A stretch of 64,000 nt of DNA. Source: Melghiribacillus thermohalophilus. Its GTDB lineage: Bacteria; Bacillota; Bacilli; Bacillales; Alkalibacillaceae. Below the pieces are notes generated by a model. That model did no database searches. It was not told the DNA's origin and saw only the letters and a list, made by a program, of their open reading frames with translations. Shown here one piece after another: positions 1 to 64,000 of this stretch (within the stretch, counting starts at the first letter, position 1; every line of letters starts with the position of its first letter). The stretch covers positions 1 to 64,000 of the forward strand of contig NZ_SMAN01000008.1 in the NCBI RefSeq assembly GCF_004342905.1, written 5' to 3'. Both the position numbers and the translations under genes were made by a program.

Positions 1-150
1 ATGCGTATTCGCATGGAATGTCAGCAACCAGCCTAGCATTTGAAAGCAATCATACGATAGAGGAAGAATCAAGCACATTTTGTTGCGGAGAACCTTTTAT
101 TTAACAGAAAAACCATAAATTGTTAATAAGGTGTTTCTTCCGCCATATTC

Positions 151-159
151 TGCTATAAT
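151..159 (+). promoter_or_regulatory. Extended -10 promoter of the first gene
   Basis: The sequence TGC-TATAAT is a perfect -10 hexamer with the TGn extension, about 34 bases before the start codon at 193. The region where a -35 would lie (about 131-136) is poor, which is usual for extended -10 promoters. Confidence 0.55.
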
Positions 160-192
160 TCCTCTATACACGATCGATATGGAGGGAATCAC

Positions 193-516
193 ATGGACTG
201 GGAATCTCTTCCTGACTTGTTCTGGTTTTTCTATTATATTGTTTTGCTGATCACATTAGGAACCGCTATATTTCATCTAGTACAAAAAAAGGGGAAGATC
301 ATTTCGATGTTGACTATCTTTTTTACCGTCACCACCCCGATTGTCAGTTTTATGAACAGTATTGGCAGGGATAGTGGAGTGAACGAATTGGAACATTTTA
401 TGATGAATCTGACACAGGGTTCACTCTGGGCCATTTATTCTATGACGGGTTATCTGATGATCATGGTCTTCTGGATACTATTTTCCCGTCAAATATTTTC
501 AGCAGACGACTCATAA
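193..516 (+). CDS. Small predicted membrane protein, unknown function
   Basis: A 107-residue protein that I do not recognise. Hydrophobic stretches at about residues 10-29, 36-52 and 79-97 suggest three membrane helices with short charged loops (KKGK near 32; acidic NELEH near 65). The ATG at 193 follows a clear GGAGG at 181-185 and an extended -10 promoter, and a bidirectional terminator follows the stop. It is therefore a well-formed single-gene unit converging on dinB. No catalytic motif is visible. Confidence 0.7.
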   Translation: MDWESLPDLFWFFYYIVLLITLGTAIFHLVQKKGKIISMLTIFFTVTTPIVSFMNSIGRDSGVNELEHFMMNLTQGSLWAIYSMTGYLMIMVFWILFSRQIFSADDS

Positions 517-547
517 CATTCCAAATATCTCTTATTAAAAACAGCTG

Positions 548-585
548 TAAAAACCACTCCCTGAAACAACAGGAAGTGGTTTTAT
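548..585. terminator. Bidirectional terminator between first gene and dinB
   Basis: Inverted repeat AAACCACT (551-558) / AGTGGTTT (575-582), with extra pairing inside, flanked by T-rich tails on both strands. It can end both the plus-strand gene and dinB. Confidence 0.8.
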
Positions 586-596
586 AACCTTTACTA

Positions 597-1850
597 TTAT
601 TCTTTATGTTTAAAATCATCGAGAAAGTCTTTCTGGAAGCTGGTAGAAATATAGCCGTCATCATCATGGGCTTCCGGTTTTTGTATAATTTCTTTTCCGT
701 ATTTTTCCGTTAGATAATCAATCGCTCGATACAATTTTTCTTTTTTTGCTTCATGCTCATATGAAAATAGATCCAGCTGTTTGGACATCTCTTCTTTTTC
801 CACTAAATGCTGAGCAGTTACCCCGAGCAACCGAACAGCTTCTCCCGTCCAATGAGAAAGAAAAAGGTCCACAGCAACCCGATAGATATCTTCCTTATTT
901 TCTACAAAATCATGGAGCTTGTGGCTTCGTGTAATGGTTTTGCGGTCAAAGTAGCGAATCATAATCTGGATATTTTCACAGACGACCTGTTTTCGTTTCA
1001 TCCGTTCGGCAACTTTTTCCGAGAGTTGATGAAGCATCTGTTTCAGTTCTGTTTCATCAGCTGTATCGTAAGGAAAGGTCTGGGAATTGCCGATACTTTT
1101 AAACTCATGGACCGAATCAGGGTCCACTGGCCTCGGGTCAATGCCATTGGCCCTATTTTTTAGCCGTTCGCCATTAATACCCAGAAGATTTTTTAAATGA
1201 AGGACGTCTGCTTTCGCCAGATCCCCGATGGTGTATATCTGAAGCGTCTTTAGCTTGTTCGCTGTTTTTTCCCCTACCCCATACATGTCTTCAATAGGAA
1301 GAGGCCACAATTTTTCTGGAATTTCCCTTTTACGCAGGATGGTGATACCCATCGGCTTTTTCATATCCGATGCCATCTTCGCCAAAAATTTATTCGGGGC
1401 AATGCCGATGCTACAGGGAAGATCCAGTTCATCCTTAATCCGTTTTTGAAGATGTTTTGCGATATCAAGGGGTTGACCCAGATGGGCACATTCCGTCACA
1501 TCCATGTATCCCTCATCGATGGAGACCGGCTCCACATAAGGAGTGATCGATGACATAATCTGAAAGATATGTTTTGATGCCTCCCGGTAGCGGGGAAAAT
1601 TCGGTTTCAGAACAACGAGATTTGGGCACAATTCCCTTGCTTTCCACAATGGCATCGTTGTTCTGACCCCTTTCGCCCTGGCTTCATAACTGCTTGTCAC
1701 AATAATTCCTTTCCGTTTTTCCGGATCACCGGCAATCGCCAGCGGTTTCCCCTTTAGGTCCGGGTTATAAGCCATTTCCACCGAAGCATAAAAACTGTTC
1801 ATATCTACATGAAATATGATTCTTCCCTTTGTTGAAAAACGTTTATTCAT
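597..1850 (-). CDS. dinB: DNA polymerase IV (Y family)
   Basis: Translesion DNA polymerase, 417 residues, the usual length for DinB/PolY1 of bacilli. The palm motif FHVDMNSFYASVE is near residue 13 and the catalytic SIDEGYMD near 110. Helix-hairpin-helix motifs (around YGVGEKTANKL) and a little-finger domain follow. A GTG at 1859 and an ATG at 1856 lie in frame upstream, but ATG 1850 is preferred because AAAAGGTGAT sits at proper spacing. A LexA-type box at 1870-1881 lies just upstream, so SOS induction is likely. The neighbourhood resembles B. subtilis yqjH. The C-terminus has no clear beta-clamp motif that I would insist on. Confidence 0.95.
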   Translation of the reverse strand: MNKRFSTKGRIIFHVDMNSFYASVEMAYNPDLKGKPLAIAGDPEKRKGIIVTSSYEARAKGVRTTMPLWKARELCPNLVVLKPNFPRYREASKHIFQIMSSITPYVEPVSIDEGYMDVTECAHLGQPLDIAKHLQKRIKDELDLPCSIGIAPNKFLAKMASDMKKPMGITILRKREIPEKLWPLPIEDMYGVGEKTANKLKTLQIYTIGDLAKADVLHLKNLLGINGERLKNRANGIDPRPVDPDSVHEFKSIGNSQTFPYDTADETELKQMLHQLSEKVAERMKRKQVVCENIQIMIRYFDRKTITRSHKLHDFVENKEDIYRVAVDLFLSHWTGEAVRLLGVTAQHLVEKEEMSKQLDLFSYEHEAKKEKLYRAIDYLTEKYGKEIIQKPEAHDDDGYISTSFQKDFLDDFKHKE

Positions 1851-1869
1851 GGTCATCACCTTTTAATCG

Positions 1870-1881
1870 GAACAGTTGTTC
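1870..1881 (-). promoter_or_regulatory. LexA (DinR) operator of dinB
   Basis: The palindrome GAAC-AGTT-GTTC fits the Bacillus LexA consensus (CGAAC-N4-GTTCG core). It sits 20 bases upstream of the dinB start, between a TAAAAT-like -10 and the ribosome binding site, where LexA would block transcription. Confidence 0.7.
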
Positions 1882-2217
1882 TAACCTGATTTTACCATAA
1901 CTTTATGGTGCAATGCCCGATATTTCCTTATAAAACCCTAACATAACGGAATGCTAAAGTACCATTTCTCTAACAGCAGCCAGAAAAAGTCCGCTGAAAA
2001 AATTCGTGGGGTCAGAGAGCAGGGGGATGGGGAATGTCTGTCAGATGTTTCAAGAGAAATATAAATGAGCATGGGACAAAAATTAAAAAGACGAAAAAAA
2101 GATTTTTCAATACCTTATGCTGTTCGATTTGGGCCTCGTTTAATAACAATCATACAATAACATGGTATCAACATGTCATTCTTTATCTCCTTACTTATCG
2201 AATCCAATTTTGATGAC
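1882..2217. other. Intergenic stretch without recognisable gene
   Basis: Contains the likely dinB promoter side (TAAAAT in minus orientation near 1895) and then sequence with no gene that I can support. A GGGACAAAAA string at about 2074-2083 resembles one near 16413. No good terminator for the HIT gene was found. Confidence 0.5.
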
Positions 2218-2550
2218 TTACTTGATTGCATTTCCATGGACAATATGAAAGTGAAGATGTTTGGAATCCTGATAGTCCCCAAGATTCGTAATCACTCTGC
2301 AGGATCCGTGCTTTTCGGTAACCTGTTCAGCCACCTGCCTGATCACCTTAAAGAGTTCAAGGAGCAAATCGTTATCCTTATCCCCGAGGGCAATGAATGA
2401 ATCGATATGCTTTTTAGGAAAAGCAACGATATGTACTGGATAGGATGGCTTCGTATGATGATAAGCCAGCACATGATCGGTTTCCATCACTTTTTGAACA
2501 GGTGTCTTTCCGCTCAGCACTTCGTCACAATAAAAATTATGAGTCATCAT
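2218..2550 (-). CDS. HIT family nucleotide-binding protein
   Basis: A 110-residue HIT (histidine triad) protein, a family of nucleotide hydrolases/transferases acting on AMP-linked substrates. The triad HLHFH near the C-terminus and the upstream YPVHIVAFPKKHI beta-strand segment are visible. The open frame extends to 2700, but ATG 2550 follows GGAGG at 2555-2559. The extra N-terminal 50 residues do not look like HIT sequence. It starts with a tandem ATG-ATG. It stands alone and its cellular substrate cannot be told from the sequence. Confidence 0.9.
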   Translation of the reverse strand: MMTHNFYCDEVLSGKTPVQKVMETDHVLAYHHTKPSYPVHIVAFPKKHIDSFIALGDKDNDLLLELFKVIRQVAEQVTEKHGSCRVITNLGDYQDSKHLHFHIVHGNAIK

Positions 2551-2812
2551 AGATCCTCCGTTTCCTTCTCTATCACTTCTGGTGCACATTCTAATCTTAC
2601 AATCATTGATCATTATAACATTATTTTCCGTGACGTAATCGAATTTCCTTTTTTGAGGATAAAACATTTGAGGATGAGGTGGAATGCGTAAAAGAGGCAA
2701 AAATCAAAGATCAAATGAAGTATGGTACTCGCCATAGAAAAACGAGATGGATTATTGGTGTTCGGCATACAAAAATTAAGGTGATTCATTGACAGAGGAG
2801 GTGCAGTGATCC

Positions 2813-3004
2813 AAACGGGAGTAAATAGATCGGTATCTTTCAAGATTGCTTTTATTCCTGTAATGTTGATTCCCTGATAAATGAAGTTGTTTCACTTTCT
2901 TTAATCGTTGAATGTCCTTTAATGAATATATACGATGATTGCTGCCATTCCGACACGGTTTGATCCATCCCTGTTGTTCATCGTATCGAATTTGCCTGGC
3001 TGTT
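2813..3004 (-). pseudogene. Decayed MerR-family regulator (GlnR/TnrA-like HTH)
   Basis: On the minus strand the frame near 3003-2875 reads ARQIRYDEQQGWIKPCRNG and continues through RIYSLKDIQRLKK. This is the wing and second helix of a MerR/GlnR-type DNA-binding domain. A stop codon lies immediately upstream, so the first helix and start are missing. At about 2874 the frame shifts by one base: the next part, GINITGIKAILK, is in the neighbouring frame and matches the following MerR helix. Truncation plus frameshift make this a remnant. GlnR, TnrA or a YfmP/CueR-like ancestor are all possible. Confidence 0.65.
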
Positions 3005-3081
3005 CATCCTGTTCAATTCTTTACCACGCTGATTGGAAATGTCGGTCAATCATCAGCAATTGAATGATCAATCCCCTCCCC

Positions 3082-3825
3082 TTAATAATGTGATTTGCTT
3101 TGGTTTCGTTTGACCAGGTAGGAATATACATCATGCAAATGAGCATAACCGAGTTGCTGTACCCGGCGAATCCCTTCTGACCACAATTTTGCTGCCGCCA
3201 TCGCATCATGCAGGGCATGATGTCTCTGTTCAATGGAAATTCCATAGTAAACACAATATTCATCAAGTGTTGTTAACCCTGCCTCTGGTTCTACAATCTG
3301 TGTCAAGAAGGATGTATCAATAATACGATGCGGAAAATTGGTTTTCAGTACGGCCCAATTGGCATGCCTCATAAATTGTTTTTCGTGACTGGCATGATGG
3401 GCAACCAGCGTATCACTTTTCACAAACTGGTAAAATTTTTTCAGCACATCGTGAATAGGGGGAGCTGTTACTAATTGCTCTTTTGTAATGCCTGTCAATT
3501 TTTGAATTTCTTCTGGAAGACCTTCATCGCTGTACACATAGGAATAAAATGTATCTTTTTCAAAGATCTGTTCACCACACATTTTCACAGCACCGATCGA
3601 AAGAATCCTGTCGCCTCTGTAAGGATTAAACCCTGTGGTTTCCATATCAACCACCACCACTTTTAACTGATCAAATGGTATATTCAGGATGTCTTTTTGT
3701 TTCACTTCCCGCTGCAAGCTTCGGATATAGGCAATCTGATTCGGATCGGTCAGCGATGTGTCATCATTGGATTGAAGTCTTCCTGACAGTTGTCTGACAA
3801 ATCGGATCATCTGGTTCATCACCAT
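3082..3825 (-). CDS. DnaQ-like DEDDh 3'-5' exonuclease
   Basis: A 247-residue protein with an epsilon-type exonuclease fold. Exo I reads VVVDMETTGFNPYRGDRIL (D and E), Exo II reads AHHASHEKQF, and Exo III reads HHALHDAMAAA (H and D). In Exo II the usual Asp is replaced by Glu. The start at 3825 overlaps the stop of the DUF294 gene, suggesting translational coupling. An in-frame ATG at 3894 would overlap it by 76 bases and is less likely. The pairing of a DUF294 nucleotidyltransferase with a DnaQ-like nuclease recurs in bacteria. Its substrate, DNA or small RNA or nucleotides, is not evident. Confidence 0.85.
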   Translation of the reverse strand: MVMNQMIRFVRQLSGRLQSNDDTSLTDPNQIAYIRSLQREVKQKDILNIPFDQLKVVVVDMETTGFNPYRGDRILSIGAVKMCGEQIFEKDTFYSYVYSDEGLPEEIQKLTGITKEQLVTAPPIHDVLKKFYQFVKSDTLVAHHASHEKQFMRHANWAVLKTNFPHRIIDTSFLTQIVEPEAGLTTLDEYCVYYGISIEQRHHALHDAMAAAKLWSEGIRRVQQLGYAHLHDVYSYLVKRNQSKSHY

Positions 3826-4790
3826 CGAGAGCACCCATCTTCTATGATTTTTTTCGTTTCTGAAAAAAGATCGTGTCCTTTCCTCATTAGCCATTTCAAT
3901 TCTTTTTTATCTTTTTTGGACAAATCATCCAGCGATATAAAGTGAACTTGCTGATAGCTTCTTGCATTCTGCTGAAAATGGAGCCTGAAGTAAAGAAGCT
4001 GAATAAAATAGGGTTCAAAGCTATGAATATATGGATATAAATGTTTGATTTTTTGAAACCTTGAGAGCGTTGATGGCACATAAATTTTTTCTTTTAATGC
4101 CAGAAGCCTTAATGCATTGACATAAGGAAAGAATGTCGTCTGTTTGATATTGATCTGGCCTGATTGCTCTCCCCGGAACTCGGGCAAGAACTGACCGAAT
4201 ACTCCGATTCCCTTTTTGATCAAATCAACGTTATCGATGAAGCGTAGAAATAATTCTGGATGGTCATGAATCATGGAAAAAGAATGGTCTTTCAGGTCAT
4301 GCAAAAAACGGTTGTCACCAATCAATCCCCTGGAGTCAAAAAAAGTTGAAAAATAACGCAGTGAAGTCCAGCTGGCTTCCGTTAACCAATCGGAAATCTG
4401 TTGTTTCCATCCATGTATCGATTGACACCACATGGGATTGGAGGCCATGACGTTTCCGTCACAAAGCTCATAACCGACGAGATCCAATCCTACTGCAATT
4501 TCTTTTCCTAAGGTTAAAAAATAGTCCTGACAGTGTGGACCCCCATGAAAGATCAGCCCGTGATCCTGATCACTCCAAATCCCCTGTTCAAATCGTCCTC
4601 CGCTTCCCATTAAAAAGAAGACAAAGGGAGCAGGAGGTGCCCCCCGCTCACTCTGTACTTGATCAAGCGCCCTTTTAACCGTGATCCTTATGATTTCATC
4701 ATGCCATTCATTTAATGTAAAAGGATTAGCTGAAACAGTTTCCATCTTGTTTTTCCGCCATTGTTTCATCTCTGTATAACGATCCAACAT
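3819..4790 (-). CDS. DUF294 putative nucleotidyltransferase (GlnD-like)
   Basis: A 323-residue protein of the DUF294 type: a nucleotidyltransferase domain related to the GlnD uridylyltransferase plus an alpha-helical substrate-binding half. The signature MGSGGRFEQGIWSDQD at about residues 80-95 carries the Gly-Ser and the Asp-x-Asp metal ligands. No CBS or cyclic-nucleotide domain precedes it, unlike many relatives. A TTG at 4823 overlaps the amt stop as TTGA, but ATG 4790 has AGGGGGT at good spacing and is preferred. It sits between amt and the exonuclease in one apparent operon. The target molecule is unknown. Confidence 0.85.
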   Translation of the reverse strand: MLDRYTEMKQWRKNKMETVSANPFTLNEWHDEIIRITVKRALDQVQSERGAPPAPFVFFLMGSGGRFEQGIWSDQDHGLIFHGGPHCQDYFLTLGKEIAVGLDLVGYELCDGNVMASNPMWCQSIHGWKQQISDWLTEASWTSLRYFSTFFDSRGLIGDNRFLHDLKDHSFSMIHDHPELFLRFIDNVDLIKKGIGVFGQFLPEFRGEQSGQINIKQTTFFPYVNALRLLALKEKIYVPSTLSRFQKIKHLYPYIHSFEPYFIQLLYFRLHFQQNARSYQQVHFISLDDLSKKDKKELKWLMRKGHDLFSETKKIIEDGCSRW

Positions 4791-4819
4791 AAACTGACCC
4801 CCTGTATCAACTAATCCGG

Positions 4820-6103
4820 TCAATTGCTATTCCATATGGCACCTTTCGATTCATCTGGATGATGGATATTTTCCGGATAACCATATCCGCCGTGTTCGCT
4901 TAAATCAAGACCTACAATTTCTTCTTCTTCGGTTACACGGATACCTCCCATCACTTTATCCATGATTTTCAGGATGACGAAGGATACGACAAAGGCGTAT
5001 AAACCGCTGGCAACAACACCCATGATCTGTACCCCCAGTTGGCTGAATCCCCCACCGTAGAATAGACCAGGAAGCCCCCAGCCAATATCTGATGAGAAGG
5101 CAGGAACCGCAAACAGACCATTGGCAAGTGTTCCCCAGACACCGACTGTACCGTGAACCGACAAGGCAAAGATCGGATCATCAATTTTAGCTTTATCAAA
5201 CATTTTCATGCTATAGACAACAATCACTCCACCAATCAGACCAATGATGACTGCAGCCCATGGTTCCACAAATCCTGCAGGGGCCGTAATGGCAACAAGA
5301 CCGGCTAACGCCCCATTTAACGTTGTGGGAACATCGGCTTTACCAGTCAACACCCAGGCCACAAACATGGCAGCAATGGCACCAGCTGCCGCAGCCAGTT
5401 GTGTATTTAGAATCACAAATCCAAAGAATGCATCAGCCACTGCAAAAGTACTTGCTCCGTTAAAACCGAACCAGCCAACCCATAACAAGAGTACACCAAG
5501 TGCGGTATATACCTGATTGTGACCCACAATATCATTGGAAGACCCATCTTTATTGTATTTCCCGATGCGTGGTTTCAGGACAATCGTTGCTGCAAGGGCA
5601 GCCATTGCCCCTGTTAAGTGAACAACCGTTGATCCGGCAAAGTCCTGTTTTCCGTGATCAGCCAGCCATCCTCCTCCCCAGATCCAGTGAGCGATCACCG
5701 GATAGATAATCGCTGAAAACAAAATGGCAAATATGACATATGACGATAACTTCGCCCGTTCAGCAAACCCTCCAAAGGCAATGGTCATGGCAACCAGGGC
5801 AAACATCATCTGGAACATAAAATCTACTGCAGGTGATAATCCTTCTCCGCCAAATGATGCATCTCCGTAAAAGAAACCTGATAAGCCTATGAACCAGTTC
5901 CCTTCCCCATAAATAAACCCAAATCCGACAGCCCAGAATACTAAGGAACCAATACCTGCTGTAAAAATCGTTTTACCGGCAATATGCCCGGCATTTTTCA
6001 TTCTCGTAGATCCGGCTTCCAGTAAAATAAAGCCTCCCAGCATCAAAAATACTAAAACTGTGCCGAGTATGACCCATAAATTATCCATAAGTGCTATTTC
6101 CAT
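4820..6103 (-). CDS. amt: Ammonium transporter (Amt/MEP/Rh family)
   Basis: A 427-residue channel for ammonium/ammonia in the cytoplasmic membrane, with about eleven hydrophobic helices and the family segments LLEAGSTRMKNAGH and DFAGSTVVHLTGAMAALA (the latter carrying the conserved pore histidine). The start ATG 6103 follows GGGGAG. No glnK (PII) gene lies next to it, which is unusual since amt and glnK are commonly paired. Instead the DUF294 and exonuclease genes follow. Two perfect GlnR/TnrA-type boxes upstream imply nitrogen control. Confidence 0.96.
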   Translation of the reverse strand: MEIALMDNLWVILGTVLVFLMLGGFILLEAGSTRMKNAGHIAGKTIFTAGIGSLVFWAVGFGFIYGEGNWFIGLSGFFYGDASFGGEGLSPAVDFMFQMMFALVAMTIAFGGFAERAKLSSYVIFAILFSAIIYPVIAHWIWGGGWLADHGKQDFAGSTVVHLTGAMAALAATIVLKPRIGKYNKDGSSNDIVGHNQVYTALGVLLLWVGWFGFNGASTFAVADAFFGFVILNTQLAAAAGAIAAMFVAWVLTGKADVPTTLNGALAGLVAITAPAGFVEPWAAVIIGLIGGVIVVYSMKMFDKAKIDDPIFALSVHGTVGVWGTLANGLFAVPAFSSDIGWGLPGLFYGGGFSQLGVQIMGVVASGLYAFVVSFVILKIMDKVMGGIRVTEEEEIVGLDLSEHGGYGYPENIHHPDESKGAIWNSN

Positions 6104-6122
6104 CCATCATACTCCCCTTTTG

Positions 6123-6139
6123 TGTTATTTTTTTTAACA
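6123..6139 (-). promoter_or_regulatory. GlnR/TnrA box, downstream site
   Basis: TGTTA-N7-TAACA is a perfect symmetric match to the TnrA/GlnR consensus TGTNA-N7-TNACA. It lies right before the amt ribosome binding site, downstream of the presumed transcription start, a position suited to repression. Confidence 0.75.
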
Positions 6140-6154
6140 CCTTTTGTTAGTAAA

Positions 6155-6160
6155 ACTGTA
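6155..6160 (-). promoter_or_regulatory. Presumed -10 of the amt promoter
   Basis: TACAGT on the minus strand (4 of 6 to consensus) sits so that the upstream GlnR/TnrA box would be centred near -49 of the start, the position typical for TnrA-activated promoters. There is no good -35, as expected for an activated promoter. Confidence 0.4.
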
Positions 6161-6189
6161 CTATGGACTGAATATCCCTACAATTAACT

Positions 6190-6206
6190 TGTAAGATAAT
6201 CTGACA
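6190..6206 (-). promoter_or_regulatory. GlnR/TnrA box, upstream site
   Basis: TGTAA-N7-TGACA fits TGTNA-N7-TNACA at every specified position. It lies 67 bases from the first box, upstream of the presumed amt -10, a position suited to TnrA activation. Confidence 0.7.
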
Positions 6207-6272
6207 ATGTTTTTTTGGTGTATTCTGTCAGGGGAAAGCGATTACATGGCTGACGCTCTAAGAGTAGAAAAT

Positions 6273-6301
6273 TTAAAAAATCCCCGCCAGGTGGCGAGGA
6301 T
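6273..6301 (-). terminator. Terminator after the LLM oxidoreductase gene
   Basis: On the minus strand CTCGCC-ACCT-GGCGGG is followed by GATTTTTT. It ends transcription of the flavin monooxygenase gene before the amt regulatory region. Confidence 0.7.
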
Positions 6302-6410
6302 CACATTAGATTTTCAGGAGCAATTACTTAAACTTTCAACATTTGGCCAGGCAGAAAAGTTGCTTTCATACAGTCCTTTATCAAAAAATCGGCAAAACCG
6401 GCTGTCCGAT

Positions 6411-7460
6411 TTACCGTTCTTCTTCCCATCTGGCTACTTCCTCCCGTACCCTGGGGGCAACTTCTTTACCCAGCAGTTCAATGGATTTCATGACATCTTC
6501 GTGGGGCATAGAGCCAACAGGTACATGAAGCATAAAACGGGTGATGCCGACATTTTTGCGAAGATGGATAATTTTCTCGGCGACCATCTCCGGGTCCCCG
6601 ACATAAAGAGCTCCTTCAAAGCTTCGGGCCGCATCGTATTGAGCTCTGTCATAAGGACCCCATCCCCTCTCGCGACCGATCACATTCATGACATATTGTG
6701 TCGGGCGGAAAAACTTCTCCGCAGCCGTTTCCGAGTCTTCTGCGATAAACCCGTGGGAATGGGAAGCAACCGGAAGACTGTCCGGATTATGGCCTGCCTG
6801 TGCGGCTGCACGCTTAAACAGCTCAACCAGGGGTGCAAATTGTACCGGTCTTCCGCCGATGATGGCCAGAACCAGGGGAAGACCGTATTTCCCCGCCCGG
6901 ATGACCGACTGCGGGTTGCCTCCGCTTCCTACCCAAACCGGCAAAGGTTTCTGAACAGGGCGGGGATAGACGCCCATATTTTCAATCCCCGGGCGATGTT
7001 TACCCTTCCACGTCACCTTTTCTGACTCCCTGATTTTTAGGAGCAATTCCAGTTTTTCCTCAAACAGTTCTTCATAGTCGTTTAAATCATACCCGAACAG
7101 GGGATAGGACTCAATAAACGACCCGCGGCCAACCATAATTTCTGCCCGGCCTTCGGAGATTCCGTCGAGAGTGGCAAAGTGCTGAAACACCCTTACCGGG
7201 TCATCAGTGGAAAGTACGGTTACCGCACTGGTCAGGCGTATCCTCTTCGTCCGGGAAGCCGCAGCAGCCAGCAGCACGGCAGGGGACGAGCAGGCAAAAT
7301 CTTTCCGGTGATGCTCCCCCACACCGAACACATCCAGCCCAACCTCATCCGCGAGGATAATCTCTTCCACCACTTCACGCAGACGCTGATCATGACTGAT
7401 GACGTTTCCGGTTTTTATATCAGGGGTTGTTTCCACAAAGGTACTGATGCCGATTTCCAA
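6411..7460 (-). CDS. LLM-class flavin-dependent oxidoreductase
   Basis: A 349-residue luciferase-like monooxygenase of the F420/FMN-dependent TIM-barrel superfamily. Visible family features are the N-terminal MEIGISTFVETTPD strand, VFGVGEHHRKDF, the middle segment MVGRGSFIESYPLFGYD and PLPVWVGSGG. It starts with TTG at 7460 behind GGGAGG at proper spacing; an ATG just upstream is out of frame. A terminator follows, so it is a single-gene unit. The substrate is not predictable; similar proteins are often annotated only as alkanal monooxygenase-like. Confidence 0.9.
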   Translation of the reverse strand: MEIGISTFVETTPDIKTGNVISHDQRLREVVEEIILADEVGLDVFGVGEHHRKDFACSSPAVLLAAAASRTKRIRLTSAVTVLSTDDPVRVFQHFATLDGISEGRAEIMVGRGSFIESYPLFGYDLNDYEELFEEKLELLLKIRESEKVTWKGKHRPGIENMGVYPRPVQKPLPVWVGSGGNPQSVIRAGKYGLPLVLAIIGGRPVQFAPLVELFKRAAAQAGHNPDSLPVASHSHGFIAEDSETAAEKFFRPTQYVMNVIGRERGWGPYDRAQYDAARSFEGALYVGDPEMVAEKIIHLRKNVGITRFMLHVPVGSMPHEDVMKSIELLGKEVAPRVREEVARWEEER

Positions 7461-7472
7461 GTTTCATTCCTC

Positions 7473-7805
7473 CCATTCAATATGGTATTGAACCATATAT
7501 ATACTCGACCAGCAAGTACTTTCATTTTGATGGTTTACCCATGGATATTCAAGTGTTTTGAAATAAAACATTCTACTCCAATATTTGAACGTTGCTACAC
7601 TTTTGTATAATAAGGGATCAGCAAAGGGATACGAAGTAAGACATGCATTGGAACAATCCCCATAGAAAGCCTATCTGAAAGGCTGGAACTAGTATATCAA
7701 CCGTATCTATTTTAATTTTTATACATTTCTTCTGTCCCTTTTGGTCTGTGTTTGTATTGGAGCATTGATTTCAGTTATACGCTTGAATAGCAAAAAATGC
7801 ACATA
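7473..7805. other. Intergenic stretch, nothing recognised
   Basis: About 330 bases of AT-rich sequence between the LLM oxidoreductase start and the peptidase terminator. It presumably holds the LLM gene promoter. No gene, repeat or clear regulatory motif was found. Confidence 0.4.
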
Positions 7806-7848
7806 AAAAGGAGCATCTGAACTGTTGAATCCCAGATGCTCTTTTTAT
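7806..7848 (-). terminator. Terminator of the methylmalonyl-CoA operon
   Basis: GAGCATCTG (7811-7819) pairs with CAGATGCTC (7833-7841). On the minus strand it is followed by CTTTTT, just after the peptidase stop at 7860; the plus strand also has a T-run. Confidence 0.85.
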
Positions 7849-7859
7849 AACTATATGAT

Positions 7860-8984
7860 TTATTTTGCCGCTTCTTCAGAAATTGCAGTCACGAATTCTG
7901 CAATTTTCACCAGTTCTTCTACTGGCATACGCTCATTGGTGGTATGAATTTCCTCATAACCCACAGCCAGATTGACCGTTGGGATGCCGAAGCCTGCAAT
8001 AATATTGGCATCGCTTCCCCCGCCACTTTTGAGCAGCTCACTTTGACGACCAATTTTTTCTGCAGCTTTTTTCGCTACTTCTACAACTTGATCGCCCTCT
8101 TTATGCTTGAATCCTGGATACATGATTTCAGATTCAAAATCAACGCTTCCGCCCATCTCTTTTGCCGCTTCTTCAAAGGCTTTGCGCATGTTTTCCACCT
8201 GGGCTTCCATTTTTTCCGGAACCAGGGAGCGGGCTTCAGCTAATATTTCCACATGATCGCATACGATATTCGTTGCCTGTCCGCCTTCGAACCGGCCGAT
8301 GTTTGCGGTGGTTTCCTCATCAATGCGGCCCAGCGGCATGCGTGATATCGCTTTGGCTGCAATGGTTATAGCAGAAACGCCTTTTTCCGGTGCTACACCG
8401 GCATGGGCGGTTTTGCCTTTTACCGTCGCTTTGATTTTGGCCTGCGTAGGAGCTGCTACGACGATGTTTCCGACTTTGCCGTCACTGTCAATGGCATAGC
8501 CGTATTTGGCATGGATCAGCGATGAATCCAGCGCTTTGGCACCAACCAGACCGGATTCTTCCCCAACAGTAATGACAAACTGAATGTCTCCATGAGGAAT
8601 ATGGTTTTCGTTCAGGACACGGATGGCTTCCAGCATGGCAGCAAGCCCTGCTTTGTCATCAGCTCCTAAAATGGTCGTGCCATCTGATACGATATACCCG
8701 TCTTTAATGGAAGGTTTAACCCCCTTTCCTGGAACAACCGTATCCATGTGGGAAGTGAAATAAATGGGATCTGCACCGTCCTTTGTTCCTTTTAGGGTAC
8801 AGACCAGATTGTTCGCTCCATGGCCCGTCGTTTCTTTAGCGTTGTCTTCTTTCACGTCCAGGCCAAGGTCGGAAAATTTCTTTTTCAACACTTCGGCAAT
8901 GTCGCCTTCGTATTTGGTTTCTGAGTCGATTTGCACCAGTTCTAAAAATTCTTCTATTAAACGGTCCTGATTTACCTGTGGCAT
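7860..8984 (-). CDS. M20 family metallopeptidase (peptidase T-like, YqjE-type)
   Basis: A 374-residue di-zinc aminopeptidase-like protein. Metal-ligand motifs run in order: SHMDTVVPGKG, LGADDKAGLAA, the catalytic GEESGLVGAK, and a C-terminal IHTTNERM. The middle VKGKTAHAG segment belongs to the lid/dimerisation domain. It resembles B. subtilis YqjE, which likewise sits beside the carboxyltransferase YqjD. It lies 69 bases after the carboxyltransferase gene with its own good ribosome site (AAAGGAGG) and is probably the last gene of that operon. Whether it cleaves tripeptides or has another amidohydrolase role is not known. Confidence 0.9.
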   Translation of the reverse strand: MPQVNQDRLIEEFLELVQIDSETKYEGDIAEVLKKKFSDLGLDVKEDNAKETTGHGANNLVCTLKGTKDGADPIYFTSHMDTVVPGKGVKPSIKDGYIVSDGTTILGADDKAGLAAMLEAIRVLNENHIPHGDIQFVITVGEESGLVGAKALDSSLIHAKYGYAIDSDGKVGNIVVAAPTQAKIKATVKGKTAHAGVAPEKGVSAITIAAKAISRMPLGRIDEETTANIGRFEGGQATNIVCDHVEILAEARSLVPEKMEAQVENMRKAFEEAAKEMGGSVDFESEIMYPGFKHKEGDQVVEVAKKAAEKIGRQSELLKSGGGSDANIIAGFGIPTVNLAVGYEEIHTTNERMPVEELVKIAEFVTAISEEAAK

Positions 8985-9053
8985 GAACCTTCCTCCTTTA
9001 TCTTCCTATCTATCAGTTTCCTGTATATAACAATTGATGTCAACGATCAAACC

Positions 9054-10604
9054 TTACAGCGGAATGTTGCCATGCTTTTTCTCCGGACGGACTTCTTTCT
9101 TATTTTTCAGCATTTCCAGGGAGCGAATCAACGCCATTCGTGTTTCCCGGGGGTCGATGACATCATCCACCATGCCAAGGGAAGCAGCTACATAAGGGTT
9201 TGCAAATTTTTCCCGGTATTCGCTAATCTTTTCCTGTCTAGTGGCTTCCGGGTTGTCACTATTTTGAATATCCCGGGCAAAAATAATATTGGCTGCTCCT
9301 TCCGGTCCCATAACAGCAATTTCCGCATTTGGCCAGGCGTATACGAGGTCAGCCCCGATGGATTTACTGTTTAACGCCACATAGGCTCCCCCATACGCTT
9401 TTCGTGTAATAACCGTAATTTTGGGAACAGTCGCCTCTGAATAGGCATATAAGATTTTGGCTCCGTGACGGATAATGCCTCCATGTTCCTGCTTAACACC
9501 CGGGAAAAACCCGGTTACATCCTCAAAGGTAATAATCGGAATATTAAAGGCATCACAGAAGCGGATAAAACGGGATGCCTTATCACTGGAGTCAATGTCC
9601 AGTCCGCCGGCAAAATGTTTCGGCTGATTACATACTAAGCCTACTGTCTGTCCCTTCATCCGGGCAAATCCCACCACAATATTTTTTGCAAATTCCGGAT
9701 GGATTTCAAAAAAGCTGTCCTGATCCACGACCTGTTCAATAATGGTTCGTACATCATACGGGCGAACAGGATCAAATGGAATTAAGTCCGTAATATCCGG
9801 ACGGAAATCATCCTCTTCTTCCTCCACCTTCACCACCGGCGGCTTTTCATTCTGATTGGACGGGAGGTAACTGATCAGCTTTCTGACATAATCCAGGGCT
9901 TCTTCTTCATTTGCCGCTTTTAAGTGGGCATTCCCGCTTTTGGTGTTGTGGACATGGGCTCCACCAAGGTCTTCAGACGTAATTTTTTCTCCGGTTACCG
10001 TTTCAATCACCTTCGGGCCGGTAATAAACATTTGAGATGTCTCTTCCACCATGATGACGAAGTCCGTAATCGCCGGAGAGTATACCGCTCCGCCGGCACA
10101 TGGTCCCATGATCACAGATATTTGCGGAATGACACCGGAGTAAATGGAGTTACGGTAAAAGACATGCCCATATCCGTCCAGTGAAGCTACTCCTTCCTGG
10201 ATTCTCGCACCTCCAGAGTCATTCAGACCGATGAAAGGCGTGCCATTCTTCGCTGCCAGATCCATCACATGGGCAATTTTTTTTCCGTGCATCTCCCCCA
10301 GAGCGCCGCCGAACACCGTAAAGTCCTGGGCGAATAAATACACATCACGGCCATCAATTTTTCCATAACCGGTAACGACCCCTTCGCCAGGTGCTTTTTT
10401 CTTGTCCATGCCAAAATCATGGGCCCGATGTTCCATAAAGGGGTTGAGCTCCACAAAAGTGCCTTCATCCAGTAAGTATTCAATCCGTTCCCGGGCGGTC
10501 ATTTTTCCCCGCTCCCGCTGTTTTTCTATTTTTTCGTCACCGCCGCCTAATTCGATTTCTCTTCGTTTGTCATAGAGTTCGTTAATTTTATCGTAGATGT
10601 CCAT
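9054..10604 (-). CDS. Acyl-CoA carboxylase carboxyltransferase (propionyl-CoA carboxylase beta type)
   Basis: A 516-residue carboxyltransferase of the PccB/MmdA/YqjD family, moving CO2 between carboxybiotin and an acyl-CoA, most likely propionyl-CoA given the mutase and epimerase next to it. Two crotonase-like halves are visible, with acyl-CoA oxyanion loops FIGLNDSGGARIQEGV and, in the second half, ITRKAYGGAYVAL. It is 3 bases from the mutase/epimerase gene, so it is in the same operon. No biotin carboxylase or biotin carrier is encoded alongside. It might borrow AccC/AccB or work as a decarboxylase subunit. Confidence 0.92.
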   Translation of the reverse strand: MDIYDKINELYDKRREIELGGGDEKIEKQRERGKMTARERIEYLLDEGTFVELNPFMEHRAHDFGMDKKKAPGEGVVTGYGKIDGRDVYLFAQDFTVFGGALGEMHGKKIAHVMDLAAKNGTPFIGLNDSGGARIQEGVASLDGYGHVFYRNSIYSGVIPQISVIMGPCAGGAVYSPAITDFVIMVEETSQMFITGPKVIETVTGEKITSEDLGGAHVHNTKSGNAHLKAANEEEALDYVRKLISYLPSNQNEKPPVVKVEEEEDDFRPDITDLIPFDPVRPYDVRTIIEQVVDQDSFFEIHPEFAKNIVVGFARMKGQTVGLVCNQPKHFAGGLDIDSSDKASRFIRFCDAFNIPIITFEDVTGFFPGVKQEHGGIIRHGAKILYAYSEATVPKITVITRKAYGGAYVALNSKSIGADLVYAWPNAEIAVMGPEGAANIIFARDIQNSDNPEATRQEKISEYREKFANPYVAASLGMVDDVIDPRETRMALIRSLEMLKNKKEVRPEKKHGNIPL

Positions 10605-10607
10605 GGT

Positions 10608-11429
10608 TTATTCCCCCTTATGTTCACATAGTTCGTATAGTACACCGTTTGCAGCTTTTGGATGGAGGAAGGCAATTCTAGAATTGTATGCCCCTGCTTT
10701 AGGTGTTTCATGAATTAATGGGACGTCCTGATTTTTATACTGCTTAAGGCGTTCTTCGATGTCCTGAACCTCCAGGGCAATATGATGGATTCCTTCGCCT
10801 CTTTTTTCTATAAACTTTTGAATGGGAGAATCATCATTCATAGGCTCAAGCAATTCAATAGATGTTTCACCGATTTCAAAAAAGGCGACTTTGACCCCTT
10901 CTGAAGGAACTTCCTCAATCCCTTTGAGTTTGAGCCCCAAAATATCATGATAGAAGGACATCACATCATCCAGCTTTTGAACCGCAATGCCGATGTGAGC
11001 GATTTTTTTCGGTGGTTCCGTTACTTTCTTTGCATCCGGGTCCACGAGTTCTTGAATGAAGCGGGCAATCGTGTCCGTCGGTGTACCCGGGGTGAACACT
11101 TTTTTAATCCCCTGTTCTTCGAGATAAGGGATATCCTCATACGGAATAACGCCGCCACCAATGACTGGAATATCCTCTGCGTTCTGCTCCTTCAGCGCTG
11201 CAATCACTTTAGGAAAAAGGGTGCGGTGGGCACCGGAAAGGGAAGATAATCCGATGACATCTACATCTTCCTGGATGGCAGCCCGGGCGATCTGTCCAGG
11301 GGACTGGCGCAATCCTGTATATATGACTTCCATGCCATGGTCTCTTAAAGCCTGGGCGATCACCAGTGCACCCCGATCATGGCCATCGAGACCAGGTTTT
11401 GCAATTAATACACGAATGTTTCGATCCAT
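10608..11429 (-). CDS. Methylmalonyl-CoA mutase B12-binding subunit fused to methylmalonyl-CoA epimerase
   Basis: A 273-residue fusion. Residues 1-130 form a cobalamin-binding Rossmann domain with GLDGHDRG (His17 as the cobalt ligand), GLSSLSGAH and GGGVIPYED. Residues about 143-273 form a vicinal-oxygen-chelate domain with HIGIAV, IELLEP, IHHIAL and YELCE, matching methylmalonyl-CoA epimerase and its metal ligands. The protein thus joins the mutase small subunit to the enzyme that supplies its R-isomer. It lies between the catalytic mutase subunit and the carboxyltransferase, with spacings of 24 and 3 bases. Confidence 0.93.
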   Translation of the reverse strand: MDRNIRVLIAKPGLDGHDRGALVIAQALRDHGMEVIYTGLRQSPGQIARAAIQEDVDVIGLSSLSGAHRTLFPKVIAALKEQNAEDIPVIGGGVIPYEDIPYLEEQGIKKVFTPGTPTDTIARFIQELVDPDAKKVTEPPKKIAHIGIAVQKLDDVMSFYHDILGLKLKGIEEVPSEGVKVAFFEIGETSIELLEPMNDDSPIQKFIEKRGEGIHHIALEVQDIEERLKQYKNQDVPLIHETPKAGAYNSRIAFLHPKAANGVLYELCEHKGE

Positions 11430-11453
11430 GATTCATCCTCCTCCGTTTCTCCA

Positions 11454-13109
11454 TTACATGCCTGTGTATTCGCCAAACTCATCCCGCAACACGTTGCAAA
11501 TCTCACCGACTGTTGCATACGCTTTGACAGCATCAAGAATATGTGGCATCAGGTTTTCTTTTTCATCTTTTGCTGCATTTCTCAAACGGCTCAGCGTATC
11601 ATTTACTTTCGACTCATCCCGGGTGTTACGGACGTTTTGAACATTTTTCTTTTGATCATGCTCTAATTTTTCATCCACACGCAGCAGTTCCGCATTCAGT
11701 TCTTCGTCAATTTGAAATTCATTCATGCCAACGACTATATCTTCTTTCGATTCGATACGTTTTTGGGCTTCATAAGCTGACTGGTGAATTTCCCGCTGCA
11801 TATAGCCCTCTTCAATGGCCTGAACCGCTCCACCCAGTTCTTTAATTTTTTCAATATAGGCTTCCACTTCTTTTTCAATCTGATCGGTCAGCTCTTCTAT
11901 ATAATAAGAACCTCCCAGGGGATCAACGGTATCAGCTACTCCGCTTTCGTGGGCAATAATCTGCTGGGTTCGGAGGGCGATGCGGGCAGACTCCTCGGTC
12001 GGTAACGCCAGTGCTTCATCCCTGGAATTGGTGTGCAGGCTCTGGGTTCCGCCCAGTACCGCCGCAAGGGCCTGAAGCGTAACCCGAACAATATTATTGT
12101 CAGGCTGCTGAGCTGTTAAAGTAGAGCCTCCCGTCTGAGTATGGAAACGAAGCTTCCAGCTCTTCGGATTTTCCGCACCATAATGTTCTTTCATCATTTT
12201 TGCCCAGATTCTCCGTGCTGCCCGAAATTTTGCAATTTCTTCAAAGAAGTTGTTGTGGGCATTAAAGAAGAACGCCAGTCTTGGTGCAAACTGATCCACT
12301 TTTAAACCGCTTTCAAGGGCGGCATCAACATAAGCCATCCCATTCGCAAGGGTAAAGGCCACTTCCTGTACCGCTGTGGAACCCGCTTCCCGAATATGGT
12401 AGCCGGAAATACTGATGGTATTAAATTTCGGAACATGTTGCTGGCAATATTCAAAAATATTGGTAATCAGTCTCATGGATGGCTTTGGCGGGAAAATATA
12501 CGTTCCCCGTGCAATATATTCTTTTAAGATATCATTCTGGATCGTTCCGGTCAGTTTTTCTTTCGAAACTCCCTGCTTCTCCCCGACGGCTATATACATC
12601 GCGAGCAAAACAGATGCTGGGGCGTTGATCGTCATGGATGTACTCACTTTATCCAGCGGGATGGCATCAAATAAATCCTCCATATCTTTCAGGGAGTCAA
12701 TAGCGACCCCAACTTTGCCGACTTCCCCCTCTGCCATTGGGTCATCCGAATCATAACCGATCTGTGTCGGAAGGTCAAAGGCAACCGAAAGCCCTGTCTG
12801 GCCCTGTTCTAATAAATAGCGAAACCGCTTATTGGTTTCTTTTGCGGAGCCAAATCCGGCATATTGCCGCATCGTCCAGAAACGGCTTCGGTACATAGTC
12901 GGCTGAATACCCCGGGTATAAGGGTATTGCCCGGGAAAGCCAAGATTTTCTACATAATGTTCATCCGGATCTTCCGGTAAATAAAGCCGGTCCACAGGAA
13001 TATCTGAACTCGTTGTGAATGCGTCCTTCCGTTCCGGGAACCTGCTGGTCGCTTTTTCTACTTCCTGTTCCCACTGTTTCTGTTGTTTTTCAAACCTTTT
13101 CTGTCCCAT
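11454..13109 (-). CDS. Methylmalonyl-CoA mutase catalytic subunit
   Basis: A 551-residue TIM-barrel subunit lacking the B12 domain. Tyr83 (in RQYAGFG), Arg201 (in [10 protein letters not shown]) and His238 (in SGYHIREAG) have the same spacing (118 and 37) as Tyr89, Arg207 and His244 of the Propionibacterium mutase. That argues for methylmalonyl-CoA rather than isobutyryl-CoA as substrate. With the downstream B12/epimerase fusion it would form a two-subunit mutase converting methylmalonyl-CoA to succinyl-CoA. It starts with ATG behind AAAAAGGAGG and is the first gene of the operon. No MeaB-type chaperone gene is nearby. Confidence 0.95.
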
Positions 13110-13183
13110 AGATCAATGAGCCTCCTTTTTAAACAATCCAGCTTTACATATGTCAATTATAATTGTTCATAACATTCTTAACC

Positions 13184-13212
13184 TTGTCCAATTTTTTTAT
13201 ATCATATAAAAT
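13184..13212 (+). promoter_or_regulatory. Sigma-A-like promoter of the Prli42-type gene
   Basis: TTGTCC, a 17-base spacer and TAAAAT lie 33 bases before the GTG start. It fires divergently from the mutase operon. Confidence 0.55.
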
Positions 13213-13244
13213 AACATATAGTATAAATGAAGGAGGAAACGGTT

Positions 13245-13388
13245 GTGTCTAAGAAAAAGAATAAACCGAATCAGGTTTCATACCCAGGAACCTCGAAAAG
13301 ACAACGAAGATTAAAATTTGTCATCTACTTGATGATTATATCCATGTTTTTAAGTGCCATTCTTACTGGTGCAGTCATGTTTTTATAA
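13245..13388 (+). CDS. Prli42-like membrane miniprotein
   Basis: A 47-residue protein starting with GTG 13245 behind a strong AAGGAGG with 8-base spacing. The first 23 residues are basic and polar (SKKKNKPN..., SKRQRRLK). The remainder is one membrane helix, VIYLMIISMFLSAILTGAV. This basic-then-single-helix layout, with an L-T/S-G-A/V-x-M-F-L ending, matches Prli42, the Listeria miniprotein that anchors the stressosome to the membrane. The N-terminal extension is longer than the 31-residue Listeria form. It has its own promoter and terminator. Assignment rests on pattern resemblance. Confidence 0.75.
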   Translation: MSKKKNKPNQVSYPGTSKRQRRLKFVIYLMIISMFLSAILTGAVMFL

Positions 13389-13395
13389 ACATTCA

Positions 13396-13427
13396 GACTT
13401 TTGGCATAAAGCCAAAAGTCTTTTTTA
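13396..13427 (+). terminator. Terminator of the Prli42-type gene
   Basis: A perfect 10-bp stem GACTTTTGGC/GCCAAAAGTC (13396-13405, 13411-13420) followed by six T. Confidence 0.92.
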
Positions 13428-13506
13428 TACCATCACAAGGGGTATCAATTCCTGATGGATCGTACATGAAGTACAAAAGCTTCTCACTGGGAATGTTGAT
13501 AACGAT

Positions 13507-14475
13507 TCAGGTGCCCGCCTGGTATGAAATATCGCTTTTTTTAAACGAACGCTTAATGATTAAATATTGTTCAATCTCGTTTAATAGTGTGAGAAGATTG
13601 GCTCTTATTTCAAATTCATCCCGGGTTTCAGGAAGCGGCTGCTTTCGAAACTCCTGTTTCATTTCGTTGATTTCCTGCAAAAAAATAACGGCGGTATTCC
13701 CCGGATGAACGGACTCGGACAGCTTTTCGAAAAATTCACCCATCCGCTGAGACTGTTCGTTGGCCGTGGAAATCCGGCTGATTAACGGAAGCATCCGCTC
13801 TAGAATTTCAAACTGTTTGCCCCTCATTTGAAAATAATGGTAGTAGGGATGATGGCTGCGGAGCAAATGATTTTCCAGATCCCGGGACGCCAGCGATTTT
13901 GCTTCCTCCAGAAGGCGGGCAGCTTCGGTAATTTCTTTTCCTGTCCAGCTCAAGTCTCCCGTCTTCAAAAAGTAAGCCACTTCTTTTAAGATTTTCTTGA
14001 AATTTGTTTCAAGTTCCTGCTGCTTCTCTTTCAATTGATCCTCCAGGCTTGGCATATACAGATTTAACACCAGGGCCGTCCCAATTCCAACAATTATTAA
14101 AATCACCTCATTGAAAACGAGTCCCAGTGTGATGTTATTAGACTCGTATAAATGAAGCAAAATAACGGAACTGGTAACAATCCCTTCTGTGACATTTAAT
14201 TGAACCGCTGTCGGTATGAACAGCAACAATAACAGACCGACCGCCACAGGATGATACCCGATCGTTTCAAAAAATACCCAGGCAAAACCAATGACAAGCA
14301 AACAGGCCGCAACCCGGTGCCAGGCACTGATCAGGGAGCGTTTTCTCGTTGGCTTTATGCATAAGATTGTCAGAATCCCTGCCGACACAAAGTTGGATAG
14401 CCCCAGAAGCTGTGCCAGAAAAATCGATATCGGTGTCCCAATGGAAGTTTTAAGGGTACGATAGCCTATTTTCAC
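13507..14475 (-). CDS. Aromatic acid exporter family membrane protein (YqjA-type)
   Basis: A 322-residue protein with about five hydrophobic helices in the first 145 residues (beginning near LKTSIGTPISIFLAQLLG) and a long soluble helical C-terminal half of the DUF939 type. Relatives are annotated as aromatic acid exporter/FUSC-like. It resembles B. subtilis YqjA, which sits in the same neighbourhood. The start is GTG 14475 behind AAGGAG; the ATG just upstream is out of frame and stops at once. A related protein is encoded at 53299-54384. Transport substrate unknown. Confidence 0.85.
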   Translation of the reverse strand: MKIGYRTLKTSIGTPISIFLAQLLGLSNFVSAGILTILCIKPTRKRSLISAWHRVAACLLVIGFAWVFFETIGYHPVAVGLLLLLFIPTAVQLNVTEGIVTSSVILLHLYESNNITLGLVFNEVILIIVGIGTALVLNLYMPSLEDQLKEKQQELETNFKKILKEVAYFLKTGDLSWTGKEITEAARLLEEAKSLASRDLENHLLRSHHPYYHYFQMRGKQFEILERMLPLISRISTANEQSQRMGEFFEKLSESVHPGNTAVIFLQEINEMKQEFRKQPLPETRDEFEIRANLLTLLNEIEQYLIIKRSFKKSDISYQAGT

Positions 14476-14610
14476 GCCATAAGTCTCCTTTTTAAAACGA
14501 ATCCTCTTTTATTGTAATCGAAACTCCGCGAAACATAAACATGTCAGGAATAATTTTTCTCAAAGAGGAGGTGAGCAGGAAAAGATCATGTTTAATTAGA
14601 AGAAAAACAA

Positions 14611-14980
14611 AGAGTCCGGGACATAGCTATCCAAAAATAATTTAAAAATGGTTCCGAACATCGTTTTTTGATGATCGGAACCATTTTTTATGGGATTATT
14701 TTGGTTTATGGCGGTATACTTCCTCAAGTTTACCATCATGAATGCGCATCCGAATTCATTTTCGACTTTCTCCTTAACCCTTACGAACATTCTTGTGAAA
14801 CGCAAATTAGCCTTCAGAGATTCAAAGACTGGTTCTACATCAATCTTGCGTTTTCTCCGTTTCTTGTTCCAAAAGCTTCTGCCTGATGTATTCTGTTTGC
14901 TGCTCCCACTTTTGATTATAATAAATTTTTGTTTCTTTCCTTCCTTCGCTTTTGTACAGCACAGCCATGTAAAGTTCAAA
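14611..14980 (-). pseudogene. 3' fragment of an IS1182-type transposase, frameshifted
   Basis: The minus strand first reads YKSEGRKETKIYYNQKWEQQ. It must then shift frame to reach KRKIDVEPVFESLKANLRF and RVKEKVENEFG, the conserved C-terminal end of IS1182/IS5-like DDE transposases. The N-terminal catalytic parts are missing. A 14-bp-class hairpin just inside the left edge belongs to the element end. This is a dead remnant abutting the IS110 fragment. Confidence 0.65.
14643..14691. repeat. Inverted repeat at the end of the IS1182-type remnant
   Basis: AAAAATGGTTCCGA pairs with TCGGAACCATTTTT across a loop of about 20 bases that itself contains ATCG/CGAT-like pairing. It could act as a bidirectional terminator and lies within or beside the transposase tail. 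Confidence 0.6.
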
Positions 14981-15067
14981 AAAATAAGGAAGTGGAGTTT
15001 TTTTCATAAAAAGGTACGTCTTGAAAAAGGGTGCACTAAAGAAACTCTGTACTAAATAACAATAAAT

Positions 15068-15352
15068 GAAAGGAGGAATGTATAGTTGATCGGTTATTAG
15101 TAGCGAATAAACTAACCGGACTAGTTTTCTTGCGGTTAAGACGAGGGATCTTTTATGCTGGTGCTTGGGCACTTCCTGATACTTTTTCTGATAGTCATCT
15201 CGGTATACCGAGTCATGTTTCCGAACGGAATCCGCCGCCTGGATTAGATAATACCTTAAGTATTTATTTCCGGTTCGCATGCGCTTAGTCTTCTCGGATT
15301 CATAGTCACCGGATTCGTTTTGATCCATGCCAGCCCGGCGTATTTCGCTAAG
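15068..15352 (-). pseudogene. C-terminal fragment of an IS110-family transposase, frameshifted
   Basis: The minus strand reads LAKYAGLAW near 15345. After a frame change near 15320 it reads SGDYESEKTKRMRTGNKYLR and LVLTARKLVRLVYSLL. These are the C-terminal helix-hairpin and transposase_20 features of IS110 elements. Everything upstream, including the DEDD catalytic domain, is gone. The fragment directly joins the IS1182-type remnant, implying one element inserted in or replaced part of the other. Confidence 0.75.
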
Positions 15353-15533
15353 GGACAGCGTACAGCCAACTTTTTAACGTTTATATACGCTAAGGAATTA
15401 TTCTTAAAATTTATTAGGAACGGAATCATAAGGAAAAGCCAATATTCCTTTAATAAAAGAAATAAGTTGCCTTTTAAAAGGAAATTCCTACTTATTGTTA
15501 ATTTATTGGGTACTCTTTTTCACTCCCATCTGA

Positions 15534-15638
15534 TCATTTTTCGTAACTATAAACTTTTCCATCATTTGGATTCACATACAGTGCAGATATAAAACTTGAC
15601 ATATTACCGTTTTCTTTTTTGAAGGAAAAAAACTTCAT
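15534..15638 (-). CDS. Possible small protein, or truncated gene with an internal stop
   Basis: A 34-residue reading frame begins with ATG 15638 behind GGGAGG at ideal spacing. It reads KFFSFKKENG, then ISALYVNPNDGKVYSYEK, then TGA. The same frame continues without another stop to 15498, adding SDGSEKEYPIN, which suggests the TGA replaced a sense codon, plausibly TGG, in an older 46-residue protein. I do not recognise the family. Either a live microprotein or a fresh pseudogene. Confidence 0.4.
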   Translation of the reverse strand: MKFFSFKKENGNMSSFISALYVNPNDGKVYSYEK

Positions 15639-15844
15639 GATTACCTCCCAATACAGAATAAATCATTCTACATATTTACTATTCTAAAAATAGAATAGCA
15701 TAACCCCGAAATAAAGGGAATTAACCATTCCTAAGAGTGGTGAAGAACGTTCATAAATGTGTAATTCTCCAGTAAATACAATTAACGGGTAGGGGCAAAT
15801 GATCATTTTATTTACGAAAATATCGGATGCCATGAGTTGGGTTG

Positions 15845-15873
15845 TTGAAAGGGATATTTAAAGTTGCTATCAT
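15845..15873 (+). promoter_or_regulatory. Sigma-A promoter of brxB
   Basis: TTGAAA, a spacer of exactly 17 bases and TATCAT. The start point would be near 15880, 30 bases before the brxB ATG. Confidence 0.7.
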
Positions 15874-15909
15874 GAATATAGTGAAAATACCAGTAAAGGA
15901 GAAAAATCG

Positions 15910-16341
15910 ATGGATTTTAATATTTATATGCAAGACTTTGTAGAGCAGGCCCGTACAGAAATTCGGGAAGCAGGCTATGAAGAATTAAAAACTCCAGAGG
16001 AAGTAGACAGAGCTTTAAAACGCGATGGAACGACCTTAGTCATGGTAAACTCGATCTGCGGTTGTGCTGGCGGTGTAGCTCGGCCTGCAGCAGCCAATGC
16101 CATTCATTATGATAAACGCCCGGATCATCTGGTAACCGTATTTGCCGGACAGGACCGGGAGGCGACCGAACGTGCAAGGGAATATTTTGAAGGATATCCG
16201 CCATCCTCACCATCTTTTGCTCTTTTGAAGGACGGCAAAATTCTGACGATGGTTGAACGTCATGAAATCGAAGGAAAAGAACCGGTTGAAGTTGTGAATC
16301 ACCTTCAGCAGCTGTTTGATAAGTATTGTGAGGAAGTATAA
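15910..16341 (+). CDS. brxB: Bacilliredoxin BrxB/YqiW (DUF1094)
   Basis: A 143-residue thioredoxin-like protein that removes bacillithiol from S-bacillithiolated proteins. The characteristic active site Cys-Gly-Cys is present as SICGCAGG at about residues 52-59. The rest ([22 protein letters not shown]) matches the BrxA/BrxB family at full length. It has a clear GGAG site and its own promoter. In B. subtilis yqiW also lies beside the bkd operon. This implies the organism makes bacillithiol. Confidence 0.93.
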
Positions 16342-16442
16342 ATGAACAGGGCTGTCTCATGAGACCATATTGTCTTAGAGACAGGTTGTTTTTGATGTTT
16401 TTGAAAGAGACTGGGACAAAATTTCTATGTAAATCATGAGGG

Positions 16443-16833
16443 GTCTGACCAAATGAACGGTCAAAATATCCAATCGAGATACGCTCATATGATGGATACA
16501 CCAACTGTAAGCTAGGGACAAAGCGTTTATGGAACTACACCATCGTATATGGCTAATACAGGTAATTCCTTTGGTGTGCATCTTCACCATGAGACAAGAG
16601 TTTGTGGAAGTAGAGAGTGTGATGCAAGTAATAATTCTACTCCCATAAATCCGAATATATTTTATTCTGGATTTCAGATAGGCTCTATTGAATTAGTAAG
16701 TGCAGAAGAGGCTGATTTAGTACAATCGGAGGAACAAATTGATTTACCTGAAGACGTTTTTTACTCAACAGAGGAAATTTTAGCGATGACTAAAGAAGAA
16801 CGAGAAAGTAAAGAGATACCTGAGCCTCTATAA
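16443..16833 (+). pseudogene. Decayed M23-family peptidase (LytM-type) C-terminal remnant
   Basis: The plus-strand frame reads GSDQMNGQNIQSRYAHM, then a TAG stop at 16513-16515. It continues GQSVYGTTPSYMANTGNSFG and VHLHHETRV. This is the end of an M23 metallopeptidase: a RYAHM segment, the GxxGNTGNS turn and the HLHxE zinc motif. The first half with the other zinc ligands is absent. A 94-residue open frame from ATG 16549 survives, ending in an acidic tail (VSAEEADLVQSEEQI), but without a convincing ribosome site. Confidence 0.6.
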
Positions 16834-16855
16834 AAAATTGTATAAAGATACTAAA

Positions 16856-16891
16856 ACACGCCTGGAGTATTTCTTCTCCAGGCGTTTTTAA
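16856..16891. terminator. Bidirectional terminator between M23 remnant and bkdB
   Basis: CGCCTGGAG/CTCCAGGCG stem (within 16859-16884) followed by five T on the plus strand. On the minus strand the stem is followed by TGTTTTAG, so it can also end the bkd operon. Confidence 0.8.
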
Positions 16892-16937
16892 TCATTAAGC
16901 TACTGAAGTGAAAACATCTGTATTCGTTTGTTCATCA

Positions 16938-18233
16938 TCAATAAACAGAAGTATTTTCTTTGGACATGTTTTCTAATATCTCTTTAACCCGTGCCAGGAA
17001 GTGGCCGCAGATCAGGCCATCGAGAATGCGATGATCAAGGGACAGGCACAGGTTCACCATATCCCGGGCTGCAAACATGCCATCTTTGATGACCGGACGT
17101 TTTACAATGGATTCTACCTGCAGTATTGCTGCCTGTGGATGATTGATGACACCCATAGACTGGACAGATCCAAAAGATCCGGTGTTATTTACGGTGAAGG
17201 TACCGCCCTGCATGTCATCCTGTGTCAGTTTTCCAGTACGGACTTTCTGAGCCAGTTCGTTGATTTCTTTGGCAATTCCTTTGATGCTCTTTTCATCCGC
17301 ATTTTTGATAACCGGTACAAACAGTTCCTCTCCTTTGGCAACGGCAATGGAAAGGTTGATGTCCTTGCGCTGAATGATTTTGTCTCCAGCCCATGTGCTG
17401 TTTAATTGCGGATATTCTTTCAACGCCTGTGCAACGGCCTTTACAAAGAACGCGAAATACGTCAGGCTAAAACCTTCTTTTTGTTTAAATTCATTTTTAA
17501 TAGAATCACGGTATTCAACCAGATTGGTTACATCTACTTCCACCATCATCCAGGCATGCGGAATTTCCTGCTTGGAGCGCACCATGTTCTGGGCAATGGC
17601 CTTACGCACTCCAGTCACCGGAATTTCTACATCTCCAGGATAGGACGGTGCTTGAGGAGCCGCTGGCTGAGCTTGCTCTGGTGCTGCCTGCGGTTCTGGC
17701 TGTTTCTGCGCATGAGCAGCTGTCTTTTCGGCTCGTGCATCACCAGATTTTGGAATATTTCCAGATTCAATGATTTTCTCAAGGTCCTTTCGGGTAATTC
17801 GGCCACCCCGTCCCGTTCCTTCTACCTGGTTCAGATCGATATCATGTTCCTGAGCCAGACGCAGTACTGCCGGTGAATAACGTTTTTTCATCGGTTGATC
17901 TTCTGATGTTTCTTTCTTTGTATCTTCTTTCGTTTCAGCTGAACCTTCTTCTTTTCCTTTTTCCTCAGCGTCTACTTCTCCTTCACCAGCGCCTTCTGTT
18001 TCAATGTAGCACATCAGTTCACCTACGGAAATGGTTTCACCTTCCTGTGCAACGATTTCTTTAATGACACCAGTAAAGGACGAAGGAACTTCTGCATTCA
18101 CTTTATCTGTCATAACCTCAGCAATCGGGTCATATTTATTGACCTGGTCTCCCTCTTTTACCAGCCAGGTGCTGATGGTACCTTCTGTTACACTTTCCCC
18201 GAGCTGTGGCATATTAATTTTTTCAACTGCCAA
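16938..18233 (-). CDS. bkdB: Branched-chain alpha-keto acid dehydrogenase E2 (dihydrolipoyl transacylase)
   Basis: A 431-residue acyltransferase core of the BCKDH complex. An N-terminal lipoyl domain has the lipoylated Lys44 in MTDKVNAEV. A Glu/Lys-rich linker follows, then a subunit-binding domain around SPAVLRLAQEHDIDL (about 125-160). An Ala/Pro/Gln linker leads to the catalytic domain ending with SLDHRILDG, where His and Asp are catalytic. It starts with TTG 18233 behind GGAGGG at good spacing; no better ATG exists. Last gene of the operon. Confidence 0.96.
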   Translation of the reverse strand: MAVEKINMPQLGESVTEGTISTWLVKEGDQVNKYDPIAEVMTDKVNAEVPSSFTGVIKEIVAQEGETISVGELMCYIETEGAGEGEVDAEEKGKEEGSAETKEDTKKETSEDQPMKKRYSPAVLRLAQEHDIDLNQVEGTGRGGRITRKDLEKIIESGNIPKSGDARAEKTAAHAQKQPEPQAAPEQAQPAAPQAPSYPGDVEIPVTGVRKAIAQNMVRSKQEIPHAWMMVEVDVTNLVEYRDSIKNEFKQKEGFSLTYFAFFVKAVAQALKEYPQLNSTWAGDKIIQRKDINLSIAVAKGEELFVPVIKNADEKSIKGIAKEINELAQKVRTGKLTQDDMQGGTFTVNNTGSFGSVQSMGVINHPQAAILQVESIVKRPVIKDGMFAARDMVNLCLSLDHRILDGLICGHFLARVKEILENMSKENTSVY

Positions 18234-18254
18234 GATGTTTCCCTCCTTTAACGA

Positions 18255-19238
18255 TTAGAATTCGGCCAGATCACGCATGGCTTTTTCAACCTTTTCCGGA
18301 TTGATCATAAAGTATTTTTCCATCGTTGGTGCATATGGCATCGCAGGAACATCCGGACCAGCCAGACGTTTGATCGGAGCATCGAGGTCAAATAAGCAAT
18401 GCTCTGAAATGATTGCGGATACCTCGCTCATGATGCTTCCTTCTTTGTTATCCTCGGTTACAAGCAATACTTTTCCTGTTTTTTGGGCTGCCTCAATAAT
18501 TGCCTCTTTGTCGAGAGGATAAACCGTGCGGAGGTCGAGAATATGGGCAGAAATACCTTCCTCTTCAAGCTTTTCAGCAGCCTGAAGGGCAAAGTGAACA
18601 CCCAGTCCATAAGTGATAACCGTGATGTCAGAACCTTCCCGCTTCACATCTGCTTTTCCGATTGGCAGTACATAGTCATCTTCTGGAACTTCTCCCTTTA
18701 ATAGACGATAGGCACGTTTATGTTCAAAGAATAATACCGGATCTTCATCACGTATAGCTGCCTTTAAGAGCCCCTTCACATCATAAGGAGTGGAAGGCAT
18801 CACAATTTTTAAGCCTGGCTGATTGGCAAAAACCGCTTCAACCGACTGGGAATGGTAGAGAGCTCCGTGTACACCGCCTCCATATGGGGCACGAATCGTA
18901 ATCGGGCAGTTCCAGTCATTATTAGAACGATAGCGGATACGTGCAGCTTCAGAAATAATTTGATTTACTGCAGGCATAATAAAGTCAGCAAACTGAATTT
19001 CCGCTACCGGTCTCATGCCATACATCGCCGCACCAATTCCAACACCTGCAATGGCGGATTCAGCTAAAGGTGTGTCAATGACACGGTCTTCGCCGAATTC
19101 ATCATATAGTCCATCGGTTGCGCGGAAAACGCCACCCCGCTTCCCAACGTCTTCACCTAAAATAAAAACCTTTTCATCACGCTTCATTTCTTCTCTTAAG
19201 GCCTGTGTGACCGCCTGTATATATGACATTACTGGCAT
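18255..19238 (-). CDS. bkdAB: Branched-chain alpha-keto acid dehydrogenase E1 beta
   Basis: A 327-residue transketolase-like subunit that with BkdAA decarboxylates keto acids of leucine, isoleucine and valine. Visible features are LGEDVGKRGGVFRAT near the N-terminus, DTPLAESAIAGVGIGAA, and IRAPYGGGVHGALYHSQS of the active-site wall. The start ATG 19238 follows GGGGGAG; ATG 19229 is an alternative. It is 21 bases before bkdB. Confidence 0.96.
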   Translation of the reverse strand: MPVMSYIQAVTQALREEMKRDEKVFILGEDVGKRGGVFRATDGLYDEFGEDRVIDTPLAESAIAGVGIGAAMYGMRPVAEIQFADFIMPAVNQIISEAARIRYRSNNDWNCPITIRAPYGGGVHGALYHSQSVEAVFANQPGLKIVMPSTPYDVKGLLKAAIRDEDPVLFFEHKRAYRLLKGEVPEDDYVLPIGKADVKREGSDITVITYGLGVHFALQAAEKLEEEGISAHILDLRTVYPLDKEAIIEAAQKTGKVLLVTEDNKEGSIMSEVSAIISEHCLFDLDAPIKRLAGPDVPAMPYAPTMEKYFMINPEKVEKAMRDLAEF

Positions 19239-19253
19239 CGAATCTCCCCCTCC

Positions 19254-20246
19254 TTATTCTGCATACACGTGTTTTAACGCATCTTCCGGATCTGCATACG
19301 GTGCATTTTCCGCATAATCCGTCGCTTCATTAACGAGTTTGTCAATTTCTTTATGAAGCTCTTTTTCTTTTTCTTCTGTCAGGACACCGTTATCCTTTAG
19401 ATACTGGGCAAAAGTGATAATGGAGTCCTTCTTCTTCGCTTCTTCCACTTCTTCCCGTTCACGATAGGTGCGGTCATCGTCGTCACTGGAGTGTGGTGTT
19501 AAACGGTAGGAGACGGTTTCAATCAAGGTCGGTCCTTCTCCTTTTACCGCCCGTTCTCTTGCTTCTTTCACCACTTCATATACCGCCAGGGGATCATTTC
19601 CATCTACTGTATATCCCGGCATACCATAGCCGATGGCGCGATCTGACACTTTTTCACAGGCCAGCTGTTTTTTAATCGGTACGGAAATCGCATATTTGTT
19701 GTTTTCGACCATGGTAATCACGGGCAATTTGTGAACGCCCGCAAAGTTCAATCCCTCATGGAAGTCTCCCTGGTTGGATGACCCTTCTCCGAGGGTTACA
19801 AATGTAACGAAATCTTTCTTTTCCATTTTGGCAGCCAGGGCTACACCTACCGCATGGGGAACCTGTGTGGTAACAGGGGAAGATCCTGTCAGAATGCGGT
19901 TTTTCTTCTGACCAAAATGTCCGGGCATCTGGCGTCCCCCTGAGTTCGGATCTTCTTTTTTTGCAAAGCCGGACAACATGAGATCTTTAGCTGTCATCCC
20001 AAATGCCAGCACAACTCCCATGTCACGGTAATACGGTGCCACATAATCTTTTTCCCGGTCAAGAGCATAAGCAGCTCCCACCTGGGCAGCTTCCTGACCC
20101 TGACAGGAAATCACAAATGGAATTTTTCCTGCCCGGTTTAAAAGCCACATCCGTTCGTCAATCTTTCGGGCCAAAAGCATGGTACGAAACATGTCCAGCA
20201 CCTGTTCATCGCTTAAACCTAACGCTTCGTGACGTTTTTTCGCCAT
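19254..20246 (-). CDS. bkdAA: Branched-chain alpha-keto acid dehydrogenase E1 alpha
   Basis: A 330-residue thiamine-diphosphate-binding subunit. The ThDP/Mg motif starts at GEGSSNQGDFHEGLNFA and ends ENNKYAISVP. The phosphorylation-loop equivalent YRLTPHSSDDDDRTYR is also visible. ATG 20246 follows GGAGG with correct spacing; an in-frame TTG lies one codon upstream. It is 15 bases from bkdAB, within the operon. Confidence 0.96.
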   Translation of the reverse strand: MAKKRHEALGLSDEQVLDMFRTMLLARKIDERMWLLNRAGKIPFVISCQGQEAAQVGAAYALDREKDYVAPYYRDMGVVLAFGMTAKDLMLSGFAKKEDPNSGGRQMPGHFGQKKNRILTGSSPVTTQVPHAVGVALAAKMEKKDFVTFVTLGEGSSNQGDFHEGLNFAGVHKLPVITMVENNKYAISVPIKKQLACEKVSDRAIGYGMPGYTVDGNDPLAVYEVVKEARERAVKGEGPTLIETVSYRLTPHSSDDDDRTYREREEVEEAKKKDSIITFAQYLKDNGVLTEEKEKELHKEIDKLVNEATDYAENAPYADPEDALKHVYAE

Positions 20247-20264
20247 CAAAAAACCTCCTCCTTA

Positions 20265-21686
20265 TTAACCGTGAATTTGTTTCCCGTCAACCGCCAGTGC
20301 TGCCTCGCCAATTGCTTCAGACAGCGTAGGATGCGGGTGAATACTGTGAGCGACTTCCCATGGGGTAGCATCCAGCACTTTTGCCAGACCAGCTTCTGAA
20401 ATCATATCTGTTACGTGAGGGCCAACCATATGAACCCCAAGTAAATCATCGGTATCTTTGTCCGCGACCATTTTGACAAAGCCGTCAGTTTCCCCAAATA
20501 CCAGGGCTTTACCAATCGCTTTAAACGAAAACTTGCCGGTTTTGACATTGTACCCCTGTTCCTTTGCCTGTTCCTCGGTGAGACCGACACGGGCCACTTC
20601 TGGGTTGGAATAAATACAAGTAGGCACTTCATTCACATCCATTGGATATGTTTTTTCACCAGCCATATGTTCTACTGCAATAATGCCTTCATGGGAGGCG
20701 ACATGGGCCAGCTGAAGACCGCCGATCACATCTCCAATGGCATAAATGTGGGACTCTTTTGTCTGGTAAAATTCGTTGGTCTGAATGAAACCGTTTTCAA
20801 CAATAATGTCTGTGTTTTCCAGTCCAATGTTCTCCACATTTGCACTGCGTCCAACAGAAACAAGCATTTTTTCTGCTTTGAAGGTTTCTGTATTTCCTTT
20901 GTTCTCCGCCTGAACTTCTACACCATTTTCTTTTTTTAGGGTATCCGGGAGCACTTTAGTGCCTGTAGAAAATTTAATTCCTTTTTTCTTCAGCAGGCGC
21001 TGCATTTCCTTTGATACGTCAGGATCTTCTGTCGGTAAGATTCTGTCCATATACTCAATGACTGTAACTTCCACGCCAAAGTCAGCCAGCATGGAAGCCC
21101 ATTCAATGCCAATAACGCCACCGCCAACGATTAAAATGGATCGGGGAAGCTCTTTCATTTCAAGGGCTTCGTCTGATGTCATGACATGCTCACCGTCAAT
21201 ATCAAGTCCGGGCAGTGTACGAGGTTTTGATCCTGTTGCAATTAATACATTCTTGGGTACGAGCATTTGATTTTCTTCACCGTTGTTCATCTCTACTGAG
21301 ATCGTTCCAGGCATCGGCGAGAAAATGCTTGGCCCCAGAATTCGTCCAAACCCTTCATAAACATCGATTTTCCCTTTTTTCATCAGACCCTGAACACCTT
21401 TGTGCAGGGTGTCAATAATGTTCTGTTTTCGCTCCTGAACCTTCAAAAAATTTACTTTTGGCTGTCCGGTTTCAATGCCATAAGTGTCAGCTTCTCTTGT
21501 CTGACGGTAAACCTCCGCACTCCTTAACAAAGCTTTGGACGGGATACAACCTTTGTGAAGGCATGTTCCGCCGAGTTTGCCCTTTTCTACAACCGCTACC
21601 TTCATTCCCAGCTGGGAAGCCCGGATCGCAGCTACGTATCCGCCGGTACCTCCCCCAAGAACAACTAAATCATAATCCTGGGCCAT
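20265..21686 (-). CDS. lpdV: Dihydrolipoyl dehydrogenase E3 of the BCKDH complex
   Basis: A 473-residue FAD flavoprotein reoxidising the lipoyl groups of BkdB. The FAD motif [16 protein letters not shown], the redox-active disulfide [16 protein letters not shown], the NAD motif [12 protein letters not shown] and the C-terminal catalytic HPHPTLSEA are all present. ATG 21686 is chosen because AAGGAG precedes it; the frame opens to 21743 inside buk. It overlaps the end of buk by 17 bases. A second E3, pdhD, is encoded at 58557-59966. Confidence 0.95.
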
Positions 21687-22809
21687 GTTCGTCCACTCCT
21701 TCCTGATCATCTTGATTGATATATTCCTTTGCCGGTTCTTCATTTCGCAAAACCCTCAGGGTTCCTTCAGCAAGGGCGATTAATTCGTTTTCTCCCGGAT
21801 ATATAAAAACATCTGCAATCCACTTCACCCGCTCGGAAATGAAATGAACAAACTCTTGTCCGTAGGCAAGCCCTCCGGTCAGGACAATGCCGTCCACTTT
21901 TCCGTGTAAAACGGTGCTCATAGCCCCGATTTCCTTTGCAACCTGGTAAGCCATAGCTTCATAAACCTGACTGGCTGTTTCGTCACCTTTTTTAATTCTC
22001 TCTTCTACTTCTAATGCACTGTTTGTGTTTAAGTAAGCCATCAGGCCGCCATGTCCCACGAGTTTTTTCTTCATATCTTCACGGGAAAATTTTCCGTTAA
22101 AGCACATTTCAATCAAATCACCGGCAGGAACTGTACCTGCCCGTTCGGGAGAGAAAGGCCCTTCGCCATCCAGACCATTGTTAACATCGACCACTTTCCC
22201 ATGCCTATGAGCGCCAACTGTAATTCCCCCGCCCATATGTGCAACAATCAGATTCAGCTGTTCATACGACCGGTTTAATTCCCGTGCGGCTTTTCTCGCC
22301 ACCGCTTTCTGATTCAGGGCATGGAAAATGCTTTTTCGTGGTATTTCTGGAACACCTGAAATACGGGCGATTTCTTCCATTTCATCAACAACTACAGGGT
22401 CTACGATAAAAGCTGGAATATTTAATCCCGTGGCAATTTCATGTGCAAGTATGCCTCCCAGGTTGGAAGCATGTTCGCCGTTAAAGCCAATTTTTAAATC
22501 TTCAATCATTTGTTCATTCACATGATAGGTTCCGCCTTCAATAGGCCTGAGCAGCCCGCCTCTGCCACAGACGGCATCAAATTTGGAAATATTGATGCCT
22601 TCATAATCCAGAGTTTCCAGAATAACCTGTTTTCGGAAACCGTATTGATCCATTATTCTTCTGTATCGGCTGATATCTTCATGACTGTGGCGAATTGTTT
22701 TTTCAAAAATACACTGCTCATTTTCGAAGACTCCAATCTTGGTTGATGTGGACCCTGGATTGATGACCAGAATCCGAAAGTTTCGCTGTTGCAAGCTAAA
22801 TACCCCCAT
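21670..22809 (-). CDS. buk: Butyrate kinase (branched-chain fatty acid kinase)
   Basis: A 379-residue acetokinase-fold enzyme interconverting acyl phosphates and short-chain acids with ATP formation. The N-terminal phosphate loop [17 protein letters not shown] and the central [20 protein letters not shown] are family signatures. With ptb it would recycle CoA from branched-chain acyl-CoAs. The ATG at 22809 has a weak ribosome site. A TTG at 22794 behind GGGGG is an equally plausible start. It sits 15 bases after bcd. Confidence 0.95.
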
Positions 22810-22824
22810 TATGAGGTAGTCATG

Positions 22825-23919
22825 TTATTTTCGAGTCAAGATATTATGTTCATTTCTTAAAAATTGACTGCGGGAATTGCGTACGCGATTAATACGTTCT
22901 TCTGCCATACGGTCAGCTGCTACATATGTAGGAACCTGATCGCGTCTGGAAATTTCAATAATTTTTTCAATGGCATCATAAATTGTTTCAACCTTTTTCA
23001 TCGCCCGTTCTCTGTTGTAGCCATAAAGTTCATCTGCAACGTTAATGACACCACCGGCATTAATCACGTAGTCAGGTGCATATACAATGCCTTTTTCATG
23101 AATGATGTCACCATGTTTTGATTCTTTAAGCTGATTATTTGCAGAACCAGCAATGACTTTCGCTTTAATTTGCGGAATGGTTTCATCATTGATCGTGGCA
23201 CCAAGGGCACATGGTGCATAAATGTCACAGTCTACGCTGTAAATTTCATCCGGATCTACTGCTTTTGCACCAAAGTCATCTACTGCGCGCTTGACCGCTT
23301 CCTTATTAATATCTGTAACAATTAATCGGGCACCTTCTTCATGAAGGTGGCGGCATAGATGATAAGCTACATTTCCGACACCCTGAACGGCAACCACTTT
23401 ACCTTCTAGCGAATCGGTACCAAAGGCTTCTTTTGCTGCTGCCTTCATTCCTCGATATACCCCGTAAGCTGTTGCAGGAGAAGGGTTTCCGGAGGATCCG
23501 AACTCAGGTGAAATTCCGGTCACATAATCCGTTTCTTGATAAATGATATCCATATCTTCTACAGTGGTTCCTACATCCTCAGCTGTAATATAACGACCAT
23601 TCAGACTCTGGATGTATCGTCCAAACGCACGAAACATTTCTTCATTTTTATCTTTGCGGGGATCACCGATAATGACCGTCTTTCCACCTCCCAGGTTTAA
23701 ACCTGCTGCTGCATTTTTATAAGTCATACCCCGGGCCAGGCGAAGGGCGTCAATAATTGCATCTTCTTCTGATGCATACGTCCACATTCTTGTACCGCCC
23801 AGCGCAGGTCCAAGCGTCGTGTCATGAATGGCAATGATGGCTTTCAGACCAGATTGTTCATCCTGGCAAAACACCACCTGTTCATAGTCGTATTGTTCGA
23901 GATACTTAAATAGTTCCAT
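22825..23919 (-). CDS. bcd: Leucine (branched-chain amino acid) dehydrogenase
   Basis: A 364-residue NAD-dependent deaminating enzyme giving the keto acids used by the BCKDH complex. The glycine-rich [10 protein letters not shown], the catalytic lysine region [13 protein letters not shown], and the NAD-binding [13 protein letters not shown] are visible. ATG follows GAGGAGG. It lies between ptb and buk as in B. subtilis. Confidence 0.96.
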
Positions 23920-23941
23920 TTGATCTTCCTCCTCTTTCTTT

Positions 23942-24841
23942 TTAATTGGATGATAATAAACCTAAAACAATCGAATACAACTTAGTCTCAGCCGCATCGG
24001 CCCGAGACGTCAGTACAATCGGGGCACTGGCTCCCTTTAATATGCCGGCTACCTTGCCATTTCCAAAATAAACGAAGGATTTATACAGCGTGTTTCCTAC
24101 TTCTAGAGATGGCACGACTAAAATGTCAGCATCGCCGGCTACTTCTGAATCAATTCCTTTTCGTTCTTTTGCAATGGTTGAAATGGCATTGTCAAAAGCC
24201 AGGGGACCATCAATGATACATCCTTTTAATTGCCCCCGTTTTTGCATCAGCGTTAATGCGGCCGCATCAACCGTAATCTGCATTTTCGGATTGACCGCTT
24301 CAATGGCTGTCAGGGGAGCTACTTTTGGCATTTCGATATCAATGCTGTGAGCCACTTCAACGGCATTTTGTACAATCTGAACTTTTTCTTCGAGGTTTGG
24401 TTCAATATTCATAGCTGCATCAGTAAGAAAAAGGAATTTGTGATAATTTGGCAGCTCAAAGACGGCCACATGAGAAAATATTTTTCCTGTCCGAAGGCCG
24501 TATTGTTTATTCAGAACTTCTTTCAGTAGCAATTTGGTAGAAATATTGCCTTTCATTAAAACATCAGCTTTGCCATCATGAACAAACTGCACGGCCTTCT
24601 GGGCAGCTTCTGAAGGATCTGTGTGAATGATGACAATATCGTTTAAAGTTAAATCTAATTGAATGTCCTCTGCTTTTTTTAAAATTTCTTCTTCATCACC
24701 AAACAAAATAAATGTCGCGAGACGATGTTCGGTTGCATGCTGTACAGCTCTGAGGGCTTCTTCATCCGTAGCCTGTGCTACTGCGACCTTCTTCCGTCTT
24801 TGTTGACTGAGCAGTTGATCGAGCAGATTTTTTAACTCCAT
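23942..24841 (-). CDS. ptb: Phosphate butyryltransferase
   Basis: A 299-residue enzyme exchanging CoA for phosphate on butyryl- or branched-chain acyl-CoA. Family features are [33 protein letters not shown] and the C-terminal [23 protein letters not shown] at 24850 is in frame, but ATG 24841 has AAGGTGGG at correct distance. It is the first gene of the bkd operon, 42 bases downstream of a sigma-54 -24/-12 element. Confidence 0.95.
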
Positions 24842-24882
24842 TGTTCCCACCTTCGTTGTTTTTCACTCCCGCCTTTTAAATA

Positions 24883-24900
24883 TGCAAATACTGTGCCAAG
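24883..24900 (-). promoter_or_regulatory. Sigma-54 (-24/-12) promoter of the bkd operon
   Basis: The minus strand reads TTGGCAC-AGTAT-TTGCAT, an essentially perfect match to the SigL consensus TGGCAC-N5-TTGCA. It lies between bkdR and ptb, and the regulator encoded next door is a sigma-54 activator. Confidence 0.95.
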
Positions 24901-24940
24901 TTTTTTTATGAAAACGCTTTAATTTTTGTGGAAAAACCCA

Positions 24941-24954
24941 TGCAATTTTTGTCA
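24941..24954. promoter_or_regulatory. Candidate BkdR upstream activating site
   Basis: TGCA-N6-GTCA lies about 45 bases upstream of the -24 element. Its layout matches the perfect TGCA-N6-TGCA palindrome before bkdR (27053-27066). Binding by BkdR is inference. Confidence 0.35.
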
Positions 24955-24964
24955 TACACGAAAT

Positions 24965-27037
24965 TTATTGCATGCTATCTTTGTCAATTTTATGTTTGTC
25001 CATTTTATAGTATAGATTTCTCACTGAGATATTTAACTGTCTGGCTGTCTCTGTCTTGTTAAAATGATTTTGTTCAAGGGCTGCAAGCAAAATTTTCCGT
25101 TCATACCGATCGAGCGCTGCCTGGAGACTTTCACCTTCCCAGGAAAGTTGAGGCTCTACACTGGATGGCTGTTCACCATTGGTCTGAGGTTTCAATTCCG
25201 GAATGTGTTTCAACTGGATCGCTTCTTCATGATTGTACATATAAATCATGGCACGTCCGATGATGTTTTCTAGTTCCCGGACATTTCCTGGAAAATGATA
25301 CTGTTTTAAATAATTTAGAGCATCATCACTGATTCCTTTTACATTTCTTCCGTAATCCTGATTCAATTTCTGGATGAGATGCTCGATGAGAAACGGAAGA
25401 TCCTCAGGGCGTTCTCTTAAAGGAGGAATATAAATCGGCAATCGATTGAGCCGATAATATAAATCCTCCCGGAACTCTCCTTTCATAATGGCTTTTTCCA
25501 GATTCACATTTGTAGCTGCAATAATGCGGACATCAATGGATACCGGTTTGGTTCCTCCAACCCTTACAATCTCATTCTCCTGCAGCACCCTCAGCAGTTT
25601 TGCCTGCATATTCAGGGAAAGCTCTCCAATCTCATCCAAAAAAATACTTCCGTGATTGGCTTCTTCAAATAACCCTCGTTTGCCGCCCTGCCTGGCGCCG
25701 GAAAAAGCACCTTCCTCATAACCGAACAGTTCACTTTCCAGAATCGATTCAGCAATGGCGGCACAGTTTACCCTGATAAACTTGTTGTATCTTCGGTCGC
25801 TTTCGTTGTGTATCGCATGGGCAAACAATTCTTTTCCTGTTCCAGATTCTCCCCTTAACAGAACCGTTGCAGGTGTTCTGGCCCCTACCTTTGCCTGTTC
25901 GAGGGCAACGTTCATTTCCGGGGAGGTGGCAATGATATCATCAAAGGTATATTTGGCTTCCAGGTTGCGGATGATTTGTCTCGCCCGCTTTAACTCATTC
26001 GTTAAATCACTGATTTCTGACACATCGTGAATAACTCCGACACTACCTTTAAGTTTCCCGTCCACAATGACCGGTGCCACATTGACAATCACTTCTTTTT
26101 TTGCCGGACCGACCTTCATTCTCGCCCCTCGTACTGGCCTTCTCGTCTGAAGAACTTTCATATGCATACTTTCCCCTTCAGAGATATCTGCAGTTGCCGG
26201 CTTGCCAATCACATCTTTTTCTGAAAGTCCGGTAATCCGGGTATAAGCCGGATTTACCATGAGACCTTTTCCGTTTTCATCAACGACAGATATGGCTTCA
26301 TCTGACGATTGAATAATGGCTTCCAGCATAGTTTTCACTTCTTTTAAGTCTGTGATTTCCTCAGCGAGATTCACGATCTCAGTGACGTCCTTAAATACTG
26401 CAAAGGCACCCATTAAATTTCCGCCGGGTCCAATAATCGGAATTCTTGTTGTAATCACTTTTTTTCCATTTTCTAATACTAATTTTTGGTTCACTTCTTT
26501 TCGGCGTATTTTCAAAACATGGGGCAGCCTGGTTGCTGGTATGACATCTTCAACAGGCTTGTTCAGCATATCCTCCTGCTTATACCCGAGAATTTTTTCT
26601 GCACTTCGGTTCACAAACGTGATTTTAGCCTGGTTGTCAATTACGATCATTCCGTCATGAATGGCGTTTAAAATCAATTCCCTCGTTTTGGTTTGATTTT
26701 TCAATTCAGTCAAGAGGGTTTCTTTCTCATCAAGAAGCTGAGCGGTAATAAATGCAACAGATCCGGGAATGACAACACAATGATCATGACGACATTCCAT
26801 GATCTCCTGAAGAACACTCTCACTGCCTGTAGCCTCCACTATAATATCTATATGACTTCCCATCATCTTTTTAAAATCTACTCCAGTGGGAATGCCCCAT
26901 TCTTTCGCTAACCGTATTCCAGGGGCTGTCCTGTCAATATCGACAATTCCTTTCACTTCAAGCATATCTGTCTGGGACAGCAGCTTTAACAGGGCTGTTC
27001 CCCCTTTTCCAGCACCTACAATTAATACGTCTCTCAT
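24965..27037 (-). CDS. bkdR: Sigma-54-dependent activator of the bkd operon
   Basis: A 690-residue enhancer-binding protein. Residues 1-110 form a Rossmann-like domain ([18 protein letters not shown]). Two PAS domains follow at about 120-225 and 235-345. The AAA+ domain at about 365-600 has Walker [15 protein letters not shown], the sigma-54 contact loop GAFSGA (Ser in place of the usual Thr) and Walker [12 protein letters not shown] Fis-type HTH ([16 protein letters not shown]) ends the protein. ATG 27037 follows GGGGG; the frame extends to 27118 without a better site. It precedes the sigma-54 promoter it should activate. The N-terminal domain may sense a nucleotide cofactor. Confidence 0.93.
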
Positions 27038-27052
27038 AGGATTCCCCCAATT

Positions 27053-27066
27053 TGCAAAAAATTGCA
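27053..27066. promoter_or_regulatory. TGCA-N6-TGCA palindrome before bkdR
   Basis: A perfect palindrome just upstream of the bkdR ribosome site, similar to the element upstream of the bkd sigma-54 promoter. It could be an autoregulatory BkdR site. Confidence 0.35.
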
Positions 27067-27199
27067 TACTTTCATCATAAAGAACAGGAGTCATTTTAGC
27101 AAGTTTCTCTGTTTTCATTCCGGGGGACCATCTGGTATACTACATTTGAATTTGGTTTTCAAGAGTAAGTTTTTTTATGGAGATTGGAAGGAGATAGAA

Positions 27200-27439
27200 A
27201 TGGGGCGTTTGATTGCTTTACTCATCCTGCTGATACCTGGACTCATTGCCACTCTGGGCATCAAGCTAATGCGTGATACATTGTTTGGCATACTGCATCC
27301 GATGTATGTTCATCTTGTGATTCAATTTTTGGCCGGACTCCTCTTTTTTATAGCAGGACTCGCTTTTGTAGGCGGATTTATTTTGCACCGGGACCGGAAA
27401 CGAAATTTAACGAAAGGGCGCTTTAAAAAGAAAGCCTGA
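27200..27439 (+). CDS. DUF2627 family small membrane protein (YqzF-type)
   Basis: A 79-residue protein with two long hydrophobic helices (LIALLILLIPGLIATLGIK and an FLAGLLFFIAGLAFVGG segment) and a basic tail (RDRKRNLTKGRFKKK). This fits DUF2627/YqzF, which lies next to bkdR in B. subtilis as well. ATG 27200 is chosen because AAGGAG precedes it; the frame is open from 27062. It is transcribed divergently from bkdR. Function unknown. Confidence 0.85.
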   Translation: MGRLIALLILLIPGLIATLGIKLMRDTLFGILHPMYVHLVIQFLAGLLFFIAGLAFVGGFILHRDRKRNLTKGRFKKKA

Positions 27440-27522
27440 ATCATCTAGGAACAATCATATGAACAAGTGGCCGAGAAAAAAAATGAACGATGGAAAAGAC
27501 GAACCATTTCGCAAAACATGAC

Positions 27523-27602
27523 GGAGTCAACCTGCTTAGACTCCAGGTCGACAAAAAACGGCCACGTCCTGTGGCCAACATTGACACTAGCACGTCCTGT
27601 GC
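27523..27602. repeat. Cluster of three small hairpins sharing a CGTCCT loop
   Basis: Three inverted repeats follow each other: GGAGTC/GACTCC (27523-27544), GGCCAC/GTGGCC (27560-27576) and GCAC/GTGC (27590-27602). The last two have the same loop GTCCT, so CACGTCCTGTG appears twice. The surrounding 27440-27690 holds no gene. It looks like a mobile palindromic repeat or structured RNA element; no second copy was noticed in this window. Confidence 0.5.
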
Positions 27603-27708
27603 GTCGCGGGAACAACATGAGCGAAAATCACAAAAGACAGAAGGATGAGCTGCCTAGCGAAGCCTCAAGCCTTGCCCGCTGAAAATGATGCATATTGACG
27701 AAATAAAA

Positions 27709-27757
27709 AATATCCGAACTTATTCATGTGATGATTGAATATCGTTCGGATATTTCA
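27709..27757. terminator. Bidirectional terminator between the DUF2627 gene and thrD
   Basis: A 12-bp stem AAATATCCGAAC/GTTCGGATATTT (27709-27720, 27745-27756) lies between convergent genes, with T-rich flanks. Confidence 0.75.
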
Positions 27758-27787
27758 TTTTCTGATGAAGGTTTATCCCGGCCTCTT

Positions 27788-29134
27788 TCATTTGAAAAAT
27801 GTTTCGTATAATGATTTGACAGCAGGTACCAGTTTGTCCGATTTCACTCCAAACATCATAGATACCTCTGAGGAACCCTGGTTAATCATTTCAATATTCA
27901 CATTCGCCCTGGCGAATGCTTCAGTAGCCCGGCTTGCCACGCCAATGGTACTGTTCATCCCTTCCCCGACAATCATAATCATGGCCAAATCTCTTTCCAC
28001 ACTGACGGTATCTACGTGGAGTTCTTCCCGAATCCGCTGAACCACGCGTTTTTCTTTATCTTGAGGGAATTGATTTTCTCGGATAATCACTGACATATCA
28101 TCGATTCCCGATGGAGCATGTTCAAAGGAAATCTGTTCATCCACTAAAATTTCCAGCAAGTTTTTCCCAAAACCCAGTTCCCTGTTCATTAAATACTTGC
28201 TCACATAAATACTGGCAAATCCTGTGTCGCTGGCTATGCCTATGACAGGTCCGTTGGTGGCATCCCTTTCGGAAACAATCATCGTACCTGGCTTTTCAGG
28301 ATGATTGGTATTTTTGATGCAGACGGGAATCTGGGCTTTAAAAGCAGGGATTAAGGCTTCATCATGAAATACCGAAAATCCAGCATAGGAAAGTTCCCGC
28401 ATTTCCCGATACGTCAATTTCTTGATTTCCTTTGGATGTTTAATAATAGACGGATTCACACAATATACGGAGTCCACATCCGTAAAATTCTCGTACAGAT
28501 CGGCTTTTACCCCGGCAGCTACAATCGAACCGGTAATATCAGATCCCCCCCTCGGGAAAGTCATTAATTCTCCCAGTTTCGTATAGCCGAAAAATCCAGG
28601 GATAACCGAAATTCCTTCCCTGTCCCTTAGTGCATATAGATGATCAAAACTTTCATCCAGTACCTGAGCGCTCCCCGGTTCATTACTCACCAGAATCCCC
28701 GCTTCTTTCGGGTTCACATATGATGCCTGCTTTCCGAGGGACTTCAAGTATTCGCTCAATATTTTAGCAAGAGAGTCTTCCCCCATGGCTTTTAATGCAT
28801 CCAGCCGATTTGGACTGAAGTTGTCGGCCTCAAGAATATGTTGAATCGATTTCTCGATCTCATCGAGCATCTTTTCATTTAAATTCAATTCATCAATAAT
28901 GGAGTGAAAACGGTCGATGATCCGGTTTAATGCCGGTTCAATGGATTCATCCTTTACATAACATTGTCCGAGTTCAATAAAAAGATCGGTAACCTTGATA
29001 TCCCCTTCAAACCGTTTCCCGGGTGCAGAGACAACGACAAATTTCCGTTCAGGATCACTTAAAATAATGTCAGCTACTTTTTTCAGCATCTCTGCCGTTG
29101 CCACTGAACTTCCGCCAAATTTTGCAACTTTCAT
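27788..29134 (-). CDS. thrD: Aspartate kinase (YclM/ThrD-type)
   Basis: A 448-residue enzyme phosphorylating aspartate at the head of the lysine, threonine and methionine pathways. The kinase start VAKFGGSSVA, FPRGGSDITGSIVAA in the substrate site and two C-terminal ACT domains (around SIYVSKYLMNRELGFG and IMIVGEGMNS) are visible. The length and N-terminus fit the YclM class rather than the DapG or LysC isoforms, which carry an internal translation start for a second subunit. It starts with ATG behind AGAGG. It stands alone; no lysine riboswitch is seen upstream. Confidence 0.9.
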   Translation of the reverse strand: MKVAKFGGSSVATAEMLKKVADIILSDPERKFVVVSAPGKRFEGDIKVTDLFIELGQCYVKDESIEPALNRIIDRFHSIIDELNLNEKMLDEIEKSIQHILEADNFSPNRLDALKAMGEDSLAKILSEYLKSLGKQASYVNPKEAGILVSNEPGSAQVLDESFDHLYALRDREGISVIPGFFGYTKLGELMTFPRGGSDITGSIVAAGVKADLYENFTDVDSVYCVNPSIIKHPKEIKKLTYREMRELSYAGFSVFHDEALIPAFKAQIPVCIKNTNHPEKPGTMIVSERDATNGPVIGIASDTGFASIYVSKYLMNRELGFGKNLLEILVDEQISFEHAPSGIDDMSVIIRENQFPQDKEKRVVQRIREELHVDTVSVERDLAMIMIVGEGMNSTIGVASRATEAFARANVNIEMINQGSSEVSMMFGVKSDKLVPAVKSLYETFFK

Positions 29135-29645
29135 TTCCTCTCACCACTTTATCCCGTCATTGCGTTAAAATATAGATATAATTCATAATTGTAACACGGA
29201 AATTAGCAAAAATTAATATGTATTTTGAAATTTTATTCAGAATATCTTTTTACGTTTTCATAGATCATTCTTTAGATCGTTTATACGCATGCAGAGAAGA
29301 AAAAAGAAACATCTGTTTAAAAAGTGACAGGGAGCCTGAACCCATTTTGTATATATGGTACTCCATCATTTTGCACTAAAGTGAATAATATACCTTTTCT
29401 GTTAAAGCATTTTGATCAAGAGCCATAAACCATAAAGATCAATCATCAAATACATCGTCTGAGAGTGTTTAATATCCCCGAAACCGACTGAAGGTCCAAT
29501 TATTGAATGAGTATCAGATGACGTGATATAGATTAGACTTTTTGAAACCTCCCTTTTTTCCAAAACACAACTGGAATAACTTCACCGTTTGTTTCAGTCC
29601 TTCAGATTCACAATGCTAAATTACATTGTCCAGATTTCATCGATA
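29135..29645. other. Intergenic stretch, nothing recognised
   Basis: About 510 bases between thrD and the spo0A terminator. It must hold the thrD promoter. No open frame with a ribosome site, no riboswitch and no repeat could be supported. Confidence 0.4.
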
Positions 29646-29694
29646 AAAAAGCCCTCCATTCATTTTTTATCATGAACAGAAGGCTTAACAAGAG
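29646..29694 (-). terminator. Terminator of spo0A
   Basis: On the minus strand AAGCCTTCTGTTCAT pairs imperfectly with ATGAATGGAGGGCTT and is followed by a run of T, 60 bases after the spo0A stop. Confidence 0.75.
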
Positions 29695-29752
29695 TTTAAC
29701 GGGTTATTAGTGTATAGGGATGAATGAAACCCAATCATGCTATGATCGGGGT

Positions 29753-30538
29753 TTAAGAAACCTTATGTTCCAGGCGGAGTTTGTCGGCCACCATCGCGAT
29801 AAACTCACTGTTTGTCGGCTTCGCTTTTGTCATGTTGACAGTATAGCCGAACAGATTGGAAATGGATTCTACATTGCCGCGGCTCCAGGCAACTTCAATG
29901 GCATGGCGGATGGCCCGTTCCACCCTTGAAGCGGTTGTGTTATATTTTTTGGCAATATCGGGATAAAGCACTTTCGTAATGGAACCGAGCAGTTCAATAT
30001 CATTGTAGACCATGGCAATGGCCTCACGGAGATACATATACCCCTTAATATGTGCTGGAACGCCAATTTCATGGATAATATTAGTAATGCTCGCATCTAG
30101 ATCAAATTTGTTGCTTCTTTTACGGTCTCTAATCATAGACGGACTTTCTTTTACATTGGATGCTTTACCGTTCACCTGCAAAATTTGTTCTTTTAGGTGA
30201 TCCAGATCAAACGGTTTAAGAATAAAGTAAGACGCGCCAAGATCAACAGCCTTTTTGGTCACTTCTTCCTGTCCAAAGGCGGTCAACATAATGACATTCG
30301 GCATTTTTTCTTTTTCTAATTCTTTCATCTTTTCCAAAACAGCCAGACCATCCACATGGGGCATAATAATGTCAAGAACAAGAACATCTGGATCCATTTC
30401 CTCCAGCATTTCCAGACATTCTTTCCCATTATAGGCTGTACCAATCACATCAATTTCATGCTGATCTGCAAAATAATCCTCAAGCATTTTGATCAGTTCA
30501 CGGTTATCATCTGTCAGCAAGACTTTCACTTTCTCCAC
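29753..30538 (-). CDS. spo0A: Sporulation master regulator Spo0A
   Basis: A 261-residue response regulator. The receiver domain (1-125) has the acidic pair in LLTDDN, the phosphoacceptor Asp in [13 protein letters not shown] and the conserved Lys in FILKPFD. The C-terminal DNA-binding domain (about 145-261) contains [18 protein letters not shown] and the recognition region [20 protein letters not shown] 30538 is the start, behind AGGAGG; the frame opens to 30598 but spo0A proteins begin at this VEKVKV position. Upstream lie a sigma-H promoter and two 0A boxes. spoIVB precedes it as in other bacilli. Confidence 0.97.
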
Positions 30539-30585
30539 AAATATTTCCTCCTTGTTCCTTTTTTGTCTCCTTTCTCCCACATAAT

Positions 30586-30614
30586 CTATTCGACACAACC
30601 TTAAAAATTCCTTT
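30586..30614 (-). promoter_or_regulatory. Sigma-H promoter of spo0A (Ps-like)
   Basis: On the minus strand AAAGGAATT (30606-30614), 11 bases, then GTCGAATAG (30586-30594) fits the sigma-H consensus RNAGGAWWW-N11/12-RNNGAATWW at all but the last base. Confidence 0.75.
30589..30595 (-). promoter_or_regulatory. Spo0A box overlapping the -10 of the spo0A promoter
   Basis: TGTCGAA on the minus strand is a perfect 0A box and overlaps the sigma-H -10 element. Confidence 0.65.
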
Positions 30615-30709
30615 TTTTATGGAAAAAACTTTTATTTTTATGTGTTTATCTTGATTTTTCTTTATTTTTCATAATTTTTTTATGTTTTTCATCATTTTTT
30701 TTATTATTT

Positions 30710-30716
30710 TGTCGAA
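30710..30716 (+). promoter_or_regulatory. Upstream Spo0A box
   Basis: A second perfect TGTCGAA, on the plus strand, about 172 bases before the spo0A start, in a strongly T-rich stretch. Confidence 0.5.
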
Positions 30717-30773
30717 AAATCTCTCGGTTGCTGATAATTCTCTGAATGAAGGACTGTCTGAATAGTTCTAAGG

Positions 30774-30806
30774 AAGAAGCTGCCGGATCATGCCGGCAGC
30801 TTCTTT
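30774..30806 (-). terminator. Terminator of spoIVB
   Basis: An 11-bp G+C-rich stem GAAGCTGCCGG/CCGGCAGCTTC around 30776-30803, between spoIVB and spo0A. Confidence 0.8.
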
Positions 30807-30857
30807 GCATTCCTCAGTCCATTTTTTCTCCTTCATTCTACAATACCAAACGAAAGG

Positions 30858-32153
30858 TTAACTTGCCTTTCGTTTGTTTTCATCTTCATAAATATTGATT
30901 CCCGCATCGTTGAGCATCCACTCGATATGAACTCCATATCCGCTTGTTGGATCGTTTACAAATACATGGGTGATCGCTCCAACCAGCTTGTCATTTTGGA
31001 TAATGGGACTGCCGCTCATTCCCTGCACAATCCCTCCGGTTGCATCAAGTAATTTTTCGTCCGTAATTTTGACAATCATTCCTTTGGTGGAAGGATGTTT
31101 CTGAGGAATACTTGAAACGATTTCCACATCAAATTCCTCAACCTCTTTTCCATCAATGACGGTTAATATTTTAGCGGGTCCTTCTTTCACTTGATTGGAT
31201 AGGGCGATGGGTATTGGTTCATCCATCACACCGTTTTTAATTTCTTTTTTTAATTTACCAAATATTCCGAAGGGACTATTCTTTGTAATATTTCCGATGC
31301 TTTTATCTTTGGCACTGAACTGTGCATTTTTTTCACCGGGCAATCCATTTTTTCCTTTTTCAATCGAAACCACATTCGAGTCAACAATTTTTCCTTTGTG
31401 AATTTCAATTGGTTTTTTTGTGTCCATGTCCGAAATGACATGACCAAGAGCACCATACTTTTTCGTTTTCGGATCATAAAATGTCATTGTTCCAATTCCT
31501 GCTGCCGAATCCCGGATATATAGCCCAATTCTATACTTTTGATCGTTTACGTCATAAGCAGGTTTCAGTTCTGCGTCAAATGTTTCATCATTCCGCTTAA
31601 CGGTTACCTGAAGGGGCTGATCACTTTCCCCTGCCTCTTTTACAAACGTGGATACATTTTCCATTTCCTTAATTTGTTTTCCGTTAATCTTAAGCAACAC
31701 ATCTCCAACTTGAATCCCTGCCTTTTCTCCTGGAGATATTTTGCCGTCTTCAGTTTGTACAAGATGATGTCCGACAACCAGCACACCCAGAGTCTGGAGT
31801 CGAACCCCGATGGACTGACCGCCAGGAACGACTTTGAGATCTTTCAATACATTGATGTTCACTTTTTTTATCGGTAAACCTGCCCATTCATATACAATGC
31901 TGCTTTGTCCCTGTCTTAAAGGGATGATTTTATTGGAAGGAAGTGTCCTTACCGGCTGAATATGATCAGCATGCATGAATTCAGGTTGACTGGATGCAAA
32001 TGCCGGGAGATTATATTCATCCTGTTTTTCAAAAAGGGTAATTTCATCTGGAATGGATAAATATTGCTGTACAGGATTTAAAAAAGGAAGAAACAGGAAT
32101 GAAACAAGGAGGATAACTCCAATGACCTTCCGAATTTGACCTTGATCTTTCAC
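30858..32153 (-). CDS. spoIVB: Stage IV sporulation serine protease SpoIVB
   Basis: A 431-residue forespore protease that signals pro-sigma-K processing across the intermembrane space. An N-terminal membrane anchor ([17 protein letters not shown]) is followed by a PDZ domain around [20 protein letters not shown] (about 140-220) and the S55 peptidase domain. The latter has the His in [11 protein letters not shown] and the nucleophile Ser in [12 protein letters not shown] 32153 behind GAGGAG is preferred to ATG 32192, which has no ribosome site. It lies between recN and spo0A, the standard order. Confidence 0.95.
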
Positions 32154-32295
32154 ATATTTCACTCTCCTCGCTTCTAACCCATACCAATACATCTTGTATT
32201 CATTAATTTGACCTTAAATCATTGCTTTTAAACGGAGCAAACATGAGAAATGAAACATAGTATTTCCATTCATTCTTGATCTTTAAGAAGAATAA

Positions 32296-32320
32296 AATAA
32301 CTGCCATTATGGCAGTTATA
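32296..32320 (-). terminator. Terminator of the recN operon
   Basis: TAACTGCCA/TGGCAGTTA stem with a T-rich tail on the minus strand, just after the recN stop. Confidence 0.8.
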
Positions 32321-32336
32321 ACCGTAAACGTTTATT

Positions 32337-34076
32337 TTAATTGGCTGGAATGACTTTTTTATGTTTTTCCGCTAAATCAAGAAGTTCACGGGCATGGTCC
32401 TTTGTTGTTTCTGTCATTTCAGCTCCTGTTATCATTCGGCTGATCTCTTCGATTTTTTCATCATGGTTTAACTCGGTTACTTCGGTGCTTGTCCGGTTTT
32501 CATGGACATGTTTCTCGATTCGGATATGAGTATCGGCCATTGCGGCAACCTGGGGAAGATGTGTGATACACAATACCTGTGAATTAATTGAAATATCATA
32601 AATTTTTTCAGCCATAGCCTGTGCTACCCTTCCGCTTACGCCTGTATCCACTTCATCAAAAATCACACTTGTCACGCCCTGATGCCGGGCAAAAATTTTC
32701 TTTAATGCGAGCATGATTCTGGACAATTCACCGCCTGATGCAATTTTTTGCAATTCCTTTAATGGTTCTCCGGGGTTTGTGCTCAGGATGAATTTCACCT
32801 GCTCCATCCCTTTTTCCGTTAATCGCACAGGCTGTCCAGCAAATTCCACGTCATGGTCTTTTCCGGGCAGGAGTGTAAGATCTACATCAAACTGTGCTTT
32901 ATCAAGATACAGATCGTTTAATTCTCTGGATATTTCTTCTTTTAATTTTTGGGCTGCTTTTGTACGCAGTTTATGGAGTTCTTCAGCCTCTAATAATACA
33001 TCTTTTCGGATTTCCTTTAACTGATGTTCTAATTGCTGGAGATGGCTATCCTTGTTGGTTAATTGATCGATTTCTTCTTCAATTGCAGCAGCATATTCCA
33101 TCATCTCCTGTACCGTTTGTCCATATTTTCGTTTCAGCCGATTCAATTCGTTTAACCGGCCTTCGATTTCATTTAAACGGTTGGGGTCAAATTCCATCTC
33201 ATCCAATTTATTGCGGATATCAAAGGCCAGCTCTTCGATTACATAATATTGATTGGTCAGCTGTTCAGCTTTCTTTGCCAGATCTTCATCATAAGAACGA
33301 ATCGTTTCCAGTGATCCCATGGCATGGGATAGCCAGTCAAGGCCTTTTTGCTCTCCATACAATGCTTGATAGGCATCATTCAGATTCTGATAAATTTTTT
33401 CGTAATTGACCAGTATTTTTCGTTCTTCTTCCAGCATAACGTCTTCATCTTCCTGAAGATCCGCTTCCTCCAGCTCTTTCAACTGAAATTGAAGCAAATC
33501 CAGGCGCTGTACAATTTCCTGTTCATTATCCCTTAAAGATTCATACCGTTTTTGAATTTTTTTGTATTCCTGGTATACATCATGATATTCTTGTTTAGCC
33601 TGTTTCATGGATGAATAATCGTATAAGTCAAGCAGATCAATATGTCTGTCCGAGTCCATCAAAGACTGGGTTTCATGCTGGGTATGGATATCGATCAGTG
33701 TCTGGCCAAATTCCTTTAAAATAGCGAGGGTTACAAGCTTGCCATTCATTCGGCAAATACTTTTCCCCTGCGAAGTGATGCTTCTCTGGAGAACAAGCAT
33801 TCCGTCTTCATCTAAATCAATGCCAAATTGCTTTGCTTTTTCATAGGCTGGATGTTCGGGATGATCCAGATAAAAAAGTCCCTGAATGTCTGCACGATTT
33901 GCTCCGTGCCGAACATACTCAACAGAGCCTCTCCCACCTACAAGTAACTGAATGGCATCGATGATAATGGATTTCCCCGCACCCGTTTCTCCGGTTAAAA
34001 CCGTTAATCCTTCACGAAAATGAATCTGAACCTGATCAATAATGGCGAAATCTTTAATGGAAAGTTCAGCTAACAC
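32337..34076 (-). CDS. recN: DNA repair ATPase RecN
   Basis: A 579-residue SMC-like ATPase acting early in double-strand break repair. Walker A reads VLTGETGAGKSIIIDAI. Long coiled-coil arms occupy about 150-360. The signature ASGGELSRIMLALK and Walker B VIFDEVDTGVSG complete the head. The in-frame GTG at 34085 is less likely than GTG 34076, which begins the conserved LAELSIK sequence and has GAGG 8 bases away. It follows argR by 15 bases. Confidence 0.96.
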   Translation of the reverse strand: MLAELSIKDFAIIDQVQIHFREGLTVLTGETGAGKSIIIDAIQLLVGGRGSVEYVRHGANRADIQGLFYLDHPEHPAYEKAKQFGIDLDEDGMLVLQRSITSQGKSICRMNGKLVTLAILKEFGQTLIDIHTQHETQSLMDSDRHIDLLDLYDYSSMKQAKQEYHDVYQEYKKIQKRYESLRDNEQEIVQRLDLLQFQLKELEEADLQEDEDVMLEEERKILVNYEKIYQNLNDAYQALYGEQKGLDWLSHAMGSLETIRSYDEDLAKKAEQLTNQYYVIEELAFDIRNKLDEMEFDPNRLNEIEGRLNELNRLKRKYGQTVQEMMEYAAAIEEEIDQLTNKDSHLQQLEHQLKEIRKDVLLEAEELHKLRTKAAQKLKEEISRELNDLYLDKAQFDVDLTLLPGKDHDVEFAGQPVRLTEKGMEQVKFILSTNPGEPLKELQKIASGGELSRIMLALKKIFARHQGVTSVIFDEVDTGVSGRVAQAMAEKIYDISINSQVLCITHLPQVAAMADTHIRIEKHVHENRTSTEVTELNHDEKIEEISRMITGAEMTETTKDHARELLDLAEKHKKVIPAN

Positions 34077-34091
34077 ATTGGCCACCTCAAT

Positions 34092-34541
34092 TTATAACAT
34101 TTCTAAAAATCGTTCTTTTATTTCCAGGGTATCTTCTTCGGTACGGCAGATGATTAAGCATGTATCGTCCCCACAGATGGTTCCCATAATCTGACCCCAT
34201 TCCATATGATCGATTAAAGCACCGACAGCATGAGCATTCCCGGGTAATGTTTTTAGAACAATAAAATGCCCGGCCGTATCGATTTTGACAAAAGCATCCA
34301 GCATGAGGCGCTTTAACTTGTTATAGGGATTAAAGCGCTGGTCTGCAGGCAAACTATATTTATAACGTCCGCTGGCTGTGGGAACTTTGACCAGATGCAA
34401 TTCTTTAATGTCTCTGGATACGGTAGCTTGAGTAACATTGTAACCCAGATTTTTCAATCGTTCCACCAGTTCATCCTGGGTTTCAATTTCGTTTTCAGCG
34501 ATGATTTCTCTAATTTTTATATGGCGTTGTCCCTTATTCAT
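34092..34541 (-). CDS. argR: Arginine repressor (ArgR/AhrC)
   Basis: A 149-residue hexameric arginine-dependent regulator. The N-terminal winged helix contains [16 protein letters not shown]; the C-terminal oligomerisation/arginine domain contains [17 protein letters not shown] 34541 follows GAGGGA; the frame is open to 34565. In bacilli this gene sits between tlyA and recN, as here. Confidence 0.96.
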
Positions 34542-34575
34542 CTTATTCCCTCTTTCGTTTTTCAATTTTATTTAT

Positions 34576-34607
34576 AAAAAGGGACTACATGGTTATCCTG
34601 CAGTCCC
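34576..34607 (-). terminator. Terminator after tlyA
   Basis: On the minus strand GGGACT pairs with AGTCCC (34602-34607, 34581-34586), followed by five T. The stem overlaps the tlyA stop codon and separates tlyA from argR. Confidence 0.7.
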
Positions 34608-35440
34608 TACGATGTGCGTGATTCCTTCTTTAAAGTTTGATGAGCTGCCAGAACGACTTCCTCCGGTTTTACTTCTGAATCCATCATTCCCTCGTTTTCA
34701 TTTGAAACCTCAACATGTATAAGAAATTCGATATTGCCATCTCCACCGGTGATGGGGGAGTATGTTAAATGGTGAACAAAAAAGCCAAGGCTAAGGGAAT
34801 AGGAAATGATCTTTTGAATGACTTCCAGATGAATGTCAGGGTCGCGGATAATACCTTTTTTTCCAACCTGATCCCTTCCTGCTTCAAACTGAGGTTTTAT
34901 CAGCGCGAAAACATCACTTCCCGACGGCATCAATTGTTTGATGACGGGCAAAATCAATTTTAAGGAGATAAACGAGACATCAATTGTTGCAAATTCAGGG
35001 ATTCCGTACGTTAAGTCTTCAGCAGTTACATAACGGAAATTCGTTTTTTCCATCACGATAACCCGCTCATCATTTCTCAGTTTCCAGGCAAGCTGATTGT
35101 AGCCTGTATCGATAGCATAAACGAGTTTTGCACCATTCTGAAGTGCGCAATCCGTAAAGCCGCCGGTCGATGAACCGACATCCATCATTATTTTCCCATC
35201 CACGGAAAGATGAAATTCTTTCAGTGCTTTTTCAAGCTTTAATCCCCCTCTGCTGACATAAGGAAGTGGATTCCCCTTTATTTTCAGGGAGATGTCAGGG
35301 TCCACTTTCATTCCTGGTTTATCCATCCGTATTTGATCGGAATAAACCAGTCCGGCCATAATGGTTCGTTTGGCTTTTTCTCTCGTTTCAGCCAAACCCC
35401 GTTCGACGAGCAACACATCCAGTCTGATTTTCTTGTTCAT
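34607..35440 (-). CDS. tlyA: TlyA/YqxC family rRNA 2'-O-methyltransferase-like protein
   Basis: A 277-residue protein with an N-terminal S4 RNA-binding domain (RLDVLLVERGLAETREKAKR) and an FtsJ-like SAM-dependent methyltransferase domain (MMDVGSSTGGFTDCALQNGA, TIDVSFISL). Mycobacterial TlyA methylates 16S and 23S rRNA; the role in bacilli (YqxC) is less certain. ATG 35440 overlies the dxs stop region and is the position where the S4 domain starts; the open frame to 35485 lies inside dxs. Confidence 0.93.
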   Translation of the reverse strand: MNKKIRLDVLLVERGLAETREKAKRTIMAGLVYSDQIRMDKPGMKVDPDISLKIKGNPLPYVSRGGLKLEKALKEFHLSVDGKIMMDVGSSTGGFTDCALQNGAKLVYAIDTGYNQLAWKLRNDERVIVMEKTNFRYVTAEDLTYGIPEFATIDVSFISLKLILPVIKQLMPSGSDVFALIKPQFEAGRDQVGKKGIIRDPDIHLEVIQKIISYSLSLGFFVHHLTYSPITGGDGNIEFLIHVEVSNENEGMMDSEVKPEEVVLAAHQTLKKESRTS

Positions 35441-35445
35441 ATGCT

Positions 35446-37338
35446 TCAAGCCCTCTGTTGTTTTTTGGGAATCATCTGTATGCACGTTTGAATGATATTT
35501 TCAGTAGTTAAACCAACTTCTTCTAACAATTTATTCACGCTTCCGTGTTCAATAAACCTATCTGGAATCCCCATTCTTTCCACATGTTGCTGATAAAAAC
35601 CGTTCTCCTGTATAAACTCAAGAACTGTACTTCCAAAGCCGCCCTGAAGTACATGTTCTTCAATCGTGAGAATTGGTATATGTTCATTCAGTATTTGCTG
35701 AAGCATCACTTCATCGAGAGGTTTGATGAAGCGTGCATTGACAACTCTTATCGATAGTCCCATTTCCTTCAGCTGCTGACTGGCTTTCACAGCAATCGGA
35801 ATCATAGTTCCGAAAGTTAAAATAGCGAGATCTGTTCCTTCTTCCAGCACTTCCCATGATCCAAGCGGAATGGTTTTCAGTTCTTCATCCATGTTTACGC
35901 CCAGTGCATTTCCCCGGGGGTAACGAATCGCGATGGGACCATCGTCATACTGTATAGCTGTGTTAACCATGTGCTGGCACTCGTTTTCATCTTTCGGCAT
36001 CATCAGTACTATATTGGGAACATGACGTAAAAAAGCGATGTCAAACACACCCTGATGGGTTTCCCCGTCTGCACCGACCAGCCCTGCACGGTCAATCCCG
36101 AAAGTAACGTTTAAATTTTGTCTGCAGACATCATGAACAACCTGATCATATCCTCTCTGCAGGAAGGTGGAATAGATGGATAAAAAAGGTTTCATGCCCT
36201 GAGCAGCTATGCCGGCAGCCATTGTGGTTGCATGCTGTTCAGCAATGCCCACATCAAATAGCCGATCCGGAAATTCCTTTTTGAAATCTTCCAGTTTCGA
36301 ACCCACCGTCATTGCAGGGGTAATGGCTACAATACGTTCGTCGTCCCGTGCAAGTTTCATCAAGGTATCGCTGACGACTTTACTCCAGGCGGGACCTGTA
36401 CTTGCTTTTTTTAAAGTTTCTCCAGATTCAATTTTATAGGGTCCAACACCATGCCAGGTGCCCACTTTGTCCGATTCGGCTGGATGATATCCTTTGCCCT
36501 TTTTTGTGATGACATGAATGAGAACAGGACCATCCGTTTTACGGGCATAAAGCAGGTTTTCAAACAGATCTTCAAAATTATGTCCATCAACGGGGCCGAA
36601 ATAGGTAAAACCGAGTTCCTCAAAAAACATACCGGGAACCATAAAATATTTCATACTGTCCTTTAGCCGTTCAGCGGCATTAGCAATTTTTCCACCGACG
36701 GCCGGTATTTTTTTGAGCAGCCATTCCATTTCATCTTTAACCCAGTGGTATTTAGATGCACTTCTCATTCGACCGAGTACATTATGAAGCGCTCCGACAT
36801 TTGGAGCAATGGACATCTCATTATCATTTAATATCACGATAATATTTTTCTTTTCGTCACCGATGTGATTCAATGCTTCAAGAGCCATTCCACCTGTTAG
36901 TGCTCCATCTCCTATAATGGGTACAATGGCATAATCTTCTCCTTTTAAGTCCCTGGCAACGGCCATTCCCATCGCAGCGGAAAGGGAAGTTGAGCTATGA
37001 CCCGTTTCCCAGACATCATGCTCACTCTCCGTTCGTTTGGGAAAACCGGCTAATCCCTTATACTGACGAAGGGTATCAAACTGTTTTGTACGTCCGGTCA
37101 GGATTTTATGAACATAGGATTGATGTCCCACATCCCAGATTAACTTATCCCTGGGACTTTCAAATATTTTGTGAAGGGCAATCGTCAGCTCGACGACTCC
37201 CAGATTGGGGCCAAGATGTCCACCGGTTTTCGATAGCTTCGTAATTAAAAACTCCCGGATCTCGACTGCCAGATCCTCAAGCTGTTGATTGGAGTAACTT
37301 TTCAAAAACGATGGATTTTTGATGGAATACAGATCCAT
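35446..37338 (-). CDS. dxs: 1-deoxy-D-xylulose-5-phosphate synthase
   Basis: A 630-residue thiamine-dependent first enzyme of the non-mevalonate isoprenoid pathway. [17 protein letters not shown] and the ThDP site [18 protein letters not shown] through ILNDNEMSI are clear. The catalytic-domain segment [18 protein letters not shown] lies at about 430-450. It is 16 bases after oapA. The chain ispA, OLE RNA, oapA, dxs puts the RNA inside an isoprenoid gene cluster. Confidence 0.97.
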
Positions 37339-37354
37339 CCAGGATCACTCACCT

Positions 37355-37942
37355 TCATCTTGATTTTTTCAAATCTGGCAATAATTTCAGATGCAACTTG
37401 TCTTCCAGAAAAGCGATGACCTTGCCGGCGAAAAGAATAATGGAGGTAGAAGCATGGATGGCAAAATATTTACCAAGGGCTTTACCGCCTACTGTCAGGG
37501 CCGCTACGACGCTGGTAAATATGACAGAAACAGTCGTGTGCATGGTTGATTCTTGCTGAAATCCTATGCCCAGAGTCAATTGCAGCACCACAAAGGCCGA
37601 AGCGGTACCGCTTACAATTCCTGATATATCACCAATCACGTCATTGCAGAATGACGCGAATTTATCTGCATTTTTCACGATGATGATCGCCTGTCTGGCA
37701 CCATAGACTTTGTTGGAAGCCATGGCATTTAATGGAACCTCATCTGCTGCTGTCGAAGCTATTCCAAGCATATCAAACATGACCCCAATCAGTACAATCC
37801 CCAGCACGACGAGAATCCCGAAATACCAAAGGACCCCCTCTAACAATAGCGTCGAAACAACTGAAAAAAGTGCCGCTAACACAAAAGTGATAACGGCAAT
37901 ACTCAGACTAAATCGTATAGACCTTTTAAATTGATTTTTCAT
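37355..37942 (-). CDS. oapA: OLE-associated membrane protein OapA
   Basis: A 195-residue protein with about four hydrophobic helices (starting near FSLSIAVITFVLAALFSVVS). A conserved cytoplasmic-looking loop reads ADEVPLNAMASNKVYGARQA then FASFCNDVIGDISGIVSG, and the C-terminus is basic (KLHLKLLPDLKKSR). The loop resembles DUF21/CNNM-type proteins. The gene lies immediately 3' of the OLE RNA and before dxs, the place of oapA in Bacillus halodurans, where OapA dimers bind the RNA at the membrane. ATG 37942 follows GAGGG; the 86 codons before it are OLE RNA sequence. Confidence 0.88.
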   Translation of the reverse strand: MKNQFKRSIRFSLSIAVITFVLAALFSVVSTLLLEGVLWYFGILVVLGIVLIGVMFDMLGIASTAADEVPLNAMASNKVYGARQAIIIVKNADKFASFCNDVIGDISGIVSGTASAFVVLQLTLGIGFQQESTMHTTVSVIFTSVVAALTVGGKALGKYFAIHASTSIILFAGKVIAFLEDKLHLKLLPDLKKSR

Positions 37943-37984
37943 ATATTTTCCCTCTATATCATACATCCATGTATCATTTTGTAA

Positions 37985-38620
37985 GTAAACCAAAGAGACG
38001 GGATGGTCATTTAAAGGGTAAATATTGCGGCTTAAGGTCCAGTAGGTTTTCCCAGGCGGATACCGTGTGTTGCCACAGCGGCGGTTCCCCTTTAAATCCA
38101 CCTTAGCCCCGTCACCGAAGGCTAGACTGGACTGCCACTTAGTCCGCACTACAATCCCCTTTAAATGTCCATGACGGAACAGTCTAGGAGATTTCCTCAA
38201 CAGCCTTTAGCCGTTCCCTAGCCTCTTTTGCAGTACTGATTTCATATGGTGTCGCGAGCGTTAAAACAGTGGCCAGCTGTTTTTTACACTCAATCCATAA
38301 TCCCCTCAGTACCACTCAAGGCAGGCTACGCTGTGCATAGAGATGCCCAATCCCTATGACACAGGTTCATACCCCATTTCGTAATGTTCTGCACGATCAC
38401 AGCACACCACAAAGATGGGCCTCCGCGGGGGCAGGGTCAACGCCCACATGCCTTTGTGGATCGCCCTACCCCCTTAACTCCCAGCACCGACCCAGGGCTG
38501 GGCGCCCCAAGCCGACACAAGGAACTTCATCGATGTGCCCTTTGGCGGATTTTTAGGCCCGCCTTCAGGAACGGAGGGCTGACTAGAATACTGCACCATC
38601 CCACCTATCTTTTTTGGTAA
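37985..38620 (-). ncRNA. ole: OLE RNA (ornate, large, extremophilic RNA)
   Basis: About 640 nt, much richer in G+C than its surroundings, with no coding frame that makes sense. It sits between ispA and the OapA-like gene, exactly where OLE RNA lies in Bacillus halodurans. Minus-strand helices visible include CCACAAAG/CTTTGTGG (38452-38459 with 38407-38414) and a 14-bp long-range helix joining 38157-38170 to 38005-38018. Many GA/GNRA-like internal loops are also present. The ends are approximate. It is known from B. halodurans to form a membrane RNP with OapA and to matter under ethanol and cold stress; those roles here are inference. Confidence 0.88.
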
Positions 38621-38671
38621 TATTAATATATCATATGTTTCAGGTATGCTCAATGAAAATCGTCTGTATGA

Positions 38672-39550
38672 CTAGTAGTTGCGGTTCCCAGAAAAATCGA
38701 TAAATTCATACAATAACGGATGAGTGATATCAGCCTGTTTTAAAGCTTCTCTTGCTTTATTCATATAATGTTTTTTCTTTTCATTTGCTCCAGCTAGCCC
38801 AAGCAGTTTGGGGAATGTGCTTTTTTCACTACTCTCATCACTGCCAACAGGCTTTCCGATTTCATCTTTATTCCCAACAACGTCTAAAATATCATCCTGT
38901 ATCTGGAAGATCATGCCTAGTGCCTTTCCGTAATGATCCATTTGTTCAAGCTGTGGCGGCGCGGCACCTCCTAGATATGCCCCTGCTCTCACAGAAAACC
39001 GTATTAATTCACCAGTTTTTAACAGATGGATGTGTTCGAGCTCAGACAAATCAATCGATTTTTTTTCAGCCTGAAGATCAAGCATTTGACCGGCCACCAT
39101 TCCTTCTGGTCCGCTCGCCTTTGACAGCTCCCTGATCAAGAAAATTTTTTCTTCTGCGTTTAAAAGTGGAGAAGAGCTGATTACATAGAACGCTGCTGTC
39201 AATAACCCATCACCTGCTAAAATAGCGGTACCTTCCCCAAACTGCTTATGATTGGTCGGTTTCCCCCGCCGAAAGTCATCATCATCCATTGCTGGCAAAT
39301 CATCGTGAATAAGGGAATACGTATGAATCATTTCGATAGCACAGGCGGCGGGGATCACATGTTCAGATAAAGGGCGGAAAGCTTCATAAGTAGCCATCAG
39401 TAGAATCGGCCGAAGTCTTTTGCCGCCGGCTTCGACAGAATAAATCATAGAATTTTTTAAGTGCTCTGGAATCTTTTGTTTTTCAATGGTGTCAAGCAGA
39501 TGTTTGTTCATCCAGGATTGTTTTTCTGATATATACTCTAATAAGGTCAC
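38672..39550 (-). CDS. ispA: Farnesyl diphosphate synthase (polyprenyl synthetase)
   Basis: A 292-residue chain-elongating prenyltransferase. First Asp-rich motif [17 protein letters not shown], second motif [14 protein letters not shown]. It uses a GTG start behind AGGAGG and overlaps xseB by 4 bases. The OLE RNA locus begins directly downstream. Confidence 0.96.
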
Positions 39551-39789
39551 GCCTGTTCTTCCTCCTGAGGAGAAAACGGTTCAAAATCACCATTTTCCTT
39601 CATGATCTGCTCCATTTGTTTTTCCACTTTAACCAGCTTGTCATTGCATACTTTAGCCAGATTCATTCCCTCCTGATAAAAGTCAATCGCTTTTTCAAGA
39701 GGAACATCACCGTCCTCTAGTTTTTCCACGATCTCTTCCAGCTTTTCAATCGCTTCTTCAAAGGTAATGTTCAGTTTTTCCTCACTCAT
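39547..39789 (-). CDS. xseB: Exodeoxyribonuclease VII small subunit
   Basis: An 80-residue helical protein with the family core [20 protein letters not shown] and [14 protein letters not shown]. It overlaps xseA by 8 bases and ispA by 4, indicating coupled translation. Together with XseA it degrades single-stranded DNA. Confidence 0.95.
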
Positions 39790-41137
39790 GGTTATCCTCC
39801 TCTTCTAATCCCCAGACCTGACAATCAAGCGTGCCATCAGCTAGTTTCACATCTATCTTATCTCCAGGCTGGATCTGTTTTACTGTTCGAACAATATGGC
39901 CTTCTTTATTAAACGGAATCGCATATCCCCTCTTCATAATGTCGAGAGGGTTTAGCAGAGAAAGTTTATCGATCTGGTTTTGAAAACTCTTTTTTTTGTA
40001 GGTGAGCTGATTTCGCATCGCCCTGTTATACCGACTGATGAGCGCATGCAGAATGTTTTCTGTCTCAGCGATTTTCCGATCCGGGTGCATGGTCTGCAGC
40101 CGTTTTCCTAATGAGTTGTGGAGCTCTACTTTCCTTGAAAAATAGTTGTTCCATTCTTTCATGAGCTTGTCATAATGGCGGTCCAGTTCCTGCTCTTTCT
40201 GTCTCATTAATACTTCAGGGTAACGGAAAGCATAGGACTGTTTCAAAGATGATAAGTAATCTTTTTTTGATTGTATGGACACATGCAACGATCGGTCGAG
40301 CCTGTTTTTTAAATACTGGATGCGCTTTAAGATTTCCTGACGGTCCGGGACTGCCAGTTCAGCAGCTCCAGTTGGTGTAGGGGCTCGAAGATCGGCGACG
40401 AAATCGCTGATTGTATAATCCGTTTCATGCCCGACAGCTGAAATCACCGGGATCCGGGATCTGGCAATAGCTCGTGCTACCATTTCTTCATTAAAACACC
40501 AGAGTTCCTCGATAGAACCTCCGCCTCGGCCAACAATAAGCACATCAAACAAGTTATGTTCATTAGCTCTTTCAATCGCATCCACAATCGATTTTGCTGC
40601 ATGCTCTCCCTGAACAAGGACAGGAATTAACGTTTTTTTCACTATCGGATATCTCCGATTAAGGGTTGTCCATATATCCCGAATGGCAGCACCTGTGGGA
40701 GATGTAATAATCCCGATATGTTCAGGAAAACGGGGAATTGGCTTTTTGCGGTCGGCAGCAAAAAGCCCTTCTTTTTCCAGCTTTTTCTTCAGTTCTTCAA
40801 AAGCCAGATACAGAGCACCGACGCCTCCAGGCTGCATATCATGGACATACAGCTGGTATTGTCCGTGGGGTTCATAAACCCCCACTTCTCCCCTTACAAG
40901 TACATTCATACCATCCTTTGGCGAAAATTTTAAATGACGGTTGGAACCGGCGAACATAACCGCCTGAATCCGGGATAGATCATCCTTTAATGTAAAGTAC
41001 ATATGGCCTCTGGAATGACGTTTAAAATTCGAAATTTCCCCTTTGAGCCAGACCTGTTTCAGATGACTATCCATTTCGATTTTTCTTTTAATATATTTCG
41101 TCAGTGCTGTAACCGTTAAATAACGATCTTCCATCAT
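39782..41137 (-). CDS. xseA: Exodeoxyribonuclease VII large subunit
   Basis: A 451-residue nuclease subunit. The N-terminal OB fold ([20 protein letters not shown]), the catalytic-domain segments [14 protein letters not shown] and [14 protein letters not shown], and a long coiled-coil region are visible, ending in a beta segment [16 protein letters not shown]. It overlaps folD by 4 bases. Confidence 0.96.
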
Positions 41138-42003
41138 GATGAATCCCCTTTAGCGTGTGCACGTTTTTTGGCCGCTTTCAGTGTATTATATAAAAGCATC
41201 GAAATCGTCATCGGGCCTACCCCATTCGGCACAGGAGTAATGAATGATGCTATTTCTTTTACCCGTTCAAAATCTACATCGCCTGATAATTTCCCGCTTT
41301 CATCAAAACTGTTCCCCACATCAATGACCACGGCATTTTCCTTAACCATATTAGCCTTGATGAGTCTAGATTGTCCTACAGCGGAAATTAAAATATCAGC
41401 CTGTTTTGTATAATGGGCAAGCTGTCTGGTTTTGCTGTGACAGTATGTAACTGTGGCATGTTCGTTTAACAGGAGCTGACCTGCCGGTTTTCCAACGATG
41501 TTGCTCCGACCAACAATAACCACATGTTTTCCTTCCATGGTGATGTGATATTCCTGAAGCAATTTCAAAATACCTAAAGGTGTGCAGGGAATAAAGGTAT
41601 CCTGTCCTGTAGAAAGCCGGCCAATATTCAGCGGATGGAAACCGTCTACATCTTTGTCGGGAGAAATACACTGGATAATTTCCCTCTCATCAATGTGTTG
41701 CGGAAGCGGAAGCTGCACAAGAATTCCGTCAATCGCGTCATCTTCATTTAACATATCAACCACAGAGATTAATTGCTCTTTTGAAGTATCATCAGGAAGC
41801 TCAATTACTCTGGAATAAATCCCCAGTTTTTGGGAAGCTTCACTTTTTTTCTTGACATACAACCTGCTTGCTGGATTGTTTCCTGCAATAATTACAGCCA
41901 GCCCCGGAATGATTCCCTTTCGTTTCAATTCTTCTACCTGTAATTTCATTTCTTGCTGTAACCGACCGGCTACCTCTTTTCCTGATAATATGTGAGCAGA
42001 CAT
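41134..42003 (-). CDS. folD: Bifunctional methylenetetrahydrofolate dehydrogenase/cyclohydrolase
   Basis: A 289-residue one-carbon enzyme. Signatures are SRLYVKKKSEASQKLGI with the catalytic Lys, VQLPLPQHID, and the NADP-site stretch VVIVGRSNIVGKPAGQLLL. ATG 42003 has GGTGGGG at correct distance; a GTG at 42015 is in frame. It is 14 bases from nusB. Confidence 0.96.
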   Translation of the reverse strand: MSAHILSGKEVAGRLQQEMKLQVEELKRKGIIPGLAVIIAGNNPASRLYVKKKSEASQKLGIYSRVIELPDDTSKEQLISVVDMLNEDDAIDGILVQLPLPQHIDEREIIQCISPDKDVDGFHPLNIGRLSTGQDTFIPCTPLGILKLLQEYHITMEGKHVVIVGRSNIVGKPAGQLLLNEHATVTYCHSKTRQLAHYTKQADILISAVGQSRLIKANMVKENAVVIDVGNSFDESGKLSGDVDFERVKEIASFITPVPNGVGPMTISMLLYNTLKAAKKRAHAKGDSS

Positions 42004-42017
42004 ACCGATCCCCACCT

Positions 42018-42410
42018 TTATTCTGTTGTAGCCATTTTTTTCAGGACACCATTGACAAACTTGCCTGACTGATCTTCCCCATATTTTTTCGCAACCTCAA
42101 CTGCTTCGTTAATGGCTACCTTCTCCGGTACTTCTCGTCTTAAATAGGTCATCTCATAGACGGCAATCCTCAGAACGGTTCGTTCTACAGAGGCAATTCG
42201 GGCCAGTGACCACTTCTCTAAATGTTTGGATATGGTCTGGTCTATTTCTTCCTTATGTTCCATGACTCCATTGACCAGCCGATTTAAAAAATCCATCTCT
42301 TCCGGCTTCCCCTGTAAGACGTAATCAATGGCTTCTTCCGGAGTAATATCGTTTATGTCTATTTGAAATAAAGCCTGAAATGCTTTCTCTCTTGCTTCTC
42401 TTCGCTTCAT
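42018..42410 (-). CDS. nusB: Transcription antitermination factor NusB
   Basis: A 130-residue all-helical protein that binds boxA RNA with Nus[19 protein letters not shown] and the end [20 protein letters not shown] are typical. ATG 42410 follows AAGGAG; the open frame upstream to 42485 has no ribosome site. Confidence 0.95.
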
Positions 42411-42512
42411 CGTCAATCTCCTTTTTAAGAAATTTCCTATAGAATCATACCATGTTAAAAAGCGAAAAGCTATTTTTGCTAGCAAGGTTTTTCTTTCATT
42501 TTCGAATAAAGA

Positions 42513-42546
42513 AAAAGGCCTATAAGGGATACCTTATGGCCTTATC
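42513..42546 (-). terminator. Terminator between the Asp23 gene and nusB
   Basis: On the minus strand AAGGCCATAAGG pairs with CCTTATAGGCC and is followed by TTTTTC. It would end or attenuate transcription coming from accBC. Confidence 0.8.
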
Positions 42547-42555
42547 ATAACATAA

Positions 42556-42957
42556 TTAATCTTCCTTTGACGGCGTCTCTTGCTCCTTTTGTTCCATCTG
42601 AACTCCGACTACATGAACATTGACTTCCTGAATATCCAGAGCAGTCATATTTTTTAGCGCTTGATGGATATTCTCCTGAACCGTTTTTGCGATTTTTGGA
42701 ATAGATACACCGAAATCAAATACTGCATATACATCTATCTTAATACCACTGTCAGTCAGTTCCACTTTAACACCTTTGCCATGATTTTTTTTGCCCAGGC
42801 GTTCGGTCACACTGGAAGCAAAGCTTCCCCTCATTCCTGCTACCCCTGACACTTCATTGGCCGCAATTCCTGAGATGATCTCAATGACTTCAGGCGCAAT
42901 CTCGACAGAACCTAAGGCCGTATCACCACTGACATGTAATGAATTGTTTTCGCTCAA
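42556..42957 (-). CDS. yqhY: Asp23/Gls24 family envelope stress protein (YqhY-type)
   Basis: A 133-residue Asp23-family protein. The core SVEIAPEVIEIISGIAANEV, VAGMRGSF and the end LDIQEVNVHVVGVQ are characteristic. In B. subtilis YqhY lies after accBC and is linked to control of acetyl-CoA carboxylase, as the position here also suggests. A TTG start at 42957 behind GGGAG is preferred; the GTG at 42966 is too close to the ribosome site. Confidence 0.9.
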   Translation of the reverse strand: MSENNSLHVSGDTALGSVEIAPEVIEIISGIAANEVSGVAGMRGSFASSVTERLGKKNHGKGVKVELTDSGIKIDVYAVFDFGVSIPKIAKTVQENIHQALKNMTALDIQEVNVHVVGVQMEQKEQETPSKED

Positions 42958-42976
42958 CCTGTTCACTCCCTTGATA

Positions 42977-44335
42977 TTAGTCCTCTTCTTTTATTATATT
43001 ATATTTTTCTAAGTATTTCGTATTAAACTCCCCGCTCCTGAACACCGGATGGTTCATGACCCGCTGATGGAAAGGGATCGTCGTTTTAATGCCGTCAATC
43101 ACAAATTCATCGAGGGCCCGTTTCATCCGATCCATGGCTTCCTCACGGGTTTTCCCGTAGGAGATCAATTTGGCAATCATGGAGTCATAGTACGGCGGAA
43201 TCATCCAGCCCGAATACGCTGCCGAGTCCACACGTACCCCCAGCCCGCCCGGAGGTAGATACATTTCGATTCTTCCAGGTGAAGGCATGAAATTTTTAAA
43301 TGGATCTTCCGCATTGATCCGGCATTCGATGGACCAGCCTTCAAACTGAATGTCTTCCTGTTTAAAGGATAGTTTTTCACCGTTTGCTATACGGATCTGT
43401 TCCTTGATCAGGTCAACACCCGTGACCATTTCAGTAACAGGATGCTCCACCTGTATCCGTGTATTCATTTCCATAAAATAAAATTGCTGATTTTTTTGAT
43501 CGAAAATGAATTCAACGGTCCCAGCCCCCACGTAATCGACAGCCTCAGCAGCTTTGACAGCAGCCTGTCCCATTTGCTCACGAATTTTAGGAGTGACTAC
43601 AGGTGACGGAGTTTCTTCAATCAATTTTTGCAAACGGCGCTGTACCGTACAATCCCGTTCCCCGAGATGCAGGGTATTTCCGTGTTTGTCTGCCAGCACC
43701 TGAATTTCCACATGACGGAAATCTTCTATGAATTTTTCAAGATAGACACCCGGATTGCCAAAGGCTGTTTCAGCTTCATTCTGTGTCACCCGGATCCCCT
43801 TGATTAATTCTTCCTTGTTTCTGGCTACACGGATTCCCTTTCCTCCTCCGCCAGCTGTCGCTTTTATAATAACAGGATAGCCGATCTCTTCAGCAACCTT
43901 CATTCCTTCTTCTTCACTTTCAATAATGCCCTGAGAACCTGGTACAACAGGAACGCCAGCTTCTCTCATAGTTTCCCTTGCCACATCTTTCGTCCCCATT
44001 TTCTGGATGGAGTACGGGGATGGACCGACAAAGGTAACATTGCATTCTTCACAGAGTTCTGCAAAGTCGGCGTTTTCAGCCAAAAATCCATATCCGGGAT
44101 GAATAGCATCTACATCCCGCATCTTGGCAACACTCATGATGTTTGTCATATTTAAATAACTTTCTTTACTTGAAGCAGGGCCGATACAAAAAGCTTCATC
44201 CGCAAGCTGTACATGGAGGGAATCTTTATCCGCTTCTGAATAAACCGCTACGGTTTCAATACCCATCTCTTTGCAGGCGCGGATAATTCGCACAGCGATT
44301 TCTCCTCTGTTGGCAATTAATAATTTTTTGATCAC
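42977..44335 (-). CDS. accC: Acetyl-CoA carboxylase biotin carboxylase subunit
   Basis: A 452-residue ATP-grasp enzyme that carboxylates the biotin on Acc[21 protein letters not shown], the glycine-rich [15 protein letters not shown], and [20 protein letters not shown] are clear. GTG 44335 matches the usual N-terminus (V/M-IKKLL) and has AAGGGG at 9 bases; the TTG at 44344 is less likely. It is 13 bases from accB. The propionyl-CoA-type carboxyltransferase at 9054-10604 lacks its own biotin carboxylase and may use this one. Confidence 0.96.
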
Positions 44336-44348
44336 AGACGTCAACCCC

Positions 44349-44870
44349 TTATTTTGTCTTTACTCTAAACAATGGTTGTCCGTATTCAACCAGCTCACCA
44401 TTCTCCACGAGAATTTCTACAATTTCTCCCTGAACTTCAGCTTCGATTTCGTTAAAAAGCTTCATAGCTTCTACAATACACACAACTGTATCTGCTTTTA
44501 CCTCATCTCCTACTTCAACGTAAGGGTCACTGTCAGGAGATGGGGCACGGTAAAACGTCCCGACCATCGGGGAAGTAATTTCGTGATCATAATCTTTCGT
44601 TTCCGCCGGTTTTTTTTCAGCAGATGTTTCCTGAGGTTTTTCTTCTTTGACTTCCGTTTCCTGTTTTTGCACGGCAGGCTCAGCTGGCTTTTGTTCCTGA
44701 ACGAATGCAGGTTCAACAGGCGCTGCTTCATTACGCTGCTCTGCTACAATAGCCTGTCCCCCCTGCTTTTTCATAGATACTTTAGTTCCATTGGATTCAT
44801 AGGAAAATTCATCAATGGAGGATTTGTCAATTAATTTAATTAACTCTCTGATTTCTTGAACTTTTAGCAT
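44349..44870 (-). CDS. accB: Acetyl-CoA carboxylase biotin carboxyl carrier protein
   Basis: A 173-residue carrier. The N-terminal helical part ([19 protein letters not shown]) is joined by a long Glu/Lys/Pro-rich linker (about 45-95) to the biotinyl domain, with the biotin lysine in [17 protein letters not shown] 44870 follows GGAG. First gene of the accBC operon. Confidence 0.96.
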
Positions 44871-44931
44871 GTTCTGGCACTCCTTTATTTTTAATTCCAT
44901 TTATGAACTGGTATTAATAACTCCTTTTAAC

Positions 44932-44961
44932 ATTTTACGATAACTTTGACACAAACATCAA
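44932..44961 (-). promoter_or_regulatory. Candidate sigma-A promoter of accBC
   Basis: On the minus strand TTGATG, 18 bases and TAAAAT lie about 60 bases before the accB start and downstream of two terminators that follow spoIIIAH. Confidence 0.45.
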
Positions 44962-45041
44962 CAGGCAATAGGTGCATTTGATCGAGCCGCCGGATCTATG
45001 TACTGGTTTTTCAGGAAACTGTCCAAAAACATTCAAAAGGA

Positions 45042-45064
45042 AAAGCCTGAGGTATACAGGCTAA
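45042..45064 (-). terminator. Second hairpin terminator after spoIIIAH
   Basis: AGCCTG/CAGGCT stem followed on the minus strand by TTTCCTTTT. It separates the sporulation operon from accBC. Confidence 0.6.
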
Positions 45065-45147
45065 TACCCTTCACCTGTAAAATCGAACTCCGGGGGAGAT
45101 TCTGAGCTCACGCAGGGGATGACATCAACCTGGTTATTCAATCAAAG

Positions 45148-45178
45148 AAAAAACCGGGTGGGTCGTCCACACCGGTTA
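45148..45178 (-). terminator. Terminator of the spoIIIA operon
   Basis: On the minus strand AACCGGTGTGG pairs with CCCACCCGGTT and is followed by TTTTTC. It overlaps the spoIIIAH stop codon. Confidence 0.8.
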
Positions 45179-45751
45179 CTCAATTGGTTGATATTTTACG
45201 TTAACGACAACTTCACCAAACTCATCCCGCACCATCTGCATAATATGATTGGCATCTGTTTTGGATAATTCATTTGCTTTAACGGTGACATGGACTACAT
45301 CTTCCTCAGCCCGCACAAGTACATCCTGATAATCTTTCTCTGCCATGATTGATTGCTGCAAAATTGACTCTTTCGTTGCCGTCTCCTGCAGCTGCTTCAT
45401 CTTCTCCATCGCCTCATTTTTTTCTTCCGGAGAAACATTTTTGGAAGCTACAATTTCTGATAATTGCTCCTTTAATTGATCCCTTTCTGCTTCAATTTCC
45501 ATTCTGATGGAAGTAAACAAGTCGTCAGTGGAAATTTCTGAAATCATGCCCTCCTCATTTTCAGAGGTCATGTCTTCAAGGTCATTCATATCTGTTGAAT
45601 CCAGTTGCTGATTCGTTTCTGTTTCCTCTCCCTGATTTTCCTCATTAATAAACGCTACTTCATCTCCCTCCGGTGCTGTCATATAGTACACACTCAAAAC
45701 AATTAGTAAGCTTAGCATGGTTAATAACCAGACCGTCTGTTTTTTTAGCAT
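45176..45751 (-). CDS. spoIIIAH: Stage III sporulation protein AH
   Basis: A 191-residue mother-cell membrane protein forming a ring that contacts SpoIIQ from the forespore (the A-Q feeding-tube complex). One N-terminal helix (QTVWLLTMLSLLIVLSVYYM), an acidic linker, a helical segment and a YscJ/FliF-like ring-building C-terminal domain (KDYQDVLVRAEEDVVHVTVK). ATG 45751 gives the conserved MLKKQTVWLL start; a TTG one codon earlier is in frame. Last gene of the operon. Confidence 0.95.
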   Translation of the reverse strand: MLKKQTVWLLTMLSLLIVLSVYYMTAPEGDEVAFINEENQGEETETNQQLDSTDMNDLEDMTSENEEGMISEISTDDLFTSIRMEIEAERDQLKEQLSEIVASKNVSPEEKNEAMEKMKQLQETATKESILQQSIMAEKDYQDVLVRAEEDVVHVTVKANELSKTDANHIMQMVRDEFGEVVVNVKYQPIE

Positions 45752-45769
45752 CAACCATCTCTCCTCCTT

Positions 45770-46402
45770 TTAATCTTTCGGCATGACGGATATTCTGTGG
45801 GTCGGTGCATCCAGCACACTGGAGACCGCATCCACAATCCGTTTCTGGATTTGCACATCACCTGCACCACGGGCGACGACAAGCACTCCCCGGATCGCAG
45901 GTTTCTTCGTCTGAATTAACAGGGGCATTTCCTGATTCTGGTTCCGAATAATCACCGTTTGCTCTTCCTGGGAAGAATCTTCTATCTCTCTTTCTCCACC
46001 TTTTTGATCGGTTTCTTTTGTCGTCTGCTTACCGACCATTGTATTTTTTTCGTAAACCTTTAATTTGGAAGCATCCAGATTGACCATCACATCCACATCG
46101 GTTACGCCTTCAATCTTTTCCAGAATCGTCTTCAACTCTTTTTCAAACATGTCTTCCATATCCGTTATGACACTTTCATCCCCGCTGTTTTTCTGGGAAA
46201 AAGTTTCTTCCTGATTCTCCATTTGAGTTTCGTCCCCTTTAAAGAGCTGGGGTTCTTCAGGCTGTTTATCCTTTTGGAAAAAATCCCCTGTGATCAAAAA
46301 CAATAATCCAAGAAGACCTATCAGGGTCATGTAAGCGAATTTTGTAGGTTTTCCATCATCATTTTTAAACTTGATTTTTGTAAACAGCTTATGAAAATTC
46401 AT
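45770..46402 (-). CDS. spoIIIAG: Stage III sporulation protein AG
   Basis: A 210-residue protein with one N-terminal helix (YMTLIGLLGLLFLITGDFF) and a C-terminal ring-forming domain (LKTILEKIEGVTDVDVMVN, IRGVLVVARGAGDVQIQK). It forms the large ring of the A-Q channel. It overlaps spoIIIAF by 14 bases. Confidence 0.95.
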   Translation of the reverse strand: MNFHKLFTKIKFKNDDGKPTKFAYMTLIGLLGLLFLITGDFFQKDKQPEEPQLFKGDETQMENQEETFSQKNSGDESVITDMEDMFEKELKTILEKIEGVTDVDVMVNLDASKLKVYEKNTMVGKQTTKETDQKGGEREIEDSSQEEQTVIIRNQNQEMPLLIQTKKPAIRGVLVVARGAGDVQIQKRIVDAVSSVLDAPTHRISVMPKD

Positions 46403-47006
46403 GATTTTCCCCTCCTTCCCAAATCAGGTTTATTCTGTCTTGATCTACTTCCCAGAAGGAGGATAACGTTTGTTTGATTTCATCCATATCAACTTCACTT
46501 TCTTCAGGCTGTTTATCCATTTCGATAACAATTTCTTCAACAGTTGACACACCCTGTTCCTCGTAAGGTTTCAATGTGACGTGGATCATCTCCAGTTGAT
46601 CCATGTTTTGAATCGTATCTTCTGTAAATTCTAATTGAATATCAGAAATGGTTACTCCAAACTGACTTATCAACTCCCCTTCTGCTTGTTTTTTTAGTTG
46701 GACAGCTATCTGGTTTAATATATATGCACGCTGGGAGGCTTGTATTTCTTTTTTCTTATTTTCGATTTGATTTTTTGTAACAGATGCCTCCTCCGCCTCC
46801 ATGACAGACCACTCATCCTCTATGATTTGTGTCATATCTACTCTGAAAAGTTCGAACAGAGGCTGTAAAAAAATGAGCATTAAGATGAGCCCCAAGACAA
46901 ATTTGATATATTTTTTCAACGATGTCTGTGGCAGCATCAGCTCCATGATTAAGGCGACCAGTAAAAACAAAATAATTTGCGTTACCCATTCGTTTATCCA
47001 CGCCAC
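46389..47006 (-). CDS. spoIIIAF: Stage III sporulation protein AF
   Basis: A 205-residue protein with two N-terminal membrane helices (VTQIILFLLVALIMELMLP and FVLGLILMLIFLQPLFELF) and a ring-building-like soluble domain. GTG start behind TAGGAGG. Part of the mother-cell channel complex. Confidence 0.94.
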   Translation of the reverse strand: MAWINEWVTQIILFLLVALIMELMLPQTSLKKYIKFVLGLILMLIFLQPLFELFRVDMTQIIEDEWSVMEAEEASVTKNQIENKKKEIQASQRAYILNQIAVQLKKQAEGELISQFGVTISDIQLEFTEDTIQNMDQLEMIHVTLKPYEEQGVSTVEEIVIEMDKQPEESEVDMDEIKQTLSSFWEVDQDRINLIWEGGENHEFS

Positions 47007-47017
47007 AGTCCTACCTC

Positions 47018-48196
47018 CTAGCGAATCATAAGTGTGAGGTTGCTCGCAGCTACTAGAATGACGATCGCCAAGAAAAACATAATGGTAACTACTAGTAAAG
47101 CAGCAAAGATATATATAATATGTTTGCTGATTAAATCCATGGTTTTGATCACAGGTCCATCACCAATAGGCTGCATAATGGCAGCAGCCAGTTTGTAAAT
47201 CATGGACAGAACGAATACTTTTACAGCTGGAAAAAGAGCGATGCCAAGCACGATGACGACCCCTGCCAATCCGACTGTATTTTTTAATAAAATAGAGGCT
47301 GATAAAACTGTATCTGTTGCATCCGTAAACATTCTTCCAAAAACAGGAATGAAGTTGCCGGTGACAAATTTTGCAGTTTTTAAAACGACTCCATCCTGAA
47401 TAGCGCTCTGGGCTCCCTGTAGGGAAACGACACCCAAAAACACGGTCAGAAAAACGCCCAGCAGGGCCAGTCCCACATTTTTCAACAAATTGGCAAGCTG
47501 AGTTGCCTTCAAATGATCGGAAAGACTACTCACAATATGCAAAAGAGCGGATAGAAAAAATAATGGTAGGACGATATGGGCAATGAGTACTCCGCTGATA
47601 TGAATCAAAAACAAAATAACGGGATGAAAAAAGGCTACCGCCGACAAGTTTCCGATAGCTGCCATTAAACTCATAATCAACGGTATTAGTGAAATCATAA
47701 AATGAGACATTGTTTCGATTGCTTCGTTCGTATAAGAAACGGCAAGCCGAAAACTGTTTAAGGCGAGTGTGATTAAGATTAAATAAACAACTGCATAGGC
47801 TACCTTGTTTACGGTATGGGATTCAAATGCGGTCTGAACCGTTTGAAGAATCACACTGAACAGCGTCAAAAAAATTAATGATCCGAGCAGTTTTCCATTC
47901 ACAACCAGTTCGTAAAACAAATATTTAAGTATACCCTTAAGCCATTCCTTAACAGCCAGAGGGGAATCGCTGGTGACAAGATCCGTTAAGTTTTTATCCG
48001 CTATCTCAGGCATAAATTCGCTGTACTGTCTGGACCATTCATTCCAGTACCGGTGAATCTCTGAAAAGGTGCTTGAGTTGATTTGTTCCTCAGCCCATTG
48101 AACAGGACTTTCAGCCGCTGCATGTCCTGAGGAAGGAGTAAAAAAAACGATAAATAAGAGAGCAACCGCTACATATCCCTTATAACTGTCAACCAC
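47018..48196 (-). CDS. spoIIIAE: Stage III sporulation protein AE
   Basis: A 392-residue polytopic membrane protein with a signal-like first helix, then a soluble segment of about 80 residues, then at least seven membrane helices (for example ISLIPLIMSLMAAIGNLSA). It is thought to be the export-gate-like part of the channel. GTG start behind GGGAG. Confidence 0.95.
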   Translation of the reverse strand: MVDSYKGYVAVALLFIVFFTPSSGHAAAESPVQWAEEQINSSTFSEIHRYWNEWSRQYSEFMPEIADKNLTDLVTSDSPLAVKEWLKGILKYLFYELVVNGKLLGSLIFLTLFSVILQTVQTAFESHTVNKVAYAVVYLILITLALNSFRLAVSYTNEAIETMSHFMISLIPLIMSLMAAIGNLSAVAFFHPVILFLIHISGVLIAHIVLPLFFLSALLHIVSSLSDHLKATQLANLLKNVGLALLGVFLTVFLGVVSLQGAQSAIQDGVVLKTAKFVTGNFIPVFGRMFTDATDTVLSASILLKNTVGLAGVVIVLGIALFPAVKVFVLSMIYKLAAAIMQPIGDGPVIKTMDLISKHIIYIFAALLVVTIMFFLAIVILVAASNLTLMIR

Positions 48197-48219
48197 ATGT
48201 CTTGCTCCCTTCCTGAAAG

Positions 48220-48609
48220 TTAAACGGGAATAAAATTCATGATTGTTTCAATTACCGTTGTTAAAATCGGAATGGCGAGCAGCAAAATAAACACTTTACC
48301 AGCCAATTCAATTTTTGATGCTACTGAACCTAATCCGGCATCCCTTGTTATCTGGGCTCCGAACTCTGCAATGTAGGCAATCCCGATGATTTTTAAGATC
48401 GTTTCCACATACATAAAATCCATATTTGCCTTTGCAGTCATATCTATAATCATCCGAAAAATTTCGGAAATGTACTGAATTAATATGAGAAATATTACGA
48501 TTCCGGTAATCAGGACGAGAAAAAAAGCGATCGAGGGCTGCTGTTCTTTTACGATTATGGCTAAAATACTCGCGATCAGCGCAAAAGAAACGAGCTGAAA
48601 GAACTCCAT
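48220..48609 (-). CDS. spoIIIAD: Stage III sporulation protein AD
   Basis: A 129-residue membrane protein with four helices (starting LVSFALIASILAIIVKEQQP) of the SpoIIIAC/AD family. ATG start behind GAAGGGA, 17 bases after spoIIIAC. Confidence 0.94.
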   Translation of the reverse strand: MEFFQLVSFALIASILAIIVKEQQPSIAFFLVLITGIVIFLILIQYISEIFRMIIDMTAKANMDFMYVETILKIIGIAYIAEFGAQITRDAGLGSVASKIELAGKVFILLLAIPILTTVIETIMNFIPV

Positions 48610-48626
48610 GGAACCCGTCCCTTCCG

Positions 48627-48830
48627 TTATTGAAATAAAAAGACCGACTTGATTCTCTGGAAGAGTTCAGCCAAGTTTTCGATGACGATAAATAACACAA
48701 TAATAAACCCAATCAGTGTTGCCCAGTGTGCAAGATCTTCTTTTCCCATTTGCTTCAAAACCGTATGAATCATCGCGACTACAATTCCTATCCCAGCTAT
48801 CTGAAATAGAAGAGAACTGTCCAAGATCAT
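48627..48830 (-). CDS. spoIIIAC: Stage III sporulation protein AC
   Basis: A 67-residue protein with two membrane helices (LLFQIAGIGIVVAMIHTVLK and WATLIGFIIVLFIVIENLA), the usual size. ATG 48830 follows AAAGGAG; the open frame begins six codons earlier without a ribosome site. Confidence 0.94.
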   Translation of the reverse strand: MILDSSLLFQIAGIGIVVAMIHTVLKQMGKEDLAHWATLIGFIIVLFIVIENLAELFQRIKSVFLFQ

Positions 48831-48851
48831 GTTCTGATCTCCTTTCAAAAA

Positions 48852-49364
48852 CTAAATGAGCAAAAGAACAAAAAACATTCCGATTAAAACCCCGAGACTT
48901 TTTGCCATTTTGCTGTATCGATTCATTTCATCTTCCGCATTTTTTAATTCTCTGTCCAGATGTGAGATGGCCAGGTAAATATGTTTTTGTTGCTGGGTAA
49001 AGTCATGTTGGCCAAGGGTTTTCCCAAACTGATCCATAATTTCTTTTTCTGTTTGCTTCATAGCCGTCTGTGGCCAAAAGTGGTCAAGCTCCTCCTGCCA
49101 CACCTCATATAAGGATCCATGATGTTCGGTTAGTCTCTGGTATACACGTTGAAAAAATGCTCTTAACGGTTCCGGGAGCTGACTGGATAAATGAAAACAG
49201 ACTTCTGAGACAGGACTTTGTCCATATACGATCTCAGCCTCCATCACCTGAAGCGCATTTTTTAACTGTCTAATTTGTCTCGGACGATTGGACAATGTTG
49301 AAGAGACATCAAATCCGATCCAGGTTGTAGCGCAAAGCAACAGGATGGCGCCGAGAATTTTCAT
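48852..49364 (-). CDS. spoIIIAB: Stage III sporulation protein AB
   Basis: A 170-residue protein with an N-terminal helix (ILGAILLLCATTWIGFD), a soluble helical bundle related to type II secretion protein F, and a C-terminal helix (LGVLIGMFFVLLLI). ATG 49364 with GGAGG upstream, so translation starts inside the end of spoIIIAA (56-base overlap). Confidence 0.94.
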   Translation of the reverse strand: MKILGAILLLCATTWIGFDVSSTLSNRPRQIRQLKNALQVMEAEIVYGQSPVSEVCFHLSSQLPEPLRAFFQRVYQRLTEHHGSLYEVWQEELDHFWPQTAMKQTEKEIMDQFGKTLGQHDFTQQQKHIYLAISHLDRELKNAEDEMNRYSKMAKSLGVLIGMFFVLLLI

Positions 49365-50286
49365 TTTTTTTCGCCTCCATACTTCGGCTTAAAGGTTGTC
49401 CGTTGTCATCCAAAACGGACCTGACGATTCCCGGTTTTTTGTCATTGGCAAACACGATATATCTCTCAATGACCCGATGCTGGAACAATGGTTGCAGGGA
49501 TGGACGCTGTTTTATTTCTTCGTAATCATCCCCATGGACAGATGCAATGACACTGACACCTGCATGCAATGCTTCCATGATGGCCTCTACATCCTGATTG
49601 CTGCCGATTTCATCTACGACAAGCACATCCGGAGACATGGAACGGATCATCATCATCATCCCTTCCGCCTTGGGACAGGCATCCATCACATCGGTTCGCA
49701 TTCCTACATCCTGTTGGGGAACCCCATGTTTGCACGCCGCAATTTCTGACCGTTCATCGATTAACCCTACTTTTCTTGACGGCCATGACTGAAAGCCGTC
49801 ACTAATCAGGCGGGTTAGATCACGTAAAAAGGTTGTTTTTCCGCATCGTGGCGGACCTACCAGCAATACGTTGCAGACGCGGCTGTTGTGATAAATCATG
49901 GGCAAGTACGGTACGGAAACATTTTTAACCGGTCTGGCAATCCGAATGTTCAGAGAAGAAAAGTATCGGATGTTTTTTACGTGTCCGTTTTCCATATTGA
50001 CCTTCCCTGAAATTCCGACTCTGTGGCCACCATTCATCGTAATGTATCCCTGGCGTAGCTCTTCTTCCAGACGATAAATCGAATGCTGGCTCAATTGATC
50101 GATCATATACAGAACATCTTTTTCAGATGGGAGAACCTCTTTCATCAGACGCGGACCGCTGGATGAAGCAATTTCTACTGGACGGTTCACCCGAATCCGT
50201 ATTTCCTCGATCTGATCCCAGCTGATGATTTTGCTCGTTAATTGTTTTTGAAGCCACGATGGAAAAATGGATACGATATCCTGCAT
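49309..50286 (-). CDS. spoIIIAA: Stage III sporulation protein AA (ATPase)
   Basis: A 325-residue secretion-type ATPase expected to energise the A-Q channel. Walker A LLVGPPRCGKTTFLRDL, Walker B VLVVDEIGSNQD and the arginine-rich GHRVGISGKV region are visible. ATG 50286 follows AAGGAG; the frame opens to 50322. The C-terminus runs about 18 residues (AKKNENSRRHP...) into spoIIIAB, giving an overlap longer than usual. A sigma-E promoter lies upstream. Confidence 0.96.
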   Translation of the reverse strand: MQDIVSIFPSWLQKQLTSKIISWDQIEEIRIRVNRPVEIASSSGPRLMKEVLPSEKDVLYMIDQLSQHSIYRLEEELRQGYITMNGGHRVGISGKVNMENGHVKNIRYFSSLNIRIARPVKNVSVPYLPMIYHNSRVCNVLLVGPPRCGKTTFLRDLTRLISDGFQSWPSRKVGLIDERSEIAACKHGVPQQDVGMRTDVMDACPKAEGMMMMIRSMSPDVLVVDEIGSNQDVEAIMEALHAGVSVIASVHGDDYEEIKQRPSLQPLFQHRVIERYIVFANDKKPGIVRSVLDDNGQPLSRSMEAKKNENSRRHPVALRYNLDRI

Positions 50287-50320
50287 TTTTATCTCCTTCA
50301 TTCCTGACTTCGTTACTTTC

Positions 50321-50350
50321 AATCTATGAACGGGATGGACAAAATATGAA
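50321..50350 (-). promoter_or_regulatory. Sigma-E promoter of the spoIIIA operon
   Basis: On the minus strand TTCATATT (50343-50350), a 14-base spacer and CATAGATT (50321-50328) fit the sigma-E consensus GKCATATT and CATANNNT. The spoIIIAA ATG is 35 bases downstream. Confidence 0.75.
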
Positions 50351-50560
50351 TAGCAGAGGGGGAAAGAATATAGAGATCAAAGCAGGTACCGGGGAACATA
50401 GATGATCATGGGCAAAATGTATGCAGGTAATGGTAAGGGGCGGTCTTTCTTCATATGAGCAATCCTTCAACATTACTATTTTGAAACAGGGATCTTTCAA
50501 TGAAGGCATTAACTAAACATTTTCGCTAAAATGTAAGCTGACAGACTGCCACTCAAAAAA

Positions 50561-50588
50561 ATGGGCCTGGTATAATACCAGACCCGTT
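50561..50588 (-). terminator. Terminator of the TraB/GumN lipoprotein gene
   Basis: GGGTCTGGTATTATACCAGGCCC stem (positions 50563-50586, one G-T-type mismatch) with a run of T on the minus strand. Confidence 0.85.
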
Positions 50589-50600
50589 TAAATGATCCTA

Positions 50601-51641
50601 TTAAAACTGCTTTTCTACATCATATCCTTTTTCACGCAGCAGATGAATAATTCCATTTTCACCCGGGTAATGGGCGGCTCCTACGATGACAAAATATGTT
50701 TCCTGACTCTCATCATTGAGAAAACCTTCAATTTTTTTAGCCATCCCTACATTTCGCTCATCCAGCAATGCATTCATATACGTTTCATATTCTTTGCTGC
50801 CATCTCCATCACTTTTAATCAATTCAGCAAGATCCTTTTCCTCACCTTGTTTCCATAATTTCAGTAACTGCTCCGTTTCTTGCTTGATATCGCCTTCACG
50901 ATTTACAGTTAATTCAAGCAATTTTACTTGTACCTCTTCAGAAAAAGAATCAAACATATCAAGCTGAAAATCCATGCCTTCAAGTTCAATAATCTCTTTT
51001 CCATCAGCCCTGTCTAAGAAATAATAATCTACACCAAACTGTTCATTATAGCCTGATTGCTGCATGTCAAGGCCTTCGAGAAGCATCACCAGGTACCAGG
51101 GTTCAAACGGTTTGACCATCTCTATCGGAATCCCGTAGCTTTTCAGCCTGTTTTGCAAATCCTCATATAATTCCGGTGACAAATGATCTTCAAGTGTTGT
51201 GCCATCGGTATACATGGCTTTTTCCTTGATCACCTTTTGTGCTTCCAGGGGATTAAAGTTAACGATATCGGCTTCCACTGCCAGAATTTGTGAACGTTCA
51301 AATGCTGTTTCAATCTGTTCATGCATCGGATAAAAAGCTTCATCTCCGACATGCACGGACCCAAGCATATAAACAGTGTTTCCACGGTGGTCAACTTTCC
51401 AGAAAAAATTGGTTTTCGTCCGTTCTTTTTCGGTCTCTTCTTGATCGGGTTCCGTTTTTTCATCGTCTCCATCACGTTCACCAGCGGAATGCTCATCCTC
51501 CGGTGTATCTGACTGCAGGATTCCTTCATTTTGGGATTCATTTATACCTTCATCTTTTGAAGAATCATCGCAGCCGACAAGACCTGTCATTGCCAGTAAC
51601 ACGATCAAACCAGTGACGATTTTCATCCAGGAACTTTTCAT
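50601..51641 (-). CDS. TraB/GumN family lipoprotein
   Basis: A 346-residue predicted lipoprotein. The signal peptide ends in the lipobox LVGC (Cys24), followed by an Asp/Glu-rich linker to about residue 75. The GumN/TraB domain starts with MLGSVHVGDEAFYPMHEQ and includes ILAVEADIVN, the GYNEQFGVDYYFLDRA segment and the end FVIVGAAHYPGENGIIHLL with a conserved His. This fold is related to erythromycin-esterase/Tiki-type metallohydrolases. ATG 51641 follows AGGAG. It would act on the outer face of the membrane; substrate unknown. Confidence 0.88.
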   Translation of the reverse strand: MKSSWMKIVTGLIVLLAMTGLVGCDDSSKDEGINESQNEGILQSDTPEDEHSAGERDGDDEKTEPDQEETEKERTKTNFFWKVDHRGNTVYMLGSVHVGDEAFYPMHEQIETAFERSQILAVEADIVNFNPLEAQKVIKEKAMYTDGTTLEDHLSPELYEDLQNRLKSYGIPIEMVKPFEPWYLVMLLEGLDMQQSGYNEQFGVDYYFLDRADGKEIIELEGMDFQLDMFDSFSEEVQVKLLELTVNREGDIKQETEQLLKLWKQGEEKDLAELIKSDGDGSKEYETYMNALLDERNVGMAKKIEGFLNDESQETYFVIVGAAHYPGENGIIHLLREKGYDVEKQF

Positions 51642-51798
51642 CAAATCTACTCCTATCCTTTTTTACACCATTCTTTACGAGTCAGATGACAAATGGTTTC
51701 AATATATCCAATTGTATATCGTTTCCTCCTCCTGAGTTTTCTGAAACTTCGAAACATGGTAAAATAAAGTTAAGTAAAACATTGGAGGAGAATTCATT

Positions 51799-52185
51799 AT
51801 GGGGCGCAGTGCATATATTTATCCAAAAAAAGGCGGCATTCAGTTGGAAAAAGTCAAAGAACTTCTTTCCTATTTTCAGCAAATCACAACAAAAACAGGG
51901 GAGCAGTTAAACTGGAAATACGATGACCGGGCATTTCCTTACACCATCGAAGAAAAAGTTGATGAAGAGCTTGGAAGCTATTTACTTCTGAAAGGAAAGG
52001 ATGAAAACTACGATCATCTGTTAATTGGGGTAAACGAAAACGAGGAAGATGGTTACGTACAAATCACCCTTCCTGAGTCCGCCACCCATGGAGATAAAGG
52101 GAAAGGGAATGAACTGGCAAAATTCCTTGCGAAAAAAATAAAGGGAAACCTAAAACTTTTCAATGGGCGCGTGATGCCTTTTTAA
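51799..52185 (+). CDS. DUF1885-like small protein
   Basis: A 128-residue soluble protein without a signal peptide. It begins GRSAYIYPKKGGIQLEKVKE and is rich in Lys and Glu. I believe it belongs to DUF1885, small proteins known only from Bacillus relatives, but this is by resemblance. It has a strong GGAGGAG ribosome site and its own terminator. No catalytic motif is visible. Confidence 0.7.
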   Translation: MGRSAYIYPKKGGIQLEKVKELLSYFQQITTKTGEQLNWKYDDRAFPYTIEEKVDEELGSYLLLKGKDENYDHLLIGVNENEEDGYVQITLPESATHGDKGKGNELAKFLAKKIKGNLKLFNGRVMPF

Positions 52186-52207
52186 CCATTAGATCTATCT
52201 ATATTGG

Positions 52208-52253
52208 CTAAAACACCTCTATGTTTTCGACCACGAAACACAGAGGTGTTTAA
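52208..52253. terminator. Bidirectional terminator
   Basis: AAACACCTCT(A)TGTTT pairs with AAACA(C)AGAGGTGTTT between the convergent DUF1885-like and deacetylase genes, with T-rich flanks. Confidence 0.85.
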
Positions 52254-52288
52254 TTTTGTAAACTGTCATTGCAATGAAAACCTTTGAG

Positions 52289-53182
52289 CTACATGTCCTC
52301 CTGAACTTCCCGTGATGTTTCAATTAAGTCGGGATCGACAAACCCAAAACCTTTCTCCCGAAGTCCTGCCACGATATCATCTAATGCCTTGAATGTCCAT
52401 TCCCTGTCATGCATTAACAAATTGGATCCGTTGCCAAGTTCTTTTGCATTGACCATAATGTCTGCAAGAGCCTTTTCATTCATATATTCTTGATTCCAGT
52501 CATATCCAAAAGACCAATTCATGACGACCATTCCTTCATCTTTTGCCACCTGTTTCGAATAGTCTGTATTCACACCGAAAGGAGCCCGGAAAAATTTGGG
52601 GCGTTCCCCTGTAATTTCTTCCACCAGATCATTGACGCGGACGATTTCTTCATACTGTTCTTCTTTTGACAATTCACTTAATTTTTTATGGCTGAATGTG
52701 TGGTTCCCTATTTCAAACCCCATATCATAGATGTCCTTTAACTGCTCCCTGCCATTACCGGCTTCAATAAAAATCCCATTTACAAAAAAGATGGCCGGAA
52801 CATCCAGTTCCTTTAACGTTTTTGCCATCTCAAGCCCATACTTGTCAGGAGCGTCGTCAATCGTGATCAGTACAACTTCTTCCTTCGCACCGTCAATCGG
52901 TTTTACGCTCCAATTGCCATCCACATAATACTGGGACATCATTGGTTCATCACGAGAGGGTTCATTCGATTCTTCCATTTGCTCCTCCTCCCCATTTTCT
53001 TCTGGTTCATCATTTTCATGTGAGGTCTGACCCTCAGTTCCATCGGCCTGTTCCTTTTGATTTTCCTCTATATTCCCCCCATTTGTATTTTCTTCCCCGG
53101 ACGGTTCAGGATTTTGTTCAGCATGATTTGTTCCACAGCCTGCTAGGATAAATGCCATCACCAGTACGAAAATTTTTTTCAC
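52289..53182 (-). CDS. Polysaccharide deacetylase-family lipoprotein (NodB homology)
   Basis: A 297-residue lipoprotein: signal ending LAGC (Cys16), then a Glu/Asn/Gly-rich linker of about 70 residues, then a NodB domain. Motif 1 is TIDDAP (Asp-Asp), motif 2 GNHTFSHKKL (two metal His), motif 3 RAPFGVN. These indicate a metal-dependent carbohydrate esterase acting on peptidoglycan or another wall polymer. GTG 53182 follows GGGGG; the frame opens to 53233. No close partner gene. Confidence 0.9.
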   Translation of the reverse strand: MKKIFVLVMAFILAGCGTNHAEQNPEPSGEENTNGGNIEENQKEQADGTEGQTSHENDEPEENGEEEQMEESNEPSRDEPMMSQYYVDGNWSVKPIDGAKEEVVLITIDDAPDKYGLEMAKTLKELDVPAIFFVNGIFIEAGNGREQLKDIYDMGFEIGNHTFSHKKLSELSKEEQYEEIVRVNDLVEEITGERPKFFRAPFGVNTDYSKQVAKDEGMVVMNWSFGYDWNQEYMNEKALADIMVNAKELGNGSNLLMHDREWTFKALDDIVAGLREKGFGFVDPDLIETSREVQEDM

Positions 53183-53298
53183 ATTTCTTCCCCCTTGAAA
53201 CTTTTTCGTTATAATTATTATATCTGAAAACATAACTAAATCGACGTTTTTTTACAATCAACGTTAAATATTCAAAATATAGAATCAGGTGAATACAG

Positions 53299-54384
53299 AT
53301 GAGAATGATTCAGTCATATCGACGTTTTTTACCGATCCCGATCGGAAGTCGCACCTTAAAAACCGGAATATCGGTTTTTATAACGGCACTGATTTGCCAG
53401 CTTTTGCATTTGCCTGTTATTTTTGCTGTCATCACGGCGATTGTTACCGTTGAACATACCGCCTTTGACTCCATCCGAAAAGCAATGATTCGTTTTCCAG
53501 CATCAGCGATTGGCGCATTTCTTGCCGTATCATTTTACGGACTATTCGGAAAAAGTGCCATCACGTATGCCCTTGCTGCCATGATGACAATTGCGGTATG
53601 CCATAAGCTGAAATTAGATGAGGGAATCGTAGTTGCGACCTTAACCGCTGTTGCCATGATTCCTGAGTTCCAGAGTAACTATCTTGTTTCTTTCTTTGTC
53701 AGATTAGGAACTACATCCATCGGCATCATCGTTTCTACAGCCGTTAATTTCTTTTTATTACCGCCGGATTATACCAAAAATATTTATAAAAATGTATCTG
53801 ATTTATATCAGCTCACCGCTCATCTTCTTGTTCAAACATCCCGATGGCTGTTTAAAGAAGACCATATAAAAAAACATCGTCTTGATCTGTCATATAAGCA
53901 AATTACCCGAGAAATGGAACAAACGTATAAATGGATACAGTATCAGCGGGAAGAATGGAAATATCACAAACATTCTAAAAATGAAATGAAGGTATTTCAG
54001 CATGCTCAAAAGAAACTAAACCTGTTGCAGCAGATTTTATATCATCTTGGCAATCTCCATTATATTCAATTAAAGGAACATTCATTTAAACAGGAAGAAA
54101 AAAAATTACTGCAGAGCATTGTGTATTCCATCAGTGTCATTCTGAAAACACCGGATCATCATATTCCAGATGAACATTTTAAAAAAATAAAGCAACTGGA
54201 TGAGGAATTCTGGCACTGGAAAGAAGAACATGTATGTCAGACTCCGGAAAAATATCAACACCATTTTCCCCCGGAAACCATTGTGTTATATGAAATTTTA
54301 TGCCTGCATGATGTACTAGAAGAATTACATCAATTAGCAAATAACAGGGATCAAATCAATGTAGATGACAGCAACAACTCTTGA
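53299..54384 (+). CDS. Aromatic acid exporter family membrane protein
   Basis: A 361-residue protein with about six hydrophobic helices in the first 165 residues (LKTGISVFITALICQLLHLP onwards) and a basic, helical soluble C-terminal half, like the protein at 13507-14475 and B. subtilis YgaE-type relatives. The two share the RTLKT-x-I-x-x-x-I opening and overall layout, but the sequences are well diverged. ATG 53299 has a modest AGGTG site. Substrate unknown. Confidence 0.82.
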   Translation: MRMIQSYRRFLPIPIGSRTLKTGISVFITALICQLLHLPVIFAVITAIVTVEHTAFDSIRKAMIRFPASAIGAFLAVSFYGLFGKSAITYALAAMMTIAVCHKLKLDEGIVVATLTAVAMIPEFQSNYLVSFFVRLGTTSIGIIVSTAVNFFLLPPDYTKNIYKNVSDLYQLTAHLLVQTSRWLFKEDHIKKHRLDLSYKQITREMEQTYKWIQYQREEWKYHKHSKNEMKVFQHAQKKLNLLQQILYHLGNLHYIQLKEHSFKQEEKKLLQSIVYSISVILKTPDHHIPDEHFKKIKQLDEEFWHWKEEHVCQTPEKYQHHFPPETIVLYEILCLHDVLEELHQLANNRDQINVDDSNNS

Positions 54385-54461
54385 AAGACTTGGTCACATC
54401 TCGAATCGAAAAGAACATAAGCGGAGATTCACTTCCCTGCTACTTTTTTTCATCTCCGGGA

Positions 54462-54704
54462 CTATATGACCATTTGGGAAAACCACAGATGACCAAGGTA
54501 AATGCAGCCATAGGAAAGGAAAACATAAAACACCCTGAGTCCCGGATGAAACCTGAACGTTTTTCCTATATAAAAAGCAATGGTGAAAAACCAGATAAAT
54601 AACAATATTTTCATAATTATATGGTCTTTGTTCGACATATGAATGATAAGCAAATAGAAACTCCAGACAATGAACAGAATTTGGATATACACCCATTTCT
54701 TCAT
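54462..54704 (-). CDS. Small membrane protein, unknown function
   Basis: An 80-residue protein with three hydrophobic helices (about 4-22, 31-50, 57-76) and little else. ATG 54704 has AGGGTGG about 8 bases upstream; GTG 54716 is in frame. It runs opposite to the exporter gene and away from the lipoprotein gene. I do not recognise a family. A 73-residue plus-strand frame on the same bases looks like a shadow. Confidence 0.55.
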   Translation of the reverse strand: MKKWVYIQILFIVWSFYLLIIHMSNKDHIIMKILLFIWFFTIAFYIGKTFRFHPGLRVFYVFLSYGCIYLGHLWFSQMVI

Positions 54705-54929
54705 TTCCTGTACCACCCTCTTTCCACCAATAAATTCATTCTTCTGTTTCTAAAAACTTGATTGTTATCTGACGGAAAAATAATGCATTTCCTTAAAACG
54801 GGCTAGTATAGTATATGTAAATGTTAAAGTGGTATTTTTCAATTATGTAACATTTTGTTTACAAGGTCTTTTGGCCCAGAAATATCTGGTAGAATAATAA
54901 CAAATGAAATGATAATGAAGGGGATTTAA

Positions 54930-55301
54930 ATGGAGAAAGCATGGGCTTCACTTGGTGTTCTTTTGCTGTTATTTTCAAATTCATGTACGGGCCAGCAAAC
55001 ACCTGCACACGCTGTGAAATTTGAATCTGAAGAGTATCAGATGATCTTTATATCGGATAATCAGCACCGTGAAAGCCAGGAAGAATACCTCGATGCCATT
55101 CTGGAAATCCAAAACAGCGACGGCTTTAATCAGTTTCAGTGGAGGCAGAAAATATTAAAAAAGGGCGAATTTCCAGATTTATCCTTCAGCAGCTTTCCGG
55201 CTTTGATCATCATGAAAGATGGACAAGTGCTCAAGTCCATTTCCGGTGATCAGCCAGGGGAAGTGATTATCAGTCAAGTTCTTGAACTGTTTTCTGAATA
55301 A
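54930..55301 (+). CDS. Predicted lipoprotein with thioredoxin-like fold
   Basis: A 123-residue protein. A short hydrophobic N-terminus (ASLGVLLLLFSNSCTG) with Cys19 resembles a lipoprotein signal, though the box SNSC is weak. The rest looks like a thioredoxin fold: a first strand YQMIFISDN, a cis-Pro-type turn SSFPALIIMKDGQVL and a final helix. There is no CxxC, so it is unlikely to be a disulfide reductase. AAGGGG site and a strong terminator. Role unknown. Confidence 0.7.
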   Translation: MEKAWASLGVLLLLFSNSCTGQQTPAHAVKFESEEYQMIFISDNQHRESQEEYLDAILEIQNSDGFNQFQWRQKILKKGEFPDLSFSSFPALIIMKDGQVLKSISGDQPGEVIISQVLELFSE

Positions 55302-55340
55302 CCTCATTTAACCCAGTTATATAAATTTTTGAGGCGATAG

Positions 55341-55376
55341 TCCCGAATCCTGAATGACGGATTCGGGATTTTTTTG
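55341..55376 (+). terminator. Terminator of the thioredoxin-like lipoprotein gene
   Basis: A perfect 10-bp stem TCCCGAATCC/GGATTCGGGA (55341-55350, 55359-55368) followed by seven T. Confidence 0.93.
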
Positions 55377-55525
55377 CTATTGGAGGGGTAAATAGGGGGA
55401 TAATCGCACAAAAAAATGACTATTTCATGATATAATGAAAAATGTGACAAATTTCTATCTATTTCAGGGTGGGACTGGGTTTCGAAAATTTCGTAAAAAG
55501 AGAAAAAAAGGGGGACATTTTATAC

Positions 55526-57520
55526 ATGTTAAATAGTATCAAGACAAAGATCATCTTCACATTTACATTGCTATTTATTCTCGTTCTCGCATCCGTATCT
55601 ACAATTACGTACATAAGTACAAAGAGCTCTATTGAAGAAGAAATTAAAATCTCGGCTCAGGATTCTGTCCAGGAAATGAAACGAAATATCGAACTTTATC
55701 TGAAACATTACATGAATAGTATCGAACGTTATGCAAGAAATGAAGGTCTACAAAGCTTTATTAAAGATCAGATTAATGGTGAAGACACAAGTTTTGCGCC
55801 AATCAAAAATGACTTTGCCACCTATAATGAAACCTATCCTAATGTAGAGCTCACCTATTTTGGATTAAGCAATAAAACCTTCTATTCGGAACCCGAAATC
55901 GAACTCCCTGATGACTGGGACCCAACCTCACGCCCATGGTATCAGGTAGCGGCTGAAAACCCAAAACAGGTCGTGTTTACTGATCCTTACCAGGATGTTA
56001 ATACAGGGGATTACATTGTCAGTTTAGCCCGTTCCATCCATGATCCAGTTACAGATGAACTGATTGGGGTTATGGCCAATGATATCACTCTGGAGGCTTT
56101 AACTAGCATTGTTACCGAAACGAATGTTGGATATGATGGATACCCAGTTCTTCTTGATCAAAACGGACTGGCTCTGGTGCACCCTTCTAAAAAAGGGGAA
56201 AATTTATCTGACTCCTCTTTGTTCAAAAAAATGAACGAAGGAGACAAAGAAACAGGACTAATTACGATTGGGGAAAACGATCAATTAATTGCCTATCATA
56301 CGATTGCCGGAACCAACTGGAAAATTGGGGCTGTTTACTCAGAGAAAAATTTATTTGAATTGTCCCGTCATTTGTTACAGACTGTCATCATCATTTCTGC
56401 GGTTGCCATCGTGATCACTTTTATTGTTACGTATTTTATTTCAAGAAGTATCACAAACCCGCTGATCCGTATGAAAAACGAGGTTAACAAAGTCGCAGAT
56501 GGTGATTTAACCGCAAATGTAAATATTCATTCAAAAGACGAGATTGGCCAGCTCGCTACGAACTTTAACCAGATGGTTCATAACGTTAAAGAATTAATTG
56601 AACATGTAAATCATTCTATTGAGAAAGTCAGCGAGTCATCAGAATCATTGAGTGCCATCTCAGAAGAAACGAGTGCTTCCGGTGAGGAAATCAACCGAGC
56701 AATTTCTGAAATTGCCAGCGGTGCAACAAAACAGGCAGAAGATGTTGAAAACACAAGGCAAAAAGTTTCTTCCCTGTCTGAACAAATTCAAAAAGTAAAT
56801 CAGCAAAATGACCAAATGTTGAATCTATCTACCAGGGCGAATGAAGCCAATGAAACAGGACTGAATCAGATCACTCAACTCAGTGCAAAAACAGATGAAT
56901 TCCAGAAAGTTATTTCTGAAGTTAGCAGTGTTATCAGCAGTCTCGTAAATCAGGTCAAAGCCATTGAAAGTGTCATTGATTCCATTACAGATATCTCTGA
57001 GCAAACCAATTTGCTTGCTTTAAATGCTAGTATTGAAGCTGCAAGAGCAGGAGAGCATGGTAAAGGCTTTGCTGTCGTTGCGGAAGAAGTGCGAAAGCTC
57101 GCCGAGCAGTCATCCAGAGCAACCGAGCAGGTGCGTCAGACGATTAATGGTATTGAAGAAGAAACACAAAAAGCTTTAAGAGAAATGGAACAAACCGAAC
57201 AAATATCGAAAGAGCAGGATGAAGTAGTTAAGGATACAGAGGATGCCTTTAATACCATTGCTGATGTCATGCAGCAGATGATTACTTCTATCGAACAGGT
57301 AAGTGAAGAAGTCAAGCAAATGATTCAATTTGAAGAAAATGTAAGGGAATCTGTCGAAAATATTGCATCCGTTTCTGAAGAGTATGCCGCCTCAACAGAG
57401 GAAGTCACAGCCTCTACTGAAGAGACCATTAAGGCGATCAGTTCCATTTCAGAATCGGCAGAACAATTAAATGAATCCAGTCAGCGCCTGCAGGAAATGA
57501 TTAATCGATTTAAGCTGTAG
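55526..57520 (+). CDS. Methyl-accepting chemotaxis protein with dCache sensor
   Basis: A 664-residue chemoreceptor. TM1 is at about 6-28 and an extracellular dCache domain spans about 35-280. TM2 is near 285-310 ([19 protein letters not shown]). HAMP follows from about 310, then a signalling domain with the hairpin tip [20 protein letters not shown]. The sensor contains [14 protein letters not shown] and VMANDITL, spaced like the amino-acid-binding dCache_1AA motif (Arg, Trp, Tyr, Asp), so an amino acid ligand is plausible. ATG 55526 follows AGGGGG; GTG 55469 is in frame. Its terminator follows. Confidence 0.93.
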
Positions 57521-57542
57521 TCCACTCAGCAGGCATCAATCC

Positions 57543-57591
57543 AGGAAGCTGTCTCAGACATATCTTGTCTTTGAGGCAGCTTCTTTTTTTA
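57543..57591 (+). terminator. Terminator of the chemoreceptor gene
   Basis: GAAGCTGTCTCA pairs with TTTGAGGCAGCTTC (one bulge), followed by seven T. Confidence 0.85.
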
Positions 57592-57723
57592 ACGGGTAAA
57601 TTCCTAAAAAAAGATAGCTTCTTGTATAGCAGAGCTTTCAATGTTTATTCTAAAGGCAAGTACCGCAAAAGAGGATTTAGATTATGCTTGGCTGCTACAT
57701 AACAGAAAATATTTCGAACAACT

Positions 57724-57753
57724 TTGACAAGTCCAACAGAAACGGTATCTATA
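57724..57753 (+). promoter_or_regulatory. Promoter-like sequence pointing into the 21-bp repeat array
   Basis: TTGACA at 57724-57729 is a perfect -35. TATCTA lies 16 bases after it and an overlapping TCTATA lies 18 bases after it. The predicted start near 57758 would transcribe the repeat array on the plus strand. Confidence 0.45.
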
Positions 57754-57802
57754 GGTAAAACACACCTTTTCTCAGGTTATTAGCGCATACCTTTAGGTGA
57801 TC

Positions 57803-58495
57803 ACGCTTTTTCTTTGGGCGATTAGCTCCTTGCTTTGGGTTGTCACGCAGCCACCCTGGGCCATCAGCGCTCCTCCCTGGGCTGTCACGCAGCCACTTTG
57901 GGCCATTCGTTCTTTACCTTGGGCCGTTGCGCAGCCACTTTGGGCCATCAGCGCTCATCCCTGGGCTGTCACGCTCCCACTTTGGGCCATCAGCGCTCAT
58001 CCTTGGGCTGTCACGCACCCACTTTGGGCCATCAGTGCTCCTCCCTGGGCTGTCACGCTCCCACTTTGGGCCATCAGCGCTCATCCTTGGGCCGTCACAC
58101 TCCCACCCTGGGCCATCGGCGCTCCTCCCTGGGCTGTCACGCACCCACTTTGGGCCATTCGCACCTTACTTTGGGCCGTTGCGCTTTTCCTTTGGGTCAT
58201 TCGCTCTTTACCTTGGGCCGTCACGCACCCATCTTGGGCCATCGCAGCACCAACTTGGGCCATTCGCACCTTACTTTGGGCCGTTGCGCTTTTCCTTTGG
58301 GTCATTCGCTCTTTACCTTGGGCCGTCGCGCACCCTCCCTGGGCCATCAGCGCTCATCCCTGGGCTGTCACGCACCCACTTTGGGCCATCGCAGCACCAA
58401 CTTGGGCCGTCACGCTCCCACTTTGGGCCATCAGTGCTCCTCCTTGGGCCGTCACGCTCCCACTTTGGGCCATTCGCATCTTCCTTTGGGGGACC
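57803..58495 (+). repeat. Tandem array of about 33 copies of a 21-bp repeat
   Basis: Two alternating 21-bp variants share TGGGCYRTCA: one continues to GCGCTCATCCC-like, the other to CGCTCCCACTT-like ends, giving a 42-bp dimer over most of the array. A 72-bp block at 58151-58222 recurs at 58256-58327, exactly five units away, showing internal duplication. Because 21 is divisible by 3, all three plus frames stay open. One would encode Trp-rich heptads (WAISAPP/WAVTLPL), but no ribosome site precedes them. The array fills the gap between the chemoreceptor and pdhD. Confidence 0.93.
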
Positions 58496-58513
58496 AGAGG
58501 ATTTACTGTAGCA

Positions 58514-58545
58514 AAAAAAGCATCCCCAAAAGGGGGATGCCTGTT
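58514..58545 (-). terminator. Terminator of the pdh operon
   Basis: GCATCCCC/GGGGGATGC stem (58520-58541) with seven T on the minus strand, just after the pdhD stop. Confidence 0.88.
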
Positions 58546-58556
58546 TATCGTTAAAC

Positions 58557-59966
58557 TTATTTAACAATGTGAATCGGTGTGCCAAGAGCTACCTCAGCAG
58601 CTTCCATGGTAATCTCACCTAATGTTGGGTGAGCATGTATTGTAAGGGCTAAGTCTTCTGCTGTCATGCCTGCTTCAATGGCAAGGCCAAGTTCTGCGAT
58701 CATATCACTTGCATTTGGACCGGCAACCTGGGCACCAATCACCAGACCATCCTCTTTTCTAGTTACCAGTTTCACAAATCCGTCAGTATCATTTAGTGAC
58801 AGCGCACGTCCATTTGCTGCAAATGGGAATTTCGCTACTTCCACATCGTATCCAGCTTCTTTTGCTTCTTTATCTGTATAGCCTACGCTGGCCAGTTCAG
58901 GATCTGAGAAGACAACGGCTGGAATGCCAATATAGTCAATTTCAGATTTTTCGCCGCTAATGGCTTCAGCCGCAATCTTACCTTCGTAAGAGGCTTTATG
59001 TGCCAGAGGCGGTCCGGCTACAATGTCACCAATAGCGTAAATGTTATCGATATTGGTGCGGCACTGTTTATCAATCTTAATCAGACCCCTATCGTCCATT
59101 TCAACGCCTACCTGTTCAAGGCCAAGTTCATCCGTGTTTGGACGGCGGCCTACGGTAACCAGTACGTAATCGGCGTCAACCGTATCTTCTTTTCCTTTAG
59201 CTTCATACGTAACCGTTACGCCATTGTCTTTTTCCTCTACACCTTTTGCCATCGCATTCGTAATCACTGTTACGCCTTTTTTCTTCAGACGGCGTTTGAC
59301 GATGGATGTCATATCTTTCGGGAATCCGCCCAAAATTTCATTGGCACCTTCCAGTATCGTTACTTCTGTGCCGAAGTTTGCATAGGCCGTACCCAGTTCA
59401 GTACCAATATAGCCGCCACCGATCACGACCATCTTTTTCGGGATTTCATTGAGATTTAAAGCACCAGTTGAATCCAATACCCGATCAGAAAATTTGAACG
59501 CTGGAATTTCAATCGGACGAGAACCGGTTGCAATAATACAATTGTTAAATTTATAGGTCTGTGAATTTTTTTCATCCATTACACGGACGGTGTTTTTATC
59601 TACAAAATAGGCTTCACCTTTAATGATATCTACTTTGTTTCCTTTTAGCAGGCTTTCGACACCACCGGTAAGCTTCTTCACAATGCTTTCTTTCCACTTT
59701 TGAACTTTGGAAAAGTCAACCTTTACATTTTCCGCTGTGATTCCCATATCATCGGAATGCTGTGCATGTTCGTAGCGATGGCTGGCAGAAATCAAAGCTT
59801 TAGATGGGATACAGCCAACATTTAAGCAAACTCCACCAAGGTTCCCTTTATCTACAATGGTCACCTTTTGTCCAAGCTGAGCTGCACGAATCGCAGCAAC
59901 ATAACCGCCAGGTCCAGCACCTACGACAAGAGTATCAAGTTCAATTGGAAAATCTCCTACAACCAT
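58557..59966 (-). CDS. pdhD: Dihydrolipoyl dehydrogenase E3 of pyruvate dehydrogenase
   Basis: A 469-residue FAD-disulfide reductase. FAD motif [17 protein letters not shown], redox disulfide [19 protein letters not shown] motif [14 protein letters not shown] and C-terminal [12 protein letters not shown] 59966 follows GGAGG, 4 bases after pdhC. A second E3, lpdV, is in the bkd operon; the two differ around the disulfide (CLNVGC here, CLHKGC there). Confidence 0.96.
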
Positions 59967-59969
59967 ATT

Positions 59970-61244
59970 TTACGCCTCCATCATCATTAATTGTGGATCA
60001 TTGAGCAATCGTTTCATATGATTTAATGCAAGCTGAGCTGTTGCACCATCAATCATGCGATGGTCAAAGCTTAAAGAAAGTGCCAGTACAGGAGCTACAA
60101 CAACTTCACCATTACGTACTACCGGTTTTTCCGCAATACGTCCAATTCCAAGAATAGCTACTTCTGGGTGGTTGATGACCGGTGTAAACCACTGACCACC
60201 AGCGGAACCAATATTCGTAATGGAACAAGATGCTCCCTTCATTTCTTCTGGTGACAGTTTTCCGCTGCGGGCTTTTTCAGCCAGTTCATTGATTTCAGCA
60301 GAAATTTCAAACACGGATTTACGGTCTGCGTCTTTCACAACCGGAACAAGCAGACCTCGGTCAGTGTCCGCCGCAATTCCAATATTATAGTAGTGCTTAT
60401 GGATAATTTCTTCTGTTTCGTCGTCAAATGAAGTGTTTAAAATCGGGTATTTCTTCAACGTTGAAACCAGAGCTTTTACCACATAAGGCAAATAGGTCAG
60501 TTTAATATTTTGTTCGGCTGCCACTTCTTTAAACTTCCTGCGGTGTGCAACTAGCTCTGTTACGTCCACGTCATCCATTAGTGTAACATGAGGAGCGGTA
60601 TGTTTGGAAGTCACCATCGCTTTTGCGATTGCCCGGCGAATTCCGCTCATCTTTTCACGTGTTTCCGGATACTCACCTTGTGGTGCAGCCGGCTGTTTGA
60701 TTTCTGGTGTTTCGGAAGCTCTTTCTTCCTGAACAGGTGATTCGACTGCTTGATCACCTTTTAAGTACTGGTCGATATCTTCCTTTAAAATCCGGCCATT
60801 TTTTCCTGATCCAGTGATCAGGCGAATATCAACGCCGTTATCACGTGCATATTTTCGTACCGATGGCATAGCGATTACTCTCTTATTGTCGGTGTCCTGC
60901 TCTTTCTCGCTGGCTGTTTCTTTTTCTATTTTTGGTTCTTCTTGTTTAGGTTCCTCGGATTTAACATCATCACTCTTATCCTGTTCTACCTCCGCTGTTT
61001 CATACCCTTCTGCATCAATGGTGATGATGGTATCGCCAACAACCGCCACTTCCCCTTCCTGTACCTTAATATCCTTAACGGTCCCTTCAACAGGCGATGG
61101 GATTTCCACAACGGCTTTATCATTCTGAACTTCACAGAGAACATCATCTTCTTTCACTTCATCTCCCGGCTTGACAAACCATTTGACAATTTCGCCTTCG
61201 TGAATACCCTCACCAATGTCCGGCAATTTAAATTCAAAGGCCAC
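59970..61244 (-). CDS. pdhC: Pyruvate dehydrogenase E2 (dihydrolipoyl acetyltransferase)
   Basis: A 424-residue core protein with one lipoyl domain (lipoyl Lys in [10 protein letters not shown]), a Glu/Lys-rich linker, a subunit-binding domain around [17 protein letters not shown] (about 128-165) and a catalytic domain ending [18 protein letters not shown] start behind GGAGGG. Confidence 0.96.
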
Positions 61245-61267
61245 AAAGATTCCCTCCTATCATTCCA

Positions 61268-62245
61268 TTAAAAGTTTATTGCTGCTTTCGCTTTTTCTAC
61301 GATGTCCTTATAATTTGGAAGCCATACTTCTTCTGCTTCAGAGAACGGGTAAACGGTGTCAGGAGCAGCTACACGATATACAGGAGCCTCCAGGTGGAGA
61401 ATAGCACGTTCCTGAATTTCTGCAACAACATTGGCAGCAATACCTGCCTGACGCTGGGCTTCCTGAATGACTACCGCACGGTTCGTTTTCTTGACCGATT
61501 CTACAATGGTATCCACATCAATCGGGCTTACCGTACGCAGGTCAATCACTTCTGCACTGATGCCTTCCTTTTCCAGTTCTTCTGCCGCTTTTAATGCTGA
61601 ATGAACCATCGCACCGTAAGCAATCAGGGAAATATCTTTTCCTTCCCGCTTAATATCCGCTTTCCCGAGTTCAATCGTATATTCTCCTTCCGGCACTTCT
61701 TCTCGGAAGGAGCGGTAAAGTTTCATGTGTTCTAAGAAGATCACCGGGTCATTATCGCGAATAGAAGAAATTAAAAGACCTTTAGCATCATACGGTGTTG
61801 ATGGAATAACTACTTTTAATCCCGGCTGTTGTGCCACAAGACCTTCTAAACTGTCGGCATGTAATTCTGGTGTATGTACACCGCCTCCAAAAGGAGAACG
61901 AATGGTCATTGGTGCACTTTTTGTATTACCGGAACGGAATCTCATTCGGGCTGCCTGACCACTAATGGCATCCATTGCTTCATACACGAAGCCAAAGAAC
62001 TGGATCTCAGGCACAGGACGAAAGCCTTGAAGGACAAGACCGTTAGCAAGACCAATTATGCCGGATTCAGCAAGAGGGGTATCAAATACCCGATCTTCTC
62101 CGAATTCTTCCTGCAGACCTTCAGTAGCACGGAAAACTCCGCCGTTTTGGCCCACATCTTCACCGAAGACCAGCACATTTTCATCATTTTTTAATTCAAC
62201 GCGCAGTGCATCCGTAATCGCCTGAATCATCGTCATTTGTGCCAT
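61268..62245 (-). CDS. pdhB: Pyruvate dehydrogenase E1 beta
   Basis: A 325-residue subunit with [35 protein letters not shown] and [20 protein letters not shown] 62245 lies 4 bases after the pdhA stop, with GGAG upstream inside pdhA. Confidence 0.96.
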
Positions 62246-62248
62246 GAT

Positions 62249-63397
<1,149 letters not shown>

Positions 63398-63504
63398 TCA
63401 CATCATATCCTGCTTGTTTTACCCGTAATCCCTGTTTTCATGCAAAACGATTTAAACTGTTTTAATCAAATATAAAAATATATTAGTACAATACATCTGT
63501 ATGT

Positions 63505-63534
63505 AGTTTATCCTAAATGAGCAATCGTCGTCAA
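63505..63534 (-). promoter_or_regulatory. Candidate sigma-A promoter of pdhABCD
   Basis: On the minus strand TTGACG (63529-63534), 18 bases, then TAAACT (63505-63510). The leader to pdhA would be about 165 bases. Confidence 0.45.
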
Positions 63535-63848
63535 ACACTTTATTTATCATAAACTTTTCACAATTGGTGTATTATAACAACCATTCAAACTAACAATCTG
63601 TATTATTCCAGAATTAGAACTGTATTATTATTCAGCAGCTACGATCTCGGCTCGATTCTGGGTGTCCACCCATTCAACTATAACTTTTCCAAAAACAAAC
63701 ATTTCAAACATCACGAAACTTCCGGAAAAAATATGTCCGTTTTTTCAATTGACTCATGTTTTCCTTTATAACTTACACTTCTCTTGCCAGCTCGAAAACA
63801 ATCTACCAGATTCGGGAACGATAGCTCTTTTTCTTGATCAAAAATGAA
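63535..63848. other. Intergenic stretch, nothing recognised
   Basis: AT-rich sequence between the candidate pdh promoter and the hairpin at 63849. No gene with a ribosome site is seen; a TATAAT-like string in minus orientation near 63570 lacks a partner -35. Confidence 0.4.
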
Positions 63849-63868
63849 ACCGCCTATTATAGGCGGTC
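63849..63868 (-). terminator. Hairpin after the aldehyde dehydrogenase fragment
   Basis: ACCGCCT/AGGCGGT stem around ATTAT. On the minus strand it is followed by TTCATTTTTG, about 57 bases after the stop codon of the gene at the right edge. Confidence 0.55.
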
Positions 63869-63924
63869 TTCATCATAGCCCTCAGTTACGTCTGTTAGCC
63901 AAAGTATACTACTCAATGATTTCT

Positions 63925-64000
63925 CTATATATTAAAACAAACCACTTTCTTCTCGGTCATGTCTTCGATGGCAAATTTCACGCCTTCCCTGCCCACTCCA
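63925..64000 (-). CDS. C-terminal end of an aldehyde dehydrogenase family protein (partial)
   Basis: The last 24 codons of a minus-strand gene enter the window from the right edge. They read GVGREGVKFAIEDMTEKKVV and end CFNI. The G-x-G/K-REG-x-K/R-x-A-x-E-x-MTE-x-K pattern is the C-terminus of NAD(P)-dependent aldehyde dehydrogenases of the lactaldehyde/GAPN/phosphonoacetaldehyde kind. The active site lies outside the window, so the substrate cannot be stated. Confidence 0.6.
   Translation of the reverse strand, partial: GVGREGVKFAIEDMTEKKVVCFNI

Follow-up and report, generated by a model that had tools for sequence, protein, structure and literature searches.

OLE RNA and the partner gene oapA in Melghiribacillus thermohalophilus, with a shortened OLE RNA in a relative

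OLE RNAs are among the largest structured RNAs of bacteria. Their folded elements have been assigned to different partners in published work: P4a is one of two palindromic regions bound by OapA, and the OapB-binding region falls within the 3' domain (PMC12265935); P5/P5.1 together with J4a/5 constitutes the OapC kink-turn region (PMC9723947, PMC12286853), and P6/P6.1 is the site of bS21 as well as the dimer partner of the P5.1 loop (PMC12054373, PMC12265935). In Halalkalibacterium halodurans the RNA has its own promoter (PMC9723947) and its P6 carries a CCUCCU anti-Shine-Dalgarno match. According to a proposal in the literature, the P3/P3.1 helix spans the membrane, and switching between palindromes in P9.3 has been reported (PMC12286853). 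OapA is related to MpfA (PMC11332333). Two OLE variants, 1 and 2, are either short in P7-P9 or devoid of P7 and P8 (PMC11332333), and in two clades reduced variants go together with a lack of OapB and OapC.

We analysed a window of 64,000 nucleotides of M. thermohalophilus (contig NZ_SMAN01000008.1, positions 1 to 64,000), for which an initial annotation had proposed an OLE RNA followed by oapA. Both parts of this proposal were upheld, by a full-length match to RF01071 and by an OapA-type protein encoded downstream, and it is very probable that a full-length OLE RNA and OapA, its membrane partner, are encoded at this locus, and that the genes for OapB, OapC and bS21 lie elsewhere in the genome. 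The RNA shared with that of H. halodurans the full-length P1-P15 architecture, the conserved loops, the site directly before oapA and the possession of its own promoter; it differed in the absence of CCUCCU from P6, with otherwise no structural difference of note.

Gene order, promoter and distribution of OLE

The locus was composed of the following features, listed in the direction of transcription.

38672-39550, minus strand: ispA, upstream of OLE (family assigned from the translated sequence)
38625-38653, minus strand: OLE promoter, TTGAGC (38653-38648), 17-nt spacer and TATATT (38630-38625), recognised by the conserved pattern upstream of OLE
37987-38615, minus strand: OLE RNA, full length, 629 nt (RF01071, 544.7 bits, E 5.8e-157)
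37355-37942, minus strand: oapA, 195 aa, four-TM protein, likely start at ATG 37942 preceded by AGAGGG (37955-37950)
35446-37338, minus strand: dxs, downstream of oapA (family likewise taken from the translation)

By coordinates, the initial annotation was correct in placing the RNA between ispA and the membrane-protein gene, with dxs next. The gap between ispA and oapA spanned 729 nt (38671-37943); the RNA inside it (38615-37987) came close to the 640 nt attributed earlier to the noncoding stretch, and its 3' end was separated from the oapA start by 44 nt. G+C content was, as claimed, higher in the RNA (52.5%) than across the window (42.6%). The alignment to RF01071 covered positions 1-616 of the 616 of the model, with a score far above the gathering score of 50 bits, and OLE was single-copy in the 3.0-Mb genome.

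Of the 151 genomes of the order, 107 contained OLE; in the window's family the figure was 23 of 23. In every one of the 88 relatives read, oapA lay downstream of the RNA on the same strand, at a distance of 23-212 nt. The nearest named relatives were mostly halophilic Bacillaceae, the closest one being a Bacillaceae metagenome assembly. OLE/OapA is near-standard equipment in the family and common in the order, and the window adds one clean example. The locus is real and well conserved; it is not new, since its RNA is an ordinary full-length representative of a known, well-studied class that is common in the order. A location of OLE on mobile elements was considered and set aside, as the phage search gave no match for OLE and there was only one partial plasmid match. 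The latter corresponded to positions 200851-201353 of NZ_AP023421.1, a record of 504 kb classified as a Pusillibacter faecalis plasmid, with no annotated feature beneath the match.

The window OLE promoter displayed an extended -10 TG at 38633-38632. The pattern TTG-N16-18-TGnTAnnnT preceded OLE at 78 of 88 loci; shuffled sequences gave 0.7 on average and at most 4. Conservation of an extended -10 promoter before OLE throughout the order is an addition of the present comparison to what was reported for H. halodurans.

Fold and conserved elements of the RNA

In agreement with the structure claimed for the stretch, none of 20 dinucleotide shuffles matched the fold energy of OLE, which was 5.3 SD better; the covariance-model match pointed in the same direction. 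Covariation was analysed in 89 aligned sequences, consisting of the window OLE and 88 OLE RNAs from relatives, and pairing partners slid by 1-3 positions served as control. The pair counts come from related sequences and do not represent independent events. The elements referred to below were located as follows.

38595-38602, minus strand: P1, 5' strand GGGAUGGU, pairing with ACCAUCCC at 38007-38000
38000-38007, minus strand: P1, 3' strand ACCAUCCC (covariation across the 89 sequences)
38567-38581, minus strand: 5' strands of P3.1 (38581-38577) and P3 (38574-38567) (covariation)
38201-38218, minus strand: 3' strands of P3 (38218-38211) and P3.1 (38205-38201) (covariation)
38528-38535, minus strand: P4a palindrome CAUCGAUG, with ACAUCGAUG in 81 of 89 sequences
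38478-38524, minus strand: P5/P5.1 hairpin with loop GCCCA, 47 nt in 87 of 89 sequences
38427-38473, minus strand: P6/P6.1 hairpin with loop GGCAUG, 47 nt in 86 of 89 sequences
38270-38275, minus strand: P9.3 loop UGGCCA, the self-complementary kissing loop of the OLE dimer (palindrome count in 89 sequences)
38008-38179, minus strand: 3' domain, P10-P15 (RF01071 alignment)

Pairs of the Rfam model were formed in 89.7% of cases across the 89 sequences, in contrast with 39-44% in the slid controls. P1, P3 and P3.1 are known from the literature and are left unpaired in the Rfam model; covariation gave independent support to all three. P1 was paired in 95.1% of cases (28-64% in slid controls), P3 in 93.9% and P3.1 in 100%; both partners had changed in 7 of 8 pairs of P1, in 6 of 8 of P3 and in 4 of 5 of P3.1, the last two helices together giving 10 of 13. 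This order-level support for helices left out by Rfam is one of the results of the comparative set that could serve specialists. In 88 of 89 sequences the P3.1/P3 5' strand had a length of 15 nt. We weighed this constancy as evidence on the transmembrane model; since the lengths of P1, P4, P5 and P6 were equally fixed, it does not discriminate, and the test was discarded.

All the loop sequences involved in dimer contacts were found in the window RNA, namely CUAAAAA (the A-rich loop of P4), GCCCA (P5.1), GGCAUG (P6.1) and UGGCCA (the palindromic loop of P9.3); the contacts themselves are read from these loops and their pairing is predicted. The core of the P9.3 loop was GGCC in 71 of the 89 sequences, AGCU in 8 and GAUC in 2, the kind of switching between palindromes already reported (PMC12286853).

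Partner proteins and a shortened OLE RNA in a relative

Genes for OapB and OapC were looked for elsewhere in the genome, as the initial annotation had suggested, and both were found, together with bS21. The OapB gene was situated between map and infA, and residues 6-96 of its product matched the solved OapB 7k9b (E 4e-35); a first KOW-family search of the genome missed it, and the gene was located through its place between map and infA. The OapC/YbxF gene was situated between rpoC and rpsL, and its product matched the YbxF structures 3v7e and 4lck (E 1.5e-25 and 1.9e-25, respectively) far better than YlxQ (3v7q, E 6.5e-5). By these alignments the OapC of this genome is YbxF and not its paralogue YlxQ. 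From the conservation of all these parts we infer that the OLE RNP would form in this organism.

One relative of the same order, G139 (a single 3.16-Mb contig, completeness 83%), harboured a considerably shorter OLE RNA.

L041:2144-2632, L183:19273-19533 and L182:3251-3577: coordinates of the short-OLE observation in G139

This RNA was 489 nt long and scored 253 bits. P4a, P5.1, P6.1 and P7 were missing, and with them the motifs CAUCGAUG, GCCCAG and GGCAUG; the P2 region, the loops of P4 and P9.3 (the latter UGGCCA) and the 3' domain were all intact. The interval from P4 to P9 measured 78 nt, in contrast with 184-228 nt in the 86 other sequences measured; two small hairpins might be formed in it, with a fold no better than chance (z -1.0). 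The region lost holds the published OapC and bS21 sites plus a dimer bridge. The G139 oapA gene (201 aa) started 89 nt downstream of the RNA, and oapB and bS21 were also present. The only L7Ae-family protein of G139 was encoded between nusA and infB, a position that identifies it as YlxQ rather than OapC, and the 261-nt interval between rpoC and rpsL contained no OapC-type gene.

Among the 107 OLE-positive genomes, G139 was the only one without a detectable oapC, and its RNA is the one that lost the OapC region; if both losses were unrelated, the chance of their meeting in one genome would be about 1 in 107, a post hoc figure obtained from a single genome. It is about an even call that the OLE complex is modular and that the module binding OapC and bS21 can be lost as a unit. 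If so, the G139 RNA would be a natural third variant, in which a core (P1-P4, P9-P15, OapA and OapB) is separate from an accessory module; it offers a ready-made minimal OLE for tests of structure and function, and makes the modular view testable. Its bit score falls within the range of variant 2 (PMC11332333), but unlike the descriptions of variants 1 and 2 in that work it additionally lacked P4a, P5.1 and P6.1. It also departs from the published reduced variants in that OapB and the OapB region stay, whereas OapC and the OapC region go.

In G139 (L041), the automatic promoter pattern failed some 30 nt before the OLE; by eye, GTGACA and TATACT separated by 17 nt, with an extended -10 TG, could be recognised, and the short OLE probably still has its own promoter. 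As regards the order as a whole, five of the 151 genomes were without an OapC match, these being G139 and four genomes of another family, f22. The latter (G043, G086, G119 and G148) were OLE-negative and without an OapC/YbxF match, a rare loss in the order.

OapA and the possible roles of the complex

The window OapA was 46-88% identical to the proteins encoded after OLE in all 88 relatives read, and its Pfam CNNM score stayed below the cut-off (9.9 vs. 28.4 bits). Of 40 OapA sequences, 25 matched Pfam CNNM, the best at 1.3e-6, and searching solved structures with the OapA sequence yielded nothing of use. In sequence, OapA is related to CNNM only remotely. An AlphaFold2 model (pLDDT 81) displayed four long helices plus short ones, and its sole high-probability matches in the PDB were the CNNM/CorC structures 7m1t, 7m1u and 7cff; probabilities for these membrane domains were 0.97-1.00, yet the E-values were 0.015-0.6. 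These matches agree with the published relationship to MpfA (PMC11332333). OapA thus appears to share with the MpfA/CorC/CNNM transporters a common membrane-domain fold with weak sequence similarity, and differs from them in the absence of CBS and CorC domains, as the protein stops at residue 195, straight after the membrane helices. With respect to known OapA proteins, its length, its four long TM helices and its place directly after OLE were the usual ones, and only ordinary sequence divergence was observed.

The question raised initially, of whether the downstream protein would group with ordinary CNNM proteins, was answered in favour of OapA by its alignment with the OLE-linked proteins, and the ordinary CNNM-CBS-CorC gene is a separate one. 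The genome keeps one true MpfA-type protein of this kind; OLE/OapA is therefore not its sole CNNM system, and OLE and MpfA coexist. The complete MpfA-type gene (L009:9915-11192) lies on the same contig as the window, around 52 kb from OLE.

The mechanism that we rank first is regulation of a CNNM-type metal transporter. Following published work, OLE would be transcribed both as part of the long operon and from a promoter of its own, would form dimers by means of the loops of P4, P5/P6 and P9.3, and would be held at the membrane by OapA. OapA may be the membrane-embedded half of a divalent-metal transporter of the CNNM type, devoid of the CBS and CorC regulatory domains, with the OLE dimer and OapB, OapC and bS21 acting as its regulatory part; such regulation would tune the handling of Mg2+, together with growth in the cold, in alcohol and on poor carbon sources. 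Metal-transporter regulation is the likeliest mechanism, at slightly short of even chances; in the literature, too, its metal step has the status of a hypothesis.

Sequestration of bS21 is ranked second. According to this explanation OLE would act mainly on translation, P6 mimicking a Shine-Dalgarno duplex and keeping bS21 off the ribosomes under stress, with OapA merely as an anchor. The bS21 gene of this genome, the published bS21 binding and phenotypes (PMC12054373) and the P6 G-C pairs, conserved in 88 of 89 sequences, speak for it; these near-invariant pairs neighbour the CCUCCU site and are in keeping with published mutants. However, CCUCCU itself occurred in P6 of only 3 of the 89 OLE RNAs of the order, the window copy not being one of them, and G139 provides a natural OLE without the P6 region in a genome that has bS21. 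We consider this explanation unlikely. Catalysis is ranked third: size, structure and conservation resemble those of known large ribozymes (as argued in PMC11332333), and OLE might produce a signal such as c-di-AMP, but no catalytic activity was reported in the OLE literature examined, which makes a ribozyme improbable, more so than an action on translation.

Finally, the frame of oapA remains open upstream as far as TTG 38200, and the stretch could accordingly be taken for coding sequence extending OapA at the N terminus, or for an unrelated structured leader, a reading to which we give practically no credence in view of the RF01071 match, the compensatory changes and the ribosome-binding site before the ATG at 37942. 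An open frame of at least 200 nt before oapA appeared at only 1 of 89 loci, that of the window (264 nt; median 24), so it is not conserved coding sequence and the N-terminal extension was ruled out. The earlier statement that this frame is RNA sequence and not protein is thereby sustained, and the open frame is a peculiarity of the window sequence.

Elsewhere in the window, a Bacillaceae-1 small RNA (RF01690) was matched at 27536-27603 on the plus strand, with 36.1 bits against a cut-off of 35; it is located in an intergenic gap and consists of two hairpins with CGTCCTGT loops.

Follow-up and report, generated by a model that had tools for sequence, protein, structure and literature searches.

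The window analysed here, a stretch of 64,000 nucleotides from Melghiribacillus thermohalophilus, contains a 21-bp tandem array with higher-order periods of 42, 84 and 126 bp, recognized by direct reading and TRF. The array lies between the 3' ends of two convergent genes, one encoding a methyl-accepting chemotaxis protein (MCP) and the other dihydrolipoyl dehydrogenase (lpdA), with the terminators of both genes in between. The features of the locus are as follows.

55469..57520, + strand: MCP gene, the 5' neighbour (start codon approximate; function from translation)
57545..57583, + strand: intrinsic terminator of the MCP gene, 231 bp before the array
57773..57814, + strand: two decayed edge units, CAGGTTATTAGCGCATACCTT and TAGGTGATCACGCTTTTTCTT (direct reading)
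57815..58486, + strand: array of 32 units of 21 bp with the core TGGGC[C/T]RT, in which the unit types TGGGCCATCAGCGCTC... and TGGGCYGTCACGC... alternate (direct reading, TRF and dissection)
58487..58507, + strand: decayed 3' edge unit, TGGGGGACCAGAGGATTTACT (direct reading)
58518..58542, − strand: intrinsic terminator of the convergent lpdA gene, 31 bp past the 3' edge of the array
58557..59966, − strand: lpdA, the convergent neighbour (function from translation)

Strict dissection of the 32 units gave steps of exactly 21 bp throughout (31 of 31) and a perfect TGGGCYRT core in 28 units. The first-pass annotation of this DNA had described about 33 copies with an alternating 42-bp period between two terminators, and all three points hold: there are 32 clean units plus about three decayed edge units, the MCP (57545-57583, +) and lpdA (58542-58518, −) terminators flank them, and the alternation is real, as mean identity is 0.73 between alternate units and 0.53 between neighbours. 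Its statement that all plus frames are open applies to forward frames 1 and 2, with frame 3 carrying one stop within the 32 units. It was also right to set CRISPR aside. CRISPR repeats are about 24-40 bp long, are separated by unique spacers and usually accompany cas genes; here, 21-bp units run head to tail, with repeated higher-order copies, between MCP and lpdA.

Two other features of the window are recorded for completeness. An OLE RNA, a large structured RNA of extremophile Firmicutes, lies at 37987-38615 on the − strand (Rfam RF01071, 544.7 bits). At 27476-27793, a repeat of about 300 bp overlaps a weak Bacillaceae-1 RNA match (27536-27603); this dispersed repeat also occurs elsewhere in this genome (L168:7140-7464) and in a sister species (L287:432-753).

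The window array is a member of a dispersed, species-specific intergenic set built on a core of about 8 bp every 21 bp. A pattern of two cores at variable spacing matched 387 times genome-wide, compared with 0 matches for a reversed-pattern control, and is thus far above chance. Dissection resolved at least 24 intergenic arrays with 638 units and 13.4 kb in total, each of 13-54 units, with a G+C content of 60% against 43% in the flanks. All 24 share the core TGGGC(C)RT, and their remaining bases are nearly random between arrays. With this recurrence, the locus is not the isolated, randomly decaying array that the first-pass annotation would have taken as a pointer to slipped-strand junk. Solo cores outside arrays are not enriched (7 found, 8.9 expected), which speaks against the units being copies of a solo motif elsewhere. 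In agreement with the earlier remark that no function has been described, our literature searches returned no description of this class of array.

Every one of the 24 dissected arrays sits between called genes, and the neighbours are unrelated (lpdA, atpC, upp, coaE, def and others, with names read from translations). Gene context is mixed, being co-directional, convergent or in some cases divergent, with counts that are approximate because gene calling was crude, and no neighbour function is shared. Placement along the chromosome may be uneven: contig C1 (G000; 498,720 bp) has none among the matches listed, a result with a chance of about 0.013 for 24 random arrays. Of all terminators within 150 bp, the best one is in reverse orientation past the 3' edge in 11 of 24 arrays, as opposed to 2 mirror cases (p 0.02), and the core strand is opposite the G-rich strand in 16 of the 22 arrays with clear skew (p 0.05). 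Both effects are modest and belong to this species, the sister species having no clear bias.

By definition, tandem repeats of 10-100 bp outside genes are intergenic minisatellites, and the arrays fall within this class. A neutral minisatellite is expected to vary evenly along its unit; across 624 units, instead, core positions T1, G2, G3, G4 and T8 carry 1.7-1.9 bits, C5 1.5 and R7 0.9, compared with about 0.1-0.5 for the majority of spacer positions 10-20. Spacing is equally strict, with exactly 21 bp in 600 of 614 steps (97.7%) and another length in 14. This period nearly equals a whole number of helix turns; 21 bp corresponds to two turns of B-DNA. Between arrays, most core positions are about 98% fixed and the spacer is nearly randomized, differing at about 64% of sites.

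Per site, the core differs 0.62 times as often as the spacer in unit pairs separated by a single change and 0.10 times as often between arrays (p about 3e-9; sample of 276 array pairs), indicating that core mutants arise but do not persist. Both core and phase thus look to be under selection, since such mutants turn up among very similar units but seldom between diverged ones. The method did not conceal decayed interior units, since two core mismatches were allowed and no 42-bp gaps had to be assumed in this genome. Local expansion also acts, as many arrays contain higher-order repeats of 2, 3, 5, 6 or 7 units. The earlier suggestion of 'selection or recent expansion' therefore stands on both counts: the higher-order copies show expansion, and the core and its spacing look selected. 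Edge units are decayed, with an intact core in 57 of 96 at array edges and in 471 of 542 inside. They more often carry G at position 6 (26 of 96, versus 29 of 542 interior units), the base found in the core of arrays in a genome of another family (G051), YGGGCGRT at 21 bp.

In the sister species (G012), the lpdA protein is 98% identical to the one here, and the orthologous lpdA-MCP interval holds nothing but a terminator in its 88 bp; the interval measures 1,045 bp in the window. Of the other orthologous sites compared, seven are likewise without an array in that species, and one carries an array with 21/42-bp periods built on another core, TACAACTG. TGGGC arrays were looked for in the sister species and none was found; a TACAACT-type pair pattern at 21 bp matched 103 times there and 0 times in this genome. 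We dissected 15 arrays of 21 bp with the core TACAACTG in the sister species. As a separate observation, some of these arrays (L286-L293) form part of a longer dispersed repeat whose tail is G+C-rich and which recurs almost unchanged at several loci, in some cases where a contig ends; others are single.

More distant genomes keep the period with other words. Two genomes of the same family have the cores TATCNRTC (G017) and TGCTAAA (G018) phased at 21 bp (L343:16779-16993 and 19060-19300; L337:10969-11080); their units share little beyond the core, and their spacers are largely unrelated. Genus g19 has TARCGGGT at 21 bp, met as a match of the reversed control pattern. These dialects were partly found via core patterns, with two coming from a core-agnostic scan and one from the control pattern, and loci in other taxa cannot serve as a control for the period because the pattern itself selected them. 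The search of relatives proposed in the first-pass annotation, for TGGGCCATCA-type 21-mers, was thus too narrow: the sequence is species-specific, and it is the 21-bp spacing that recurs.

The core-agnostic scan sought any 7-8-mer recurring at periods of 12-60 in non-coding DNA across eight 200-kb samples of draft genomes (1.6 Mb, 263 kb of it non-coding). Chains appeared only at 20-21 and 50-52 bp, roughly two and five helix turns, with a small number of independent hits and with all 50-52-bp chains from one genome. Several tandem arrays with 52-bp units, whose sequences differ by locus, were observed in G297 (L375, L376, L379, L380 and L381). A three-unit scan of GTDB contigs gave, among the matches listed, mostly heptanucleotide and one-off repeats and a few look-alikes (Psychrobacillus, Halobacillus alkaliphilus).

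A fixed word, two-turn spacing, a free spacer and the lack of coding or RNA-structure signals (see below) fit docking sites on the same face of the helix. Our preferred reading, to which we give a little less than an even chance from these sequence patterns, is that the arrays form a same-face platform for a putative sequence-specific DNA-binding factor. Many copies of the factor would sit side by side on one helix face, and the platform, often placed immediately after a neighbouring gene's intrinsic terminator, would set a local boundary, architectural or transcriptional. If the protein bound cooperatively, an array filled in this way after a terminator could stop polymerase that reads through or transcribes antisense; alternatively, a loaded array might mark or anchor a chromosomal position. 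Several points weigh against a binding platform. Unrelated cores in sister species would require rapid turnover of factor specificity; units may stay similar through homogenization within arrays, with no need for selection, and those at the edges do show decay; gene context is mixed, with no shared neighbour function; and solo cores are not enriched.

The main rival, and a serious one, is a neutral or selfish minisatellite, in which slippage or unequal exchange enlarged each copy of a short seed that had spread to many intergenic sites, with core and 21-bp length kept by homogenization or by the copying process at no benefit to the cell. We regard this as a real possibility, though short of probable. 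Such a process would account for the higher-order repeats of 2, 3, 5, 6 or 7 units, the decayed edges, the orthologous sites that are empty in the sister species and the almost identical array at several sister-species loci inside a larger dispersed repeat. It is harder to reconcile with spacers that are nearly randomized between arrays while most of the core stays fixed, with a core:spacer ratio that drops as units diverge and with the unrelated cores of other genera, which keep the 21-bp period even though spacers in two of them are largely unrelated.

An element acting at the RNA level is improbable. On this view, transcripts crossing the array would serve to load Rho or to cause pausing, or would offer a protein repeated binding sites on RNA, and would thereby keep antisense or read-through transcription out of the gene next door. 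Arrays often follow closely on a terminator, their core strand being antisense to the gene beside them, and the core-strand spacer in this species is C-rich and poorly structured, as Rho sites are. However, the core strand of the sister species is purine-rich, so C-richness is not general and Rho-loading as a general role is weakened; nor does an RNA site need exact two-turn spacing. Both strands fold less well than shuffles (mean z-scores of +1.5 and +0.9), which rules out RNA or single-stranded DNA hairpins, and Rfam gave no match at the window array or at the arrays on L153, L161 and L166. Together with the missing coding signal, this folding behaviour points to duplex DNA as the relevant form.

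We consider it very unlikely that the arrays are REP/BIME-type or other hairpin mobile repeats, or a captured centromere or iteron array of a plasmid or phage. Like REPs, they are dispersed, intergenic, species-specific and often behind genes (PMC3733652, PMC3686654), and 21-bp direct repeats do resemble iterons. Their units hold no palindrome, and REP/BIME elements are rejected on the folding result; phage collections, plasmid collections and IMG/VR contained no array match, which speaks against a phage or plasmid origin. A repetitive protein-coding gene with heptapeptide repeats (WA[IV]xxxx and similar), suggested by a unit that is a multiple of three and by the two open forward frames of the window array, merits almost no credence and is already refuted as a general account, in line with the earlier note's judgement that this is not a gene: each frame is closed in at least one related array, comparison with column shuffles shows no consistent frame with a shortage of stops, 1-bp indels occur, Pfam gave no match above any curated cut-off, and the proposed check for synonymous substitutions in one frame found no synonymous excess in any frame.

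Beyond this species, the same 21-base spacing with a different word in relatives suggests a little-known kind of DNA landmark. With some hesitation, we extend the binding-platform reading to the order: dispersed, helix-phased docking arrays along the whole chromosome may serve a putative fast-evolving factor, with lineages keeping the two-turn spacing and rewriting the recognition word, by analogy with the co-evolution of eukaryotic satellites and their binding proteins. If so, many Bacillus-like chromosomes would carry unrecognized sequence-specific landmarks that obey a strict rule of DNA geometry and use a fast-changing word. Such landmarks would be the bacterial equivalent of satellite DNA and could lead to a nucleoid or boundary protein not yet known. 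Should the arrays prove neutral, a mechanism would still be needed for families that hold their period at 21 bp while the core changes.

Several known systems share part of this architecture. Bacterial intergenic minisatellites and VNTR loci are likewise tandem intergenic repeats with expansion and higher-order structure, but each is usually considered a locus of its own, in most cases a neutral one; the arrays here, dispersed and at least 24 in number, have a common core and exact period with nearly random spacers, and relatives of this genome keep the period with other cores. The cyanobacterial STRR heptanucleotide and the TAACTGA repeats of Beggiatoaceae are also short intergenic direct repeats with many copies and an unclear role, with a repeated word of 7 bp (PMC4679880), whereas the units here consist of an 8-bp core and a variable spacer of 13 bp. 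RAYT-associated REP/BIME elements form dispersed, extragenic, species-specific families that are often at gene ends, and REPs are palindromes of 20-40 bp with a GTAG or CGTC end (PMC3733652). In contrast, the units described here lack a hairpin and are repeated head to tail.

Plasmid iterons and ParR-type centromere repeats are head-to-tail sites about two helix turns apart that place protein on one face, usually in few copies at one replication or partition locus; the arrays here have 13-54 units at many chromosomal sites, and we noticed no adjacent Rep or Par gene. Eukaryotic alpha satellite with its CENP-B box differs in scale, organism and location, and no centromere role is known for the arrays here. 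Nevertheless, alpha satellite combines a conserved box in diverging monomers with higher-order repeats, decayed edges and a species-specific sequence, and the arrays of M. thermohalophilus resemble it in each of these respects.
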